Source: Listeria innocua (GTDB taxonomy: Bacteria; Bacillota; Bacilli; Lactobacillales; Listeriaceae). From it: 64,000 bases of DNA. The stretch's first letter is position 1. Every line of letters starts with the position of its first letter. The translations under genes were made by a program, and so were the position numbers. Shown here one piece after another: positions 1-64,000 of the stretch. The stretch lies in assembly GCF_028596125.1 (NCBI RefSeq), contig NZ_CP117229.1, positions 2,216,001 through 2,280,000 on the forward strand, given 5' to 3'. The notes below the pieces were generated by a model. That model did not search any database. It was not told the origin of the DNA and saw only the letters and a list, made by a program, of their open reading frames with translations.

Positions 1-806
<806 letters not shown>

Positions 807-875
807 TAAAATAATTAAACATGTGAAAAAAGTAACGTAACAAGAAGATTCTACCTTGAAAGGGAAGTGTTTTTT

Positions 876-2801
876 TTGAAATTTAATTCGATGTTCTCAC
901 CGATTGATATCGGGCCTATGAGAGTACCAAATCGTTTTGTTGTATCTCCAATGTGTAATAACTATGCGAATACAGATGGCACTTTAACAGATACTTCATT
1001 AGCCTATTATAAAGAACGTGCGCTTGGTGGCTTTGGTCTAATTACTTTTGAAGCGACCGTTGTAGATGTTCGGGCAAAAGGCGGCGCAAATAAAGCATGT
1101 CTTTATAGCGATCATCAAATTGCCAGTTTTAAACGAGTGATAGATGCTTGTCATGACGCGGGTGCCAAAATCTCTGTGCAATTGCAACACGCTGGACCTG
1201 AAGGAAATTCTAAAGTTTCTGGTTATCCTTTAAAAGCAGCTTCCGCCATCGCTTCAGCAGAAGGACGCAATACACCGGAAGCCATTTCACGGGAAGAACT
1301 TTATGAATTAATTGAACTTTACGGGGAAGCGGCTTTACGAGCAAAAAAAGCTGGGGCTGATGCAGTAGAAGTTCACTGCGCTCATGGTTATTTAGTAAGT
1401 AGTTTCCTATCTGGACGCACGAATAAACGTGTGGATGAATTCGGCGGCTGTTTTGAAAATAGAATGCGACTACCAAGACTCATTATCGAAAGCATTCGAA
1501 AACGTGTTGGTCATTCCATCGCAATCCTATGCCGAATTAACAGTACGGATGGCGTGGATGGCGGACTAAGTGTCCAAGATAGTGCGACGGTAGCTGCTTA
1601 TTTGGAAGATTGTGGTTTAGATGGTTTGCATGTTTCTCGTAGCGTTCATATTCGCGATGAATACATGTGGGCTCCTACCGTGTTACACGCTGGTTTTAGT
1701 TCTGACCTTGTAACACAAATTAAACGCGCGGTTTCTATCCCAGTAATTACAGTTGGGCGTTTCACCGAGCCGCATTATGCTGAACTAATGGTTCGCGAAG
1801 GTCGGGCTGACTTAGTTGCTTTCGGACGACAATCGTTAGCTGATCCAGAAACACCGAATAAGGCGGCGGCTGGAAAACTAGACGAATTACTTCCTTGTAT
1901 CGCTTGTCTTCAAGGTTGTGTCGCTAACATGTATGCTGGAAAACCTATTACTTGTTTAGTGAATCCTCTACTCGGCCGCGAATCCGAAGCCTATTTGCCA
2001 AAAACACCTAGTAAAAAAGTTGTTGTTATCGGCGGTGGTGTTGGAGGGCTTTATGCTGGTTGGATGGCTGGCTCAAGAGGTCATGATGTAACAGTGTACG
2101 AAGCATCAGACATTATCGGCGGCCAAATGCGTTTAGCTGCCTATCCCCCAGGAAAAGGCGACCTAACTAATATGGTTCGCAGTTACATTAAAAAATGTGA
2201 GCAATTCGATGTGGAAATTAAAACCAATACACCTGTCACGCCCGAACTTATTCAAGATATTGCCCCAGATGCAGTTATTATTGCGACGGGCGCTACCCCA
2301 CTCGTCTTACCAATTCCAGGTATTGAAGATTCCGGCTTAATCCACGCAGTCGACTTACTTGATGGCAAAGAATCTTGTGGCAAAAAAGTACTAGTTGTTG
2401 GCGGAGGTATGGTTGGTAGTGAGACTGCTGCATTTTTAGGTGAAGCTGGTCATGATGTAACAGTCGTCGAACTTCGTGATGAAGTCGGAGCAGATGTTAT
2501 TTCTGAACACCGAAAATTCCTTATGCGCGATTTTGACGAGTATAAAATTAAAAGTATTACTAATGCAAAAGTGACGAGTTTCTTACCAGACGGGGTCACG
2601 TACTCCTTAGCTGATGAAAAAGAGTACCGCATTGATGGGTTTGATTCTGTCGTACTTGCAATGGGATCAAGAGCTTACAATCCACTGGAGGAAGCCATCA
2701 AGAAAATCGTCCCAGAAACTTATGTTATCGGTGATGCAGTTCGTGCGCGCCGAGCATTAGATGCAACCAAAGAAGCACTAGATGCGGTATTGCAATTATA
2801 A
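876..2801 (+). CDS. NADH-dependent flavin oxidoreductase, old-yellow-enzyme type with Fe-S and FAD/NAD domains
   Basis: This is a 2,4-dienoyl-CoA reductase-like protein of about 641 residues. The first ~330 residues form an FMN-binding OYE barrel (MFSPIDIGPM near the N terminus). A 4Fe-4S cysteine cluster of the form C-x2-C-x3-C-x11-C follows, then a Rossmann FAD domain (VIGGGVGGLYAG) with an inner NAD(P)H motif (VVGGGMVGSE). The TTG at 876 is preferred because AGGG at 861-864 lies 11 bases upstream; an in-frame GTG at 867 is too close. ATG at 891 is also possible. It sits inside the qui-like block and may reduce an unsaturated aromatic or cyclohexene acid. The substrate is not known from sequence. 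Confidence 0.85.
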   Translation: MKFNSMFSPIDIGPMRVPNRFVVSPMCNNYANTDGTLTDTSLAYYKERALGGFGLITFEATVVDVRAKGGANKACLYSDHQIASFKRVIDACHDAGAKISVQLQHAGPEGNSKVSGYPLKAASAIASAEGRNTPEAISREELYELIELYGEAALRAKKAGADAVEVHCAHGYLVSSFLSGRTNKRVDEFGGCFENRMRLPRLIIESIRKRVGHSIAILCRINSTDGVDGGLSVQDSATVAAYLEDCGLDGLHVSRSVHIRDEYMWAPTVLHAGFSSDLVTQIKRAVSIPVITVGRFTEPHYAELMVREGRADLVAFGRQSLADPETPNKAAAGKLDELLPCIACLQGCVANMYAGKPITCLVNPLLGRESEAYLPKTPSKKVVVIGGGVGGLYAGWMAGSRGHDVTVYEASDIIGGQMRLAAYPPGKGDLTNMVRSYIKKCEQFDVEIKTNTPVTPELIQDIAPDAVIIATGATPLVLPIPGIEDSGLIHAVDLLDGKESCGKKVLVVGGGMVGSETAAFLGEAGHDVTVVELRDEVGADVISEHRKFLMRDFDEYKIKSITNAKVTSFLPDGVTYSLADEKEYRIDGFDSVVLAMGSRAYNPLEEAIKKIVPETYVIGDAVRARRALDATKEALDAVLQL

Positions 2802-2854
2802 TTTATGGTTGTACTCGCTGTTAAGCCGGCGAGTACAAACCTACTTGGAGGTAT

Positions 2855-3730
2855 ATGAACGTGGAAAAAAGAATTTCAGGATCAACTCGGCTTCTAAGTT
2901 TAATTGGTACACCCGTAGACCATTCAAAATCCCCAATCATGTATAATTATAGTTTTCAAAAAGCTGGTTTAGATTATGCGTATCTTGCATTTGATATTCC
3001 TGTAAGTAAAGTCGCTGATGCAATTGCTGCTATCAAGACTTTTAACCTGCGTGGCTCTAACGTAACCATGCCTTGTAAAAGTGAAGTTTTAAAATACATG
3101 GATGAACTTTCCCCTGCTGCGCGAATGATTGGTGCTGTAAATACCATTATAAATGAAGATGGGAAACTAACCGGACATATCACAGACGGTCTTGGTTTTG
3201 CTAGTAATTTACGGGATTCTGGTGTAGATGTGGCGGGCAAAAAAATGACCATCATCGGCGCTGGTGGTGCAGCAACAGCAATCCAAGTTCAGTGCGCACT
3301 TGATGGGGCCAAGGAAATCGCCATTTTTAATATTAAAGATGATTTTTATGAAAAAGCTAAACAAACGATTGCTTCTATTAAACAAGAAGTTCCTGACTGC
3401 ATCGTACATATTTATGACTTAAATGACGCAGCAAAATTACATGAGGAAATAGCGACTAGTGATATTTTAGTAAATGCTACACTCGTTGGTATGCATCCAC
3501 ATGAAAATGAAACGCCTGTCAAAGATACGACTGTCTTCAGAAAAGATTTAATCGTCACCGATGTTGTCTACAATCCAAAGAAAACCAGACTTTTGCTAGA
3601 TGCAGAAGCTGCTGGTTCAAAAACTATAGGCGGACTAGGCATGCTTTTATGGCAAGGCGCAGAAGCATACAAACTGTTCACAGGTAAAGATATGCCTGTT
3701 TCAGAAGTAAAAGATTTATATTTTAATTAA
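2855..3730 (+). CDS. aroE: Shikimate/quinate dehydrogenase (AroE/YdiB family)
   Basis: At 291 residues this has the usual shikimate dehydrogenase length. The substrate-binding serines occur in DHSKSP near the N terminus, the catalytic Lys in NVTMPCK, and Asp in TDGLGF. The cofactor loop is GAGGAA. The strand after it reads FNIKDDF, closer to the NAD-preferring YdiB type (FNRRDEF) than to the Arg/Thr-rich NADP loop of biosynthetic AroE. With a dehydratase-like gene upstream and two carriers downstream, a catabolic role on quinate or shikimate is likely. GGAGG at 2847-2851 is only 3 bases from ATG 2855, so GTG at 2861 may be the real start. Confidence 0.88.
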   Translation: MNVEKRISGSTRLLSLIGTPVDHSKSPIMYNYSFQKAGLDYAYLAFDIPVSKVADAIAAIKTFNLRGSNVTMPCKSEVLKYMDELSPAARMIGAVNTIINEDGKLTGHITDGLGFASNLRDSGVDVAGKKMTIIGAGGAATAIQVQCALDGAKEIAIFNIKDDFYEKAKQTIASIKQEVPDCIVHIYDLNDAAKLHEEIATSDILVNATLVGMHPHENETPVKDTTVFRKDLIVTDVVYNPKKTRLLLDAEAAGSKTIGGLGMLLWQGAEAYKLFTGKDMPVSEVKDLYFN

Positions 3731-3762
3731 TAAATTCATCAGGATTTCGAGAGGAGAAAAAA

Positions 3763-4971
3763 ATGAACGCAAAAAGATTTTATCCAACAGCAATTGCACT
3801 TTATTTTACTTATTTTATTCACGGTATTGGGGTATCCATTCTTGGCCAATACAAACAAGATTTCGCTGGAGTATGGGGAGCAGACAAGCTTTCCGACGGT
3901 ACCTTTGATGTCAGTATGGTTATTGCTGTTATCGCAGCACTCGGCCTAGGACGTTTACTTACACTGCCAATTTCTGGACCTTTTTCAGATAAATTTGGCC
4001 GTAAACCTTCCGCATTAATCGGTGTTGGTTTATATGCCATTTATTTCATCGGATTAGCATTTGCACCGAATATGTATATTGCTTATGCTTTCGCTTTTGT
4101 AGGCGGTGCCGCGAATTCATTCTTAGACACTGCTGTAACACCATCCGTTCTAGAAATTTTCACTAAAAATGGCGCTATTGCCAATATGTTTACTAAATTC
4201 TCTATTTCTATCGGACAATTCGTATTACCTTTCGCTATTGGTATGGTAGCAGCGGCGAATATGTCTTTCCGTACACTATTTATTATTACGATGGCATTAA
4301 TTGTTATCGACGGTTTAATTATCGCATTTATGCCATTCCCACCAATGAATAACAATGTGGGCGGCGAAAAAGCAAAACCAGCGAAAATGAAATTCAATGC
4401 AACTAGTTGGGCAATCATAGGTATAGGTTTCACATGTACCTCCACTTTCCAACTATGGTTAAACTGTAACCAAGAGCTCGGAAAATTATATGGCATGGCT
4501 GATCCAAGTAAGATTCAATCATTCTACTCACTAGGTACTATGTGTGCTATTTTAATTACAGCTGTTCTCGTGAAAAAATTCATTTTACCAGTGCGAATTC
4601 TCATTATATATCCAGCAATTGCTACTTTAATGCTACTAATTATTTACATCGTCCAAACACCGACTATATGCTTAATTGGTGGATTTGTAATTGGATACGC
4701 TGCTGCTGGTGGGGTTCTTCAACTAGCTGTATCAACTGCCAACGAATTTTTCCCTACGAACAAAGGGAAAATCACTTCGATTGTTATGATTTCCTCAAGC
4801 CTTGCAAACTATATCGTTTTAAACATTGCGAGCTATATTACTAAAGCTGGTGGTATCGAAGGTCCGAAATATGTGTTATTATTCAATGTAGTGATCACAG
4901 TTATCGGAATCTTACTAGCAATCTTCGTCAATATGCGTTACAAAAATGAATCTAAAATTGCAACTAAATAA
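3763..4971 (+). CDS. MFS transporter, probable shikimate/quinate-type carrier (first copy)
   Basis: This 402-residue protein has about twelve hydrophobic segments. The MFS loop 2-3 signature DKFGRKP follows the second helix. A GAGAGGAG ribosome-binding site precedes the ATG. It is 32 bases after the shikimate dehydrogenase gene and is related to the next carrier, sharing opening residues (a YFxHG motif), loop motif and length. It probably imports a hydroaromatic acid for the upstream enzymes; that substrate is inferred from position only. Confidence 0.8.
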   Translation: MNAKRFYPTAIALYFTYFIHGIGVSILGQYKQDFAGVWGADKLSDGTFDVSMVIAVIAALGLGRLLTLPISGPFSDKFGRKPSALIGVGLYAIYFIGLAFAPNMYIAYAFAFVGGAANSFLDTAVTPSVLEIFTKNGAIANMFTKFSISIGQFVLPFAIGMVAAANMSFRTLFIITMALIVIDGLIIAFMPFPPMNNNVGGEKAKPAKMKFNATSWAIIGIGFTCTSTFQLWLNCNQELGKLYGMADPSKIQSFYSLGTMCAILITAVLVKKFILPVRILIIYPAIATLMLLIIYIVQTPTICLIGGFVIGYAAAGGVLQLAVSTANEFFPTNKGKITSIVMISSSLANYIVLNIASYITKAGGIEGPKYVLLFNVVITVIGILLAIFVNMRYKNESKIATK

Positions 4972-4978
4972 GAAACAC

Positions 4979-5008
4979 TTCAACTGAGCATTCACTTGCT
5001 CAGTTGAA
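4979..5008 (+). other. 12-bp perfect hairpin between the two MFS genes
   Basis: The arms TTCAACTGAGCA (4979-4990) and TGCTCAGTTGAA (4997-5008) pair perfectly around a 6-base loop, 7 bases after the first MFS stop. No T-run follows, so this is not a canonical intrinsic terminator. It may stabilise the upstream mRNA or mark partial termination before the second carrier gene. Confidence 0.6.
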
Positions 5009-5130
5009 CTTACATATCATTTGTGAATTAAAGCACAAACTTATGAGTTTTATCTATATAAAAGCTTTTAAAATAAGGGTATTTCTCATGAAAAGGTCTT
5101 CCAAAGTAACTACATAAAGGAGAGCAGATT

Positions 5131-6321
5131 ATGAAAAATAAGTATTTATCTACTTCACTAGGACTTTATATGAACTATTTCGTTCATGGTATGGCGTTAA
5201 TCATCATTGCACAAAATATTGATTTTTTATCTCAAAAATGGCATACAGATTTAGCTGGTGCTGCCGGCGTTGTTTCTTCATTTGGGATTGGTAAATTACT
5301 TGCTGTTTTTATATCAGGAAAACTATCAGATAAATTCGGTCGTAAATTATCCGTCATTCTCGGCGTATTTTTCTATATTGTTTTTTTAGGCGGTATTTTA
5401 TTAAGTCCAAATACTATCATAGCCTATGCTTTCGGGATTTCAGCAGGAATTGCAAACTCTTTCCTTGATACAGGTACTTACCCAGCATTAATGGAAGCTT
5501 ATCCTAAAAAAGCGGCATCAGCTAACATCGTTGTAAAAGCTTTTGTACAAGCTGGTCAGTTTCTCTTACCATTTATGATTGCTTTTATTTTAGCAAATAA
5601 CTTATGGTACGGCTGGAGTTTTATCGTGTTAATTGCGATTTTACTTATTAACTTACTGTATACGTTGACCCGTACGTTCCCTCCAATGACCGTTGGAAAA
5701 CCGCTTGATTTCGAGAAAGAAATCGTTGAAGAGAAAAAAGCATTTCATTTTAGCATTGATGAAATCTGTTTGATTCTCTTTGGATTTGTAGCACAGACGC
5801 TTCTATACATTATGAGTCAATGGATAGCAAAATACGGTTCTGAAGTTATTCATATGACTGATAATGCTTCTAGACTACTTGTGAGCTATGCAAGTGTTGG
5901 TGCTATTTTATGCGTATGTGTAACGTTTATTTTAGGAAATCGTGGGGTTAAAACACTTCATATTTTAATAACGTATGTAACGATGACGATGTTAGTTTCC
6001 TTCACGCTTTTTGCATTCCCAACTGAAATTGTCTGCCTAGTTGGTGCTTTCTTGCTTGGTTACTTCTCAGCTGGTGGTATTATCCAATTAGGTTTAACAC
6101 TTCTCGCCGAAGTCTCTGCTCGTGGTAAAGGTTTTGTTACTAGCCTTTATACGATCGCTGAAGGCATTGCTGTTTTTGTTATTCCACTTATCGCTGCCGC
6201 TATTTCTAGGATTGATATTGCTGCTATTTTCCTACTAAATGCTGGTATTGCATTATTCGGGTTAGCTCTTTTATTAATCGTATTTGCCAGAAAGAAAAAA
6301 TTTGCTCGTGATCATATTTAA
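5131..6321 (+). CDS. MFS transporter, paralogue of the preceding carrier
   Basis: This 396-residue, twelve-helix MFS protein opens like its neighbour (YMNYFVHGM) and has the loop motif DKFGRKL. An AAAGGAGAG ribosome-binding site lies 8-9 bases before the ATG. It is separated from the first carrier by 159 bases that hold a perfect hairpin, so its expression may differ. The divergent central loop suggests a different ligand or direction of transport. The two genes look like an old tandem duplication. Confidence 0.8.
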   Translation: MKNKYLSTSLGLYMNYFVHGMALIIIAQNIDFLSQKWHTDLAGAAGVVSSFGIGKLLAVFISGKLSDKFGRKLSVILGVFFYIVFLGGILLSPNTIIAYAFGISAGIANSFLDTGTYPALMEAYPKKAASANIVVKAFVQAGQFLLPFMIAFILANNLWYGWSFIVLIAILLINLLYTLTRTFPPMTVGKPLDFEKEIVEEKKAFHFSIDEICLILFGFVAQTLLYIMSQWIAKYGSEVIHMTDNASRLLVSYASVGAILCVCVTFILGNRGVKTLHILITYVTMTMLVSFTLFAFPTEIVCLVGAFLLGYFSAGGIIQLGLTLLAEVSARGKGFVTSLYTIAEGIAVFVIPLIAAAISRIDIAAIFLLNAGIALFGLALLLIVFARKKKFARDHI

Positions 6322-6364
6322 AAAAAGTATCGAGGTTGGGGAATCCAACCTCGATACTTTTTTT
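6320..6364. terminator. Bidirectional intrinsic terminator
   Basis: The arms GTATCGAGGTTGG and CCAACCTCGATAC close a short loop and are flanked by A6 on the left and T7 on the right. It serves the forward MFS gene and the reverse ABC permease gene. Confidence 0.93.
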
Positions 6365-6365
6365 G

Positions 6366-7430
6366 TTATAGTTTTTTTATAGTTTTCCATTTGTACATTA
6401 GGAACCAGAATGCTGTAGCAGTAACAATGAAAATTAAAATCATTTTTACGAGCAAAGTTACAGCTTGAGTGGTTGTTATCAGACTTTCATAATTAAATTT
6501 AGAGTAATGTCCGCCTAAACATATCGTGATATAAATGGAACCAATAATAAGTATCGGCATACGGAATTTGTTATTCATTAAGAATCTACCGTTATTTTCA
6601 AGGGAAGCTGTTTTTAAGGCATACCAGCCAATTATTATCATTAAAATGGATAGAGCAATAAGTACTATAAATTCGCTGATGACCATACTTCCACTTAAAA
6701 GCGGGGTTGGTAGGGCTGAAAACAACATAACCGCACCGCCATCAACATCGGCCAATGATTTACCTTCCAAAAAGGCTTTAAATCCAACTATCAAATTAGT
6801 TGTTGCACCTGGAAACATGTAGAAAAAGCTTGCTACTGCTCCTATAGCAACGAGGCCTGCAGCGATTATGTCTCCAACAAGATAACCAACAGCTATTGCT
6901 AAAGTGAAAGAGAATAAAAATAACAGTGAAAAAGATGCAATATACATACTAGAATCAGACACATTCGGTAAATATAACTCAGGAATTTGCTGATATATAT
7001 ACATAAATCTCAAGGAAATAATTAAAGGAACTATAATAAAGATGATTAATGAAGGAATGAGTAATTTATGCCAAAATATCTGGTTTTTAGAATAAGGTAA
7101 GCCATACGTAAAATAATCCATTTGCTTATTTTTTTCAAATACGGTTAACTTTAACCCTAAAAACAAAAATACATAAAAGAACAAGGCTAAATTTCCTTCA
7201 AAATCATAAGGAGTTAAGCTTAAATCCATTTTAATTTCATTTGGCGTCAATTGTTGATCATCCACATTCACTTTTTGAAATTCTTCCGACTGGTAATACT
7301 TATAATTTTGATTAAACATATCTACTGTATTAGTAGCTGTCATTGCTTCTGAACCAATAAAGGCAATAACAATAAATAAAAATATCCATGCGTTTTGACG
7401 CCATTCTTTAAAGAGAAGCCCTGTACTCAT
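6366..7430 (-). CDS. ABC transporter membrane subunit (ABC-2 like)
   Basis: This 354-residue protein has an N-terminal membrane helix, a ~70-residue polar extracytoplasmic loop and then five or more hydrophobic segments, the layout of YtrC/ABC-2 type permeases. Its start overlaps the stop of the ATPase gene by one base, so translation is probably coupled. It is the last gene of a GntR-ATPase-permease operon. Such YtrA-type modules often answer cell-wall antibiotics or envelope stress, but the substrate cannot be read from sequence. Confidence 0.82.
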   Translation of the reverse strand: MSTGLLFKEWRQNAWIFLFIVIAFIGSEAMTATNTVDMFNQNYKYYQSEEFQKVNVDDQQLTPNEIKMDLSLTPYDFEGNLALFFYVFLFLGLKLTVFEKNKQMDYFTYGLPYSKNQIFWHKLLIPSLIIFIIVPLIISLRFMYIYQQIPELYLPNVSDSSMYIASFSLLFLFSFTLAIAVGYLVGDIIAAGLVAIGAVASFFYMFPGATTNLIVGFKAFLEGKSLADVDGGAVMLFSALPTPLLSGSMVISEFIVLIALSILMIIIGWYALKTASLENNGRFLMNNKFRMPILIIGSIYITICLGGHYSKFNYESLITTTQAVTLLVKMILIFIVTATAFWFLMYKWKTIKKL

Positions 7431-8305
7431 TATTCTTCTCCCCCTTGTTCCTCTAGATGATAAACAAACAGGTCTTCTAATGTAACCGCAAGTTCATCCA
7501 TGAAAATCGGTTTTTCTCGTTTTATAGCAGCATATAATTCTGTATTCATATCCCGGAATAAAATCGTATACACCCGCCCATATTTGTTAATCACTTTACC
7601 ATTTTCAAGTAAAATAGTTGGTAATTTTTTGTTTTCAAAAGCAATTTGAATTTTGACTGCTTGTTCACGTAAAGTTTCAAGATGATAGGATTCTTCAATG
7701 CGATTTCCTTGTAAAATATGGATATAATCGGCAATTGGTTCTAAGTCGTTTAAACGATGTGAAGAAATTACAATACCTAATTTCCGTCGTTCTACTTCTT
7801 CTAATAAAATCCCAGTAATTTTCTTTTGAGCGATAACATCTATACCTTCCATAGGTTCATCAAGTAAAATAAAATCTGCTCCAATACAAAGTGACAAAAC
7901 TAAACCGAAAAGTGCTTTCATTCCTTTAGAATACGTTTGAAACTTAACATCCGTGGCAAGGTTGACTTGATTCATTAATAAATCAAATTTAGCTCCATCA
8001 AATAATGGATAAGTCTTTTGATAGAATTTTTTTATTGTTGGAATTTTGTAGCCATCCCAGCAGCCTAAGTTATCTTGTAGCATAAATATTTTTTGCTTTA
8101 GTTCGGGATTTTTACTTATCGGCTCATCTAAGTAGACATCCCCTTCATCTGGAATGTAAAAACCCATCATTGTTCGAAAAAGTGTTGTTTTCCCGATGCC
8201 GTTTCGTCCAACTATGCCAACAATCTCTCCTGGATTCACTTCAAATGTTATCTTATCAAGCAAAAGCTTCCCATCAATTTTTTTACTTAACGAATCAACC
8301 CTCAA
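7430..8305 (-). CDS. ABC transporter ATP-binding protein
   Basis: This 291-residue ATPase has Walker A GRNGIGKTT near residue 33. The degenerate signature YSKGM replaces LSGGQ, as is usual in the YtrB/BcrA-like families, and Walker B is ILLDEP. The C-terminal ~80 residues form an extra domain seen in this subfamily. It overlaps the GntR gene by 4 bases (ATGA) and the permease gene by one base, so the three genes are one transcription unit. Confidence 0.88.
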   Translation of the reverse strand: MRVDSLSKKIDGKLLLDKITFEVNPGEIVGIVGRNGIGKTTLFRTMMGFYIPDEGDVYLDEPISKNPELKQKIFMLQDNLGCWDGYKIPTIKKFYQKTYPLFDGAKFDLLMNQVNLATDVKFQTYSKGMKALFGLVLSLCIGADFILLDEPMEGIDVIAQKKITGILLEEVERRKLGIVISSHRLNDLEPIADYIHILQGNRIEESYHLETLREQAVKIQIAFENKKLPTILLENGKVINKYGRVYTILFRDMNTELYAAIKREKPIFMDELAVTLEDLFVYHLEEQGGEE

Positions 8306-8691
8306 ATTTTGTCACCTCCAATGATGTCCTGACTGTATTCAACAGATAATTTATGTATTTCTTCCACATTAATTCCAAGATAAACTAAATCTAAAATTAT
8401 TTCTTTTAATTTTATTTTAGTTTCTGCTAACTTTTTTGGCGAACTGTTCTTTTCTGTTTGGTCCGCAATAAAGGTTCCTTTTCCTTTAACCGTGACGATT
8501 ACTTCTTGACGTTCTAATTCTTGGTAAGCTTTACTCACAGTGTTTGGATTCACTCCTATTCTGCTGGCGAACTCTCGTATAGAAAGAATTTTTTCGCCTT
8601 CTTGAAGTATGCCTTTGACAACTTGTTCTTTAATTTTTTGGACGATCTGTTCATAAATTGGCAGTTGACTTTTCGTATTAATAGTAAACAT
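8302..8691 (-). CDS. GntR-family (YtrA subfamily) transcriptional repressor
   Basis: This protein of ~129 residues has an N-terminal winged helix (PIYEQIVQKI, then SIREFASRIGVNPNTVSKAYQELE) and a short C-terminal helical dimerisation tail, the size of the YtrA subfamily. ATG 8691 is chosen because a G-rich ribosome-binding site ends just before it; the upstream ATG at 8709 has none. A perfect dyad at 8734-8754 lies at its promoter and is the probable autoregulatory operator. Confidence 0.88.
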   Translation of the reverse strand: MFTINTKSQLPIYEQIVQKIKEQVVKGILQEGEKILSIREFASRIGVNPNTVSKAYQELERQEVIVTVKGKGTFIADQTEKNSSPKKLAETKIKLKEIILDLVYLGINVEEIHKLSVEYSQDIIGGDKI

Positions 8692-8717
8692 CTCTCCCCC
8701 CACTTTCATGACTTTTA

Positions 8718-8723
8718 ATTATA
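8718..8723 (-). promoter_or_regulatory. -10 element of the GntR-ABC operon
   Basis: TATAAT on the reverse strand lies 27 bases before the chosen start. The matching -35 region falls inside the operator dyad and is poor, so repressor and polymerase would compete. Confidence 0.6.
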
Positions 8724-8733
8724 GAGAACTAAT

Positions 8734-8754
8734 TGTACTAGTTATAATAGTACA
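8734..8754. promoter_or_regulatory. Perfect operator dyad for the GntR regulator
   Basis: TGTACTA and TAGTACA form a perfect inverted repeat with a 7-base centre. It covers the -35 region of the reverse operon. Its size and symmetry are typical of YtrA-type GntR operators; binding is inferred. Confidence 0.75.
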
Positions 8755-8782
8755 GTAGATATAAAAATAAATCAATTCCCTT

Positions 8783-9265
8783 TTAAAAAGAAAATTGATT
8801 TACATTCTTTTTTTCTAATGTTAATAGCGCTTGTTTCATTGGTATTCCGCCACTATACCCTGTTAGTTTCCCGCTTTTTCCGATGACTCGGTGGCACGGG
8901 ATAATTACAAGTAAGGGGTTTTTTCCAATAGCTGTTCCGACTGCACGGACTGCTTTTGGGCGATTAATTTGTTCAGCTATTTCTGTATAGGTTCTAGTTT
9001 CTCCATATGGAATCGTTTTTAAGGCTTCAAAAACTTCTAATTGTAATGCTGTTCCGGATAAATCAATAGGGAAAGTGAAATGAATGCTTTCTCCATTTAA
9101 ATAAGCAAGTAGTTCTGCTTTATATTTCCTCATTTTCTCTGGGTCATGTATCGCTGATTGCAAGTTTTCCTTATTTTTCCCAACATAAAACAAACCTTTA
9201 TCAGTGGCGGCGAAATAAATTTTTTCTCCCGCAAAACGGATGGAATCATCATAGAACTTCTCCAT
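8783..9265 (-). CDS. ogt: Methylated-DNA-[protein]-cysteine S-methyltransferase
   Basis: This 160-residue suicide enzyme removes O6-methyl groups from guanine. The active-site motif IPCHRVIG contains the acceptor Cys, preceded by the helix-turn-helix region PYGETRTYTEIA and followed by GYSGG. ATG 9265 is preferred because GAGGTG sits 7 bases upstream; the TTG at 9283 has no such site. It is divergent from adaA with 145 bases between them, so the two repair genes probably share a control region. Confidence 0.92.
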   Translation of the reverse strand: MEKFYDDSIRFAGEKIYFAATDKGLFYVGKNKENLQSAIHDPEKMRKYKAELLAYLNGESIHFTFPIDLSGTALQLEVFEALKTIPYGETRTYTEIAEQINRPKAVRAVGTAIGKNPLLVIIPCHRVIGKSGKLTGYSGGIPMKQALLTLEKKNVNQFSF

Positions 9266-9410
9266 TTTCTTCACCTCTTTCAACTATTAATTATACGCTT
9301 AACAAATTAGTTTTTCTATAATACCTGGTTGTAATAGCAAGATTAGAAAAGTTTTTCTCGCAATTTAACGCTATAACGTTTATGATTAAGAAGAAGTTGA
9401 GGTGATTACA

Positions 9411-9965
9411 TTGTCAGATTATTACTTAACTAAAAAAAGATGGCAAGCAATTTCAACGAATGATCGCACTGCTGATGGTACTTTTTTCTATGGTGTGAAG
9501 ACTACGAAAATATTTTGTTTTCCTTCTTGTAAATCGCGTTTACCTAAAAAAGAAAATATTGTTATCTTCCATAGTAAGGAAGAAGCTACTTCGCATGGCT
9601 TTCGTCCTTGTAAACGATGCAAATCTGGAGGGAAAAGTTTACCCGATACAGAATGGGTAGGCAACATTAAGGCTTACATTGAAGAAAATTTTGCAAAGCC
9701 ATTAACTTTACAGATTATTGCCGATGATTGTCACGGGAGTCCATATCATCTCCATCGAACGTTTAAACGGATTACAGACATCACACCAATTACTTATTTA
9801 GACAATATTCGAATCGACTATGCAAAAAATCAGCTCCAAAACACAACCTTATCTATTGAACTTATTGGAAAAATGTCTGGTTTTCCTAATTCCTCCCATT
9901 TTTCTACTACTTTTAAAAGACATACAGCTTTATCGCCAAACCAATTTCGAAAAGAACAAAAATAA
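9411..9965 (+). CDS. adaA: AdaA-like methylphosphotriester-DNA methyltransferase and AraC-type activator
   Basis: This ~184-residue protein has two parts. The first ~75 residues are the Ada zinc domain with Cys in FCFPSC and CKRC; the first Cys is the expected methyl acceptor. The rest is an AraC helix-turn-helix pair (TLQIIADDCHGSPYHLHRTF and the IGKMSGFPNSSHF region). In Bacillus, AdaA methylated at this Cys activates the adaptive response. TTG 9411 lies 6-7 bases after GAGGTG and is preferred over GTG 9402. It sits back-to-back with ogt. Confidence 0.9.
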   Translation: MSDYYLTKKRWQAISTNDRTADGTFFYGVKTTKIFCFPSCKSRLPKKENIVIFHSKEEATSHGFRPCKRCKSGGKSLPDTEWVGNIKAYIEENFAKPLTLQIIADDCHGSPYHLHRTFKRITDITPITYLDNIRIDYAKNQLQNTTLSIELIGKMSGFPNSSHFSTTFKRHTALSPNQFRKEQK

Positions 9966-9986
9966 ATTAGAACGGATGAAACTTAT

Positions 9987-10856
9987 ATGACGCATTTAAC
10001 TTTACCTATTTTAGAAGACTGGGAAGGTCTTACTCTAACTGCTATTTTGCAAGAAAAATTTCACCTTGGAAAAAAAGCACGACATGAGATCAGAATGTCT
10101 CAAGATGTTTTACTGAATAATAAACCGCTAGACGACTGGAATACTCCGCTTTTTGTTGGCGCAAGTCTTTCTTTACCGATTATTTTGCACGATAAAATCC
10201 CGGTTTATGAATATGACTTAGAAATTATTTATGAAGATGATTTTTTACTAGTAGTTAATAAACCTGTTGGGATGAAAACTCACGCAAATGACAGCTACGA
10301 AACGGATACATGCGCAAATGCAGTGCAATATTATTTAGAAAAAACGGGACAAGAAGCAAACGCTCTTGCTGTTCACCGGCTCGATCAAACCACTTCAGGA
10401 TTAGTTCTTTTTGCTAAGAACAAGTTAGCTATCGCTGGATTATCGTGGCAAATGGAAAATAGAGCGATTCACCGGACTTATCTTGCTGCGGTTGATGGCA
10501 CTTGGGGACTTGTGATGCAGACGATTAATAAACCTATTGGCGAAGACCGTCATCACGGCTCAAGACGCCAAATCAGTCCTTATGGTCAACCTGCCGTTAC
10601 TCACGTTAAAGTTTTAGAAAATGACAATGAAAATAATACGTCTCTTGTAGAATGCCAAATCGAAACTGGCCGGACGCACCAAATCCGTGTTCACTTAAGC
10701 GGAATCGGTCATCCAATCATTGGCGATACACTTTACGGCGGATCAAGTCGTGCAAACCGAATCATGTTACACGCAGAGAAATTACATCTTAATCATCCTT
10801 TCAAAGGCAAAGAAATGAATTTTTCCGCACCAGCTGGAGATGATTGGGTATTTTAA
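9987..10856 (+). CDS. RluD-family RNA pseudouridine synthase
   Basis: This 289-residue protein has a weak N-terminal S4-like region and the RluA/RluD catalytic motif HRLDQTTSGLV with the active Asp. The conserved GRTHQIRVHL strand follows. It probably isomerises uridine in 23S rRNA or tRNA; the exact site cannot be told from sequence. It follows adaA by 21 bases, so it may be co-transcribed with it. Its stop is 12 bases from that of the convergent glyoxalase gene, with only a short AT-rich repeat between. Confidence 0.87.
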   Translation: MTHLTLPILEDWEGLTLTAILQEKFHLGKKARHEIRMSQDVLLNNKPLDDWNTPLFVGASLSLPIILHDKIPVYEYDLEIIYEDDFLLVVNKPVGMKTHANDSYETDTCANAVQYYLEKTGQEANALAVHRLDQTTSGLVLFAKNKLAIAGLSWQMENRAIHRTYLAAVDGTWGLVMQTINKPIGEDRHHGSRRQISPYGQPAVTHVKVLENDNENNTSLVECQIETGRTHQIRVHLSGIGHPIIGDTLYGGSSRANRIMLHAEKLHLNHPFKGKEMNFSAPAGDDWVF

Positions 10857-10868
10857 AAAGCCACAATA

Positions 10869-11261
10869 TTAAATTGTGACTTCTGTACAAATCTCTACTT
10901 TCATACCATCCGGATCTTCAAAAAACACAGCATAATGATTTTTACCACCAGCAAAAGGAAACCTGTCTTCGTATAGAAGCTTGATTCCTTTTGCTTTTAA
11001 TTTAGCTCGAAAGTCATCCACACGTTTCTTTGTACCACCGTGAAAAGCTAAATGATTAAGTCCAATTCGCTTACGATGATAACCCTCTGAGAGAAATGGC
11101 TCCTCGGTTTGAACAAAGACTAAATACGTCTCTCCAAATTTATAGCTAAATCCTTCATTCCACGTTTGATATAATTCATAAGAAAGCTCTTCTAACAGCT
11201 CCGACCAAAATAGCCGGCTTTTTTCGATATTAGCTACATAGATTTCCACATGATGTAACAT
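10869..11261 (-). CDS. Glyoxalase/bleomycin-resistance (VOC) fold protein
   Basis: This 130-residue single VOC domain begins MLHHVEIYV and ends FFEDPDGMKVEI, with conserved His/Glu positions that could bind a metal. ATG 11261 is preferred because GGGGAGG lies 7-8 bases upstream; the longer frame runs into the preceding gene. It starts one base after the AlkD-like stop, so its ribosome-binding site lies inside that gene and translation is likely coupled. The substrate is unknown; lyase, isomerase or drug-binding roles all occur in the family. Confidence 0.8.
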   Translation of the reverse strand: MLHHVEIYVANIEKSRLFWSELLEELSYELYQTWNEGFSYKFGETYLVFVQTEEPFLSEGYHRKRIGLNHLAFHGGTKKRVDDFRAKLKAKGIKLLYEDRFPFAGGKNHYAVFFEDPDGMKVEICTEVTI

Positions 11262-11262
11262 T

Positions 11263-11919
11263 TCACGCCTCCCCGATATGTTTAAGCGCTTCTCTACGAC
11301 TAAGTGGCGCAAGCGTATGGCTGTTTACAAAAACGCGAACTGCCTCACTATCTACTTTCGCATATTGTCTAAGCGCCCAACCGATTGCCTTCTGAATGAA
11401 AAACTCTTTAGAACCTAGCCATTTTTCACAATTTGCAAATAAGAGTTCAGCATTTGTTTCTTCTTTATATTTTAATTGAAATAAAATGGCCGTCCGAGCT
11501 AGCCAAATATTATCTCCGTTTATCCATGCTTCATTATAGATAGGGATTAAATCGGGATATAGTTTGAAATGATTACTTACGACCGTTCCAGCTAAGCCAT
11601 CTACCGTATCCCACCATGATTTCGTCGTAACTAATTGCTCATAGATTTCAATTGCTTCACTGGCTTGTTTTTTACCATAGCGACTTAATAAATCAATTGC
11701 CGCGTATTGAAGTTCACGCTCTTCTTCTGCAAATAATTCCACAACAAGTCTCAGTAAATCATCCGGCATACCATTTTCTCTTAAAAAATCTGCTACTAAT
11801 TTTTTTCGTTCAGTGGCTCTAATTCCTAAAAATGGGAATTGGTTTTTCATGTATGCTTCCATTGGCTTCGAATCTGCTACAGAACGATTAGCACGGAATA
11901 ACGTTTGAATAGTCGTCAT
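11263..11919 (-). CDS. AlkD-like DNA alkylation repair protein
   Basis: This 218-residue protein is built of HEAT-like helical repeats. The AlkD hallmark appears in TKSWWDTVDGLA, followed by the IQKAIGWALRQYAK repeat. AlkD-type glycosylases remove bulky or cationic alkylated purines. It overlaps the aldo/keto reductase gene by 4 bases upstream and abuts the VOC gene downstream. With ogt and adaA 2 kb away it makes a local cluster for alkylation and aldehyde damage. Confidence 0.88.
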   Translation of the reverse strand: MTTIQTLFRANRSVADSKPMEAYMKNQFPFLGIRATERKKLVADFLRENGMPDDLLRLVVELFAEEERELQYAAIDLLSRYGKKQASEAIEIYEQLVTTKSWWDTVDGLAGTVVSNHFKLYPDLIPIYNEAWINGDNIWLARTAILFQLKYKEETNAELLFANCEKWLGSKEFFIQKAIGWALRQYAKVDSEAVRVFVNSHTLAPLSRREALKHIGEA

Positions 11920-12800
11920 TCTTTTTCCCCACCTGTTAAATAAGCTCGTTCTCGTTCAATACTGCTTAAAAAATATTCTAAATCATCTGGGTCTGGCCCA
12001 ACTCGTTTACCTGTTTCTAGTCGGTCGATTTTTTCCATGTCACTTGCATCCAACTGGAAGTATGAAAGTCGTGAATTTTCTTCAATACGGCTAGACGTAA
12101 TCGACTTAGGAAAAATAATCGTATTCCGGTTCAAATGCCACTGTAAAATCACTTGGTCAACAGAAGCTTGATGTTTTTTCGCAATTTCTGTAATAACTGG
12201 ATTTTGCATTAATATCCCTTTAGCAAGCGGTGACCAGGCAGCATGCGCGATATTCTGTTCCGCCAAATATTTTCGAAGGTCATTTTGCGGTAAAAGCGGA
12301 TGCGTTTCTACTTGGTTTAAAACTGGTTTTTCATTTGCGGCAACCAATAAATCACTTAAATGATGTTGTTTAAAATTCGCAACCCCAATTGATTTAATAA
12401 GTTTTTCATCATGTAGCCGCTCCATTGCCCGCCATGAATCCCGGTATTTCCCTGCAACTGGCCAGTGAATTAAATATAAATCCAAATAATCCAACTTCAA
12501 ATTTCGAAGCGTCCGTTCAAAAGCAAATAAGGTTTCATCATAACCAAGATCGCCATTCCACACTTTCGAGCTTATAAATAATTCTTCTCGTGGCACTGCA
12601 CTATCCAAAATCGCTTGCCCAACAATTGCTTCATTATTATAAACTGCTGCTGTATCAAATAAACGATAACCAACTTCAATGGCTTTCTCCACAGCACCAG
12701 CGATAAATTCTTGCTCAGTCACTTGAAATACACCAAGTCCAATATAAGGAATTGTCTCATTCCCCGGTAGTATCATTCTGTCTTGTAAAGTTTTTGTCAA
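11916..12800 (-). CDS. Aldo/keto reductase
   Basis: This 294-residue NADPH-dependent (alpha/beta)8 reductase shows the AKR catalytic set: Asp in LFDTAAVYNNE with Tyr four residues on, Lys in SSKVWN, and His in YLIHWPV. The cofactor segment is IIFPKS. TTG 12800 is chosen because GGAGGG lies 7 bases before it. It is the first gene of a three-gene reverse operon with the AlkD-like and VOC genes. It probably detoxifies small aldehydes such as methylglyoxal; the substrate is inferred. Confidence 0.9.
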   Translation of the reverse strand: MTKTLQDRMILPGNETIPYIGLGVFQVTEQEFIAGAVEKAIEVGYRLFDTAAVYNNEAIVGQAILDSAVPREELFISSKVWNGDLGYDETLFAFERTLRNLKLDYLDLYLIHWPVAGKYRDSWRAMERLHDEKLIKSIGVANFKQHHLSDLLVAANEKPVLNQVETHPLLPQNDLRKYLAEQNIAHAAWSPLAKGILMQNPVITEIAKKHQASVDQVILQWHLNRNTIIFPKSITSSRIEENSRLSYFQLDASDMEKIDRLETGKRVGPDPDDLEYFLSSIERERAYLTGGEKE

Positions 12801-13185
12801 AACGAAACCCTCCTCACGAAAACTAATTGTGAACTTTTTCTCTTAAATGAATTATACACTATTTTCGCAAATTTATATTTTAAAACCAGTATACCGAAAT
12901 GCGCCTTACTCTCCTAATAAAAAGACGCAAAAAATCTACTTTTTTTATTCATTTTCTTAAATACCTAAAAACAGCCATTGGAAACGCTGTCAGGTCGTTT
13001 ATTTGCGCTTTCTGCAAAAAAAAGTTTCCTATTTATTCCCATCCTATGTTAGTATTAATTTGTGGTAAAGATCTATCAAATTTTTTATTTGTTTTTGTTA
13101 ACTTATCGTTAAGAAAAAAGCTCCCTTTTTAAAGTAAAAGCGAGCTGATTATTAATGACCAAAAATGATCGGGGGAATTAAGAAA
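12801..13185. other. 385-base intergenic region between divergent operons
   Basis: The left side carries a reverse-strand TATAAT (12851-12856) that could serve the aldo/keto reductase operon. The centre holds a GGAAAC/GTTTCC inverted repeat (12980-12985 with 13024-13029). The right side is AT-rich and must hold the pit promoter, but no clear -35/-10 pair stands out. A 77-residue forward frame at 12899-13132 has no ribosome-binding site and was rejected. Confidence 0.5.
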
Positions 13186-13806
13186 ATGGCTTTTAAAAAT
13201 AAAAAAGACCGTTTTGCTTCGTTGTTGCATGACATTGCAGTAAATTTACATGAAGGTGCAAATTTCTTTGCAACTTACAACATTAATTCGGTGGAGGATT
13301 TACATACTTTCTCGAATAAAATCAAAGAATATGAAACAGCTGGGGACTCCATGGTTCACAAAATGATTATGGAATTAAATGACGCTTTCATCACACCAAT
13401 CGAACGCGAGGATATGTTAGAACTTACTAACCGCCTTGATGACGTGATGGATGCACTTGATGAGACAGCTTTCTCACTTGAAATCTGCCAAATCACTCAT
13501 TACGATGAATACATGACTAAATTTATCCAAGCTATCCAAGCAAGCACTGTTGAAATTGAAAAAGCAGTTGACCTTGTTTTTGATAAAAAATTAAAAGATG
13601 TTCGTAAACTTGCGATTCAAATTAAAGATTACGAATCCCAATGTGATGATGTTTACCGCGAATCACTAATCCAACTTTTCCAAAACGAAAAAGATCCAAT
13701 TAAACTTATTCGTCTAAGAGAAGTTTATGAAAAATTAGAAGACATTGCTGATAGTTGTCAAAGCGTTGCCAATACGCTTGAATCAATTGTCATGAAAAAT
13801 GCGTAA
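13186..13806 (+). CDS. Pit accessory protein, PhoU-like DUF47
   Basis: This ~206-residue, all-helical acidic protein of the DUF47/YkaA family has PhoU-like repeats with metal-binding patterns (ETAGDSMVH and DYESQCDDVY) spaced about 100 residues apart. ATG 13186 follows GGGGGA by about 10 bases and is preferred over ATG 13165, which precedes that site. The gene directly precedes pit (13 bases), the common arrangement in which DUF47 proteins tune the low-affinity phosphate permease. Confidence 0.88.
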   Translation: MAFKNKKDRFASLLHDIAVNLHEGANFFATYNINSVEDLHTFSNKIKEYETAGDSMVHKMIMELNDAFITPIEREDMLELTNRLDDVMDALDETAFSLEICQITHYDEYMTKFIQAIQASTVEIEKAVDLVFDKKLKDVRKLAIQIKDYESQCDDVYRESLIQLFQNEKDPIKLIRLREVYEKLEDIADSCQSVANTLESIVMKNA

Positions 13807-13819
13807 GGGGTCTAGATAG

Positions 13820-14818
13820 ATGGAAGGAATGTTTCTAATCACCCTTGTCATCGTACTTGCTGCGCTTGCATTTGATCTAATCAATGGATTTCATGATACA
13901 GCCAACGCAATTGCGACTAGTGTCTCTACAAAAGCCTTAAAACCACGACATGCGATTATTCTTGCAGCAGTAATGAACTTTGTGGGTGCTATTTCATTCA
14001 CAGGGGTTGCTAAAACTATTACAAAAGACATTGTTAACCCATTTGACTTAGATCACGGGGAACTTGTTATTTTAGCAGCATTACTTTCGGCAATCGCATG
14101 GAACTTAATTACTTGGTATTTCGGGATTCCTAGTAGTTCCTCTCATGCCTTGATTGGTTCCATTGCAGGTGCAGCTATTGCATCAGCCGGATTTGCAGCT
14201 ATCGAATACAGTGGATTTACTAAAATCATTGTTGGTTTATTAGTATCTCCTGTACTTGCTTTCGTAGTCGGTTACACGATATATTCACTCTTCAAGATTT
14301 TCTTGAAGAACCTAAACTTAGCCACGACCAATCGGCGCTTCCGGATGATTCAAGTCGGTACAGCCGCGCTACAATCTTACACACACGGAACAAATGATGC
14401 ACAAAAATCAATGGGGATTATCACAATGGCTTTAATTGCCAGTGGTTTCCAATCAACAGATGATGTGCAATTATGGGTTCAAGTATCCTGTGCGGTAGCT
14501 ATGGCGATTGGTACAAGTATTGGTGGTTGGAAAATCATCAAAACAGTCGGCGGTAAAATCATGAAAATCAAACCCGTTAACGGTGTAGCAGCTGACTTAA
14601 GTTCTGTTATTATCATTTTCGGTGCCACTTTCATTCATTTACCAGTTAGTACAACACACGTAATCAGCTCTTCTATTCTTGGTGTTGGAACAGCTCACCG
14701 TGTTAAAGGAGTAAAATGGGATACTGCACAACGCATGATTATTACATGGGTTATCACACTTCCTATTTCTGCAACGATTGCAGCTCTTATCTTCTACGTA
14801 CTAAGATTCATCTTATAA
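13820..14818 (+). CDS. pit: Low-affinity inorganic phosphate transporter, Pit family
   Basis: This 332-residue PHO4-family permease has about ten membrane helices. The duplicated signature is visible as GFHDTANAIATSV near residue 24 and YTHGTNDAQKSMG in the second half, with the STTH element SSSHALIGS / STTHVISSS. It imports metal-phosphate driven by protons. It forms an operon with the DUF47 gene and is closed by an intrinsic terminator. Confidence 0.93.
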   Translation: MEGMFLITLVIVLAALAFDLINGFHDTANAIATSVSTKALKPRHAIILAAVMNFVGAISFTGVAKTITKDIVNPFDLDHGELVILAALLSAIAWNLITWYFGIPSSSSHALIGSIAGAAIASAGFAAIEYSGFTKIIVGLLVSPVLAFVVGYTIYSLFKIFLKNLNLATTNRRFRMIQVGTAALQSYTHGTNDAQKSMGIITMALIASGFQSTDDVQLWVQVSCAVAMAIGTSIGGWKIIKTVGGKIMKIKPVNGVAADLSSVIIIFGATFIHLPVSTTHVISSSILGVGTAHRVKGVKWDTAQRMIITWVITLPISATIAALIFYVLRFIL

Positions 14819-14825
14819 TTTATTT

Positions 14826-14853
14826 AGAGCCTTGTTATAGCAAGGCTCTTTTT
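14826..14853 (+). terminator. Intrinsic terminator after pit
   Basis: AGAGCCTTG and CAAGGCTCT pair around a 6-base loop and run into T5. Confidence 0.93.
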
Positions 14854-14915
14854 ATACATTTTTTTGAATAAAACTAATAAATACAAGAACAAATCAAGTT
14901 TATTTTAAAAACTTA

Positions 14916-14944
14916 TTGCATATTTACTCATTTTGATGTATTAT
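14916..14944 (+). promoter_or_regulatory. Promoter of the arpJ operon
   Basis: TTGCAT (14916-14921) and TATTAT (14939-14944) are 17 bases apart. A leader of about 60 bases follows before the arpJ start. Confidence 0.6.
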
Positions 14945-15009
14945 AATAAACATCGATAATAACGATTTATTTATCATAAATTACTCAAATACTAGAGGGA
15001 GTTGTACTT

Positions 15010-16470
15010 ATGCAGAAGCATGTATTACAAAAGTTCGCAGCAATTTTACTTATTTTTATATTTGTATTTTCTGGCTTCACAACAGTGTTCGCCGCTGATA
15101 CACAAGATGAAACTTTAACTAAAATCCAAGAAAAAGGTGTTTTAACAGTTGGACTTTCCGCTGATTATCCGCCGTATGAATTTCATCAAACCATCGACGG
15201 TAAAGATAAGGTTGTCGGTTTTGATGTAAGTATCGCTGAAAAAATTGCCAAAGATTTAGACGTTAAATTAGATATTAAAGAAATGAACTTCGATAGTTTG
15301 CTCGGTTCACTAAAAACCGGCAAGATTGATATGATTATTTCTGGTATGTCACCAACTCCAGAACGTCAAAAAGAAGTCGATTTTTCTGACCCGTATATGT
15401 TTGTACAACAGCGCGTTGTGATTAGAAAAACGGATAAAGAGAAATTTACAAGTGTAAATGATTTTAATGGCATTAAAGTTGGTGCCCAAAAACAAACAAC
15501 CCAAGAAGAATTAGCCAAAAATGAACTAGTTGGTTCAGACGTTGTTTCACTTCAAAAAGTACCTGATTTAATTTTGAACCTTAAAAGCAACAAGCTCGAT
15601 GCAGTAGTTTTAGAAGGACCTGTTGCAGAAGCTTATATTAGCCAAGATAAAACACTCGCATTAGCAGATATTAAATTTGTTAATGGTAGCAAAGAAACAG
15701 CCATTGCAATGCCAAAAGGTTCCACTGCTTTACAAGAAAAAGTCAACGCTTCTATTAAAGATATACAAGATACTGGCTTACTGAAGAAATATCAAAACGA
15801 AGCCAACAAATTAATGTTCCAGGATGGTAGTTTTTACGAGAAGTATGGTAATTACTTTATCACTGGTACATTGATTACGATTGCTCTTGCTGCAATTGGC
15901 GTATTATGTGGTGCCATTCTCGGCTCATTACTAGCTCTCATGAAACTTGCAAAAACAAGATGGTTACGCTGGCCAGCAGCTTGTTATATAGAATTTGTCC
16001 GTGGTACGCCACTTCTAATTCAAATTTTCATCGTCTTTTTCGGAACTCAAATTATCGGTATGGACGTATCCGCCTTTGTTTCTGGTTGTATCGCCCTATC
16101 GCTAAACAGTGCCGCTTATGTTGCTGAAATTATCCGCGCAGGTATTTCTGCTGTCAACAAAGGGCAAATGGAAGCAGCTCGTTCTCTTGGTATGACACAA
16201 GGAGCAAGCATGCGTTACATCATCTTGCCACAAGCCGTAAAAAATATTCTTCCTGCGCTTGGGAATGAATTCGTTACTGTTATTAAGGAATCTTCCATCG
16301 TATCCGTCATTGGTGTAACAGAACTAATGTTTATGACTGGTGTAGTCCAAGGCGCAAGCTTCAAACCATTTATCCCACTAATCATCACATCATTAATTTA
16401 CTTTGTACTAACATTTAGCTTGTCAAGACTACTAGGTGTTGCTGAAAGGAGAATGAGAACAAGTGATTAA
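15010..16470 (+). CDS. arpJ: Amino-acid ABC transporter, fused substrate-binding and permease protein
   Basis: This 486-residue fusion begins with a signal peptide of about 29 residues. A family-3 solute-binding domain follows to about residue 270 ([21 protein letters not shown]). The C-terminal ~200 residues are a HisM/GlnP-type permease with the EAA loop [22 protein letters not shown]. arpJ was described in L. monocytogenes as an intracellularly induced, arginine-type ABC transporter gene. The next gene supplies the ATPase, with an 8-base overlap. Cationic or polar amino acid import is likely; the substrate is not visible from sequence. Confidence 0.9.
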
Positions 16471-17188
16471 TATTAAAAACTTACACAAACATTTCGGTAA
16501 ATTAGAAGTCTTAAAAGGCATTGACCTTGAAATCGCATCCGGAGAAGTGGTCGTAGTTATCGGCCCTTCCGGAAGCGGGAAAAGTACCTTCTTACGTTGC
16601 CTGAACTTATTAGAACAACCAACAACCGGCACGATTCTTTTTGAAAACAAAGACCTAATGGCAAAACAAACAAACGTCAACGAACTTCGTCAAAAAATGG
16701 GCATGGTTTTCCAAAACTTCAACTTATTTCCACATAAAAATGTTCTTGAAAACCTAATGCTAGCCCCAATGAAAGTAAAAAACGAAGATAGCACAGCAGC
16801 TAAAGAACATGCGCTTTCTCTACTTGAAAAAGTTGGCTTAGCTGATAAAGCAACTAGCTACCCTTCTCAGCTTTCTGGTGGACAACAACAACGGGTAGCC
16901 ATTGCCAGAGCCCTTGCAATGAATCCAGACGTAATGCTATTCGATGAACCAACTTCCGCACTCGATCCAGAAATGGTCGGTGAAGTATTAAGCGTTATGA
17001 AGTCGCTTGCTAAAGAAGGCATGACGATGGTTGTCGTCACACACGAAATGGGATTCGCAAGAGAAGTTGCCGATCGCGTTGTCTTCATGGATGCCGGCGT
17101 GATTCAAGAACAAGGCACGCCCGAAGAAGTATTCGGAAACCCGCAAAACGATCGTACTAAAGACTTTTTAGGAAAAGTTTTAGCATAA
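16463..17188 (+). CDS. Amino-acid ABC transporter ATP-binding protein
   Basis: This 241-residue ATPase of the GlnQ/ArtP type has Walker [10 protein letters not shown] near residue 33, signature LSGGQQQR near 135, and Walker [13 protein letters not shown], then the switch His in VVTHE. It starts with GTG 16463 inside the end of arpJ, behind AAAGGAG, so the two are translationally coupled. It powers the ArpJ importer. Confidence 0.92.
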
Positions 17189-17197
17189 ACATAGATT

Positions 17198-17231
17198 ACG
17201 TCTCACTTATTTCTCGGTGAGGCGTTTATCT
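17198..17231 (+). terminator. Weak hairpin between the ABC ATPase and aminotransferase genes
   Basis: ACGTCTCAC and GTGAGGCGT pair with one mismatch and are followed by TTATCT. With no real T-run it may act as a partial terminator or attenuator, letting some transcription reach the aminotransferase. Confidence 0.4.
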
Positions 17232-17261
17232 GCACTTATAGAGAAGAGGAGCTAATTAAAC

Positions 17262-18413
17262 ATGATGAATAACTCAAAAATTGCTAAAAAACATCAACAA
17301 ATGCCCGTTAATATCCTAGCTGATATTGGAACGCTTGCAAAAACAATGCCGGATATTCTAGATTTATCTATTGGCGACCCTGATTTAATCACAGATGCAT
17401 CAATTATTAACGCGGCTTTTGAAGACGTACGCGCTGGTCATACAAAATATACAGAATCTGGTGGGGATGTTGAATTAATTGACGCCATTCGTGGTTATTT
17501 CAGTCGCAATTATGATCTGTCTTTTGAACGAAGCCAAATCCGTGCCACAGTTGGCGCACTTCATGGTATGTATTTAACCTTGCAAACGATTTTAGATGAC
17601 GGTGATGAAGTCATTATTCACGAACCATACTTCTCCCCTTATAAAGATCAAGTGTTAAACTCAGGTGGTACGCCAATCATTATTCCAACCTACGAAAAAG
17701 ATGGTTTTGCCATTAATGTTGATATTTTAGAAGCAGCTATTACGAATAAAACCAAAGCTTTAATTTTAAATTCGCCTAATAATCCAACCGGTGCCGTCTT
17801 TTCTCCAGAAACTTTTGAAAAAATCGCCAATCTAGCGAAAAAATATGACTTCTTTATTTTATCTGATGAAGTGTATGATGGTTTTAGTTTTTATGAAGAC
17901 TTCGTACCAATGGCCAAATTCGCGCCCGATCATACAATCACGTTCGGAAGCATGTCAAAAAATTTCGCAATGACAGGTTGGCGCCTTGGGTATATGATTG
18001 CTCCTACCTATTTAAATGAAGCAGCAAAAATTATTAACGAAGGAATTACTTATTCAGCTCCGTCACCGTCCCAACGAGCTGCTATTTACGCTTTGAACCA
18101 TTCTGAGACACTAATTCCTTTAGTAACAGAAACCTTCCAAAAACGCCTAGAATATATCGCAAAACGAGTAGCAGAAATTCCATATCTTTCCTTACACCCG
18201 CTAAAAGGATCCATTTATGCATTTATTAATATTTCTAAAACAAAAATGGATTCCGTTTCCTTTACAGAATACGTTTTAAAAGAAACACAAGTACTCGTTA
18301 TTCCAGGGTTAGCTTTTGGTGAATCAGGTGATAATTACGTTCGCCTAGCCGCAACGCAAGATATTAGCGTACTAGAAGAAGCATTCAACCGTTTAGCCAA
18401 ATTAACCTTCTAA
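17262..18413 (+). CDS. Class I/II pyridoxal-phosphate aminotransferase
   Basis: This 383-residue fold-type I enzyme of the aspartate/aromatic aminotransferase group shows the PLP-contacting segment NSPNNPTGAVF, the DEVYDGF Asp-Tyr pair and the Schiff-base lysine in GSMSKNFAMTGWRLGY. The C-terminal Arg that binds the substrate carboxylate is in DNYVRLA. It follows the amino-acid importer by 73 bases and may feed on the imported amino acid. The precise amino donor cannot be inferred. Confidence 0.88.
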   Translation: MMNNSKIAKKHQQMPVNILADIGTLAKTMPDILDLSIGDPDLITDASIINAAFEDVRAGHTKYTESGGDVELIDAIRGYFSRNYDLSFERSQIRATVGALHGMYLTLQTILDDGDEVIIHEPYFSPYKDQVLNSGGTPIIIPTYEKDGFAINVDILEAAITNKTKALILNSPNNPTGAVFSPETFEKIANLAKKYDFFILSDEVYDGFSFYEDFVPMAKFAPDHTITFGSMSKNFAMTGWRLGYMIAPTYLNEAAKIINEGITYSAPSPSQRAAIYALNHSETLIPLVTETFQKRLEYIAKRVAEIPYLSLHPLKGSIYAFINISKTKMDSVSFTEYVLKETQVLVIPGLAFGESGDNYVRLAATQDISVLEEAFNRLAKLTF

Positions 18414-18414
18414 T

Positions 18415-18458
18415 AAAAAGAGCAAACTCGCTTCATCAGCAAGTTTGCTCTTTTTTTT
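18415..18458. terminator. Bidirectional intrinsic terminator
   Basis: AGAGCAAACTCGC pairs with GCAAGTTTGCTCT (one mismatch), with A5 on the left and T8 on the right. It separates convergent genes. Confidence 0.92.
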
Positions 18459-19092
18459 ATTTTAATTTGATTTCTGCAAAAGAAGAAACAACTGTCGCTT
18501 CTTTTGGAAAAGTAATATTTTTCGTCGCTTCATTAGGTACGATGTAAACTTTTAAGCCCGCCTGTAGTGCTGATAACGCACCATTTTTCGAGTCTTCTAT
18601 CGCGATTGCTTCTTCCGGCTTTACACCAAGGGCTTCCACTGCTTGTAAATAAAGTGCTGGATGTGGTTTAATTTCCTCGACATGATCTGCCGTTTGTATC
18701 GTCTCGAAATCAGCTAAAATGCCCAGACGATCCAGCGTAGGTTCAATCCAATCAAATCCCGAACTCGTTGCAAGCCCAATTTTATAACCATTCGCTTTTA
18801 CTTGTTCAAAAAATTCTTTAAAGCCATTACGAAAACCAAGTGATTGTTGCCCGAGATGACAAGCTTCCGCCACGGTAGTTAAAAAAGCTTCTTTATCAAA
18901 AGCCCCGTTCGTTGCTTCCATCATATAGCTAATAATTGGTTCTTCACTTGTACCGATAATTTGCTGATAAATTTCATCTGGCAAATCAATATTGTACGTA
19001 TCTTTCAAATATTTCATTGTCTCCGTGTACCATAAATTCTCCGTATCAAGCATAGTTCCATCAAAATCAAAAACAACTGCTTTCACATGCAT
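18457..19092 (-). CDS. HAD-superfamily phosphatase / beta-phosphoglucomutase-like protein
   Basis: This 211-residue HAD subfamily IA protein has motif I DFDGTMLDTE at residues 9-18, a helical cap, motif II TSSG, the motif III Lys in EEIKPHPALY and motif IV IEDSKNG. The proline after the Lys and the cap resemble beta-phosphoglucomutase and small sugar-phosphate phosphatases. It stands alone on the reverse strand. The substrate is unknown. Confidence 0.85.
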   Translation of the reverse strand: MHVKAVVFDFDGTMLDTENLWYTETMKYLKDTYNIDLPDEIYQQIIGTSEEPIISYMMEATNGAFDKEAFLTTVAEACHLGQQSLGFRNGFKEFFEQVKANGYKIGLATSSGFDWIEPTLDRLGILADFETIQTADHVEEIKPHPALYLQAVEALGVKPEEAIAIEDSKNGALSALQAGLKVYIVPNEATKNITFPKEATVVSSFAEIKLK

Positions 19093-19173
19093 CCCCCTAG
19101 TATAAGTGATACTTTCATTGTAACATAGATAAACTATTTAAGAAATCTTCCAAAAGGGGTTGCTTTTTTGGTA

Positions 19174-19217
19174 AAAAACGAATAATATTGAAGTTGTGGT
19201 TTTTAATGTTCGTTATT
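19174..19217. promoter_or_regulatory. PurBox pair (PurR operator) before the purine permease
   Basis: Box 1 at 19174-19186 has core CGAA, and the inverted box 2 at 19205-19217 has core TTCG. Each differs from the Bacillus PurBox consensus at one or two positions. The cores are 30 bases apart, the spacing PurR requires. A TTGAAG at 19188 could be the -35. Control by PurR and PRPP is inferred. Confidence 0.7.
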
Positions 19218-19258
19218 TACCATTAAGCATGATTTTAAAAAAGGAGTGAAACACACGC

Positions 19259-20551
19259 ATGTTTCAATTAAAAGCAAACGGTACAGATGTAAAAACTGAA
19301 GTTATCTCTGGTTTTACTACATTCCTAACGATGGTATATATCGTAGTAGTTAACCCAGCAATTCTTTCCGCAGCAGGTGTTCCATTCAATACCGTATTTA
19401 TGGCAACTATCATCTCTGCAGTCATTGGTACATTATGGATGGCGATTTTCGCTAATTATCCAATCGCAATTGCGCCAGGACTTGGTATGAATGCTTATTT
19501 CGTAACAGTAGTTACAACTCAAAAACTAGATTATTCGGTCGCATTCGCTGCGGTCTTTGTAGCAGGTATTATTTTCTTACTATTATCTTTAACGCCGCTT
19601 CGTGAAAAAATCATTGAAGCCATTCCACATAATTTAAAAGCTGGGATTACTGCTGGTATTGGTTTATTTATCGCTTTCCTTGGCTTCCGTATGACAGGTA
19701 TTATTGTTTCTAACGATTCTAACTTAGTAGGTTTAGGTGACTTACATTCCAAAGAAGCTATTTTAGCTATTGTTGGTCTTTTAATCACTTTAATCTTGCT
19801 TGCTTTAAATGTAAAAGGTGCTTTATTCATTGGGATGATTGCAACTGGTATCATCGCTTTTATCACAGGTGAACTTAAATTTACAGAAGGTATCGTCAAA
19901 CTTCCGCCAATGCCAGAATTCGTCTTCACTAACCCTATTCACGCTTTTGGTGATGTGATGAGTTACGGGCTCTATGCTGTCGTCCTGTCCTTCTTACTTA
20001 TAACGATTTTTGATACAACCGGAACAATGATTGGTGTTGCAAAAAAAGCTGGCCTAATGAAAGGTGAATCATTACCAAATGCGAAACAAGCATTAATGGC
20101 TGATGCGGTTGCAACAAGTGTTGGTTCTATGTTTGGTACAACTCCAACAAGTGCCTACATTGAATCTTCTGCTGGCGTTGCAACTGGTGGACGTACTGGT
20201 CTTACTACACTTACAGTAGCTATCTTATTCATGGTGTCGGCATTCTTCGCTCCACTTGTTGGCGCTGTATCTGGAATTTCTGCTATCACTGCACCAGCTC
20301 TAATCATTGTTGGTAGCATGATGATTGGTGCTGTAAAAGAAATCGACTGGGATACACTAGATGAAGCTTTCCCTGCTTTCTTAGTTATTCTAGCGATGCC
20401 ACTTACTTCAAGTATTGCTATCGGCTTAGCATTTGGTTTCATTTCTTACCCAGTATTAAAAGTATTTACTGGCAAATGGCGCGAACTTAACTGGTTCTTA
20501 ATCGTTATCGCCGTATTATTCTTCATCCTCGTTGCATTTTTACCACATTAA
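19259..20551 (+). CDS. Purine permease, AzgA/PbuG family
   Basis: This 430-residue protein with 12-14 membrane segments belongs to the NCS2 AzgA-like hypoxanthine/guanine permeases. Family landmarks are the opening TDVKTEVISGFTTFLTMVY, GLGMNAYF, FDTTGTMIGVAKKAG and the GTTPTSAYIESSAGVA loop. AAAGGAG lies 10 bases before the ATG. The PurBox pair upstream supports a purine substrate and predicts repression when purine is plentiful. Guanine/hypoxanthine is more likely than adenine by analogy with PbuG and PbuO. Confidence 0.9.
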   Translation: MFQLKANGTDVKTEVISGFTTFLTMVYIVVVNPAILSAAGVPFNTVFMATIISAVIGTLWMAIFANYPIAIAPGLGMNAYFVTVVTTQKLDYSVAFAAVFVAGIIFLLLSLTPLREKIIEAIPHNLKAGITAGIGLFIAFLGFRMTGIIVSNDSNLVGLGDLHSKEAILAIVGLLITLILLALNVKGALFIGMIATGIIAFITGELKFTEGIVKLPPMPEFVFTNPIHAFGDVMSYGLYAVVLSFLLITIFDTTGTMIGVAKKAGLMKGESLPNAKQALMADAVATSVGSMFGTTPTSAYIESSAGVATGGRTGLTTLTVAILFMVSAFFAPLVGAVSGISAITAPALIIVGSMMIGAVKEIDWDTLDEAFPAFLVILAMPLTSSIAIGLAFGFISYPVLKVFTGKWRELNWFLIVIAVLFFILVAFLPH

Positions 20552-20560
20552 TAAACGACT

Positions 20561-20593
20561 AGCGTCTACCAAACTTAGGTAGGCGCTTTTTTA
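20561..20593 (+). terminator. Intrinsic terminator after the purine permease
   Basis: AGCGTCTACC pairs with GGTAGGCGCT (one mismatch) around a 7-base loop and is followed by T6. Confidence 0.9.
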
Positions 20594-20660
20594 TTGGACA
20601 AAAACTCACTCTTTTGCTATAAAGAAGAGAGAAACTAATTAGAAATGAGTTGAACTTGTC

Positions 20661-20927
20661 GTGTTTTTAAAATCACTGCTCGCTGGTGTCGCACTTGCTG
20701 TTGTAGTTTTCCTAGCAAGTTTTCTGATGCCTGACTACACTGTATCCACCTTATATTCCATCGTAACAACTATCATTGTTTTTGCCTCCATTATCTTATC
20801 TGCATTCGTATCCTTTGGTGGGCGTAGTGGAAATCCAAGTCGAAAAAGCCAATTACGCTGGAGTATCCTGTTTTTAGTTGCAGCAATTCCTAGCTTTATC
20901 GGCTTTATTATTACTTTTTACTTTTAA
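20661..20927 (+). CDS. Small three-helix membrane protein of unknown function
   Basis: This 88-residue protein has hydrophobic segments at about 2-22, 32-50 and 68-87 and one basic loop, FGGRSGNPSRKSQLRW. The start is GTG 20661; its upstream region has only a weak AAATGAG ribosome-binding site. It has a tight terminator on either side, so it is a single-gene unit. I do not recognise a characterised family. Confidence 0.65.
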   Translation: MFLKSLLAGVALAVVVFLASFLMPDYTVSTLYSIVTTIIVFASIILSAFVSFGGRSGNPSRKSQLRWSILFLVAAIPSFIGFIITFYF

Positions 20928-20930
20928 AAT

Positions 20931-20967
20931 AAAAAGAAGCATTCCCAAAACGGAAATGCTTCTTTTT
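20931..20967. terminator. Bidirectional intrinsic terminator
   Basis: AGAAGCATT and AATGCTTCT, extended by CC/GG, are flanked by A5 and T7. It ends the small membrane gene and the reverse PfpI-like gene. Confidence 0.9.
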
Positions 20968-21489
20968 TTAATCTTCTAAAGCGGAAATGAACGCTGGTAA
21001 ATATTCTGGTAGATCTGGCGGGCGGCGACTCGAAATAATGTGCCCGTCTGTTACAACTGGCTCATTATGCCAAATAGCTCCCGCATTAGTCATATCATCT
21101 TTAATTCCTGGCGTACTTGTTACATTTACACCTTCTAAAATTCCGGCAGAAACAAGTACCCAACCAGCGTGGCAAATTTGTCCGATTGGTTTTTTCGCTT
21201 TATCAAACGCGCGAACCAAATTAAGTACGCTGTCAAAACGACGCAGCTTATCTGGGGACCAACCACCTGGGACTAAGATTCCATCATAATCTTCTGCGCG
21301 AACAGAATCAAAATCATAATCAGAAGTAACAGGAACTCCGTACTTACCGTGATAAACTTTTTTAGCTTCCTCTGCAACTAAATGTACCGAAGCACCTGCC
21401 TCGCGTAATCTAAGCACCGGATACCATAGCTCTAAATCCTCAAAGTCTTCACTAACAAGTGCAATAACTTTTTTACCTTTTAAAGTCAT
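20968..21489 (-). CDS. DJ-1/PfpI-family protein
   Basis: This 173-residue glutamine-amidotransferase-like fold has the nucleophile Cys in GQICHAGWVL followed by His, and the conserved Glu early in the chain. Members act as deglycases, small-molecule hydratases or stress proteases. The promoter carries a perfect 8-bp dyad, so expression is probably controlled by a dedicated repressor. The LhrA small RNA gene lies just upstream on the same strand. The physiological substrate is unknown. Confidence 0.87.
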   Translation of the reverse strand: MTLKGKKVIALVSEDFEDLELWYPVLRLREAGASVHLVAEEAKKVYHGKYGVPVTSDYDFDSVRAEDYDGILVPGGWSPDKLRRFDSVLNLVRAFDKAKKPIGQICHAGWVLVSAGILEGVNVTSTPGIKDDMTNAGAIWHNEPVVTDGHIISSRRPPDLPEYLPAFISALED

Positions 21490-21515
21490 ATAAATCTCCT
21501 CCTATCCTCTTCTAT

Positions 21516-21540
21516 AGTATAACAATAACTAGATTGTTAT
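21516..21540 (-). promoter_or_regulatory. Promoter and perfect operator dyad of the PfpI-like gene
   Basis: ATAACAAT, 6 bases, then ATTGTTAT (21519-21540) form a perfect inverted repeat. It overlaps a reverse-strand -10 TATACT (21521 down to 21516) and its spacer, as expected for a repressor site. The cognate regulator is not in this window as far as I can tell. Confidence 0.65.
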
Positions 21541-21567
21541 TAAATTATTCCGCCTATAAAAGAAGAC

Positions 21568-21601
21568 AAAAAAAGACGCTCGAAATAAACATTTCCAGCG
21601 T
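21568..21601 (-). terminator. Terminator of LhrA
   Basis: On the reverse strand, ACGCT-G-GAAAT pairs with ATTTC-G-AGCGT (one internal G-G mismatch) and is followed by C and T7. Confidence 0.9.
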
Positions 21602-21835
21602 TGCCATCATGTTCGGTCGTCTATGCATAACGGGATGAGGCATAGACATAAACTACACGGCCAATGAGATGAATGAAAACAAATAATGATTTTGGTGTCT
21701 AAACAGATGTCTGACTAGTTGCCATTCTATTGGAAGATGGATACACCAAAAGTCATTATAACCATGATAGGGTCTTATCCCCATGAAAATCACATTTATA
21801 AAATGAAACTTTCATCGAGGTAAAACTCTATCCTA
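21568..21835 (-). ncRNA. lhrA: LhrA Hfq-binding small RNA
   Basis: Position identifies this as LhrA: known L. monocytogenes LhrA lies between the PfpI-like gene (lmo2256) and the small gene lmo2257 and is about 268 nt. On the reverse strand, TTGCTT and TAAAAT spaced by 16 bases predict a 5' end near 21835. An intrinsic terminator (ACGCT..AGCGT stem plus T7) ends near 21568, giving 268 nt. No convincing open reading frame lies inside. LhrA is known to act with Hfq as an antisense repressor of mRNAs including lmo0850 and chiA. Bases 21758-21772 are perfectly complementary to a reverse-strand RNA at 58457-58471. Confidence 0.85.
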
Positions 21836-21841
21836 TAACTT

Positions 21842-21869
21842 ATTTTACTATTCTTCTCAAAAAAAGCAA
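21842..21869 (-). promoter_or_regulatory. Promoter of LhrA
   Basis: Reverse-strand TTGCTT (21869-21864) and TAAAAT (21847-21842) are separated by 16 bases. A start 7 bases downstream gives a 268-nt transcript. Confidence 0.65.
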
Positions 21870-21963
21870 GTAAATAAATATAGATTTTTTGTGACGAACT
21901 TAAAAAAAACAAGAAAAGCTTTACTATTATCGCATACTTTTGTATAAATTAATTTTTTATAAA

Positions 21964-21993
21964 TAAAAAGGAGACTATTACAGGCTCCTTTTA
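21964..21993 (-). terminator. Terminator of the small coiled-coil gene
   Basis: Reverse-strand AAAAGGAG and CTCCTTTT arms, extended by CT/AG, close a 5-base loop and end in T5. The left arm includes the end of the coding sequence. Confidence 0.8.
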
Positions 21994-22182
21994 ACCAAAG
22001 ATTTCAACAATCATCCATGAAAAAATAGCGACTAATGGAATTAAAACCCATACATTGTGTCCAATCAGGCTAGGACGAGCAGCTGGTCTATCTTCGAGTA
22101 GTTGAATTCTTTCACGTAAATCGTGTACTTCTAGCTCTAAATCCTGCACTTTATCTTCTAGTTCATACAAACGTTCTTCCAT
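21991..22182 (-). CDS. Small coiled-coil protein with C-terminal membrane anchor
   Basis: This 63-residue protein has an acidic, heptad-rich coiled coil at residues 1-35 (ERLYELEDKVQDLELEVHDL), then a short basic linker, and a hydrophobic tail anchor at about 44-61. ATG 22182 is preferred because GGAGGG lies 7 bases upstream; the longer frame begins before that site. It corresponds to lmo2257 by position. Function is unknown; coiled-coil tail-anchored proteins often scaffold membrane partners. Confidence 0.75.
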   Translation of the reverse strand: MEERLYELEDKVQDLELEVHDLRERIQLLEDRPAARPSLIGHNVWVLIPLVAIFSWMIVEIFG

Positions 22183-22333
22183 TTTAATCCCTCCACACCT
22201 TTTTCTACATCTCATTATACGCGCAACGAAATGAAATACATCCTTCCATAGGCTGATTTATTGCTAATTTATTGTCATACCGTTCAGCCATTTGCTACAA
22301 TAAAAGAAAACAATCAACTGTTGGGGTGGAAAA

Positions 22334-22687
22334 ATGGAAATTCAAGTAGAAGAAGCTGTTGTAAAACTCATTTTACATGGGGGAAACACACGTAAAGAAG
22401 CATATAAAGCAATTGATTATGCTGAAAAATACCAATTTGATCAGGCAGACAAGCATTTGCAAATGGCCCAAGAACAGTTTCAAGAAGGTCACGTTTGGCA
22501 AACAAAACTAGTCTCAATTCGCGACACTGAAACCGTAGCACACCCGTCATTTTTATTAATTCATGGACAAGACCATTTAATGACTGCCCAAGCCGAACTA
22601 CAACTAGCCAAAAGAATCATTGAACAATATAAACATCAACAAAACTTAGAAAAACGCCTAACAAAATTAGAAAATCAGCTAGCTTAA
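22334..22687 (+). CDS. Orphan PTS IIA component, lactose/cellobiose family
   Basis: This 117-residue all-helical protein of the LacF/CelC family has the phosphorylatable His in LLIHGQDHLM near residue 78. No IIB or IIC partner lies nearby, so it must serve a remote transporter or act in regulation. GGGGTGG precedes the ATG. Compared with typical IIA-Lac the C-terminal helix is extended by a lysine-rich coiled segment. Its stop codon interlocks with that of the convergent GNAT gene on one TTAA. Confidence 0.85.
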   Translation: MEIQVEEAVVKLILHGGNTRKEAYKAIDYAEKYQFDQADKHLQMAQEQFQEGHVWQTKLVSIRDTETVAHPSFLLIHGQDHLMTAQAELQLAKRIIEQYKHQQNLEKRLTKLENQLA

Positions 22688-23559
22688 GCATGAGACGTAG
22701 CTGGAAATAAGAAATAAGATTCACTTGTAAGGATTTTCGGACGCACAAACAATATATCTTCTGTCTCAATAATATAAGCCGCGTCAATACGCGTATCTTT
22801 TTCAGGCGTAAATAAGAGATGTATCGTCATGATTCCGTCACTAAGCAAATAACTTAAAACTTCCACCACATCTAGTTTTTTGACACTAAGAATATCTAAT
22901 ACATATAAGTCCGTCTCTTCTCGCTCAAATAAAACAATTGCATCTATTTCTTCTATATAATAAATATCATTTTTTAAAGCTATCAATAAATAAAACATAA
23001 GCAAGTCTTCACTATTTTTCACATCAAGCGTACTAGAAAGTGGTACTCGTTCGGATACAATACGCTGAATTAGCTGGAAATCGGTTTTATTATCGGGATT
23101 CAGCTTTTTTATTTTGGAAAATTTCTTTTTTAGACTACTAGCATCCACGGTAAAACTACTCTCTTCCACTCGCTCAAATCCAAACTTCGGATAAAAATCA
23201 AGCACAGAATCATTTGCAAAAAGATAAAGAAAATCATAGTCATGTTCATACTTAGTAATTACGTGATTCAATAACTGATTCATAAGCCCTTGGCCGCGAT
23301 ACTCTGGATGAGTCATTACTGTGCCTATTTGAAGCGCCTTGCAATCCTTCCCCTGATAAATCAAATCCATTTTATTGATAGAAACATTCGCAATGATTTC
23401 ATTTTTATCCAAATAAGAATAACAAATATATTTATCATTCCAAAACCCTTTTTGAAACCATTCTTCAAAATTAATATCAAACGTACTTTCTGCAAGTTTA
23501 TTAAAACTATCACGGTACATTTTATTGTCTTTATAATCACTTATTAGTTCATAGTTCAT
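22684..23559 (-). CDS. GNAT-family N-acetyltransferase
   Basis: This 291-residue protein has an N-terminal GNAT domain with the acetyl-CoA loop THPEYRGQGLMNQLL near residue 90 and a less conserved ~130-residue C-terminal half. The motif FYPKFGFE closes the GNAT fold. The two-domain layout resembles Eis-like or YokL-like acetyltransferases that modify amines or drugs. It is convergent with the orphan PTS IIA gene, and no terminator separates the two. Confidence 0.8.
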   Translation of the reverse strand: MNYELISDYKDNKMYRDSFNKLAESTFDINFEEWFQKGFWNDKYICYSYLDKNEIIANVSINKMDLIYQGKDCKALQIGTVMTHPEYRGQGLMNQLLNHVITKYEHDYDFLYLFANDSVLDFYPKFGFERVEESSFTVDASSLKKKFSKIKKLNPDNKTDFQLIQRIVSERVPLSSTLDVKNSEDLLMFYLLIALKNDIYYIEEIDAIVLFEREETDLYVLDILSVKKLDVVEVLSYLLSDGIMTIHLLFTPEKDTRIDAAYIIETEDILFVRPKILTSESYFLFPATSHA

Positions 23560-23584
23560 TTAAAATTCCTCGATTCATTCGTAT

Positions 23585-23623
23585 AAAAATAACAGGCACG
23601 ACGCAACATACGCCCTACCTGTT
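23585..23623 (-). terminator. Probable terminator of the SufT-like gene
   Basis: Reverse-strand AACAGG and CCTGTT close a GC-rich imperfect stem and are followed by A then T5. Confidence 0.6.
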
Positions 23624-23636
23624 AATTTTATTTAAT

Positions 23637-23945
23637 TTAACGTATACCAAGTGCTATTTTTGCATAGCGTGACATACGATCTTTCGTCCAAGGTGGATTC
23701 CAAACAAGATTCACATTCGTATCTTTTACTTCTGGGATATCACTTAATGCCATTTGCACTTGCTCTGTTAAAATCCCTGCAAGTGGACAGCCCATCGTCG
23801 TAAGCGTCATTGATACGGTACAAAGCCCATCTTCATCTAACTCAACATCATATACAAGTCCAATGTTTACAATATCAATTCCAAGCTCCGGATCAATTAC
23901 TTGTTCCAGCGCGCCCATTAGATTTTCTTTTAGTTGCTCATCCAT
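23637..23945 (-). CDS. MIP18/DUF59-family iron-sulfur maturation protein (SufT-like)
   Basis: This 102-residue protein of the PaaD/SufT/MIP18 family has the signature DPELGIDIVNIGLVYDV and the conserved Cys in TTMGCPLAG. Such proteins help mature or target Fe-S clusters. ATG 23945 follows AAAGGAGG by about 10 bases. It is preceded by a Fur-like box (23995-24009) that overlaps a likely promoter, so iron-responsive expression is plausible. Confidence 0.88.
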   Translation of the reverse strand: MDEQLKENLMGALEQVIDPELGIDIVNIGLVYDVELDEDGLCTVSMTLTTMGCPLAGILTEQVQMALSDIPEVKDTNVNLVWNPPWTKDRMSRYAKIALGIR

Positions 23946-23981
23946 GAAGCATATGCCTCCTTTTTGCAATTTTGTACATTT

Positions 23982-24009
23982 ATTGTATCATATATGAGAA
24001 TGATTTTCA
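23982..24009 (-). promoter_or_regulatory. Promoter with Fur-like box before the SufT-like gene
   Basis: TGAGAATGATTTTCA (23995-24009) matches the 7-1-7 Fur box at 13 of 15 positions. On the reverse strand TACAAT (23987-23982) is the likely -10, which places the box over the -35 and spacer. It abuts the esterase stop, so the SufT-like gene probably has its own promoter. Confidence 0.6.
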
Positions 24010-24762
24010 TTATAAGAATTTCTCAAAAAAGCTAACTCCTTGTAGCATTCCTTCAACTGAAACTTTGTGTTTTGCATTATCATCAATAATAAATTCGACA
24101 TTGTCTGCTAAGCTCTCTTCAACCAATGTCTGATATAGTTTTTCACTGTACGCAAAGGGAACTACATCATCTTTTTTCCCGTGCCAAAGTAACAATGGGC
24201 GGTTATTAATTTTCGTAATGTTTTGGGTTAAATCGTATTTTTGTAAAGCTAAAATCCGTTCATCAACATCATAAGGAAAAGTTAATCCCTGCGCCAAAGC
24301 ATATTTAGATAATTCTTTAGCAAAGTCAACATAATAAGCGCTTCCCATTAAACTAACTGCCACTTTAATATAATCATATTGTCCGAGTAAACCAAGGGAT
24401 GTAATTGCTCCCATCGACACTCCTCCAACACCAATACGGTTGGCATCTGTTTTTCCTGTTTTAATTAATTCCTCTGTAATGAGCGGAAATTCAGTAATAT
24501 TCGTTTCAATAACATCCCAAAAATAAGTAGCTTGATCTTCCGGATTCGCGCCTTGAAGACGTTCCCCGTGTAACTTAGCATCAGGTAAAACTACCCTAAA
24601 ACCTCGTTGTGCAAGCAAATACCCGTAATGTAAATAAAGTTCTTTTTGTGAAGTGAATCCGTGATAAAAAATAATAGTCGGTAACTCTTTTTCTGCATTT
24701 TCACGATTACTAATATGTAAAACTGGAATTCCCGCAATTAGTTCATTTTCTACTTGAATCAT
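24010..24762 (-). CDS. Alpha/beta-hydrolase esterase
   Basis: This 250-residue serine hydrolase of the YitV/dienelactone type has an oxyanion His-Gly in IFYHGFTSQ, the nucleophile in GGVSMGA (G-x-S-x-G), the Asp in WHGKKDDVVP and the C-terminal His in NAKHKVS. No signal peptide is seen, so it is cytosolic. The substrate is unknown. Its stop lies one base after a Fur-like box. Confidence 0.85.
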   Translation of the reverse strand: MIQVENELIAGIPVLHISNRENAEKELPTIIFYHGFTSQKELYLHYGYLLAQRGFRVVLPDAKLHGERLQGANPEDQATYFWDVIETNITEFPLITEELIKTGKTDANRIGVGGVSMGAITSLGLLGQYDYIKVAVSLMGSAYYVDFAKELSKYALAQGLTFPYDVDERILALQKYDLTQNITKINNRPLLLWHGKKDDVVPFAYSEKLYQTLVEESLADNVEFIIDDNAKHKVSVEGMLQGVSFFEKFL

Positions 24763-24851
24763 TGTGAAGCCTCATTTCTATAGGTTTTATTGAGTTATTG
24801 TAAAGAACGGAATCATTTACAAATAGGTAATAAACGTCTATCATTAACCTG

Positions 24852-24876
24852 TGCCCTTATTTTAGCATGAAGGGCA
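24852..24876. other. Short inverted repeat before the HAD gene
   Basis: TGCCCTT and AAGGGCA (7 bp, 11-base centre) lie 36 bases before the HAD start. It could be an operator or a leader hairpin. Confidence 0.4.
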
Positions 24877-24912
24877 GTTATGAACTAACCATATGAATTA
24901 AAGGAGCAAACT

Positions 24913-25725
24913 ATGTCTAAAAAATTAATCGTACTAGACCTTGATGGCACAACACTTAGAGATGATTTAACTATCTCCTCGCATACTAAAAACACATTAG
25001 AAAAAGCACGAATGGCCGGTCACGAAGTAATGATCGCAACAGGACGCCCTTACCGCATTAGTGGCTCGTATTATCATGAGCTTGAATTAACTACACCTAT
25101 TGTAAATTTTAACGGTGCTGTTTATCATCATCCAAGACTCACTACTTTTGCTGAAGGCTATCATCACGCAATTGATTTACAAGTAGTTCGAGAATTGCTT
25201 GATTTCTCCAATGATTTCGCGCTAGATAATATTGCGGCTGAAGTAGAGGATAATGTCTTTTTGAAAGAACGCAATAATAGTGTACCAGAGACATTCCATT
25301 TAGGAACAGAAAATATTGTATTTGGAAATATTCGCGACGCCATTACATCAGATGCTACATCGCTATTATTTTTCGGTCAACTTGATCAACTAGATTTAAT
25401 TAGTAAACATTTAGATGAATCACTTTCTGGCGTTATTTCTCACCATACTTGGGGAGCGTCTGCTTGGCCAGCTGTAGAAATTATCAAGTTTGGCATTCAT
25501 AAAGCAATCGGTGTCCAAGCCGCTGCAAAAACACTTGGCTTCGACCGTAAAGATATTATCGCTTTCGGTGACGAAACGAATGATTTACAGATGCTTGATT
25601 ATGCTGGCGTTGGCGTTGCAATGGGTAATGCCGCTGAATCCGTGAAAAACGTCGCAAATGTTGTAACCGCATCTAACCAGGATGACGGAATCGCTTTATA
25701 TCTAGAAGAAAACTTAAACCTATAA
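24913..25725 (+). CDS. Cof-type HAD hydrolase
   Basis: This 270-residue HAD IIB phosphatase has motif I LDLDGTTLRDD at the N terminus, motif II ATGRP, the motif III Lys before the cap end, and motif IV FGDETNDLQML. Typical substrates are sugar phosphates, FMN-like or nucleotide phosphates. AAAGGAG precedes the ATG by about 8 bases. It is a monocistronic gene closed by a strong bidirectional hairpin. Confidence 0.87.
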   Translation: MSKKLIVLDLDGTTLRDDLTISSHTKNTLEKARMAGHEVMIATGRPYRISGSYYHELELTTPIVNFNGAVYHHPRLTTFAEGYHHAIDLQVVRELLDFSNDFALDNIAAEVEDNVFLKERNNSVPETFHLGTENIVFGNIRDAITSDATSLLFFGQLDQLDLISKHLDESLSGVISHHTWGASAWPAVEIIKFGIHKAIGVQAAAKTLGFDRKDIIAFGDETNDLQMLDYAGVGVAMGNAAESVKNVANVVTASNQDDGIALYLEENLNL

Positions 25726-25802
25726 TAAAAAGCTGCAAGTATGGCCTTACAAAAGTTAGAATCTCTAATTTTTTGTTTCAACCATGACTTTGCAGCTTTT
25801 TT
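25726..25802. terminator. Long nested bidirectional terminator
   Basis: An outer stem AAAAAGCTGCAA / TTGCAGCTTTTT encloses an inner stem around ACAAAA..TTTTGT, TTAGA..TCTAA. The whole is about 77 bases with A and T runs at both ends. It ends the HAD gene and the reverse YitT gene. Confidence 0.85.
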
Positions 25803-26704
25803 TACATCATTTTATTTTTATACATAGCTAGTGCTAATTTTTGGTCTGCTTCTGAACGGAAATCTCCAAATACACTCGAAGTTTCCATGACATTAATAAA
25901 TGCTTTAGGGTCAAATTCTCCAACAATATGTGTAATGTCATATAGCTCATAACGCGTAATAACCATGATTAGCATAGCAACATCCTGTTTTGAATATCCA
26001 CCCATCGCATCTACCACTGTTATTCCTCGTACCATATTTTCATGGATAGCTTTAATAACTGTTTCAGAATGCTGAGTCATAATCATCACAGTTAGTTTTT
26101 GATGTCTAGTATGGATAATGTCAATTACTCTACTTTGTACATATAAAGAAATTAACGTATAAAGAGCAAAAGTCCAATCATAAGCAAATCCTGCCACAAT
26201 AATGATAATACCGTTTAATAGTAAGAAATACTTCCCAAATGAACGCCCTGTTTTAATTGTAATATACATAGCTAAAATATCTAGCCCGCCTGTCGAAATC
26301 CCAAATTTCAATGCTAACCCAACACCTACAGAAGCAATTAATGCTCCAAAAATCGCATTAAGTAAAATGTCATTTGAAACTTGTACTTCCGGAATAACAA
26401 TTAAGAAAAAAGACATAAAAGCAACAGTTAAAAAGCTAAAAACAGTAAAGCATTTCCCTACTTTTAACCAACCTAAAATAGCAACGGGAATATTTAACAA
26501 CAGAACAAGTAACCCTGTCGAAATCGAAATATTCATTGTATCACGTAACATGTCTGATCCTAATTGCGCAACCCCATTTAATCCAGCAGCATAAACTTGA
26601 GCTGGTATTAAAAAGAAGTTCATACCAATTGCATTTAAAAGTGCTGCTATGATTGCAATAGCGGTTTTTTTAGCATATTCTTTATACACTAATTTTGAAC
26701 TCAT
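25802..26704 (-). CDS. YitT-family membrane protein
   Basis: This 300-residue protein has five or six membrane helices (about residues 10-185) followed by a soluble DUF2179 domain of about 80 residues with the GGYS-K..VAMLIM pattern. ATG 26704 follows AAAGGAGAG by about 7 bases; the longer frame has no site. The family is widespread in Bacillota and its function is unknown, though transport roles have been proposed. It is monocistronic. Confidence 0.87.
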   Translation of the reverse strand: MSSKLVYKEYAKKTAIAIIAALLNAIGMNFFLIPAQVYAAGLNGVAQLGSDMLRDTMNISISTGLLVLLLNIPVAILGWLKVGKCFTVFSFLTVAFMSFFLIVIPEVQVSNDILLNAIFGALIASVGVGLALKFGISTGGLDILAMYITIKTGRSFGKYFLLLNGIIIIVAGFAYDWTFALYTLISLYVQSRVIDIIHTRHQKLTVMIMTQHSETVIKAIHENMVRGITVVDAMGGYSKQDVAMLIMVITRYELYDITHIVGEFDPKAFINVMETSSVFGDFRSEADQKLALAMYKNKMM

Positions 26705-26787
26705 TTTCTTCTCTCCTTTTTTGGCCCTAACATAACATACCAACTTTCTAGAGAAAAGAGAAGTCTTTTTTATTATTTTTTTGATTT

Positions 26788-27150
26788 TTAATTAAATAAT
26801 GGATAACCGCCTGATAAATAAAAGCCCAGTGATACGGTTATTACTACAACTATAATGAAAATCATTAAGAACATTCCCGTTGGCTTTTGTTGTTTTCTAT
26901 AACTAAGCAACATTTCCACCACACCAATTACAATAATGCCCATTAAGATTTTAAATATAGCTAAAATCCAGCTTTCTTTCACACTGTACTGCACCATCAT
27001 AATCCCACTTAATATGACTAAAATATAAAAAACTCGGTTAATCATTTGTAACATGGTAAATCCTTTAACAGATTTTGAATAGATTAGTAACGCTGTGACG
27101 GTTAAAACAACAATTGCTACCCAAGAAATTAAATGTACATATCCCCACAT
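26788..27150 (-). CDS. YisL-family (DUF1516) membrane protein
   Basis: This 120-residue protein has four membrane helices at about 5-24, 38-53, 62-82 and 94-113. The family opens with a short WGYVHLISW segment, as here. No function is established. It lies 19 bases downstream of the FAH gene and is probably co-transcribed with addBA and FAH. Confidence 0.82.
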
Positions 27151-27169
27151 AATACTTCCTTCTTCCCTA

Positions 27170-28018
27170 TTAAGATTTTCTAACTGTATTCATTAAAGTA
27201 CCAATTTTATCAATTGTAATTTCCACTGTATCTCCGTCTTGTAAAAAGGTCGGAGGATTCATCCCGCTCCCTACACCACTCGGAGTCCCCGTTGCAATTA
27301 TATCCCCTGGAAGTAAAGTATGACCTTTTGATAAATCAGAGATAATTTTCGCTAAATTGAAAATGAATTTTTCTGTAGAATCAGATTGTCTTACTTCACC
27401 GTTTACTTTTGTTTCAATATGGAAAATCATTTCTTCTTTAGGTTGATATTCAAGTACATACGGCCCAATTGGACAACTAGCATCAAGGCTCTTCCCAATG
27501 TAAAATTGTTTATGTTTTTTCTGCAAATCTCTAGCTGTAATATCGTTCAAAATAGTAAACCCAAAAACAGATGATAAAGCTTCACTTTCAGATACATCTC
27601 TAATTTGCTCTCCAATTATAACCGCTAGTTCGCCTTCGTAATCTAGTTTTTTTGTTATATCTTGATGCAACTCAATCTCGCCATGATGTGGCAATAAGCT
27701 ATTCGCACTTTTGGTGAAAACGAGAATATGTTCAGGCACATCCTCTTTACTTCCCATTTCTAATACATGATTATAATAATTTTTTCCCACTGCGATAATA
27801 TTGTTAGGAGGCATAAAAGGTATTTGGATTTCTACATCTGCTAGGTCAATACTTTCCTTTGTCATCTTTATGTCCTGAACAGCAGGCTTTTCTTTAATAA
27901 CATCTAATAAAGTAGCTGGCGGATCTTGAAAGATAGCTTGTGCAGGAATAATTTTATTTTCATTTACTAAAGCACCGTAATTATGTTGCCCTTTATAAGA
28001 ATAGCTTAACCATTTCAT
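27170..28018 (-). CDS. Fumarylacetoacetate hydrolase-family protein
   Basis: This 282-residue enzyme has an N-terminal ~50-residue cap and the FAH catalytic domain. Metal ligands are visible as Glu in YEGELAVI and Asp in NDITARDLQ, with [13 protein letters not shown] near the end. Members act as hydrolases, isomerases or oxaloacetate/acylpyruvate hydrolases. It directly abuts addA (no intergenic base), though its function has no evident link to recombination. Confidence 0.87.
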
Positions 28019-31000
28019 TTAAATACCTTCCTCTATGTTTATTTGGCAAATATGTTGTCCGTCGAAAAAATATAAATATGCATGAGAAACTTTTTTCCTA
28101 CTAATTGCTTGAATAGCTTCCGCATAAAGTTTAATTTGAATTTGATACCGTTCCTTCATTACTTTCTCAGCGGCTTCCCAGTTATCATATCGTCCTTCAA
28201 TTTTATCTGTCTTGTAATCGATTAAAATAATGGAGTCTTCTTCCTCAATCATGCTATCAACAACACCTTGAATGAGCACGTGTTCATCAAGATTTGTTTG
28301 ATTGTATAATTTTGCTGCAGGAAGTAAGTAACTGAATGGAACTTCACGCTTCACTTTATCTTTTTTCTGCAAAACGGTTTTTCCTAGAGCTGATTCAAAG
28401 AACGCAATAATTTGATTAACATTGATAGCTTTAATTTGAGCTTCTGTAAGAATATCTTTTTCTCTCATTAATTGTAATAATGAGACTAAATCTTTTTCGG
28501 TCGGTTTATCATCTAATGGTACAGCTTGCATTAACGTATGCATTGCCGTCCCAATTTCCGTAGCTGACAACTTATTTTGTTGCAAAAATTTAGGTCGGTC
28601 TAAAGATACTTTTTGGAATTCTTTTAGGATAGATGTATCACTCCAACTATCTTGCAAAGAGAATTGTCTTTTAAGCTCTGTCACAGACTGCTTAGCACGA
28701 ATTCCAGTGGCTTCCTCATCTTTATATTGGTAATGCATAAAACGCTCAATTTCATCCTTATATGGACTTTTAACTGGCACTTGCTTATGTGCTTTTACAT
28801 TCTCCATCCAGTTATCTGATTTTTCCTTTTCCAAGTCATCAGTTAGGAACATTTCTTTCGTTTTAATTTCAACTTGAAGCTTCATATCAGTTGGCAGTGT
28901 TTTAATCTTTTCTTCGCACAATAATTCTTTAAAATGGCTGTGGCGGATTGTAGCATTTCCAATCCAATCTAAATAACACTTCGCTTTTGCTCGAATTGCT
29001 GCGGGTAAAATAGTTTCTTGTTGGTTACTTACTTGTAACCAATTTTTACTTGTTTTTTCAAAATCTGGAACAGTTGCAGTTAAAATTAGTTTTTCTTCCG
29101 CACGAGTAAGTGCAACGTATAAAACACGCATTTCTTCCGCAATCATTTCTCGGTATTTTTTTTGCTTAATCGCTTGTTGCATGATAGTTGGATAGACAAT
29201 CATCTTTTCTATATCTCGATAATTAGAAGCAAAACCATAGTCTTTGTCTAAAAGTGTTTTACTATAAATGTCACGCATATTAAATTTTCTACTTAATCCT
29301 GAAACTATAACTACCGGAAACTCCAAACCTTTACTTGCATGAATCGTCATCATACGCACAACATCTTCTTTTTCACCTAGCGTTTTTGCTGTACCTAGAT
29401 CATCTCCACGAACTTCTAATCGCTCAACAAAACGCACAAAACGGAATAACCCTCGGAAAGAAGTTTTTTCATATTGATTCGCACGATCATACAAAGCGCG
29501 TAAATTAGCCTGACGTTGTTTCCCGCCTGGTAACCCGCCTACAAATTCATAGAAGTTTGTTTCTTGATAGATTTGCCAAATTAAGGCAGTCAAATTTTCC
29601 CGAATAGACAGTTCACGCCAATTGTTTAATTGTGTTATAAAACGACTAATTTTATTTGCTGCATCCGAAACTGTAATATCTTTATAAGCTAGCATCGCAT
29701 CAAAAAAATAGCCTTTTTTCTTCGCCATCCGAATTTGTCCTAATTCTTCTTCATTTAAACCGATTATTGGAGAACGTAGAACTGCTGCTAGTGAAATATC
29801 TTGATATGGATTATCGATTACTTTCATTAGTGCAATCATTGTTGCTACTTCAGTCGTTTCGAAATAACCAGAATTATTATTGGCATAGAAAGGTATATCT
29901 TTTATTTTCATTGCTTCTTCCATATCTGGCGCACTCGTCATAGCTCTTGCTAGAATAACAATATCTCTGTATTGAATGGGTCTATTTTGTTGTAACTTTT
30001 TATCATAAATTGGAAACTTATTATCTATCATTTCTCTAATTTTTGTCGCAATCGCTCTTGATTCAACTTGATTTTTTTGCAACTCTTGTGGCGATAATTC
30101 ATCCTCAGATTCTTTTTCTTCTGATTTCATATCAATTAACAAAAGTTCTGTTGCCATATTGTTAGCTTCAGGAAAACTAGCTCCTAAAGTTAACTCAGCT
30201 GCCTCATCATAATCGATTTCTGCAATATGCTTATCCATCAACTGATGAAAAATAAAATTGGTAGCATCAAGAACTTCTTTCCTACTTCTAAAGTTTTGAG
30301 ATAAATCTATTCGTATTCCGCTGCCTTCTCCGTCTTGCTGATATTCTTGATACTTTGCCATGAACAAAGTTGGTTCCGCTAATCGAAAGCGATAAATTGA
30401 TTGCTTTACATCCCCAACCATAAACAAGTTTCCTTTTGTATCATTCGAATTAGTGACAAGCAAAAGAATAGTTTCTTGTACCATATTAGTATCTTGATAT
30501 TCATCAATTAATACTTCTTTGAACTGTTTTTTATAACTATTTGCCACATCAGAGGGCGCGCCATTTTTTAAGAGGATTTTTAAAGCTAAATGTTCTAAGT
30601 CATTAAAGTCTAATACCCCACGTTGTTGCTTTTCCTCAAAAAAGTTTTCAGCAAATTTTTTCACTAATTCGCTTAACGTTTTAATATCTGGTTTCATTTT
30701 TTCTAAATCACTTAAATAATTTTCTTCTTCTCTTGAAAACCAATCTATTAAAACATTTTTCACTTCTTTTTTTGCAGCATCACGGAATTTTTTTGCTTCT
30801 TCTACATATTCTTCATCAAAATCAGCTTTATTTTTAAGGGCAGGTATTCGTTTGAAATCAATGCTCTCAAAGCCAAATTTCACATCTTGCCAATTATCCC
30901 AGCTAATACTTGATAAAGTGTTAATTTGTGCTAAATCATTTTCTAATGTGCTTAAATAAGGAGCTGGTCCATTATTTTCATTTGCATAGTCTATGGCGGT

Positions 31001-31726
31001 TAACAAGTAACTTTTAGCTTGATTAATTCTAAGTTGAATATCTTCTTTAATAATTGGAAAATAAGGTAATTCCGTGATAGAAGTAATCGCCTGTGTATCG
31101 TAAAAGCTTACCATTTGTTCTAACCATAAATCCGGGTTTGGATTTGCTCTAGAGAAATCATAAAGTTTCGAGATTAGCGTATGCAACTCCGCATCAGATC
31201 TATCCCCAGTAAACGATTCAACTAGATGAAAAAAGCCCTCATTATTTTCTATACTATATTCTTTTTCTAACAGGTCCTCTAAAACTTCATCACGAATCAT
31301 ACTGCTTTCGATGGGTTCAATCAAACGGAAATTAGGATCAATATCAGCTTCAAAATAATGTTTTCGAATGATTTCCAAACAAAATGAATGCAAAGTCGAG
31401 ATAGAGGCATAGTTTAGTAATGCAACTTGTTTTTTTAAATGTACAGATTCCGGATTTTGCACTAATGCTTCTTCTAAACTTTTACCTATTCTATACTTCA
31501 TTTCTGCAGCTGAAACATTGGTAAAAGTTACAATTAACAATTCATCAACGTTTAGATTTTCTGTTTCATTTATTAGTTTTTCAATGATTCTTGTAACTAA
31601 AACAGCTGTCTTACCAGAGCCCGCAGCAGCTGCTACAAGAATATTGTTTCCATTTGCTTGGATGGCTTTCCACTGGTCATCAGTCCATAAAGCATCTTCT
31701 GGTTTGGTTGGTATATTTAATCTCAT
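28019..31726 (-). CDS. addA: ATP-dependent helicase/nuclease subunit A
   Basis: This 1235-residue UvrD-like helicase with a C-terminal RecB-type nuclease has the length of Listeria AddA. Walker A is AAAGSGKTAV near residue 34, motif II is LIDEYQDTN, helicase motif VI is LYVALTRAEEK, and the nuclease motif is ILIDYKTDK near residue 1180. AddAB processes double-strand breaks to 3' tails at Chi-like sites for RecA. It starts one base after the addB stop, so the subunits are translated together. Confidence 0.96.
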   Translation of the reverse strand: MRLNIPTKPEDALWTDDQWKAIQANGNNILVAAAAGSGKTAVLVTRIIEKLINETENLNVDELLIVTFTNVSAAEMKYRIGKSLEEALVQNPESVHLKKQVALLNYASISTLHSFCLEIIRKHYFEADIDPNFRLIEPIESSMIRDEVLEDLLEKEYSIENNEGFFHLVESFTGDRSDAELHTLISKLYDFSRANPNPDLWLEQMVSFYDTQAITSITELPYFPIIKEDIQLRINQAKSYLLTAIDYANENNGPAPYLSTLENDLAQINTLSSISWDNWQDVKFGFESIDFKRIPALKNKADFDEEYVEEAKKFRDAAKKEVKNVLIDWFSREEENYLSDLEKMKPDIKTLSELVKKFAENFFEEKQQRGVLDFNDLEHLALKILLKNGAPSDVANSYKKQFKEVLIDEYQDTNMVQETILLLVTNSNDTKGNLFMVGDVKQSIYRFRLAEPTLFMAKYQEYQQDGEGSGIRIDLSQNFRSRKEVLDATNFIFHQLMDKHIAEIDYDEAAELTLGASFPEANNMATELLLIDMKSEEKESEDELSPQELQKNQVESRAIATKIREMIDNKFPIYDKKLQQNRPIQYRDIVILARAMTSAPDMEEAMKIKDIPFYANNNSGYFETTEVATMIALMKVIDNPYQDISLAAVLRSPIIGLNEEELGQIRMAKKKGYFFDAMLAYKDITVSDAANKISRFITQLNNWRELSIRENLTALIWQIYQETNFYEFVGGLPGGKQRQANLRALYDRANQYEKTSFRGLFRFVRFVERLEVRGDDLGTAKTLGEKEDVVRMMTIHASKGLEFPVVIVSGLSRKFNMRDIYSKTLLDKDYGFASNYRDIEKMIVYPTIMQQAIKQKKYREMIAEEMRVLYVALTRAEEKLILTATVPDFEKTSKNWLQVSNQQETILPAAIRAKAKCYLDWIGNATIRHSHFKELLCEEKIKTLPTDMKLQVEIKTKEMFLTDDLEKEKSDNWMENVKAHKQVPVKSPYKDEIERFMHYQYKDEEATGIRAKQSVTELKRQFSLQDSWSDTSILKEFQKVSLDRPKFLQQNKLSATEIGTAMHTLMQAVPLDDKPTEKDLVSLLQLMREKDILTEAQIKAINVNQIIAFFESALGKTVLQKKDKVKREVPFSYLLPAAKLYNQTNLDEHVLIQGVVDSMIEEEDSIILIDYKTDKIEGRYDNWEAAEKVMKERYQIQIKLYAEAIQAISRKKVSHAYLYFFDGQHICQINIEEGI

Positions 31727-31727
31727 A

Positions 31728-34700
31728 CTACTGCGTCCCTCCTTCTATATCCATTTTTGTTAAAATTGTTTCTGTTTTTTCATTTGTTAAATGTCTATAT
31801 TGATTACTCGCTAAGGATGGATCAAATCCACAAAACGAGCGAAATCCACAAAACTGACAAGGTGTTTTTTCTTTTAATTTATAAGGATTAATGGAAACAG
31901 CTCCATCTAGTATTTTATTTCCTGCTTCCTGATATTTTTGTCTTATAAATCGGCGCATTTTATCAAACTCTGCTTTTGTCGCAGTTCTGGAACGCGCACT
32001 TAGCTCACCGTTTTGCTTAATTTCAGCTGGAATAATATTGGAAGACTTTCCTTTTTCCAGATTTGTATCCATAAGCGAAACAGCCACAGGATCCGATAAA
32101 ATTAAGCCTTTCATTTTGGAACTTTTTTGCAGTTCTCGAGCAATTGCTTCATCACTCAATTCTTTCTCTGCTTGGACATATTGATTATGCATATGAAAGT
32201 ACAGAACCCCAGCAGGCTCAGCAGTTTTGCCTATCATTTTTTGCGCATTTGTTACAACGATGTCTAAGTAAGTCAGCATTTGAAGAGCCAACCCGTAATA
32301 AACTTCAGTAAGAGCCAAATCATGTGAACTAGATTTATAATCAATGATTCGAAGGAAAGTACGATCATCTTGTTCAGCTGCATCAATTCTATCAATACGT
32401 CCTTGTAAAAGAAGTTCGCTATCTGATTGTAATGGAATTTTTAAAGGCGGAATATCTCCTTTCAAACCAAAATCCACTTCTAAACCAATTGGACGAAACG
32501 CACTGCTTTTCGCTTGTTCATTTAAAACCGTAGTAGCTCTTGTAATAATTTGGAGTAATTTATATTGAATATATTCCATCCGTTTTGAACTTAATAAAAT
32601 TTCATGTTGAATCTTCGGAGCTAAAAATGTCATCGCAAGTTTAGCCATTTGCCTACATTCTTCTTCCGTTAAATTACCCCAATCTCGGTTAGTTCGTTTT
32701 AATTCAGCGGAAATCCATTCCATCGCCCCGTGGAAAATTTCTCCCATGTCTACAGCTTGTAGCTTATAATGAGCTCTTTCTTCTAATTTCAAGCCATATT
32801 GCGCAAAGTGTTGAAACTCACAACTAAAAAACTTCTCCATCCGCGAAACACTCGCATGAATATTTTCACCAAATAGGTTTTTAGCAGTTGTTTCTTGGAG
32901 TGGTTTGGTTTTATTTTCATAATAAAGGCTTGAAAGTACTTGTTTTGCTGCCTCAGATTCTTTGCTATCTTCAAAATAACTATTATAAGCATCCCACCAT
33001 ACATTTGATAAAGGATAGCCACGTTTATACATTTGTAATTGGCTTGTTAATAAGCCCAGTGTAGCTTGTTTAGAACGAATATAACTACTTTGTTCTTTAT
33101 CATTCAGTAAACTTGGGTCAGTTAAATAAACCGATTCATTTAAATTTTTGAATTGGCCTTTTATTTTTCTTAGATAATTCGACTCACTAAGAACTTTCCC
33201 TTCTTCATCTGCAGCTGGATAACTAAGAAATAATTTGTCGCTTGGCAAACTCATTATTTTATAGGCTAATAAATCTTCTTCACCAATGTTATTTTTAGCA
33301 GATGGCTTTAAATTGCTATTTTCTACTCGCAAAGAGTCGCGATCTTGATCTGACAAAATCCCTTTATCTTTTTGACGTAGTGGCATTACGCCATCATTCA
33401 TTCCAATCGCAAAAATAACTTTCATGTTAAGCAACTTTGCATTTTCCATATCAGCTAAAACTACTTGATCTAAAGAAGGTGGTAGTAAAGAAAATTCTAG
33501 CGCATCCAAGCCCGTCGTAATTATTTCAGAAAAACTATTAACATCTAATTCTTCTTCACCTAAAACTTCTACAAATTCATCTAGCAGTTCTGATATTGAA
33601 CTCCAAGCTTGTTCATGTTCTCTAGCAAGTTCCAAATAACCATTTTCTTCTGCTACTTGTCTCCATGATTCTAAATGTTCTACAGCTTTAACTTGCTCCA
33701 AATAATGATATAGAGCCATGGCGAACTCTATGCCTGTTTTTGCTTTTGTTATATTATTTTCTAATGTTGAAAGAGGCTCAACTATAAGATTCCTCATTTC
33801 ATTAATAACACTTTGGGTTGCTAATTCTTCATCTGTTTGTGGCAAGACATTGGTAGAAAGCCCTCGAATTTTACGGTAAATCCAATCGCCTTCTTTTTCC
33901 CATTTCCACTTATTTTGAATACCATTTTCGAGCACATAATTTTCAAGTATATCTGCTTTTCTTCTCATAATAGTCGCATTTTCAGCCACATCAAAGAAAA
34001 ATTCTGTTTTAACTGCTTGGAAAATCGGCTCATATTTCCAATTAAATAAAATTGCATCAATGCTAGAACGAATAAATTCAATAAATGGGTGTTTAGCCAT
34101 TGCTCGTTTTTTGTCTATAAAAATAGGAATATCAAAGGACTCCATTACTGTTTCACATAAAATATCATAATCACCGATGTTTCTAGTCAAAATCGCTATA
34201 TCTCGGTATCTATAGCCGTTTAATGCTAATTGCCGAATTTCGCGGGCAACACCTTCCATCTCAGCACGCCTATTATTAGCTTGATGGATGGTTAAATCAT
34301 TTGCTCCCCCTTCATATGACGAGTATTTATTATCTCCCCAAGCGTTGGCTAAAAAGGCTAATGAGTCAGAGTTAGCTCGTTTATTTTCTAAAAGAATTTT
34401 CTCCGGTTCCACTTGAATTTTATTTAATTTAGCCATCTCTAATAAAGCAAAGTATGCTTCAGTGCTCGCTTTAAACATACTGAAATCTTCCAAACCTTTA
34501 TGGATTTCAGGTACGTTTAAAGTTAACGATACTGTTACTTTATCGCATTTTTGCATTAGCTTTTCTATTACTGTTAACTCTTGTTTTGAAAAAGAAGTAA
34601 ATCCGTCAATAATTATTTCCGTTTGATTTAAATAATCACTCTCAATAATCTTATCTGCTAACAGTCTCAAATAATCTTCATTTTCAAGGAATTTTCCTGC

Positions 34701-35201
34701 TAATAATTCTTCATATTTTTGATAAATAAGTGAAATGTCATGTACTTTGCTAGATACACTTGTAGATAAATTTGCCGCACTCTTCTCTAATTCGTCTACA
34801 GAAATTTCTTCTTGTTTCATTTCTTTGAATAACTTAGCCAGCTCTGAATAAAAGCCTTTTTTTGAAGTAGCTCTAGAGAAAATTTTCAACTTATCTTTTT
34901 GATCTAAAGCAGCTTTTCGAATAACCATCTCAATACCTGTTTGACTCAAAAAAGTTTTAGATAAGCCACCAGTTTCTTGAAGTATTTTCCAAGCAAGCCT
35001 ACTAAAACTGAAAATCTGTGTCCCTAGCATCCCTGCCAAGTTTTGTTTATTTAAAAAGCTTGTTTCCATTTGAAACGTCATTTGATCGGGGACGATAAAA
35101 ATATACGTCTTAGAAGTTTTTTTGATTTTTTCGCCTACTTCATCCATCAAATGAGTGGTTTTACCTGTTCCTGCTTTACCAGCAATTATTTGAAGTGTCA
35201 T
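31728..35201 (-). CDS. addB: ATP-dependent helicase/deoxyribonuclease subunit B
   Basis: This 1157-residue AddB has N-terminal Walker [10 protein letters not shown] and degenerate helicase motifs. The nuclease domain carries [11 protein letters not shown], and four Cys (FFSCEF, then C-x2-C-x5-C in [10 protein letters not shown]) bind the expected 4Fe-4S cluster. ATG 35201 follows GTGAGGG and begins MTLQIIAG, typical of the family; the 35219 start is an extension. It is first in the addB-addA operon, with its own promoter just upstream. Confidence 0.95.
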
Positions 35202-35231
35202 ACCCTCACCACCGAACATATGTTTTTATTT

Positions 35232-35259
35232 AGTTTACCATATTTGAGCAATCTGTCCA
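35232..35259 (-). promoter_or_regulatory. Promoter of addBA
   Basis: Reverse-strand TGGACA (35259-35254) and TAAACT (35237-35232) are spaced by 16 bases and lie about 30 bases before the addB start. It is downstream of the IDEAL-gene terminator, so addBA is independently initiated. Confidence 0.7.
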
Positions 35260-35306
35260 GAACTTTTTTCGAGTCTTTTTTTTCGTGAAAATTTATAAAA
35301 CAGCTC

Positions 35307-35342
35307 AAAAAAACTAAGATAGCTCTTACTATCTTAGTTTTT
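35307..35342 (-). terminator. Terminator of the IDEAL-domain gene
   Basis: AAACTAAGATAG and CTATCTTAGTTT pair perfectly (6-base loop), with a T-run on the reverse strand. Confidence 0.92.
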
Positions 35343-35350
35343 CATATATT

Positions 35351-35587
35351 CTACTCAAAAGCCAGCATTTCCTGTTGGATTTTATTCATTTTTTCTGTTA
35401 GCTGCATAAATTTCGCTTTGTTCCTATTATCGAGAGCTTTATCAATTTCAGCTCTAAGTTGTTCTAATTTTCTCTCTTCTAGGAGCATCGTCAGGAAGCA
35501 TTCGATAAAAACATTTGTTAATTCTTTTTCTCCTTTAAGGACACCCACTTGATTCATCAATGAATTAGAAAAATCACGCATTTCCAC
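35351..35587 (-). CDS. IDEAL-domain protein
   Basis: This ~78-residue protein has a C-terminal IDEAL-type helix pair (FIECFLTMLLEERKL, then IDKALDNRNKAKF). IDEAL domains occur in Bacillota regulators and adaptor proteins such as YpiB-like proteins. GTG 35587 is chosen because GGAGG lies about 10 bases upstream; the longer frame begins in front of it. It is divergent from comK, so the two may share regulation. Function is unknown. Confidence 0.75.
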   Translation of the reverse strand: MEMRDFSNSLMNQVGVLKGEKELTNVFIECFLTMLLEERKLEQLRAEIDKALDNRNKAKFMQLTEKMNKIQQEMLAFE

Positions 35588-35708
35588 GACTACCACTCCT
35601 CCACTCATATTTATTACAATTTCGAAAAACTGTAACATGGCAAGAAAAAACAGAAAACGGCTTGAAAATACAACTTTACGAAAATCTAATGACTTGTAAA
35701 TTACCATG

Positions 35709-35717
35709 TGCTATAAT
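35709..35717 (+). promoter_or_regulatory. Extended -10 promoter of comK
   Basis: TGCTATAAT (extended -10) has only a weak -35 (TGACTT, 16 bases upstream), giving a ~110-base leader. A near-match to the ComK half-site pair (AAAA-N5-CTTT) lies at about 35666, a possible autoregulatory site. Confidence 0.55.
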
Positions 35718-35836
35718 GACAAAAAATAACTCATAACTTACTTTGATGCTTCGTCGTTATTTGAAATTTTGTGCATTACGCAATAATTTCAGATTACTTC
35801 TTAGACATAAATACAAACATAGAGGAGTTGAATGAA

Positions 35837-36436
35837 ATGAAAAAAGAACAAATTAGTACTCAGTTTTATGAAGTAAATCCCCACACAATGATTATTTTTC
35901 CAAAAAAATCTGGAAGTATAGTCTATTCAGAAATTTATGAAGTTGATTCTCATTATACTTCTAAATTTACCCCATTTGAGTTAATTAAAACCAGCTGTAA
36001 CTTTTTCGGATCGAGTTATGATGGACGTAAAGAGGGAACAAAGCATCTAATAGGTGTCACTCATAAGCCGCCTATTATTATTGACCCTGTTACTTCTACC
36101 TATGTATTCCCTACTGTCGCGCCAAGTTCAACAGATTGTATTTGGATTTTTCCACAGCATATTAAGGATTATCATGCAATTGGATATAACCATACGTTGA
36201 TAAAGTTTTCTAATTTACAGACTTTTGAAATTGATATGTCGTTAGCCTCTTTTAATAACCAAATTGCTAGAACCTCCATGCTACATATGAAGTTCTCACA
36301 AAAAATGCGAACAATGGAGAGCAATTTCCCTTCTATGAATATGTTTTTTCCTCCAGCTACACTCGCCGCTGAATCCAGGCGTTATTATAACACTATGCTC
36401 TCTGAAAAAGACGATTCAAAAGACCCAGAACAATAA
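35837..36436 (+). CDS. comK: Competence transcription factor ComK, uninterrupted
   Basis: This 199-residue ComK has the family motifs THKPPIIIDP and FPTVAPSS. ATG 35837 follows GAGGAG by about 9 bases; the frame extends upstream to 35771 but without a site. In many L. monocytogenes strains an A118-type prophage splits comK; here the frame is continuous, so attB is vacant. ComK drives DNA-uptake genes and, in Listeria, supports phagosomal escape when restored by prophage excision. A bidirectional terminator follows. Confidence 0.92.
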   Translation: MKKEQISTQFYEVNPHTMIIFPKKSGSIVYSEIYEVDSHYTSKFTPFELIKTSCNFFGSSYDGRKEGTKHLIGVTHKPPIIIDPVTSTYVFPTVAPSSTDCIWIFPQHIKDYHAIGYNHTLIKFSNLQTFEIDMSLASFNNQIARTSMLHMKFSQKMRTMESNFPSMNMFFPPATLAAESRRYYNTMLSEKDDSKDPEQ

Positions 36437-36442
36437 AATTAA

Positions 36443-36473
36443 AAACCAGATATACACATTGTATATCTGGTTT
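36443..36473. terminator. Bidirectional terminator between comK and the XRE gene
   Basis: AAACCAGATATAC pairs perfectly with GTATATCTGGTTT over a 5-base loop. T-rich sequence lies on each side, though the T-runs are interrupted. Confidence 0.75.
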
Positions 36474-36483
36474 CCTTCTTAAA

Positions 36484-36831
36484 TTATTTCTTATTCTCAA
36501 TCGCATCTGCAATTCGTTTTAACATTAATAATTCTTCTTCTGAATATGTATAAGGCAATTCCAGATACCATTTCTCAAGCTCTGGGTTTCCAATTAAAGG
36601 AAAAGCATTTACTGAATTTTTTTCCCGTAAACCCGCTACATCATCTAATAAAAAATCTGTTGTAGTCCCAAGAATTTCTGCTAATTTAGCCAAAATAAAG
36701 ATTGGCGGTCGGTGGTTATCATTTTCATATTTACTGATAGTTGAAGCTGTAGTTCCAATTTTTGCCGCTAATTGTTTTTGAGTTAATCTATTTTTCTTTC
36801 GTAAATGAATTAATTTTTCTCCAAATTCCAA
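36484..36831 (-). CDS. XRE-family helix-turn-helix regulator
   Basis: This ~115-residue protein has an N-terminal HTH (LTQKQLAAKIGTTASTISKYE) and a C-terminal helical tail, with no enzymatic domain. TTG 36831 (giving an N terminus EFGEKLIHLRKK) follows GAGGTG; GTG 36840 behind GGAAGAG is nearly as good. It faces comK across a shared terminator and is monocistronic. The target genes are unknown. No toxin partner is adjacent. Confidence 0.82.
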   Translation of the reverse strand: MEFGEKLIHLRKKNRLTQKQLAAKIGTTASTISKYENDNHRPPIFILAKLAEILGTTTDFLLDDVAGLREKNSVNAFPLIGNPELEKWYLELPYTYSEEELLMLKRIADAIENKK

Positions 36832-36893
36832 TACGCCCACCTCTCTTCCTTTTCATTATAGCAATTTTTCAGGAAGAATTCGAGAAATCACAT

Positions 36894-36931
36894 AAAAAGA
36901 AATCGCCTTTTTAATTTCAAAAGACGATTCC
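36894..36931 (-). terminator. Terminator of the fru operon
   Basis: Reverse-strand AATCGTCTTTT and AAAAGGCGATT pair with one mismatch and are followed by TCTTTTT just after the fruA stop. Confidence 0.85.
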
Positions 36932-36937
36932 TCTCTA

Positions 36938-38836
36938 TTATACTGTTGGTTTTTTGCGTAATACTCCGATTAATGCTGCACTTATTATAGTTCCAATCAC
37001 GATTGCGATAAGGTAGAACCATGGTTGAGATACTAAGAAGATAACAAATACGCCTCCGTGTGGTGCTAATACTTTAATATTTAAAAACATAACAATTGCC
37101 CCAGTTATTGCACTTCCTGCGATAAAACTTGGAATCATTCGAAGTGGATCTGCTGCTGCAAATGGGATGGCACCTTCTGTAATGAATGACGCGCCTAAAA
37201 TAGAGTTCGTTAGCCCTGCATCACGTTCTTGTGCAGTAAATTTGTTTCTAAAAACAAGAGTTGCTACGAATGTTGCTAGCGGTGGCACCATACCAGCAGC
37301 CATTGTAGCCGCCATAATCGCGCTACCACCTGTTGCAACGCTTGCTGCAAGCGTTCCAGTTGCAAAAATGTAAGCCGCTTTGTTAATTGGTCCACCTAAG
37401 TCAGCAGCCATCATTGCTCCTAAAAGTAAACCTAGAATAACCGCATTTGTTCCACTTAGACTATTTAAGAAGTCATTTAACCATGTATTTAATGCACTCA
37501 TTGGCACGTTTAATAGTAACATCAATAGTCCGACAATTAGTACAGATAGCACCGGATAAAATAGTACTACTTTAATGCCATCTAAAGTTTTTGGTAATTT
37601 TTTCAGCATAACTTTAATTAACTCGACTGCATAACCAGCAAGAAAACCACCTACTAAAGCGCCAAGGAAACCCGCTCCACCGACAGATGCAACACCACCT
37701 GCTACAAAACCGGCTACAAGCCCTGGTCTATCCGATATACTGTATGCGATATAACCCGCGAACACTGGAAGCATAAATCCGAATGCAACATCACCAATTT
37801 GTTTTAATAATGCTGGAATTTCGTTATATGATCCTAATTTTGCAAGTTGATCTTGTGGTACACCTAGAATTTGATCAAGCATAAATGCGATTGCAATTGC
37901 GATCCCGCCACCAATTACAAATGGTAACATATGAGAAACGCCGCTCATTAAATGTTTATAAATTTGTTGACCAATGGAAAGGCCATCTGTACTTTCTGTT
38001 GCTTCGCTACCCGATTCTGCTTTATAAACAGGTGCATTCCCAGAGATAGCTTCTTTAATAAGCTCTTCTGGTTTATGAATTCCTGCTGCAACTGGTTTTG
38101 CAATTAAATGTTTTCCATCAAAACGAGGCATATCAACTTGTACATCAGCTGCGATGATAACTCCATCAGCCTCAGCAATTTCTTTATCAGTTAAACGATT
38201 TTCCACACCTCTAGAACCATTTGTTTCTACTTTAATTCGAACGCCTAATTTGTTTGCTGTTTCTTGTAACTTTTCTGCAGCCATATAGGTATGTGCAATA
38301 CCAGTTGGACAAGCAGTAACCGCGACAACAGTTTTGCCAGTATCATTAGAAGATGTAGGAGCAACAACTGTTTCTTCTGCATCACCTTGCTCGTTGTTGA
38401 AGAGAGTGATTACATCGTCTGGTGTTTTTGCATCTTTTAACGATTGAACAAATGCTGGATGAACTAATAATCTTGAAAGTGCTGCTAAAGTTTCTAAGTG
38501 AGTTGCATTTGCACCATCTGGAGCCGCAATCATAAAGAACAAATGAGCAGGTTGACCATCTAAGGAGTTATAATCTAATCCTTTTTCACTTTTCGCAAAG
38601 ACTACAGTTGGTTCATTAACTGCTTTTGTTTTTGCATGTGGCATTGCAATTCCTTCGCCAACTCCAGTAGAGCTTTGGGCTTCACGGTTCATTATCGCTT
38701 CTTTAAAAAGTACCTCGTCATTAATTTTCCCGTTGCTTTTAAGTGAAGCAATCATTTCATCAATGGCAGCTTCTTTTGTTGTAGCTTGTAATGACATAAT
38801 CATAACGTCTTTGCTGAGTAAGTCTGTAATTCTCAT
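36938..38836 (-). CDS. fruA: Fructose PTS transporter IIABC
   Basis: At 632 residues this is a fused fructose-specific permease. The IIA domain (~1-145) has the phospho-His in GIAMPHAKT. The IIB domain (~168-265) has the Cys in TACPTGIAHTY. The IIC domain (~290-620) has about nine helices. It imports fructose as fructose-1-phosphate. It starts one base after fruK and is third in a fruR-fruK-fruA operon. Confidence 0.95.
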   Translation of the reverse strand: MRITDLLSKDVMIMSLQATTKEAAIDEMIASLKSNGKINDEVLFKEAIMNREAQSSTGVGEGIAMPHAKTKAVNEPTVVFAKSEKGLDYNSLDGQPAHLFFMIAAPDGANATHLETLAALSRLLVHPAFVQSLKDAKTPDDVITLFNNEQGDAEETVVAPTSSNDTGKTVVAVTACPTGIAHTYMAAEKLQETANKLGVRIKVETNGSRGVENRLTDKEIAEADGVIIAADVQVDMPRFDGKHLIAKPVAAGIHKPEELIKEAISGNAPVYKAESGSEATESTDGLSIGQQIYKHLMSGVSHMLPFVIGGGIAIAIAFMLDQILGVPQDQLAKLGSYNEIPALLKQIGDVAFGFMLPVFAGYIAYSISDRPGLVAGFVAGGVASVGGAGFLGALVGGFLAGYAVELIKVMLKKLPKTLDGIKVVLFYPVLSVLIVGLLMLLLNVPMSALNTWLNDFLNSLSGTNAVILGLLLGAMMAADLGGPINKAAYIFATGTLAASVATGGSAIMAATMAAGMVPPLATFVATLVFRNKFTAQERDAGLTNSILGASFITEGAIPFAAADPLRMIPSFIAGSAITGAIVMFLNIKVLAPHGGVFVIFLVSQPWFYLIAIVIGTIISAALIGVLRKKPTV

Positions 38837-38837
38837 T

Positions 38838-39761
38838 TTAGTGCCTCCCTGTTATTTTAGTTATCTTCACTTGCGGTAATAATTCATTAATTAAATCTTT
38901 TTCTGCTAGATCTGTTGAAAATGCTGTTGCGCCCCCAGTTGCAACGCCTGCAGCAAATGATTTAACTGGATCCTTAGTTTTATCGAAAGTTCCAACGAAT
39001 CCAGCAATCATTGAATCACCAGCTCCAACTGAATTTTTAAGTTCTCCTTTTAAGGCATCAGCGAAATAAACATCTTCTCCTGTAAAAAGTAGAGCTCCGT
39101 CGCCAGCCATGGATACGATTACATGTTGTGCGCCTAATTCTAGGCATTTCTTTCCATAAGGAATGAGATCTTCTACACTATCTAACTTAACACCAAATAG
39201 TTCTGCCAGTTCGTGGTGATTTGGTTTAATAAGGATTGGACGATTTGGTAATGCATCTAGTAGTTCTTGTCCAGTCGTATCAATCATGAAGTTAGCTTGT
39301 TTTTCTTTACAGATTTGGATTATTTTATCGTAGAAATCATTTCCTAGTGAAGGTGGTACACTTCCAGATAGAATAACGATGTCACCAGCAGTTACCTTAT
39401 CCATCACTTCTAAAAATTCTTTGATTTCTTTTTCAGAGATTGCTGGGCCTAAACCATTAATTTCTGTTTCTTCTCCGTGTTTTAGTTTGATATTAATACG
39501 AGTATCGTCTTTTACTATTACAAAGCCAGTTTGTATGCCTTCATTTTTAAGCCAGTCTTTGATAAATCCACCTGTAAATCCGCCTAAAAACCCTGTAGCA
39601 AGGCTCGGTACGTTCAATTGATTTAAAACTCTGCTGACATTGATACCTTTGCCACCAGGTAATTTATAATCTTGTTTCATGCGATTAAGTTCGCCAAGTT
39701 TTAGTTGGTCGATTTGCACAATATAATCAATTGAAGGGTTTAAAGTAATTGTATAAATCAT
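38838..39761 (-). CDS. fruK: 1-phosphofructokinase
   Basis: This 307-residue PfkB-family kinase has the N-terminal signature GGKGINVSRVL near residue 37 and the C-terminal anion-hole motif VGAGDSMIAGF with the catalytic Asp near residue 249. It converts fructose-1-phosphate to fructose-1,6-bisphosphate. It overlaps fruR by 4 bases and is one base from fruA. Confidence 0.95.
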   Translation of the reverse strand: MIYTITLNPSIDYIVQIDQLKLGELNRMKQDYKLPGGKGINVSRVLNQLNVPSLATGFLGGFTGGFIKDWLKNEGIQTGFVIVKDDTRINIKLKHGEETEINGLGPAISEKEIKEFLEVMDKVTAGDIVILSGSVPPSLGNDFYDKIIQICKEKQANFMIDTTGQELLDALPNRPILIKPNHHELAELFGVKLDSVEDLIPYGKKCLELGAQHVIVSMAGDGALLFTGEDVYFADALKGELKNSVGAGDSMIAGFVGTFDKTKDPVKSFAAGVATGGATAFSTDLAEKDLINELLPQVKITKITGRH

Positions 39762-40510
39762 TTTTCTACCTCGATTATTTTAGTTTTTTGGATAAAGGAT
39801 TTTCTTACTTCTGAAGGAATATAGTCTGTTACAATAGTAGCTTCATCTATTGAAAACATTTTTGAAAAATTAACTTCATTGAATTTCGTATGGTCTGCTA
39901 CAACAAAAACGCGATCAGCACGCTCTTTGGCAGCACGTTTTACAAATGCTTCTTCCATATCTGGTGTCGTATAGCCATGCTCCGGATGCATAGCGTTAGT
40001 TCCAATAAAAGCTTTGTCAAAATGATAATTTTTAATATTATCCAAGGCAACTGCGCCAATAATTGCTTTTGTATGCACTTTCATTTTGCCACCTAAAAGA
40101 TAAGCATCAATATTTTGACGAACTAGTTCTTCAATATGGGTTAGTCCATTTGTAACTACAGTAATATTTCGATTTGCTAAGTGAGTAATTAATTCCAGTG
40201 TCGTGGAGCCTGCATCTAAATAGATACAATCATTTTCTTCCACTAAACTAGCGCAATATGCTGCGATTTCTTTTTTACTTTGAATGTTTTTGAATGATTT
40301 CTCATTCATGCTTGGTTCTTGGTTATGAGAAATAACAAGTTTTGCACCACCGTGTACACGTTCGATTAATCCTTGTTCCTCTAATTCGATTAAATCACGA
40401 CGAATAGTTGACTCCGAGGTATCTAGCCCTTCAACTAATTCTTGTAATTTAATAACACCAAGCTTTTCAATACTCTCCATAATAAGTTGTTTTCGCTCTG
40501 CATTTAACAT
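39758..40510 (-). CDS. fruR: DeoR-family repressor of the fructose operon
   Basis: This 250-residue DeoR regulator has the N-terminal HTH in LQELVEGLDTSESTIRRDLIELE and the sugar-phosphate-binding domain with DAGSTTLEL and GxNAMHPEHGYTT. ATG 40510 follows GGAGGAG; the longer frame precedes that site. It heads the fru operon, and likely binds the ATTCATT-type repeats upstream, being relieved by fructose-1-phosphate. Confidence 0.9.
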   Translation of the reverse strand: MLNAERKQLIMESIEKLGVIKLQELVEGLDTSESTIRRDLIELEEQGLIERVHGGAKLVISHNQEPSMNEKSFKNIQSKKEIAAYCASLVEENDCIYLDAGSTTLELITHLANRNITVVTNGLTHIEELVRQNIDAYLLGGKMKVHTKAIIGAVALDNIKNYHFDKAFIGTNAMHPEHGYTTPDMEEAFVKRAAKERADRVFVVADHTKFNEVNFSKMFSIDEATIVTDYIPSEVRKSFIQKTKIIEVEK

Positions 40511-40532
40511 TCTTACTCCTCCATCCAAAGTT

Positions 40533-40605
40533 AGTTTATCATCTTTATCTTTCAAAATCAACCGTTTTCATCCAAAAACATTCATTTATAATCAAATTCA
40601 TTCAT
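40533..40605 (-). promoter_or_regulatory. Promoter and repeated operator of the fru operon
   Basis: Reverse-strand TTGATT (40561-40556) and TAAACT (40538-40533) are 17 bases apart. Just upstream lie direct repeats of ATGAATG-type sequence (40579-40586 and 40596-40605), likely FruR sites. Bases 40557-40570 read TGAAAACGGTTGAT on the reverse strand, a cre-like CcpA site with a degenerate right half. Confidence 0.6.
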
Positions 40606-40725
40606 ATTATATCATGAGAACCGCCGAAAACCTTCAAAATAGTTCAGATAGTTGTTTTCTTATACACTTTTTATTTTTAGCAGTATACTTAATTAGAAGC
40701 AATGTTCTATAGAGGAGGAATAAAA

Positions 40726-42051
40726 ATGAGTACTGAAATAACGTTTGATCAATTAGAAAGTTTTTCCAAAAAATGGCGTGAAAATCCTGATAAGTTGGTT
40801 TTCCAAGCTAGCATTATGAAAAATGGGATTAAAGCAGCAACAGAAAATCCTGTATCAAAAGCAACAGTACAACCGGTTTTTTCTCATGAGGTTCATACAG
40901 ATAAAGTTTCCAACCAACAGCAAAGTGGAAGATGTTGGATGTTTGCAGCATTAAATACGTTTCGACATAAATTAAATGGGACACTTGGTCTAAAAGATTT
41001 TGAGTTGTCGCAGAACTATACTAACTTTTGGGATAAATTAGAGAAAGCTAATTATTTTTTAGAGAACATTATTGAAACAGCGAATGAAGATGAGGATAGC
41101 CGATTAGTTTCATGGTTACTTGATACTCCTCAACAAGATGGTGGTCAGTGGGATATGCTTGTTTCGATTATTGAAAAATATGGGGTTGTTTCGAAATCTG
41201 CTATGCCTGAAACTTTTCAAAGTAGTAAGTCTGCGGATTTAAATCACCTATTAAATGAAAGACTTCGCACGGATGCAGTTATTTTGAGAAAAGCTGTTAA
41301 AGAGCAGAAAGATACTGCTGGATTGAAGGAAGAAATGCTTGCTGAAGTTTACCAGCTTTTAGTTATGACTCTGGGTGAACCGCCGAAAGTGTTTGATTTT
41401 GAATATCGAAATAAAGACAATGAGTTTAAACAAGATTTACAAATTACGCCTAAAGAATTTTATAAACGCTATGTAGATATGGATTTGAAGGATTATATCC
41501 CGCTTATCAATGCGCCAACTAAAGATAAACCTTTTAATCAAGCATTTACAGTCGATTATTTAGGAAATATTGTAAATGGGACGCCTATTAAGTATTTGAA
41601 TGTGGAAATGGATGTATTAAAAAAAGCCACCGCAGATCAAATCAAAGACGGTGAGACTGTTTGGTTCGGTTGTGATGTAGGTCAGCTTTCAGAACGAACT
41701 ACTGGTATTATGGATACAGATATTTTCTTGCTAAATCAGGCTTTTGGATTTAAAACAGCTATGACGAAAGCAGAACGCCTCGATTATAAACACAGTATGC
41801 TCACTCACGCGATGGTTCTAACTGGGGTTAACATTGTTAATAATGAAGTTAATCGTTGGAAAGTGGAAAATAGTTGGGGAGAAAAGATTGGTAACAATTG
41901 ATATTTTGTTGCTAGTGATGCTTGGATGGATGAGTTTACATTCCAAGTGGTTGTCCATAAAAAATATTTATCTAAAGAATTGATTGAAGCATTTAGCAAT
42001 GAGCCAATTGCGCTAAAACCTTGGGATCCAATGGGCTCGCTTGCACTTTAA
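40726..42051 (+). pseudogene. pepC: Aminopeptidase C interrupted by an in-frame TGA
   Basis: PepC is a cytosolic C1-family (bleomycin-hydrolase) cysteine aminopeptidase of 441 residues. ATG 40726 follows AGAGGAGG. The frame is conserved up to GNN, then meets TGA at 41899-41901. It continues in the same frame for 49 codons (YFVASDAWMDEF to MGSLAL) to TAA at 42049, giving exactly 441 codons if the TGA were sense, most simply a GGA-to-TGA change. The catalytic Cys (QSGRCWMF), His (THAMVL) and Asn (ENSWG) all lie before the stop. The missing ~50 residues include strands that pack the active site, so activity is doubtful. Confidence 0.9.
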
Positions 42052-42491
42052 ATTGTAAATTCTGAGATGATTTTGATTCCATTCATTTGAAAAAGAGCTG
42101 CTGCTACGCCGGTACCATCTTTTATTTTTCCAGAGAAGGTGCCGTCGTAAATAGCACAGCTTCCACAAGAAGGACTTTTTTCCTTCATAATTATTTGAGT
42201 AATACCGAGTTCTTTCATTTTAGTCAAAGTTAAACTCGCTCCGTTTTTATATTCTTCTGTTACATCTATTCCTTGATTATCCATTACTTTAGCGCGACCT
42301 AGCCAGACGTCTTTACCATCTCCACCTACTATTTCAGCTGGATTTCTTGGTATTTCCAAACCACCTGCAACTTCAGGACAAAAAGGAATCGCCTCTCCGT
42401 TTTCAACCATTTGTTTTATTTTGGTAATTTCTTTATCTTTCCCGTCATATCTACAGGCAATTCCTGCCAAACAAGCGCTTACGGCAATCAT
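42048..42491 (-). CDS. DUF523-family protein
   Basis: This 147-residue protein of the YbbK/DUF523 family has the N-terminal SACLAGIACRYDG and C-terminal SPSCG motifs with conserved cysteines that could coordinate metal or a cofactor. Function is uncertain. Its stop interlocks with the original pepC stop on a TTAA. Confidence 0.85.
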   Translation of the reverse strand: MIAVSACLAGIACRYDGKDKEITKIKQMVENGEAIPFCPEVAGGLEIPRNPAEIVGGDGKDVWLGRAKVMDNQGIDVTEEYKNGASLTLTKMKELGITQIIMKEKSPSCGSCAIYDGTFSGKIKDGTGVAAALFQMNGIKIISEFTI

Positions 42492-42528
42492 TTATATTCC
42501 TCCTTTATTTTTAAATTTATTTTAACAT

Positions 42529-42560
42529 AAAAAAGCTGCCACCACTTAAAGGCGACAGCT
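42529..42560 (-). terminator. Terminator of the psuK-psuG operon
   Basis: Reverse-strand AGCTGTCGCC and GGTGGCAGCT (imperfect) are followed by T6. Confidence 0.85.
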
Positions 42561-42570
42561 CTATTGATTA

Positions 42571-43482
42571 TTAGATATTTTGATAAGCTACGGCGATTTG
42601 AGTACCGATTAGTGCGTTGTGTTTTACTAGTTCGATATTTGCTTCTAAGCTCTTACCGTCTGTTAGTTCTTTTACTTTGCCAAGAAGGAATGGTGTAACG
42701 TCTTTTCCGTGGATGTGGTTTTCTTCTGCTTCTTTAAGTGCAGTTTGGATAACATCGTTAATTACTTTTTCATCCATTGCAAATTCTTCTGGGATTGGGT
42801 TTGTGATTACAGCGCCACCTTCAATTTTTAGATCCCATTTTGCTTTAAGGGACTCAGCGATAACTTCTGGAGCATCTGCACGTAATGTTAATTCTACATC
42901 GCTTGAACGAGTATAGAATGCTGGAAGTACGTCTGTTTGGTAACCAATTACTGGAACGCCTTTTGTTTCTAAGTATTCCATTGTTAAGTTTAAGTCTAAG
43001 ATAGATTTTGCTCCAGCACATACTACTGCTACATTTGTTTTCGCTAACTCTTCTAAATCAGCAGAAACGTCCATTGTTGTTTCGGCACCGCGGTGAACTC
43101 CGCCGATTCCACCAGTTACAAAGATACCGATTTCTGCTAATTCAGCACAGATCATCGTTGCAGCTACTGTTGTTGCTCCTAGTTGTTTTGTAGCAATAAG
43201 GTAGCCAATATCACGACGAGAAACTTTTGCTACATTGCTGCTTTTTGCAAATAGTTCTAGTTCTTCATCAGAAAGACCGATTTTAATTTTACCGTCGATT
43301 AAAGCGATTGTTGCAGGTACCGCGCCGTTATCACGGATAATTTGTTCTACGTCACGAGCCATTTCAACATTTTGTGGGTAAGGCATGCCGTGAGAGATGA
43401 TTGTGGATTCTAAGGCTACGATAGCTTTTCCTTCTGCTTTTGCTTGTTTTACTTCTTCGGATAATGATAGATAATTTTTCAT
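42571..43482 (-). CDS. psuG: Pseudouridine-5'-phosphate glycosidase
   Basis: This 303-residue protein of the IndA/PsuG family cleaves the C-glycosidic bond of pseudouridine-5'-phosphate to uracil and ribose-5-phosphate. Landmarks are [16 protein letters not shown] near the N terminus with the Glu and the active Lys in [18 protein letters not shown] and the Asp-bearing [10 protein letters not shown] follow. It overlaps the kinase gene by 4 bases, so it uses the product of that enzyme directly. Confidence 0.93.
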
Positions 43483-44597
43483 TTGAATTCCTCCAGATCT
43501 TTTTGTAGTTGGGATGTTGATAAATTTTGGCGAACAGTGTATTCAGATTCGAGTGTTCGCGCAGCATTTACGCTCCCTGCTTTTAAAATTTCTTGTAAAG
43601 ATTTTCCTTCTAACCATGCATAAATTACCGCAGAACAAAATGCATCTCCTGCTCCTGTCACATCTACAATGTTTTCAATGACAATAGCGGGTTCAAAGAT
43701 AATGCCTTCTGCGTTGTTTGCTGCAACTGCACCTTTACTGCCATTTGTAACGATGACATTTTTCACGCCTAAATCTAGCCATTTTTGTGCAGCTAAGCGC
43801 CAGTCTTCATCGTTTTCAATGGTCATTTCTAGGTGAGTTTCTGATTCGTCTCGGTTGCATATTAGCCAAGTCACGTGATCCAAGCGTTCTGGTAAATGAG
43901 ACATTTTAGGTGAGGAAACGGGTACCAAGACTAATGGGATGGAATTAATTTCGGCAAAACTCCCAAGGTATTCTAATGTTTCTTTTGGACAATTTAAATC
44001 GGCAATAATGGCGCTCGCTTGACTTAGCAAGCCTTCGTTTTTCGCTAGTACATCTGGGGTTAAGTGATCGTATGCATCCATGTCCGCTAGTGCAACGAGC
44101 AAATCTCCATTGTTTTCGAGTACGGCTGTATAAGAACCTGTTGCGATGCTTGGAAATGCAGTGACATAATCTAAGTTCATATATGTATTACTGGCATTTT
44201 TGACAGCTTCCCAGTCGGAGTCTGTTCCACAAGCAGTGAGTAATATAACTTCTTTTCCAAGGCGACCAAGGTTTTCACCAACGTTCCTAGCAACTCCGCC
44301 AGCACTTTGTGTTGAGCGCACCGGATTAGATGTAGCTAGCTGGGCCTTGTCTTTAATGTAAAACTTCCGATCGACGTTCGCTCCACCTATACAAACGATT
44401 TGTTTTGCTTCATTTAAAATATAGGCTTTTCCTAAAATGCGACCTTTTTTAATAAGGCCAGAAATAAGGTTCGCTACTGTCGGTCTTGATAAATCAAGTA
44501 TATCAGCAAGTTCTTGTTGAGAAATGTAAGGATTTTTACGGATGGAATTGAAAATTATCTCTTCCTTTTCGTTCATTTTCGCTTTATTATTCTCCAC
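43479..44597 (-). CDS. psuK: PfkB-family pseudouridine kinase with N-terminal HTH domain
   Basis: This ~372-residue fusion has a ~55-residue winged-helix HTH ([22 protein letters not shown]) and then a PfkB kinase with [28 protein letters not shown] and the catalytic [11 protein letters not shown]. Such HTH-PfkB fusions precede psuG in many Bacillota, and the kinase likely phosphorylates pseudouridine while the HTH may autoregulate. GTG 44597 follows GGAGGTG by about 9 bases. A good promoter overlapping a cre-like site is upstream. Confidence 0.85.
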
Positions 44598-44649
44598 GAT
44601 ATAATGCACCTCCATTCCAAACTTTTGTTTTAATTTCAAACACATGTTT

Positions 44650-44678
44650 ATTATATATGTAAATGCTTTCTTTTGCAA
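44650..44678 (-). promoter_or_regulatory. psuK promoter overlapping a cre-like site
   Basis: Reverse-strand TTGCAA (44678-44673) and TATAAT (44655-44650) are 17 bases apart, a near-consensus promoter. Bases 44657-44672 match the CcpA cre consensus with two mismatches and lie between the two elements, predicting carbon catabolite repression. Confidence 0.65.
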
Positions 44679-44680
44679 TC

Positions 44681-44724
44681 TAAAAAACGAAAATCCACTT
44701 CTTTTTAGGAAGAAAATTTTCGTT
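44681..44724 (-). terminator. Terminator of rsuA
   Basis: Reverse-strand AACGAAAAT and ATTTTCGTT arms with an additional inner stem are followed by T5. Confidence 0.85.
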
Positions 44725-44729
44725 TATCG

Positions 44730-45431
44730 TTATTTATTTTGAAGGATAAGCAGCTCGTTTTCAGTCAGTGGGCGGTATTCACCGAGTTCAAGAGAATCAT
44801 CTAGTTGTAAGTTCCCCATTGAAATTCGTTTTAAATAGCTGACTGTTTTCCCGCGAGCAGCGAACATTCTTTTCACTTGGTGGAATTTTCCTTCTTGGAT
44901 AGTTACTTTTATTTCGTTCGGAGTGATAATTTCTAAATGAGCTGGTTTACAGGTGTAGCCGTCATCGAGAGTGACGCCAGCACTGAAGGCTTCTACATCC
45001 TCTGCTGTAACATCGCCATCAATTTTAGCATAATATGTTTTATCAATATGCTTTTTAGGTGAAAGTAAATTGTGAGCGAGCGTGCCATCATTAGTTATAA
45101 TAAGTAATCCTTCTGTGTCTTTGTCCAAACGACCGACCGGAAATGGATTAGTGAGAGTGTCTTCTTGCTCGAGTAAATCAATGACGGTTTCTGACAGATT
45201 ATCCTCGGTTGCACTCACGACATTTTGGGGTTTATGAAGCATAAAATATACGAATTCTTGGTAAATGACAGGAGTTCCGTGAACAGTAACTTGATCTTTG
45301 TCTGGATTCACTTGGGTTTTACTGTCTTTTTGAATCGTTCCATTTACGACAACTGCCCCGGATTTAAGCAGTGGTTTCACTTCTTTACGACTCCCGAAAC
45401 CTGTGTGGGACAATAATTTATCTAAGCGCAT
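44730..45431 (-). CDS. rsuA: 16S rRNA pseudouridine synthase RsuA
   Basis: This 233-residue protein has an N-terminal S4 RNA-binding domain (MRLDKLLSHTGFGSRKEVKPL) and the RsuA-type catalytic motif GRLDKDTEGLLI with the active Asp near residue 103. It would make pseudouridine at a 16S rRNA site (516 in E. coli). It is monocistronic and adjacent to the pseudouridine salvage operon. Confidence 0.9.
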   Translation of the reverse strand: MRLDKLLSHTGFGSRKEVKPLLKSGAVVVNGTIQKDSKTQVNPDKDQVTVHGTPVIYQEFVYFMLHKPQNVVSATEDNLSETVIDLLEQEDTLTNPFPVGRLDKDTEGLLIITNDGTLAHNLLSPKKHIDKTYYAKIDGDVTAEDVEAFSAGVTLDDGYTCKPAHLEIITPNEIKVTIQEGKFHQVKRMFAARGKTVSYLKRISMGNLQLDDSLELGEYRPLTENELLILQNK

Positions 45432-45461
45432 GGTTTAGCTCCTTTTTTCTTTTATTGTAAC

Positions 45462-45493
45462 AAAAAAACGAAGATCCTTAAAGGCGCTCCGTT
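45462..45493 (-). terminator. Terminator of the tcy/sulfur operon
   Basis: Reverse-strand AACGGAGCGCCTT pairs with AAGGATCTTCGTT (two mismatches and one G-T) and runs into T7. Confidence 0.8.
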
Positions 45494-45502
45494 TTCTTTC
45501 TA

Positions 45503-46825
45503 TTATTTGATGTTGACGGCTTGTTTATTTTTTGGTATTTCAAGACCTAGGTTGCCTCTTAAGGTTGTGGCTGGATATTCGTTTCGGTACAATCCTCGAC
45601 TTTGCAAAAGCGGAATAACTTGCTCGACAAATGTTTCAAAAGTACCTGGGATGTCAGACGCGATGATAAATCCATCTGCCGCCTCATTTTGAAACCAAAT
45701 TTCGATTAAATCAGCTACTTGTTCTTTTGTTCCTATAAAAGGTGTTTTCGGGGTGGCTGCTTCGGTCGCTACTTGGCGCAGGGTTAGATTGCGCTCTTTT
45801 GCTTCTTTTTTGATTCGATCCGTCGTACTTTGAAAAGCATTTTTACCGATATCGCCAAGGTCGGGGAAAGGTTCATCTAGTTCAAATTGGCTTAAATCAT
45901 AATCATCGAAATAACGCGCGAGATAGGTGACGGCATTTTCAATCGGAATAAGATTGGCAAATTCAGTGTATTTCTGCTCGGCTTCTTCTAGAGTATCCGC
46001 TACAATTGGGCTAATGCCTGGGAAAATCCTGATCTCTGCTGCATTTCTGCCAGCTTTTTCAGCACGAGTTTTCACATCTTGATAGAATTGAATAGCTTCT
46101 TCAAGCGAATCTGAATGCGTAAAAATAGCTTCCGCGTTTTGGGCTGCAAAATCCCGACCTGTGCTAGATGCCCCCGCTTGGAAAACGACTGGTTCTCCTT
46201 GTTTGGAGCGGCCGATATTTAACGGTCCTTCCACTTGAAAATACTCACCTTGATGGTTCAAACGATGTAATTTTTCTGGATTAAAAAATTCGCCGGTTTC
46301 TTTATTATAGGTAAAAGCATCTTCTTCCCATGAATTCCATAGTCCGCGAACCACCTTTAAATGTTCTGCCGCAATGCTATATCGGTCACTGTGGGTTGGG
46401 AGATTTTTCTTGCTATGATTTCGTGCTGCTCCTTCTTGCGGAGAAGTGACCAAATTCCAGCCAGCTCGACCACCACTAATATGATCTAATGAGGAAAGTT
46501 GCCTTGCGAGCGTGAATGGTTCCGTAAATGATGTCGAAAATGTTCCAACTAGACCGATATTTTCTGTAGACTCTGCTAAAGCGGATAAAATAGTAATCGG
46601 CTCAAAACGATTAAGAAAATGCGGAATAGATTTTTCAGAAATAAAAAGACCATCAGCAATAAATACAAAACTAAATAGGCCTTGTTCTGCAATTTTTGCA
46701 CGAGTTTTATAAAAATCTAAATCTGTACTTGCTGCTGGGTTAATATCTGGGTGGCGCCAACCATCTGTTGTGCCGCCAACGCCGTGAATGATTGCGCCAA
46801 ACTGGATTGTATCTTTTCTAGTCAT
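45503..46825 (-). CDS. Flavin-dependent monooxygenase, NtaA/SnaA/YtnJ type
   Basis: This 440-residue LLM-class FMNH2-dependent monooxygenase matches Bacillus YtnJ in length. Landmarks are the opening IQFGAIIHGVGGTTDGWRHP, the SGGRAGWNLVTSP loop and FQAGASSTGRDFAA. These enzymes oxidise sulfur or nitrogen compounds with FMNH2 from a partner reductase, here probably the first gene of the operon. In Bacillus the matching operon degrades S-alkyl-cysteines after N-acetylation. It is the last gene, before the terminator. Confidence 0.88.
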   Translation of the reverse strand: MTRKDTIQFGAIIHGVGGTTDGWRHPDINPAASTDLDFYKTRAKIAEQGLFSFVFIADGLFISEKSIPHFLNRFEPITILSALAESTENIGLVGTFSTSFTEPFTLARQLSSLDHISGGRAGWNLVTSPQEGAARNHSKKNLPTHSDRYSIAAEHLKVVRGLWNSWEEDAFTYNKETGEFFNPEKLHRLNHQGEYFQVEGPLNIGRSKQGEPVVFQAGASSTGRDFAAQNAEAIFTHSDSLEEAIQFYQDVKTRAEKAGRNAAEIRIFPGISPIVADTLEEAEQKYTEFANLIPIENAVTYLARYFDDYDLSQFELDEPFPDLGDIGKNAFQSTTDRIKKEAKERNLTLRQVATEAATPKTPFIGTKEQVADLIEIWFQNEAADGFIIASDIPGTFETFVEQVIPLLQSRGLYRNEYPATTLRGNLGLEIPKNKQAVNIK

Positions 46826-47088
46826 TTTACTTCCTCCTTTTGTAGTAAAGCTTTTTCTAAGTATTCGATACCGATTTCAGTTACTGCTTGGTAAGTCCCT
46901 TTTTCTATGTCACCAATTTCTACTACTGGAACGTGGCGAATACCGTATTTGGCTTGCAGTACTTCTCGTAAGTAATCATGATCTGTGACGTCAATATCTT
47001 GGAAGACAATATTTTGCTCGGTTAAATAATCTTTCACATCTTTACAGTAGTGACACCCTACTTTACTCCAAACAACGACATTAGCCAT
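46822..47088 (-). CDS. Glutaredoxin-like protein (YtnI-type)
   Basis: This 88-residue thioredoxin fold has the active site GCHYC (C-x2-C) near residue 12 and the cis-Pro in HVPVVEI. ATG 47088 lies about 9 bases after GGAGG. It overlaps the neighbouring genes on both sides. In the Bacillus counterpart operon YtnI sits in the same place, so it may serve as a reductant for the monooxygenases or for disulfide substrates. Confidence 0.9.
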   Translation of the reverse strand: MANVVVWSKVGCHYCKDVKDYLTEQNIVFQDIDVTDHDYLREVLQAKYGIRHVPVVEIGDIEKGTYQAVTEIGIEYLEKALLQKEEVK

Positions 47089-48076
47089 GGACAACTTCCT
47101 CCTTTATTGATTCACTTAATAATTGGTACGAATAGCGTTTGATTTCCGCGGATTTGACAGGTGTTAAAACGACAAAATCTTGAATATTATATTTTTTTGA
47201 AAGTCTGGTAATTTCTTCTCCAACGTCTTGTTTCGTCCCAGTTATTGCTCCAATTTTTTGCGTAATAAATCGATATGGTTGGCTGATGTCTTTCACGTAG
47301 GCTTCTGCTTGTTCACGTGAACCGACATTGACTCTCCGCCCGTCCGAAAGCTCTACTTTAATTGATTCTCGCTCTGGAATATGACGGTCTGCAGCAGCTT
47401 TTGTTTCAGCTACAACAACAATTGGCGCTAATTGAAAACTTGCTTGTTGGTTAATTTGATACTGCTCAAATATATCCCGCGCTTCTTTTAAAACTTCCTC
47501 TTCGCCGTTAATAAAATAAGCAAACACAAAAGAAATTCCCAGTTCGGCAGCTTGTCTTGCACTTGCTACACTTCCGCCAAGTAAAAAGATTTCCGGATTA
47601 TTTTCTGGTAGTGGTTTTGCTTCGACTTTGGAAGCAGATTTCCGTGTGACAAAATCGACTAATTCTATCAGTTTAGCATCAAACGTTTGAATAGGCTTTG
47701 CAAAGTCTTTCTGAAGGGCATCGGTCGCTGGTTGAAATCCGCCGGGCGCTTTGCCGACACCAAGGGAAATCCGTCCTGGCGCTAAGTTTTCAAGCACGTG
47801 AAATTGTTCAGCAACTTTATATGGACTATAATGTTGCAGCATTACGCCACCGGATGCGAGCTTAATAGTAGTTGTTTTTGCCGCAATATATCCTAAAAGA
47901 ACTTCCGGCGCAGCTCCGGCTATTTCGTCTGAATTATGATGTTCAGCAACCCAAAAACGATAAAAGCCAAGTTGTTCTGCAAGCTCTGCAAGTTCTACAG
48001 TGTTTTGTAAAGCCTCACTAGGACGTTCGCCGGGATTAATAATACTTTGATCCAAAATGCTAAGTCGAATAGTCAT
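47081..48076 (-). CDS. LLM-class monooxygenase (YtmO-type)
   Basis: This 331-residue bacterial luciferase-like protein opens IRLSILDQS and has WVAEHHN and [18 protein letters not shown], the standard family motifs. It overlaps the ATPase gene by 4 bases (ATGA) and the glutaredoxin gene by 8. It is the second flavin monooxygenase of the operon, and is related to Bacillus YtmO. Confidence 0.88.
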
Positions 48077-48852
48077 ATGACACGCTCCTTTTTCACTTCT
48101 TTGATTTCATATAAGTAATCGGCCGAAACTCGGTGTAAAAAGCGTTTTGTTCGTTCTTCTTTTGTGTGATTAAATACTTCATCTGGCGTGCCTTGTTCGA
48201 CAATGAGCCCTCCGTCCATAAAGACGACTTGATCTGCGACGCGTTTTGCAAACTCCATTTCATGTGTGACGACAATCATTGTTGCACCGGCACGAGCAAT
48301 TTCTAACATTACTTCTAAAACTTCACCGACAAGTTCCGGATCAAGCGCTGCGGTTGGTTCATCAAATAAAATTACATCTGGATTAATCGCGAGCGCACGT
48401 GCAATGCCAACGCGCTGTTTTTGTCCGCCTGAGAGTTGGGAAGGATATGCGCTAAACTTATCGGCTAGCCCTACCTTTGTTAGCTCCCGCTCAGCAATCT
48501 CCCGCGCAATTTTTTTCGGGATTTTTCTAGCAACAGTGAGTCCTTCCATTACATTTTGAATGACAGTTTTATGGGAAAATAGATTGTATTGTTGAAAGAC
48601 CATTGCGGTATTTTTTCGTAATTGTAATACTTCTTTTTTGGAAGGTTTCTTGCAGTTAATTATTTGGTCATGCATTGAAATTTCACCGTTTTCAGGACGT
48701 TCCAGTAAGTTTAAGCAACGTAAAAAAGTGGTTTTCCCTGAGCCACTTGGACCAAGAATCGTCACTACTTCTCCTTTTTTTACGGTTAAATCTATTCCTT
48801 TTAAAACTTGATTTTGTCCAAAGCTTTTTTGAATATTTTTAATGGTAATCAT
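48073..48852 (-). CDS. tcyN: Cystine ABC transporter ATP-binding protein
   Basis: This 259-residue ATPase of the polar-amino-acid type has Walker [10 protein letters not shown], signature LSGGQKQR and Walker [13 protein letters not shown]. The short [13 protein letters not shown]-like tail is an extension typical of TcyN. By position it equals TcyN of the TcyKLMN importer reported in L. monocytogenes to supply cystine/cysteine for glutathione synthesis and so PrfA activation. It overlaps its neighbours by 4 bases each. Confidence 0.88.
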
Positions 48853-49562
48853 ACTGTCCCTCCTTGATATTTAGCGATATTCTTTTCCAAAATATAATTA
48901 ATTGCTTCTATTAGAATAGTTAAGAACCAATAAATCAGTGCTGCACCAATGAATGCTTCGAGAAAAGCGTAATTATCAGAAGCTACAATCGTGGCCATTC
49001 CAGTGATTTCTGGGACCGCGACGATAGCTGCAATCGAAGTTGTATGCAAAAACCCGATGCATAAATTAGTAAAATTCGGTAGCGAAGTCATAAACGCTTG
49101 AGGTAACAGCACTTTACGAATCGCTTGGCCATGCGTATATCCCATAGAATAAGCTGCTTCCATTTGTCCAATATCAACAGCAATAATACCAGACCGTAAA
49201 ATCTCCGTTAGGTAAGCTCCCGCCGTGAAGGATAACGCGATTATCACAAACACCACAACCGGGATTTTATTTGCTGATATGCTTAAATCAAGCGACTTAC
49301 TTAAAAAATCGACAATGAGCGGAATTCCTAAATAAATCAGCATTATATGTAAAATCGCTGGTGTGCTTCGAAAAAAAGATACGTAAAACTTGGCAATTGG
49401 TTCCAAAAAACGGACATGGTACATCCGGATGAGCGTTAGTAAAATAGCGATTATAAAACCGAACAATATCGGAAAGAATGTCATCGCAAGTGTTAATGGT
49501 ATCGTTTTTAGCATCGCCAATACGGCTGTTCCAATAAAAGGCACATCAAGCGGCATCATCAT
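48849..49562 (-). CDS. tcyM: Cystine ABC transporter permease
   Basis: This ~237-residue HisM-type permease has five or six membrane helices and the EAA loop [22 protein letters not shown]. The start is one of three consecutive ATG codons after AAAGGAGAG; the second or third is also possible. It is adjacent to the related tcyL gene; the two would form the heterodimeric channel. Confidence 0.87.
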
Positions 49563-49569
49563 CTCTCCT

Positions 49570-50286
49570 TTAAAGTTCTATATCAAAAATACTGGTAAAT
49601 CTGGTATTCTCTTTTTTAACTCGTTTTTCAATCCATTTGAAAGAATATTCAAGTAGCACTGCGGTAATATAGTAAATAATAGACAACGAAATATAAACTT
49701 CAAGGGCGTGATTGCTCAGCGTAATTAAGGTTTGGCCTCTACCTGACATATCCATCACACCTATCGAAAAAGCTAGCGAAGTATCTTTCAAATACCCAAT
49801 TACTAAATTCCCAAAATTCGGCAATGCTTGATAAAGTGCTTGAGGCAAAATGATTCGTAAAAATGTTTGGCGTCCGTTCAGCCCGACACTATAAGCTGCC
49901 TCCGCTTGGCCAGCATCTACACTATTTACACCAGCCCGAATCACCTCTGCAATGGTCGCCGCACTACTTAATGCATACGTTGCAATGGCGGCATAAAGTG
50001 GATCCATTTGCGATAAATCAATCCCAAATACGCCAGAAAGTGCTGGAATTCCGTAAAAAACAATAAATAATTGCACCATAATCGGTGTTCCGCGAAAAAA
50101 AGAAATATATACGCGAGCAAATTGATTTAAAACAGGGATCTGATAAATTCTTGGTAATGATAAAATAACCCCTAATATAAAACCGAAAATAAGCGAGAGT
50201 GCCAAGATATATAACGTAATAGGTAGATAACCCGCTAACGTCGGAATAAAATCAGCAATCATTTTCACATCAAACGCTTTATCCAT
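49570..50286 (-). CDS. tcyL: Cystine ABC transporter permease
   Basis: This 238-residue HisM-type permease has the EAA loop [22 protein letters not shown] and a polar C-terminal tail. A ribosome-binding site AGGGGGTG precedes the ATG. It is the first permease after the binding-protein gene and pairs with the next. Confidence 0.87.
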
Positions 50287-50307
50287 TTAAATGGCACCCC
50301 CTATTTT

Positions 50308-51117
50308 TTAATACTGTTCTTTTGAATAATCTGCACCAAGCCATTTTTCACTCAACTTTTTTAATGTCCCGTCATCAATAATGGATTGAAGTGCTTTATC
50401 TACGTCTTTACTCAGTTCCGTTTTATTTTTACCAAGCATGAAATATACCTTTGCATTTGATAAAACATCGCCTACTACTTTTTCTTTGATGGGGCTTGTT
50501 TTATTTTGGAAATCTACTGCAAAAGGTGTGGAAATCGTTGCATCAGCGCGACCTGTTTTTAGTTGGTTGGCTGCATCATTAGAACCTTGTCCTTCATAAG
50601 CGATTTCAAAATTATTGCCTTGTTCTTCATTGATTTTCTTTAAAACGAGTGCGCCATTTGACGTCGCACTTGTAATAACACGTTTTCCAGCTAAATCTTT
50701 TGTGCCATTTATGCTGTTATTACTATCTAATACGGTTAACTGTAATGGGAAATTATTATAGGCTACATCGTTAAATAAAAATTTCTTCTCGCGTTCTTTA
50801 CTTTTTTCCATTTGATGCGCTACAATATCCACTTTTCCGGCACCAAGACTAACGAGTAAATTGGAAAAATCCATCGTTTTAAACTTGAATTTATAGCCTG
50901 GTAAACGTTTGTCAATTTCTTTCACTAGTTCAACGTCATAACCTGTTAATTTGCCATTTTCATCTAAAAAGCAAACATTAGGAAACTGCGTGCCTGTCCC
51001 GACCGTAATCGTTTGAACTTTTTTATTAGCTGCTTCTGGTTCATCTTTCGCTCCGCATGCGCTTAATGTTAACGCGGCTACAAGAGCCAGTGCCAAAACT
51101 CCATATTTCTTTTTCAT
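50308..51117 (-). CDS. tcyK: Cystine-binding lipoprotein
   Basis: This 269-residue family-3 solute-binding lipoprotein has a lipobox LSAC in the signal peptide (cleavage before Cys near residue 23), so it is anchored outside the membrane. ATG 51117 follows GGGGGAGA; the longer frame is an artefact. The FLDENGKLTGYDVELV segment resembles TcyJ/TcyK of Bacillus. One binding protein is present, whereas Bacillus has two. Confidence 0.9.
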   Translation of the reverse strand: MKKKYGVLALALVAALTLSACGAKDEPEAANKKVQTITVGTGTQFPNVCFLDENGKLTGYDVELVKEIDKRLPGYKFKFKTMDFSNLLVSLGAGKVDIVAHQMEKSKEREKKFLFNDVAYNNFPLQLTVLDSNNSINGTKDLAGKRVITSATSNGALVLKKINEEQGNNFEIAYEGQGSNDAANQLKTGRADATISTPFAVDFQNKTSPIKEKVVGDVLSNAKVYFMLGKNKTELSKDVDKALQSIIDDGTLKKLSEKWLGADYSKEQY

Positions 51118-51133
51118 TCTTTCTCCCCCTTTT

Positions 51134-51670
51134 TTATGTCCAGCTAGGTATTCCGAGTAATGTGGCATCGAATTTTTCCGGAATTAAAATTTTCCGCATC
51201 ATCACGCCGACATCGCCGTCCTCTTCATGTTCAAAATAAACTTCATAGCCGCGGCGCAAGTACATATCAAGTAGCCACGGATGTTTTCTTGCAGAAGTAC
51301 CAAGCGTAAGTGCCGGAGCTTTAAGTGTATCGCGAAGTACCCGTTCTTCTACATACGTTAATAATTTATCACCAATCCCTTGTCCCGCTAATTCTGGTGC
51401 TGTTGCAAACCACCAAACAAATGGATATTTAGAAGGAGGCGAACTACTCTCCCACGGAAAACGAACAGTAATTGTAGAAATTAATTTACCATTCCGCTCT
51501 AAAACAAAAGCCGAAGAATTAACGATATTTTCGGTAACCATCGCTAAATCTGCATTAGTAGAAGGCCAATCGATTCCCAGTTCTTTCACGGACTTAAAAG
51601 CACTCGATAACAATTCCAAAAACTCCGGCGCATCTTCCACAGTCGCCACTCTAAAAATATCTTCTGCCAT
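51134..51670 (-). CDS. GNAT N-acetyltransferase, YtmI-type
   Basis: This 178-residue GNAT protein has the acetyl-CoA loop APELAGQGIGDKLL and ends with the usual PSWT tail. In the Bacillus operon YtmI N-acetylates S-alkyl-cysteines before oxidative cleavage. It is second in this operon, behind GGAGGCG. The substrate is inferred from synteny. Confidence 0.82.
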   Translation of the reverse strand: MAEDIFRVATVEDAPEFLELLSSAFKSVKELGIDWPSTNADLAMVTENIVNSSAFVLERNGKLISTITVRFPWESSSPPSKYPFVWWFATAPELAGQGIGDKLLTYVEERVLRDTLKAPALTLGTSARKHPWLLDMYLRRGYEVYFEHEEDGDVGVMMRKILIPEKFDATLLGIPSWT

Positions 51671-51685
51671 TTTCTATTCGCCTCC

Positions 51686-52231
51686 TTAAACTTCCACTGA
51701 ATTTTGATTTAATAACGAAATGAACTGATTTAATGCACTATCCAGTCGTTCTTTCGCCGTAATTTCAATTTCATAAAGCCCGTCACCAAGCCGTTCAATT
51801 TGCTTATCGACCGTAAACTGACCTTTCAAAATTATTTCAGCCCCTAGCTCTTTTAAAACTGGATCTAGCGCGTATTGCAGTGCAAGTAAATGTCCATTTG
51901 ATCCGCCAAGCCCTAGCGGTAAAACTACTTTCCCTTTTAAAGCCTTAAGCGGCAAAAGATCTAAATAAGCTTTTAACACGCCTGAATATGCGGCTTTAAA
52001 AATGGGTGTTGCGATAATAACGCCAGAGCTGGACTCAATTTCACTATTTGCTAAATGAATATCAGGATGCGTGAAATCGGCAGTTACTAAAGCCTCTGCT
52101 TGGATTTTGTGCACTTCGATGATTTTAACTTCCGTACCATTATTCGCTAATTGATTTGCTGCTAGTTGAATTAAACCGTTCAGCCGAGATTCCGTTTTGA
52201 TTCCCCCAGCAATAATTGTCACTTTTCCCAT
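51686..52231 (-). CDS. NAD(P)H-dependent FMN reductase
   Basis: This 181-residue flavodoxin-like reductase (SsuE/NADPH-FMN type) opens VTIIAGG and has the TPIFKAAYSGVLKAYLD loop and LGLGGSNGHLLALQY, all typical. It would supply FMNH2 to the two LLM monooxygenases further down the operon. ATG 52231 follows AAAGGGG. It is the first gene, so its leader contains the operon promoter. Confidence 0.88.
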   Translation of the reverse strand: MGKVTIIAGGIKTESRLNGLIQLAANQLANNGTEVKIIEVHKIQAEALVTADFTHPDIHLANSEIESSSGVIIATPIFKAAYSGVLKAYLDLLPLKALKGKVVLPLGLGGSNGHLLALQYALDPVLKELGAEIILKGQFTVDKQIERLGDGLYEIEITAKERLDSALNQFISLLNQNSVEV

Positions 52232-52472
52232 CAAATCGCCCCTTTTAATTCCCATCAACTTACTTGGTTTTTAGATATTAGCTATACTATAAAGTAAAAG
52301 ATTCTGTTTGGCTAATCAAAAAAACTAATAGCTAACCACAGTAATACTAATACTTCTGCTCTAATCCGCATTATTCCTATGAATTTTATCAGATTAATAA
52401 ATTGCTTCTGGCTATTTTACGGTGTATACTGTTAGAAATATCAAAAAACTCCAATATGAAGGGGGAATTATA
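52232..52472. promoter_or_regulatory. Divergent control region of the tcy operon and LysR gene
   Basis: TTGCTT (52402-52407) and TATACT (52425-52430), 17 bases apart, form a good forward promoter for the LysR gene. On the reverse strand TATAGT near 52289 is a plausible -10 for the operon with no good -35, as expected for an activator-dependent promoter. Repeated TTAGCTATTAG / GATTAGCC elements (about 52312-52338) are possible LysR sites. Confidence 0.55.
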
Positions 52473-53372
52473 TTGGAATTTAGAACCATTAAAACTTTTT
52501 ATACGGTAGTAAATACGGGAAGTTTTCAGCGGGCCGCAGAAGTATTAAATTATTCGCAGCCGACTATTTCAATGCGAATTAAACAGCTGGAACAAGATTT
52601 GGACGTGCAATTATTTGAACGGGGGAAAACATTAAAACTAACCCACGCTGGTAGATTGTTTTATGAAAGAGCGGGTCAGCTAATCGCTCAATATGAAGTT
52701 TTGGATCACACAATATTTGATTTAAAAAATGGCAATGCCGGCCTTATTAAAATAGGAATCTCAGAACCTAGCGCGAGCCTCGTCTTACCACAAATTTTAA
52801 AACAATTTTTAACCGATTTTCCAAAGCTAATGGTGAATGTTTCTGTGGATGATGCTAATACATGTAGCCAAAAACTGATTGATGGGGAAATTGATTTTGC
52901 CATTTGCGGGGAACCCGAGCTGATTTTGGAGAATTTTTATTTTCCGTTTTTCCATGATACGCTTGATTTGATTGTGTCAGAAAACCATCCTTTAGCTTCT
53001 CGGACGTCTGTAGAATTGCTTGATTTACGCGATGAATGCTTTATTTTCACTCCAGCAAATTGCCCGATTCGCATCCAAATTGAGCAACATTTAAAACGTG
53101 CCATTGGTAGTGATTATAAAAAAATGGAACTCACTAGTAGCATGTCTCATAAGTATTTTGTCCGTGAAAACGTTGGTGTTTCTATCTTTACGAGCACCGC
53201 ACATTCCGAACTCTTAGAAGGAACTGTTCGTATTCCAATTAAAAATTTACCTATTTCACCTCCAATTGGGCTTTTAACTAATCAAAAAGAAAAAGACTTT
53301 GATAGTACCACGAAAGAATTTATTGATCGAATTATTTATTATTTTGATGATAAAAAAAGACAGTTAGACTAA
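52473..53372 (+). CDS. LysR-family regulator of the divergent sulfur operon
   Basis: This ~299-residue LTTR has an N-terminal winged helix (FYTVVNTGSFQRAAEVLNYS, then QPTISMRIKQLE) and a two-lobed co-inducer domain. TTG 52473 follows GGGGGA by about 7 bases. Its place opposite the FMN reductase gene matches Bacillus YtlI (AscR), the activator of the ytmI operon, so activation of the tcy operon is predicted. The ligand is unknown. Confidence 0.85.
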   Translation: MEFRTIKTFYTVVNTGSFQRAAEVLNYSQPTISMRIKQLEQDLDVQLFERGKTLKLTHAGRLFYERAGQLIAQYEVLDHTIFDLKNGNAGLIKIGISEPSASLVLPQILKQFLTDFPKLMVNVSVDDANTCSQKLIDGEIDFAICGEPELILENFYFPFFHDTLDLIVSENHPLASRTSVELLDLRDECFIFTPANCPIRIQIEQHLKRAIGSDYKKMELTSSMSHKYFVRENVGVSIFTSTAHSELLEGTVRIPIKNLPISPPIGLLTNQKEKDFDSTTKEFIDRIIYYFDDKKRQLD

Positions 53373-53396
53373 ATAAATAGTCTAACTGTCTTTTTT
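53352..53396. terminator. Bidirectional terminator overlapping the LysR stop
   Basis: GACAGTTAGACTA and TAGTCTAACTGTC pair over a 6-base loop, with A7 on the left and T6 on the right. The left arm encodes the last LysR residues. Confidence 0.9.
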
Positions 53397-53398
53397 CG

Positions 53399-55351
53399 TT
53401 AAAATTCTAATTGAAAACTTGCTTCAATCGCAAGGAGATTATCTCGGTAAACTTTCATTTCCTTCCTCGTAATCGTCCCTTTTTCAAAATAATGTTGAAT
53501 TGTTTCCCGTTCAATTTGAGAAGCTAAATCAATTGTTGTTTGTAGTTCTTCATTATCTGTTTCTTTTTTATGTTTGCCGCTACCTAATGCTCGTTCAAAA
53601 TTCATTAAATATAAGGAAATAACTTCAGGGTTAAATTCGTTTTTATCGAGCTCATTTAGCTTTTGAACGACGAATTGATTATTTTCAGTTTGAAGTTTAG
53701 CTCGCTCTTTTCTACGTTCTTCAAAAGAAAGAGGTACTATGCGAAAATCACGAATACTATGACTTAGAAGCTGACGATATCTCATTCTCGCCCGATATTT
53801 TTGAGCTCTTGTTTGGACATAAAGTCGTTTCCCGAGCCGCATCATAAGCGACAACCCAACCCCAGTGTCAATTTTCCGCTCAAATACGAGTCTTCTTGTA
53901 TTTTCAAGTTGCCATTCTTGCGTTAAACGTCGAAGTTCTTTCTCAGTAGCACTCACTTCTTTATGTTCCATTAACGAAAAAATTCTGCCGTTATACATTT
54001 TTAGTACATTATTCATTTCTACTTCATTCTCGTCTGTTTTATAACGTTGTAATTGACCGACAACATCTCGTAATAGCGCAATTGCAGTAGTATGATCGGC
54101 TACTACAACATCTTTTTTAGCTGCAAAAAGAGGCAGTGTGAAGTTAGCTAAAAGTAGTGTCGTAATAATTACTCCAGCAGCAATAAAAATTAATAAATCA
54201 CGTTCAGGAAAAGCATTGCCCTGACCTAAGACAAATGGTAAGGATAGCGCACTGACTAACGTAATGGTTCCTCGTACACCTGCTACAGTATACAAAAACG
54301 TATTTTTTAGCCTGCTCACTAAATCTGCATGGGGATTTTCCTCGTAATTGCGGAAAAACAAAATCCATAAGAACCGAAGCGCAAGTAGTAAAAACGTTAT
54401 TCCGAAAATATATAGGAACAACATGCTTTTATGTATCCCCGTATCTTCCCAAATAGCTGTCATAATTTGCGGCAGCTGAGTCCCAAGTAAAACAAACACC
54501 AGACCATTAAGACTAAAAATAATTACTGACCAAGTATTTTTAGAAAGCAAATTGAGTTGCGCCATTTCAGGATTGATCCTCTTATAACTAAACGAATGCA
54601 CCATTCCCCCACTGACCACAGCCAAAATACCATTGACGCCAATATTTTCTGCCACCATAAAAATTAAAAAAGGCAGCAAAATTTCCATTAACATAAAAGA
54701 AGTCATGTTTTCAATACCGAGTTGGCGCAGACCACGCATTAGCATGATTTTCAGTAAACTAAGCACCACTCCAAGCGCAATCCCGCCTAGCGAAAGCAGC
54801 AAAAAACTAGTTCCAGCAGACATAAAGGAGAATGTTCCCGTCACAAGCGCTAAGACTGCGAATTGAAAGGAAACAAGTCCAGAAGCATCATTGATAAGCG
54901 ATTCTCCTTCTAAAATATGCATAATTTTATGTGGAACCCTTACTTTTTCCGCTAGTGCTCCAACTGCGACCGCATCAGTTGGCGCTAGTGCTGCAGCAAG
55001 TGCAAATGCAGCCGCAAAAGGTATCGCTGGAATTAAATAATGAATAAAAGCTCCTAAAACCCCAACCGTTACAAACACTAGGCCAATTGATAATGATAAA
55101 ATTGCTTTCCGATTTTTCCATAACGATTTTTTATCCGTCCTAGCCCCGTCATTAAAAAGTATCGGAGCCATAAATAGTAATAAAAACAACTCGGGATTTA
55201 TATCCATCGTATGATCCCCGAGCGGAATCGCCAAAATAATCCCTAGTAGTACTTGAATTAAAGGTACCGCAATACTTGGCAAAAATCGACTTAACACATT
55301 TGATAAAAAAACTGCACTTAACATTAATAAAATCAGTTCAAAAATCTCCAT
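53399..55351 (-). CDS. Na+/H+ antiporter, CPA1/NhaP family
   Basis: This 650-residue protein has about 12 helices over residues 1-410 and then a ~240-residue cytoplasmic, charged tail. The transport motif with two key residues is in LAPTDAVAVG and EGESLINDASGLVSF. It exchanges Na+ or K+ for H+ and supports pH and salt homeostasis. A 10-bp hairpin lies in its leader. It is downstream of the amidohydrolase gene but separated by 129 bases that may hold its own promoter. Confidence 0.9.
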   Translation of the reverse strand: MEIFELILLMLSAVFLSNVLSRFLPSIAVPLIQVLLGIILAIPLGDHTMDINPELFLLLFMAPILFNDGARTDKKSLWKNRKAILSLSIGLVFVTVGVLGAFIHYLIPAIPFAAAFALAAALAPTDAVAVGALAEKVRVPHKIMHILEGESLINDASGLVSFQFAVLALVTGTFSFMSAGTSFLLLSLGGIALGVVLSLLKIMLMRGLRQLGIENMTSFMLMEILLPFLIFMVAENIGVNGILAVVSGGMVHSFSYKRINPEMAQLNLLSKNTWSVIIFSLNGLVFVLLGTQLPQIMTAIWEDTGIHKSMLFLYIFGITFLLLALRFLWILFFRNYEENPHADLVSRLKNTFLYTVAGVRGTITLVSALSLPFVLGQGNAFPERDLLIFIAAGVIITTLLLANFTLPLFAAKKDVVVADHTTAIALLRDVVGQLQRYKTDENEVEMNNVLKMYNGRIFSLMEHKEVSATEKELRRLTQEWQLENTRRLVFERKIDTGVGLSLMMRLGKRLYVQTRAQKYRARMRYRQLLSHSIRDFRIVPLSFEERRKERAKLQTENNQFVVQKLNELDKNEFNPEVISLYLMNFERALGSGKHKKETDNEELQTTIDLASQIERETIQHYFEKGTITRKEMKVYRDNLLAIEASFQLEF

Positions 55352-55378
55352 TAATACATCCCTCGTTCCCGTTTCCGC

Positions 55379-55406
55379 GCCTTGCTAATTCGTTCTTTAG
55401 CAAGGC
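55379..55406 (-). other. 10-bp perfect leader hairpin before the antiporter
   Basis: GCCTTGCTAA pairs with TTAGCAAGGC over an 8-base loop with no T-run, about 28 bases before the antiporter start. It is in the leader of the reverse-strand message and might alter translation or stability. Confidence 0.5.
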
Positions 55407-55480
55407 ATTTGATCCGTTCTCATACTAACAAAAATATTTTTCGAGAACATCCGTCTCTGTATGGAGTTTTTCGCGTTTAC

Positions 55481-57079
55481 TTACTTTTTTTTATAAACTA
55501 CTTGTTCATTTACAACTGTCATCATAACTTCTAGATGACGAAGATTCGCAGGTTTTATTAGGAAAGGATCTTCTGCTAAAATCGTAAAATCCGCTACAAA
55601 TCCAGGTGCAATTTGACCACGGGAAGTCGTTTTATAACTTGCAAATGCTGCCCCTTTTGTATAAAGTTCGATTGCTTCATATACGGTAAGTGACTCTTCC
55701 GGCCAATATTTCACACCATTCAAATCCGCATTAGCCGTTCTTGTAACAGCTGCATGGATCCCCCAAAACGGATTAGGCACTTCGATCGGAGCATCACTAC
55801 CTCCAGCTAATGGAAAGCCTGCTCGTAAAAGCGAATTCCAAGCAAAGGCAAGTGGCGGATGATTTTCACCAAGCACATCGATAGCCCACGGGAGATCACT
55901 AGCCATAAACTGTGGCTGTACATCAAATAATATCGGTAAGCCCTCCGCTTCTGCTATTAGTTCCTTTGTAAGCCAAGGTGTGTGAATTAATCTATCATAT
56001 TGTCCTTCTTTAGGTGGGTTTGCTCGTAAAGTTCGAATAACATTAGCAAAAGCTTGGTCGCCTAAAATATGAATTGCTACAGGTAAACCCGCTTTTCTTG
56101 CTGACTGAACTAAATCCTCAAAAGCCTCATCGGAATGAATTTGTAGTCCTTTTTCATTCGGGTTATCAGCGTATCCCGCACTCATTAGCGCCGTCCGTGA
56201 ACCAACTGTACCGTCATAGAAAATTTTCATTGCACCTAATTCTAAAAATTTGTCGCCACTCATAAAACTTTCTTTAGACGTTGAAAAATTAGCTAGTTCT
56301 GCATGGTGAATTAACAAATGTGCGCGAAATGGCAATCGATTTGCTCCCACCGTATTCCGAAAAGCAGCAAAAGTAGATTCAAATCCCGTAAAATAATGTA
56401 AGTCTTCCGAATGCGCGCCGGTTATACCTTTAGACCATAAATCGGTTATCGCAATTTTTAGCCACGCGTTTAATTCAGCAGGTGTCGCCGCCGGGAATGC
56501 ATCTATAGCAAGCGTTGTCGCATTATCTCTTAAAATACCAGTAAAATTCCCAGCTTTATCACGAACAATTTCACCACCGCCATCAAAACCGTTTTCCGAA
56601 AAGTTTTCAATGTGCGCTTTTAAAGCCGAATTAATCGACACACTATGGTAATCAATCCGTCTAACTAAAATTGGATTGGTTGTACTTACCCCATCCAAAT
56701 CAACTAAAGAAATCAATGTTTGTTCATCTGACCATTTATTTTCATCATAACCTTCTACAAACAACCATTCTTCACTTGCAAGCTGCTTTGTTCGTTCAAG
56801 AATAAGCGCTAATGCCTCTTTTTTAGTAGTTGTTTGGTTTAAGTTCAACCGTTCTAAAGCTTGTCCGTACCATAGCAAATGGATATGCGCATCAACAAAT
56901 CCCGGAAAAACTACTTTACCTTCCAAATCGATTGTTTCATCAATTTCAGTAGCATATTGTTTTTTGAGGTCCGCTACTTCACCCACCGCATGAATTTGAC
57001 CATTTTTTGTTAATACAGCAGAAACTTGCTCCCCTTCTGCTGTCATTTGATAAAATGTGCCGTTTTCCCATAATTTCAT
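55481..57079 (-). CDS. YtcJ-like metal-dependent amidohydrolase
   Basis: This 532-residue protein of the amidohydrolase-3 family has the metal ligands in FPGFVDAHIHLLWYG (HxH), further His in AIHILGDQAF and Asp in AGGSDAPIEVP. It deacylates or hydrolyses amides; no substrate is known. It follows the MFS gene by 3 bases, so the pair may import and cleave one compound. Confidence 0.88.
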   Translation of the reverse strand: MKLWENGTFYQMTAEGEQVSAVLTKNGQIHAVGEVADLKKQYATEIDETIDLEGKVVFPGFVDAHIHLLWYGQALERLNLNQTTTKKEALALILERTKQLASEEWLFVEGYDENKWSDEQTLISLVDLDGVSTTNPILVRRIDYHSVSINSALKAHIENFSENGFDGGGEIVRDKAGNFTGILRDNATTLAIDAFPAATPAELNAWLKIAITDLWSKGITGAHSEDLHYFTGFESTFAAFRNTVGANRLPFRAHLLIHHAELANFSTSKESFMSGDKFLELGAMKIFYDGTVGSRTALMSAGYADNPNEKGLQIHSDEAFEDLVQSARKAGLPVAIHILGDQAFANVIRTLRANPPKEGQYDRLIHTPWLTKELIAEAEGLPILFDVQPQFMASDLPWAIDVLGENHPPLAFAWNSLLRAGFPLAGGSDAPIEVPNPFWGIHAAVTRTANADLNGVKYWPEESLTVYEAIELYTKGAAFASYKTTSRGQIAPGFVADFTILAEDPFLIKPANLRHLEVMMTVVNEQVVYKKK

Positions 57080-57082
57080 TTT

Positions 57083-58324
57083 CTATTCCCCCTGATTGAT
57101 GGAAATTTTCAAGGCAGCTTTTTCTTGTTGATCCTTTTTCTGTAAAATTTGTTGTAAGGTAATGCTAACTAGCGCACATCCGAGTAAAATAAATGCGCCA
57201 ATGAATAAAGCTTTGATGCCGCCTAAATGTTGAACTACAATTGCTCCTAAAAATGGCGCGAGCATGCGAGCGGCTGTAGCCATTCCGTTCACTAAGCCTT
57301 GATATAAACCGGCCGCTCCTTTTGGTGCAAGTTGATAAGCAATTGTTGGGATTGCTGGCCAAGCAAACATTTCGCCGAGTGTTAAGAAAATCATCCCTAA
57401 CACAAAACCGCTATATACGCTTGCATTCATTGCGACAACAAAGGATAAAATAAATAAGACAATACCGATATAAATTTGTGCCAGTAAGTATTTTTTAAAT
57501 CTATTAACAACTGGAATTAAAACTAATTGCCCCAGTACAATAAGAGCGCCGTTTAAACTCCATAAATTACCGTATTCGCTAGAAGTCACACCTTTTATTT
57601 CCGTCATATAAGTAGAAAGATTGGACTGCCACTGCACATGTGGTAATTGGCAGAGTAAGTATGTCAGTAATAATAGCACAAAAGAACATAATGCGAGCTT
57701 CGTTGGAAATTCTCGTTTAGCTCCTTTTTTACGATGTTTTGTTTCTACATTAACTTTTTCGGATTTCCAGTCTATTTTGTAGAAGAAAAAGAAAAAATAG
57801 CCAGCAAATATAATTGCAAATACAAAAGAACCAATATATACGTGGCTCATTCCTTGTTTTGCTAGTAGACCTGCAAGAAGCGGCCCTACTGCAACCCCGA
57901 TATTTTGAGCAACATAAATCGCATTAAACCCTGTTCTCCCACCAGTTGGATGCGTTAACCCTGCCGCTGCGTAAAGCCCTGAGAATACCATTCCCATCGC
58001 AATACCAACCGCCCATAAATTCCAAATAAAGAACGGAAATCCGTGGAAGAAACATAATGAAGCTGTTGAGAGTACTAATATTATCGTACCAATTGTAAGT
58101 GAAATAAAGCCTGAAAAACGGTCAAAAATAAGTCCACCGATAATACTTGAAATAATTCCTACACCTGAATTAATCAACAATACCAATGAAGCATCCGTGG
58201 TTGACATACCCAACTCTTGCGTCATATAAATCATATTAAAAGGCCAAATAAATGATAGCCCTGTATATAGTAACACCATTCCAATAATAACAATCCATAA
58301 ATCCTTTGGTAACCATTTCGTCAT
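57083..58324 (-). CDS. MFS transporter, multidrug-efflux-like
   Basis: This 413-residue protein has 12 hydrophobic segments and the loop 2-3 motif FDRFSGF. The hydrophilic central loop (~residues 190-205, HRKKGAKRE) separates two six-helix halves. The annotation as efflux is by family only. It is the first gene of a two-gene unit with the amidohydrolase, so the substrate could equally be an imported amide. Confidence 0.82.
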   Translation of the reverse strand: MTKWLPKDLWIVIIGMVLLYTGLSFIWPFNMIYMTQELGMSTTDASLVLLINSGVGIISSIIGGLIFDRFSGFISLTIGTIILVLSTASLCFFHGFPFFIWNLWAVGIAMGMVFSGLYAAAGLTHPTGGRTGFNAIYVAQNIGVAVGPLLAGLLAKQGMSHVYIGSFVFAIIFAGYFFFFFYKIDWKSEKVNVETKHRKKGAKREFPTKLALCSFVLLLLTYLLCQLPHVQWQSNLSTYMTEIKGVTSSEYGNLWSLNGALIVLGQLVLIPVVNRFKKYLLAQIYIGIVLFILSFVVAMNASVYSGFVLGMIFLTLGEMFAWPAIPTIAYQLAPKGAAGLYQGLVNGMATAARMLAPFLGAIVVQHLGGIKALFIGAFILLGCALVSITLQQILQKKDQQEKAALKISINQGE

Positions 58325-58403
58325 TTCCTACACTTTCCCTTCTTAAAAACTAACCTTTTTTAGGTTATCACAACCACGCTCTTTCGAAAAGAAAAAGTTC
58401 ATC

Positions 58404-58433
58404 AAAAAACCACCTAGCAAATTTTGCTGGTGG
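58404..58433 (-). terminator. Intrinsic terminator
   Basis: Reverse-strand CCACC-AGCAAA pairs with TTTGCT-GGTGG (one bulged base) and is followed by T6. Confidence 0.9.
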
Positions 58434-58470
58434 CTAATAAGGGACTGGCAATAATTCCCTATCATGGTTA
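58404..58470 (-). ncRNA. Candidate small RNA or 3' UTR complementary to LhrA
   Basis: A strong reverse-strand terminator ends at 58404 and no gene ends near it (the upstream gene stops 90 bases earlier). CAGACA (about 58504-58499) and TACACT (58481-58476), 17 bases apart, would start an RNA near 58469; otherwise this is the 3' UTR of the Crp-like gene. Its 5' part, ATAACCATGATAGGG (58471-58457), is the perfect complement of LhrA at 21758-21772. The transcript has not been tested. Confidence 0.4.
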
Positions 58471-58523
58471 TTCTAAGTGTACTATGAATTGCGTCATTTG
58501 TCTGTGAAAATGTTAGAAATATT

Positions 58524-59135
58524 TTAATTATTTTTTTCTAGTATTAAATCATATTCTAAGTTTCTTAAATAAGAGTGAAATTGAGATACATTTATTTCAA
58601 AATAATAGCCTAATTCAAAAAGAATATGTCGCTCTTTCAATTCATTTAATTGGGCAATATAGGACTCTTTGGGAAGTATTTGCATAATCTCTTGACGAAA
58701 ATACCCTTGTGCGATTTTCCAAGAAGTAGTATGAAGTCTATCCGGCATTTTTTTAATGAACCATTGGATACAATCCTTTGTTTCCCGTTTCAAAAAGTTC
58801 ATTTCTATTGCTGTTAGATCTTCCAGCTTCACTTTATCCATATTTTTCACTATATCAGCAACATATGTTAAAGGAATTTTCCAAGCAACGGTCTTACATA
58901 AGGGGTGGATTTTTGTCTTTTCTCGAATAAAACCAAGAACGCTTCCTTTCCCCCAAGAACTATTTTTTTCTGCGTATTGCGTTACGCTGCCTTCATCAAT
59001 CGCGTAAACAAATTCATTATTTTCAGGACAATCAATAATATCATCCTTGTTCCAATACACCAATTCAGCTACTTCTTGAAACTTCGGATTACTAGTCAAA
59101 GTAAAAATCAACTCCGTAGTAAACATTCCCATCAT
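58524..59135 (-). CDS. Crp/Fnr-like protein of unknown role
   Basis: This 203-residue protein resembles a divergent Crp/Fnr-type regulator: a cNMP-binding-like beta-roll (EFVYAIDEGSVTQYA, KGSVLGFI) is followed by a helical region, and a recognisable HTH is weak. Listeria has many such orphans related to PrfA. The GGCGGGATAA ribosome-binding site precedes the ATG. It stands alone between two terminators. The HTH and DNA-binding role are inferred. Confidence 0.6.
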   Translation of the reverse strand: MMGMFTTELIFTLTSNPKFQEVAELVYWNKDDIIDCPENNEFVYAIDEGSVTQYAEKNSSWGKGSVLGFIREKTKIHPLCKTVAWKIPLTYVADIVKNMDKVKLEDLTAIEMNFLKRETKDCIQWFIKKMPDRLHTTSWKIAQGYFRQEIMQILPKESYIAQLNELKERHILFELGYYFEINVSQFHSYLRNLEYDLILEKNN

Positions 59136-59187
59136 TTATCCCGCCTCCTCAAAATCATTGCGAAATTGCAACTTCTTTAATCATAAT

Positions 59188-59232
59188 AAAAAAAGAGCGA
59201 GAGATAAGTTCTTAAAGAACCATCTTCTCGCT
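59188..59232 (-). terminator. Terminator upstream of the Crp-like gene
   Basis: Reverse-strand AGCGAGAAGAT and ATCTCTCGCT arms close a long stem with inner TTCTT/AAGAA pairing and are followed by C then T7. It ends the HAD-NagB-DUF308 unit. Confidence 0.9.
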
Positions 59233-59324
59233 TCTTATGTCTATTTTGTGACAGAATTACCACTCCACTTTTAAAAATGTTATATTTTTAACATTTTTAT
59301 ATAAAACAGGATAAAAAATTAGCA

Positions 59325-59855
59325 TTATTTCCGGTGTTCTCCTTTTCTAATAACCCACCAAAGGGATAGACAAGTAATTCCTTGGAAGACGAAAAACAGT
59401 CCTAAAATAATTCCGATTGCAATCGCTACTAATGTATTCGTGAACAACGAAATAACAGCAATAACAATTCCTAAAATCCCCATTATGAGCAGTAAAGTCC
59501 AGCCCGGGAAACCTTTTACGGCAAAAGCAGTTAAAATTCGTAAAATCGCTGAGGCTAATATCCAAATGGCAAAGATGATAATAAAAATACGTTCGGCCAT
59601 ATTCGATTCAAAAATAGCAAAACCACCTACCAAGATCGATAATATCCCGTCTAGCATAATCCATTTAGAAATGCTCCAATATTTACGTTCGCCAAAGTAA
59701 GAAATAACTTCATTAATTCCATTTAGCACTAAAATAATTCCGATAAAAATTGTTAGCGCTTGAAGAGAAGTACTCGGGTTAAACATTAAATAAATGCCAA
59801 GCCCAATCATTGCTATGCCGAGAATTAATACAAAGTAAGTATATAATTTCCTCAT
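59325..59855 (-). CDS. DUF308/HdeD-family membrane protein
   Basis: This 176-residue protein has six membrane helices in an internal repeat, each repeat ending in a G-rich loop (VLNGINEVI, ILASAILRI). HdeD-like proteins are linked to acid or envelope stress but their function is unclear. It lies 14 bases after the glucosamine-6-phosphate deaminase-like gene and is the last gene of that unit. Confidence 0.82.
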   Translation of the reverse strand: MRKLYTYFVLILGIAMIGLGIYLMFNPSTSLQALTIFIGIILVLNGINEVISYFGERKYWSISKWIMLDGILSILVGGFAIFESNMAERIFIIIFAIWILASAILRILTAFAVKGFPGWTLLLIMGILGIVIAVISLFTNTLVAIAIGIILGLFFVFQGITCLSLWWVIRKGEHRK

Positions 59856-59869
59856 ATTTCCACTCCCTT

Positions 59870-60601
59870 TTAATGGTTAGTAAGTAAAGATCCGGCTGCC
59901 TCATCTATAATAAAGACAACATTCGGGTGATTTCGTAATATAGAAGCCGGACAATCTACGCTAATAGGGCCTTCTAACAACCCTTTAACCGCCTCTGCTT
60001 TACGTTCACCAGAAGCTGTTACTAAGATTTGTTTTGCATCCATCATATCCGCAAGTCCCAGTGTAAGCATTTGCGATGGCGCTTCATCTTCGGTTAGATT
60101 GTTATACATGATAGTACTTTTAATAGTAGATTCATCGCTATCTGCTAAAAATAAGCGGGCATCAAATGGTGTACCAGGCTCATTTGCACCAAGGTGACCA
60201 TTTACTCCGAGTCCTAAAATTTGTAAATCCCGCTCGTTTTCTTCCAAAATTTTCTTGTAACGAGCAATCTCATCCGTAAAATCATCTAAGCTTCCATCTA
60301 ATAATTCTACTCTTTTTGGCATTTTGGTTATTAAATCATAAAATTTTTGATGCATATATGTATAGACGGTAAAAGATGCATCTCTTTTAGCCACATATTC
60401 ATCAAGATTCATTAAAAATACTTTTTCAATCGGGATTTCACCAGCGTTAATTTCTTTTACAAGCCCTGCAAACATTCCATCGAAACTCGCTCCTGTAGTT
60501 GTGTTAATGACTGGGTTGTCATTTTCAGTAATTACTTGTTTTACCACTTCGAGAGCTTCTCGTGACATTTCTTCATATGTTTTTGTTTTAATTAATTTCA
60601 T
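59870..60601 (-). CDS. Glucosamine-6-phosphate deaminase/isomerase-like protein
   Basis: This 243-residue NagB-family protein has the active-site Asp/Asn-His set (MNLDEYV, LGLGVNGHLGANEPG). It is somewhat divergent from the main NagB, so 6-phosphogluconolactonase-like or another sugar-isomerase role is possible. ATG 60601 follows GGAGGAGG by about 7 bases. It is in an operon with a HAD phosphatase upstream and DUF308 downstream. Confidence 0.83.
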   Translation of the reverse strand: MKLIKTKTYEEMSREALEVVKQVITENDNPVINTTTGASFDGMFAGLVKEINAGEIPIEKVFLMNLDEYVAKRDASFTVYTYMHQKFYDLITKMPKRVELLDGSLDDFTDEIARYKKILEENERDLQILGLGVNGHLGANEPGTPFDARLFLADSDESTIKSTIMYNNLTEDEAPSQMLTLGLADMMDAKQILVTASGERKAEAVKGLLEGPISVDCPASILRNHPNVVFIIDEAAGSLLTNH

Positions 60602-60644
60602 CAAAAATCCTCCTCCATACTACTCATTACCCAAACAATATATT

Positions 60645-61490
60645 CTAAATCAAACCATGTTTTTCGAAGCTTAAATATAAGCCATCTTCATCAACCGATT
60701 TAGTAACTTCATTAGCAAGGATTTTTAACTCTTCTTTAGCATTTCCCATCGCAATACCAGTTTCACAATACGTAAGCATTTCTGCGTCATTCATGCCATC
60801 GCCAATAGCCATGGTATCTTTTTTATCCGCACCAATATGTTCTAACAGAAACTCAATCGCTGTTGCTTTATGAATATCTGGAACCATCAATTCGCCACTG
60901 TCATCTCCAAAAATTGGAACCGTACAATGTAAAACTTCAAATTTACCACTAAATTCTTTTTTTAATTCTTCAAATGGTACATCTTTATTTTCTAAAAAAC
61001 ATGCTTTATTAACATCTGAGCGGTAAAGGTTCGTTTCACCGTAAGTTAAACTTTCCATAAACGGATGTGGGTTATTAACTTTTTTCTCACGTGCTATTGG
61101 ATCATTTTCCACATCGCCGTAAACTAAATTATCTAAGTGGGCTTCTAAGTTTTCACTAGCAAACAATCCACCATTTGATTCCAAATAAAAATCTAAATTC
61201 TTTTCGTGGAAAAAATCAACCATATGAACGACATCAGCATCTGATACTTTTTTATGATAAATAGTTTCATTGTCTACTTCGATATAACCCCCACCAGCAC
61301 CAATAATTCCATCAAATCCAATGGATAAAATTGATTCATAAAGCTCTGGTTTGGACCGACCAGTACATAAATAAACTTGATGCCCATTACTTCTTGCTTT
61401 TATTATTGCTTCTCTTGCCGATTCTGGTACAAGCCCATCATCACTCACTAGTGTGCCATCTACGTCTACAAATACTATTTTTTTCGTCAT
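60645..61490 (-). CDS. Cof-type HAD hydrolase
   Basis: This 281-residue HAD IIB phosphatase has motif I VDVDGTLVSDD at the N terminus, motif II TGRSKPE and motif IV GDGMNDAEML. A GC-rich extended -10 promoter lies before it. It heads a unit with the NagB-like gene and may dephosphorylate a related amino-sugar phosphate; that is inferred from the neighbour. Confidence 0.86.
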   Translation of the reverse strand: MTKKIVFVDVDGTLVSDDGLVPESAREAIIKARSNGHQVYLCTGRSKPELYESILSIGFDGIIGAGGGYIEVDNETIYHKKVSDADVVHMVDFFHEKNLDFYLESNGGLFASENLEAHLDNLVYGDVENDPIAREKKVNNPHPFMESLTYGETNLYRSDVNKACFLENKDVPFEELKKEFSGKFEVLHCTVPIFGDDSGELMVPDIHKATAIEFLLEHIGADKKDTMAIGDGMNDAEMLTYCETGIAMGNAKEELKILANEVTKSVDEDGLYLSFEKHGLI

Positions 61491-61521
61491 GTAATACCTC
61501 TTTTCGTCTGTTAATAGTTTA

Positions 61522-61530
61522 ATTATAGCA
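61522..61530 (-). promoter_or_regulatory. Extended -10 promoter of the HAD-NagB-like operon
   Basis: Reverse-strand TGCTATAAT lies 32 bases before the HAD start. The -35 is weak, as is allowed for an extended -10. Confidence 0.6.
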
Positions 61531-61563
61531 TTTCTTTCATAGGAAGGCGTTCAATTATATAAC

Positions 61564-61608
61564 AAAAAAACATCGAATAGTAAAAACTGTCACCATTCGA
61601 TGTTTTTT
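61564..61608. terminator. Bidirectional terminator after the GH4 gene
   Basis: ACATCGAAT and ATTCGATGT close a 15-base loop with A7 and T6 on either side. Confidence 0.9.
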
Positions 61609-61611
61609 ATT

Positions 61612-62919
61612 TTATTTTAAAACTGGCCAAAATGCTTTATTTTCAATAATCATTTCATCCAACACTTTTTTAGCTACTGTTGCATTTGGAACTGATTGAT
61701 TAAGTGTAAATGCTTGTAATGCTTTTTGATAAGAATTTTCAAAGTAAGCATCTACGAGTAATTTTTCTGCTGCAACTTGTGCTTCCATTAAGCCCTTATG
61801 GAAATCTCCAATCGCAGGTAAGGCAATAGCTTCTACACCGGTCGCCCCAACATAAGCTGGTACTTCAACAACCGCATCACTGCGTAAGTTTGGAATAGAA
61901 CCTTTATTTTCAACTATCAACATAAAGCGACTTTTCTCGTCATTTAATAGAGACGTAGCAATATCAACAATATATAAGCCATGCACGCCAAAGTAGAAAT
62001 CAAGCACATCTTCTTTTTCTTTATTACGGATTTTATCGGCCATTTCTTGAGTTTTTTGCTCGCGACCGTCCATTACTGTGTTAGCACGCGTATAGTTTGG
62101 ATCTGCATAATCTACGTACATATCCGGATACAAATAATATTCTAAATAATTATTTGGTAAGTTATCTGGGAAGTTTTGCACCATGAAGCGAATCATATTA
62201 AATGCGCGGTTCCAACTTGGATCTTCTTCTTTAATTTCTTGAACTTTTAATTTCTCTAAAAGCTCTGGCATAATATCACGTTTCAATGATTTATCATAAA
62301 TTTTTGTATACCAACCAAAGTGATTCAAACCGTAGTAAGTTGCAACCCAATTATCGCGGTCATATCCGTAATTTTTCGCTAGCGTGTCTTCAATACCAAT
62401 TGTCATATCACAAACATTAATCATTCGAATGCCCGGGAATTGTCTACGTACCGCTTCAGAAATAATTGTTTCCGGATTCGTATAATTTAAAATCCAAGCT
62501 TCTGGAGCGTATTTTTGAATAAAGCCAACTAATTCTAAAAGTGGGCCAATGCTGCGAAGTCCATATGAAAATCCGCCAAGTCCACATGTTTCTTGGCCGA
62601 CTAAGCCATGTTTAAGTGGGATTTTCTCATCTTTTTCACGCATTTTAAGTCCACCAACACGAATTTGTGAGAAGATAAAATTAGCGCCAGTAAAGGCTTC
62701 TTCTGGGTTTGTTGTCTGAACTAGCTTAATACTTGAAAAGCCTTGTTGTTCTAGCATATATTGCAGAATTAAAAACATGTTTTCATTTCTAGATGCTTCA
62801 ATATCGTATAAACGGATTTCACTTACTGGAAGTCTTTCTTGTCCATTAAGCACTGCTTGAATAATTCCTGGCGTATAAGTACTTCCACCACCGGCGATAG
62901 TAATAATTTGTTTTTGCAT
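61612..62919 (-). CDS. GH4-family 6-phospho-glycosidase, probable 6-phospho-alpha-glucosidase
   Basis: This 435-residue NAD+/Mn2+-dependent glycosidase opens with the Rossmann loop TIAGGGSTYTPG. The metal site is MINVCDMTIG with Cys (CDMT, where GlvA-type enzymes have CDMP) and YGLNHFGW with His, and the catalytic Asp/Tyr lie in YVDYADP. The CDM motif favours alpha-glucosides such as maltose-6'-phosphate. ATG 62919 follows GGAG by about 8-9 bases. It is 20 bases downstream of the PTS-controlled regulator. Confidence 0.85.
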   Translation of the reverse strand: MQKQIITIAGGGSTYTPGIIQAVLNGQERLPVSEIRLYDIEASRNENMFLILQYMLEQQGFSSIKLVQTTNPEEAFTGANFIFSQIRVGGLKMREKDEKIPLKHGLVGQETCGLGGFSYGLRSIGPLLELVGFIQKYAPEAWILNYTNPETIISEAVRRQFPGIRMINVCDMTIGIEDTLAKNYGYDRDNWVATYYGLNHFGWYTKIYDKSLKRDIMPELLEKLKVQEIKEEDPSWNRAFNMIRFMVQNFPDNLPNNYLEYYLYPDMYVDYADPNYTRANTVMDGREQKTQEMADKIRNKEKEDVLDFYFGVHGLYIVDIATSLLNDEKSRFMLIVENKGSIPNLRSDAVVEVPAYVGATGVEAIALPAIGDFHKGLMEAQVAAEKLLVDAYFENSYQKALQAFTLNQSVPNATVAKKVLDEMIIENKAFWPVLK

Positions 62920-62939
62920 GCCTTTCACTCCTTAAAAAC

Positions 62940-64000
62940 TTACTCATTATTGTTATAAATAGTTTGTAATAACTCCACGCATTCACGATAAGTGCTACAT
63001 TTGCTTATTTGTTCTACATACGATTTATTAGAAGCTATTAACGATAAAAAATCATTAATTAATGGCGCTTCCGTTCCATCTAATTCTTCAATCATTGGAA
63101 TCATAATTAGACTAACCTTGTGATTATCCCAGGTAATTGGCTTTTTCATAATACAAATAAAAATACCACTTTTAATCGCAACATTTTTAATTGGATGAGG
63201 TAAAGCAATCCCTGTTGGTATAGCCGTTGAAAATAACTGTTCCCGGCTAAATAATTTTTCTGTAAAACTAGTTGGTACATATCCTTTACTTATACAATAT
63301 TCACTTAAAAAATCAATTGCATTATATTTCTGATCATATTCATAATTGGTCAAAAATAAATCTTCATGTAAATATTTCTCTTTAATATATGCAAATTTTT
63401 TCATTTTATTAGCTTCTATTGTTGCCGAAAGCTGTTTTTTTATTGTTACTTCCTCAATTAAACCGATATTGTTGGATAAGACAATACACGGGACTTCCGC
63501 AGGCAAATCAATTTTTTTAGTAGAAATACACAAATCAACATCTACATTTTCTGATAGTAGTAATTGACACTGTGTATTATCGGTAATCTCTATAACTTCT
63601 ACGTTTACGGGTCGTAGTACTTCTGCTAATTGCTCTCGTAAGTAATACATCGCAGCTTTACCTTCTAGAACAATGAATGCAATCCGTACCACTTGGTTAA
63701 GTTGATGTTTAGCTTCTATTTTGCGGTAGTATTGGTATAAATACATTACGAGTAGAATAATTTCCTCTTGATTGAGAATTACTCCTAGACGTTCTAATAA
63801 CTTTTCTCCGATGAAAATGGCAATATCTAGTAAGTAACTGTACTGCTGCGTGATGATATGCGTCACTTGATTTTTAATGACAATACCTCTTTTAGCCCTC
63901 TCAAGTGCGATAAAAATGTGTTTTGTCATATCGCTAGTTACTTCTAAATCAGTTGTAAAATCTATGAGATAAACGTGCTTAATTTCTTCAAGAATTAGTA
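62940..64000 (-). CDS. PTS-regulated transcriptional activator (5' end outside window)
   Basis: The frame is open past the left-hand ATG at 63929 to the window edge (…LIDFTTDLEVTSD before MTKHIF), so the N-terminal HTH lies outside. Visible parts are a PRD (DLEVTSDMTKHIFIAL to about residue 90), a IIB-like domain, and a IIA-Fru/Mtl domain with the phospho-His in AIPTGIALPHPIKN. This is the LicR/MtlR layout, in which PTS phosphorylation sets activity. It probably controls the GH4 gene and its PTS. Confidence 0.85.
   Translation of the reverse strand, partial: LILEEIKHVYLIDFTTDLEVTSDMTKHIFIALERAKRGIVIKNQVTHIITQQYSYLLDIAIFIGEKLLERLGVILNQEEIILLVMYLYQYYRKIEAKHQLNQVVRIAFIVLEGKAAMYYLREQLAEVLRPVNVEVIEITDNTQCQLLLSENVDVDLCISTKKIDLPAEVPCIVLSNNIGLIEEVTIKKQLSATIEANKMKKFAYIKEKYLHEDLFLTNYEYDQKYNAIDFLSEYCISKGYVPTSFTEKLFSREQLFSTAIPTGIALPHPIKNVAIKSGIFICIMKKPITWDNHKVSLIMIPMIEELDGTEAPLINDFLSLIASNKSYVEQISKCSTYRECVELLQTIYNNNE

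Follow-up and report, generated by a model that had tools for sequence, protein, structure and literature searches.

A predicted small RNA of Listeria with a 5′ end antisense to LhrA and a possible route to opening the LhrA 5′ stem

The locus described here raises the question of whether a short sequence between two protein-coding genes encodes an RNA that pairs with the small RNA LhrA, and of what such pairing would do. Few Gram-positive small RNAs have been shown to be Hfq-dependent, and LhrA is among them (PMC8079631). Its loss alters about 300 genes (PMC3078929), and in stationary-phase RNA-Seq of strain 10403S it ranked third among all genes by read density (PMC2813243). Within the 64,000-nucleotide stretch of Listeria innocua DNA that was analyzed (the window), LhrA (RF00615) occupies 21567–21834 on the minus strand, with an Rfam score of 330.8 bits against a gathering score of 100. 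The original prediction, a perfect 15-nt complement to LhrA elsewhere in the window, proved exact on recheck, coordinates included: ATAACCATGATAGGG at 58471–58457 (minus strand) is the exact complement of LhrA at 21772–21758. The complementary segment corresponds to LhrA nt 63–77 rather than nt ~64–78 as first numbered.

To judge how readily such a match arises by chance, several controls were compared. No place in the window beyond the two sites lies within two mismatches of the 15-mer, and dinucleotide shuffles of this search gave a mean of 0.07, the same order of magnitude as the 0.03 estimated beforehand. The window as a whole contains 27 direct and 23 inverted 15-mer pairs, in which long repeats are counted by every 15-mer. 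In the 2.89-Mb genome, there is no third place at zero or one mismatch from the 15-mer, and six further places occur at two mismatches. For LhrA against any sequence, the match count is suggestive, not decisive, given that a genome-wide BLAST of LhrA returns the 15-nt match at an E value of 0.67, level with two matches inside open frames. The sharpest control among those run is the length of the exact complement: in 60,000 dinucleotide shuffles, none reached 14 nt and 14 reached 13 nt, a test that covers this RNA versus LhrA, a pair that had been picked beforehand in the first reading of the sequence. When the complement of the 5′ part of the small RNA was used as the query, LhrA was the best match in the genome (E 0.17), sharing that rank with a match to nt 33–68 of the small RNA, mostly terminator. 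Near copies of the site in four other genomes (G004, G005, G021 and G023) were discarded; each carries one mismatch, and a long open frame runs across each on one or the other strand. The control pattern read backward gave four matches over the 25 Listeria genomes.

The 15-mer belongs to what is, with good confidence, a conserved small RNA gene at 58471–58404 on the minus strand. The conserved unit and its predicted folds indicate an RNA of ~66–68 nt, with a 5′ end at 58471–58469 and a 3′ end in a U tract. Upstream of it are a −35-like CAGACA (58499–58504, minus strand) and a −10-like TACACT (58476–58481, minus strand; TAGACT in four species), each with five of six columns invariant in the 15 genomes that carry the element, and the spacer between them is 17 nt in all 15 alignment rows. 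Because this promoter-like pair has a constant spacer, the start is predicted at ~58471–58469, and the LhrA site would therefore form the extreme 5′ end of the RNA. By eye, the pair agrees with the consensus at 8 of 12 positions, below the 9 of 12 set as the threshold of the promoter scan, so that it went unlisted; its conservation suggests that it is the promoter of the small RNA. The strong hairpin originally noted at 58404 was recovered as a stem-loop at 58434–58410 followed by six T at 58409–58404 (minus strand), which together resemble an intrinsic terminator in sequence, in single folds and in the consensus fold. A terminator scan of 58250–59400 listed none, this hairpin included, presumably because of a bulge, and the terminator was accordingly judged by fold rather than by scan. 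As proposed at the outset, the candidate RNA has its own predicted terminator and carries the LhrA site at its 5′ end, and the whole element is kept together in 15 of the 25 genomes.

In the alignment of 15 genomes, the substitution rates across this unit follow the outline of a small gene. The −35-like and −10-like elements each show 0.17 changes per site, the LhrA site 0.33 and the terminator stem-loop 0.24, as compared with 1.29 in the spacer, 1.77 in the upstream coding end and 0.94 in the stretch after the U tract. A covariance model of the RNA (R1), run against the 25 genomes with 150 first-look candidates scored in each, returned one strong copy in 15 genomes (E ≤ 6.6e-20) and no copy in the other ten. 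The strong matches arise by construction, because those 15 genomes built the model; the new information lies in the single copy and the absence elsewhere. Second copies and outgroup versions of the RNA were sought among the same results and dismissed, the next best match anywhere having an E value of 0.007. Rfam 15 models gave no family match to 58300–58600 up to an E value of 1, and the 3′ U tract of six is the only Hfq-related feature of the RNA. A leader peptide starting at the ATG within the 15-mer was also rejected, based on the lack of a ribosome-binding site, the replacement of ATG by GTG in G012 and G014, and indels that by eye break the frame. The candidate RNA may already have an ‘rli’ name; seven new ncRNAs are listed by 10403S coordinates in PMC2813243.

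The genes on either side help to define the limits of this unit. Upstream, at 58524–59135 (minus strand), is a fast-evolving coding gene for a 203-aa protein, whose distribution coincides with that of the small RNA (15 of 25 genomes), apart from two additional weak matches. Its product is 93% identical in one genome and 54–71% identical in the others with the gene. No family was detected for this protein in Pfam or NCBIfam, and a profile from 11 of the 15 orthologues found nothing better than an E value of 0.28 among PDB sequences. Downstream, at 57083–58324 (minus strand), is a gene for an MFS transporter (PF07690). Between the RNA terminator and this gene lies an extended −10 like element, TGTGATAACCT (58362–58372, minus strand), with 10 of 11 columns invariant, and this sequence or a near relative precedes the transporter in all 15 genomes with the RNA. 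Nine outgroup genomes carry the transporter gene at 70–79% identity without the RNA, and in six of the nine, by eye, TGNTATGCT is found close before the transporter start codon. Given these separate elements before the transporter, the RNA is more likely its own transcript than a transporter leader. A small hairpin, GGTTGTGATAACC (GGGTGTGATACCC in some species), lies over the transporter −10 like element (58375–58363, minus strand), and by eye a paired change keeps its stem. The neighborhood presumably corresponds to locus tags lmo2354–2358; no paper on lmo2355 with Listeria was present in the literature searched.

On the side of LhrA, the partner region comprises nt 56–77 (21758–21779, minus strand), where the 3′ strand of LhrA’s 5′ stem runs into the linker that follows. 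The complement of the 15-mer is perfect in LhrA of 24 of the 25 genomes. Since LhrA nt ~48–77 are identical in nine of the ten genomes without the small RNA, the LhrA side has another reason for its conservation, and its constancy is no proof of co-evolution. In the free LhrA of G000, the UU of the linker is predicted to be unpaired and the AUGG before it about half unpaired. The published pairings with lmo0302 and chiA use a different part of LhrA, nt ~147–172 (PMC3078929; positions mapped here). Apart from this known mRNA-binding motif, the block at nt ~49–77 (21786–21758, minus strand) is identical in 24 of the 25 Listeria genomes, and LhrA may make a second contact through the linker in this block, AUGGUUAU.

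To follow the complement through evolution, the two sites were compared in the 15 genomes that carry both. The 15-mer pairs perfectly with LhrA in two species, with one G-U change in nine and with two G-U changes in two, so that all 15 positions are pairable in 13 of 15 species when G-U is allowed. The pairing is broken in the remaining two, inside the 15-mer in G020 and at both ends in G011, where 13 nt are kept. The original prediction had named, as an outcome that would speak against it, mutation on one side without compensation; this is what is seen in G011 and G020, whereas the other 13 are intact, and pairing at the site is still predicted in these two genomes at 0.83 and 0.86. Both sites are conserved; no compensatory change between the small RNA and LhrA was seen in the species compared, in which the LhrA side hardly varies. 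The pairing also exceeds the 15-mer. Following a 2-nt internal loop (58456–58455), UUAU(U/C) at 58450–58454 (minus strand) pairs with GAUAA at LhrA nt 56–60, an extension found both as a 21-nt BLAST match at 90% and in the cofolds.

Joint folding of the two RNAs predicts a dimer in all 15 genomes, with a gain of 8.5–16.4 kcal/mol and the site paired at a mean probability of 0.83–0.95. In the free small RNA, nt 1–7 are predicted to be unpaired at 0.90–1.00 in 15 of 15 genomes. When the tail is shortened by its first 6 nt, the gain drops into the range −6.8 to +0.6. The single-stranded 5′ end and this loss of gain point to a toehold mechanism. Pairing is predicted to open LhrA nt 3–14, the molecule’s own 5′ strand, in 12 of 15 genomes; opening of the 5′ stem is not predicted in G011, G012 and G014. 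The known mRNA-binding motif of LhrA stays unpaired, moving from 0.80 to 0.92 in G000 and standing at 0.91–0.95 in the dimer across all 15. In a longer read-through transcript (folded for G000 only), most of the site is taken up in pairing with downstream sequence, and the short RNA is therefore the better partner. According to the consensus fold, half of the site is also within the RNA’s own hairpin, and this role may account for part of the conservation of the site. The 5′ tail TAACC lies outside the consensus hairpin and is invariant in 15 of 15.

The strength of these energies depends on the control applied. The joint-fold energy is reached by 26 of 2544 window segments (the top 1%), one of which overlaps the site, and shuffles of the first 22 nt match it in 9 of 1000 cases. 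Plain duplex scores do not separate the site, as 251 of 3180 are as good or better; such energies are uninformative because very long loops are allowed. Scoring that takes conservation into account, run on 8 of the 15 species, puts a segment covering the site at the head of the 474 drawn from the two loci (−13.7); the RNA itself scores −12.3, and that one segment alone scores better. When alignment columns were shuffled, 1 of 400 was as good on the duplex score. Taken by itself, the single-species energy of the pairing is not unusual enough to set the site apart. Among the 2544 segments, the strongest joint fold with LhrA (−24.2 kcal/mol) belongs to 20727–20800 on the minus strand, which lies 3′ beyond the minus-strand gene adjoining LhrA and is antisense to a plus-strand ORF at 20661–20927.

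That the small RNA pairs functionally with LhrA is, in our estimation, an evenly poised proposition. The best reading of the data, to which we assign the same middling confidence, is that 58471–58404 encodes an LhrA-directed, trans-acting small RNA of ~66–68 nt, present in 15 of 25 Listeria genomes and antisense to LhrA at its 5′ end, that invades the LhrA 5′ stem from a toehold. If the RNA is made and the two RNAs meet in cells, as we infer, the single-stranded tail AUAACCA would meet the linker AUGGUUAU after the 5′ stem, and pairing would run on through AUGAUAGGG and then past a small internal loop to UUAUC. The 3′ strand of the stem (CCCUAUC ... GAUAA) would thereby be peeled from LhrA’s own 5′ strand, a strand that the small RNA resembles (GAUAGGGAUUUAUC in the small RNA, GAUAGAGUUUUA(U)CC in LhrA). 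LhrA would probably be left with its 5′ end unprotected and with an RNA duplex of ~20 bp, and the effect on LhrA would be faster decay or altered activity rather than masking of the mRNA-binding motif. With the motif free and nt 3–14 released, the simplest reading is an attack on the 5′ stem, not competition for a seed. It is also possible that LhrA acts on the small RNA through the same duplex.

These features bear on the roles first suggested for the RNA, namely sponge, target or partner of LhrA. A partner role is plausible, with pairing at the site predicted in 15 of 15 genomes. The conserved complementarity to a regulatory small RNA that is used to recognize sponges and anti-sRNAs is present. 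In contrast, a classical sponge would cover the mRNA-binding motif of LhrA, whereas the joint fold leaves nt ~147–172 free; because the published motif stays unpaired, the RNA is not a sponge in the strict sense. A target in the form of a repressed mRNA start is unlikely, as the AUG has no ribosome-binding site and by eye its frame is not conserved.

A competing explanation, to which we give appreciable but clearly lesser weight, is that the small RNA is real and its complement to LhrA coincidental, the 5′ end being conserved because it forms a hairpin and serves other targets. Within the RNA, the site’s 3′ portion is indeed paired, comparable energies occur in 1% of window segments, the LhrA block is just as intact in nine of ten genomes that have no partner, and CCAGUC in the loop and hairpin is about as conserved as the LhrA site. 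Coincidence does not readily explain why no shuffle among the 60,000 attained 14 nt, why TAACC is unchanged in all 15 genomes with the RNA even though it is unpaired and outside the hairpin, or why, with the complement of the RNA 5′ part as query, no genome match is better than LhrA. It is considerably less probable that the element is no more than the 203-aa gene’s 3′ end: a terminator and perhaps a 3′-UTR-derived RNA. The gene and the element do occur together in 15 of 25 genomes, and no other terminator was seen by eye between the stop codon (58524) and 58404, a stretch in which the scan lists none but also missed the one at 58404. Against this reading, the gene and the element are separated by a promoter-like pair whose boxes hardly vary while its spacer does, and the gene is much less conserved than the RNA. 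Even so, the mRNA of the 203-aa gene would carry the LhrA site too.

The position of the terminator about 80 nt before the transporter start codon, on the same strand, would also fit a leader with a conditional terminator for the MFS gene, and attenuators before transporter-type resistance genes are known in Listeria, as for Rli53/lmo0919 (PMC8079631). We nevertheless regard this attenuator reading as decidedly improbable and set it aside: the transporter has its own conserved extended −10 like element between the terminator and the start codon in the 15 RNA-bearing genomes, inspection by eye places TGNTATGCT in a similar position in six of nine outgroups that lack the RNA and shows no conserved leader ORF, and in longer leader folds (G000 only) the terminator persists and no antiterminator is predicted. 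Less credible still, to the point of being negligible, is a DNA-binding site common to the two loci in place of RNA–RNA pairing. By eye, CATAGTAC-ACTTATAAGT-AACCATG forms an imperfect dyad around the predicted start in some species, but 6 of the 15 species differ by one base in the spacing of the dyad, its center varies, and the motif in LhrA lies inside the transcript.

Stem invasion by the small RNA has its closest parallel in RosA of Bacillus subtilis, a sponge of the small RNAs RoxS and FsrA that its authors propose to open the RoxS 5′ stem-loop and thereby speed RoxS decay (PMC8216469). RosA is, as the RNA predicted here would be, a stand-alone Gram-positive small RNA that pairs with another small RNA. 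It differs in that its largest form is ~225 nt, as compared with ~67 nt, in that it sets G-rich stretches against C-rich target-binding regions of its partners (PMC8216469), and in that it also covers the target-binding regions of RoxS, whereas the site here spares the known LhrA motif. Contacts with other small RNAs are also reported for RsaI of Staphylococcus aureus, another stand-alone small RNA from the Firmicutes, although it pairs through a G-rich motif (PMC8216469). The LhrA pairings with lmo0302, chiA and lmo0850 share the antisense principle, and the published Hfq dependence is theirs (PMC3078929); for lmo0302 and chiA, LhrA nt ~147–172 meet mRNA starts, whereas here LhrA nt 56–77 would meet the 5′ end of a small RNA. 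The Rli53 and Rli59 attenuators of Listeria are also short terminated RNAs upstream of another gene (PMC8079631), but they are leaders with a small ORF, in contrast to an RNA with no conserved ORF and a downstream gene that apparently has its own promoter. No RNA controlling LhrA was found in the literature searched, to which the main Listeria transcriptome papers did not belong, and the word ‘sponge’ is absent from the main text of a 2021 Listeria review and of a 2026 LhrC5 paper. If the conserved antisense is true, LhrA gains a regulator of its own with a testable mechanism, and a use is found for an LhrA segment untouched by the lmo0302 and chiA pairings shown. More tentatively, and with less confidence than we place in the pairing, a clade of Listeria may carry a dedicated antisense RNA that disarms or remodels LhrA, the model Hfq-dependent small RNA of Gram-positives, by toehold invasion of the 5′ stem and without masking of the mRNA-binding motif, with AUGGUUAU (invariant in 24 of 25 genomes) as a docking site for partner RNAs.

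Finally, a separate exact 15-nt complement, to LhrA nt 38–52, was observed over a start codon at 1496262–1496248 on the minus strand of contig C2 of G000 (L094). From reading of the sequence alone, the gene start resembles that of threonyl-tRNA synthetase. This match may represent a target of LhrA or a chance occurrence.
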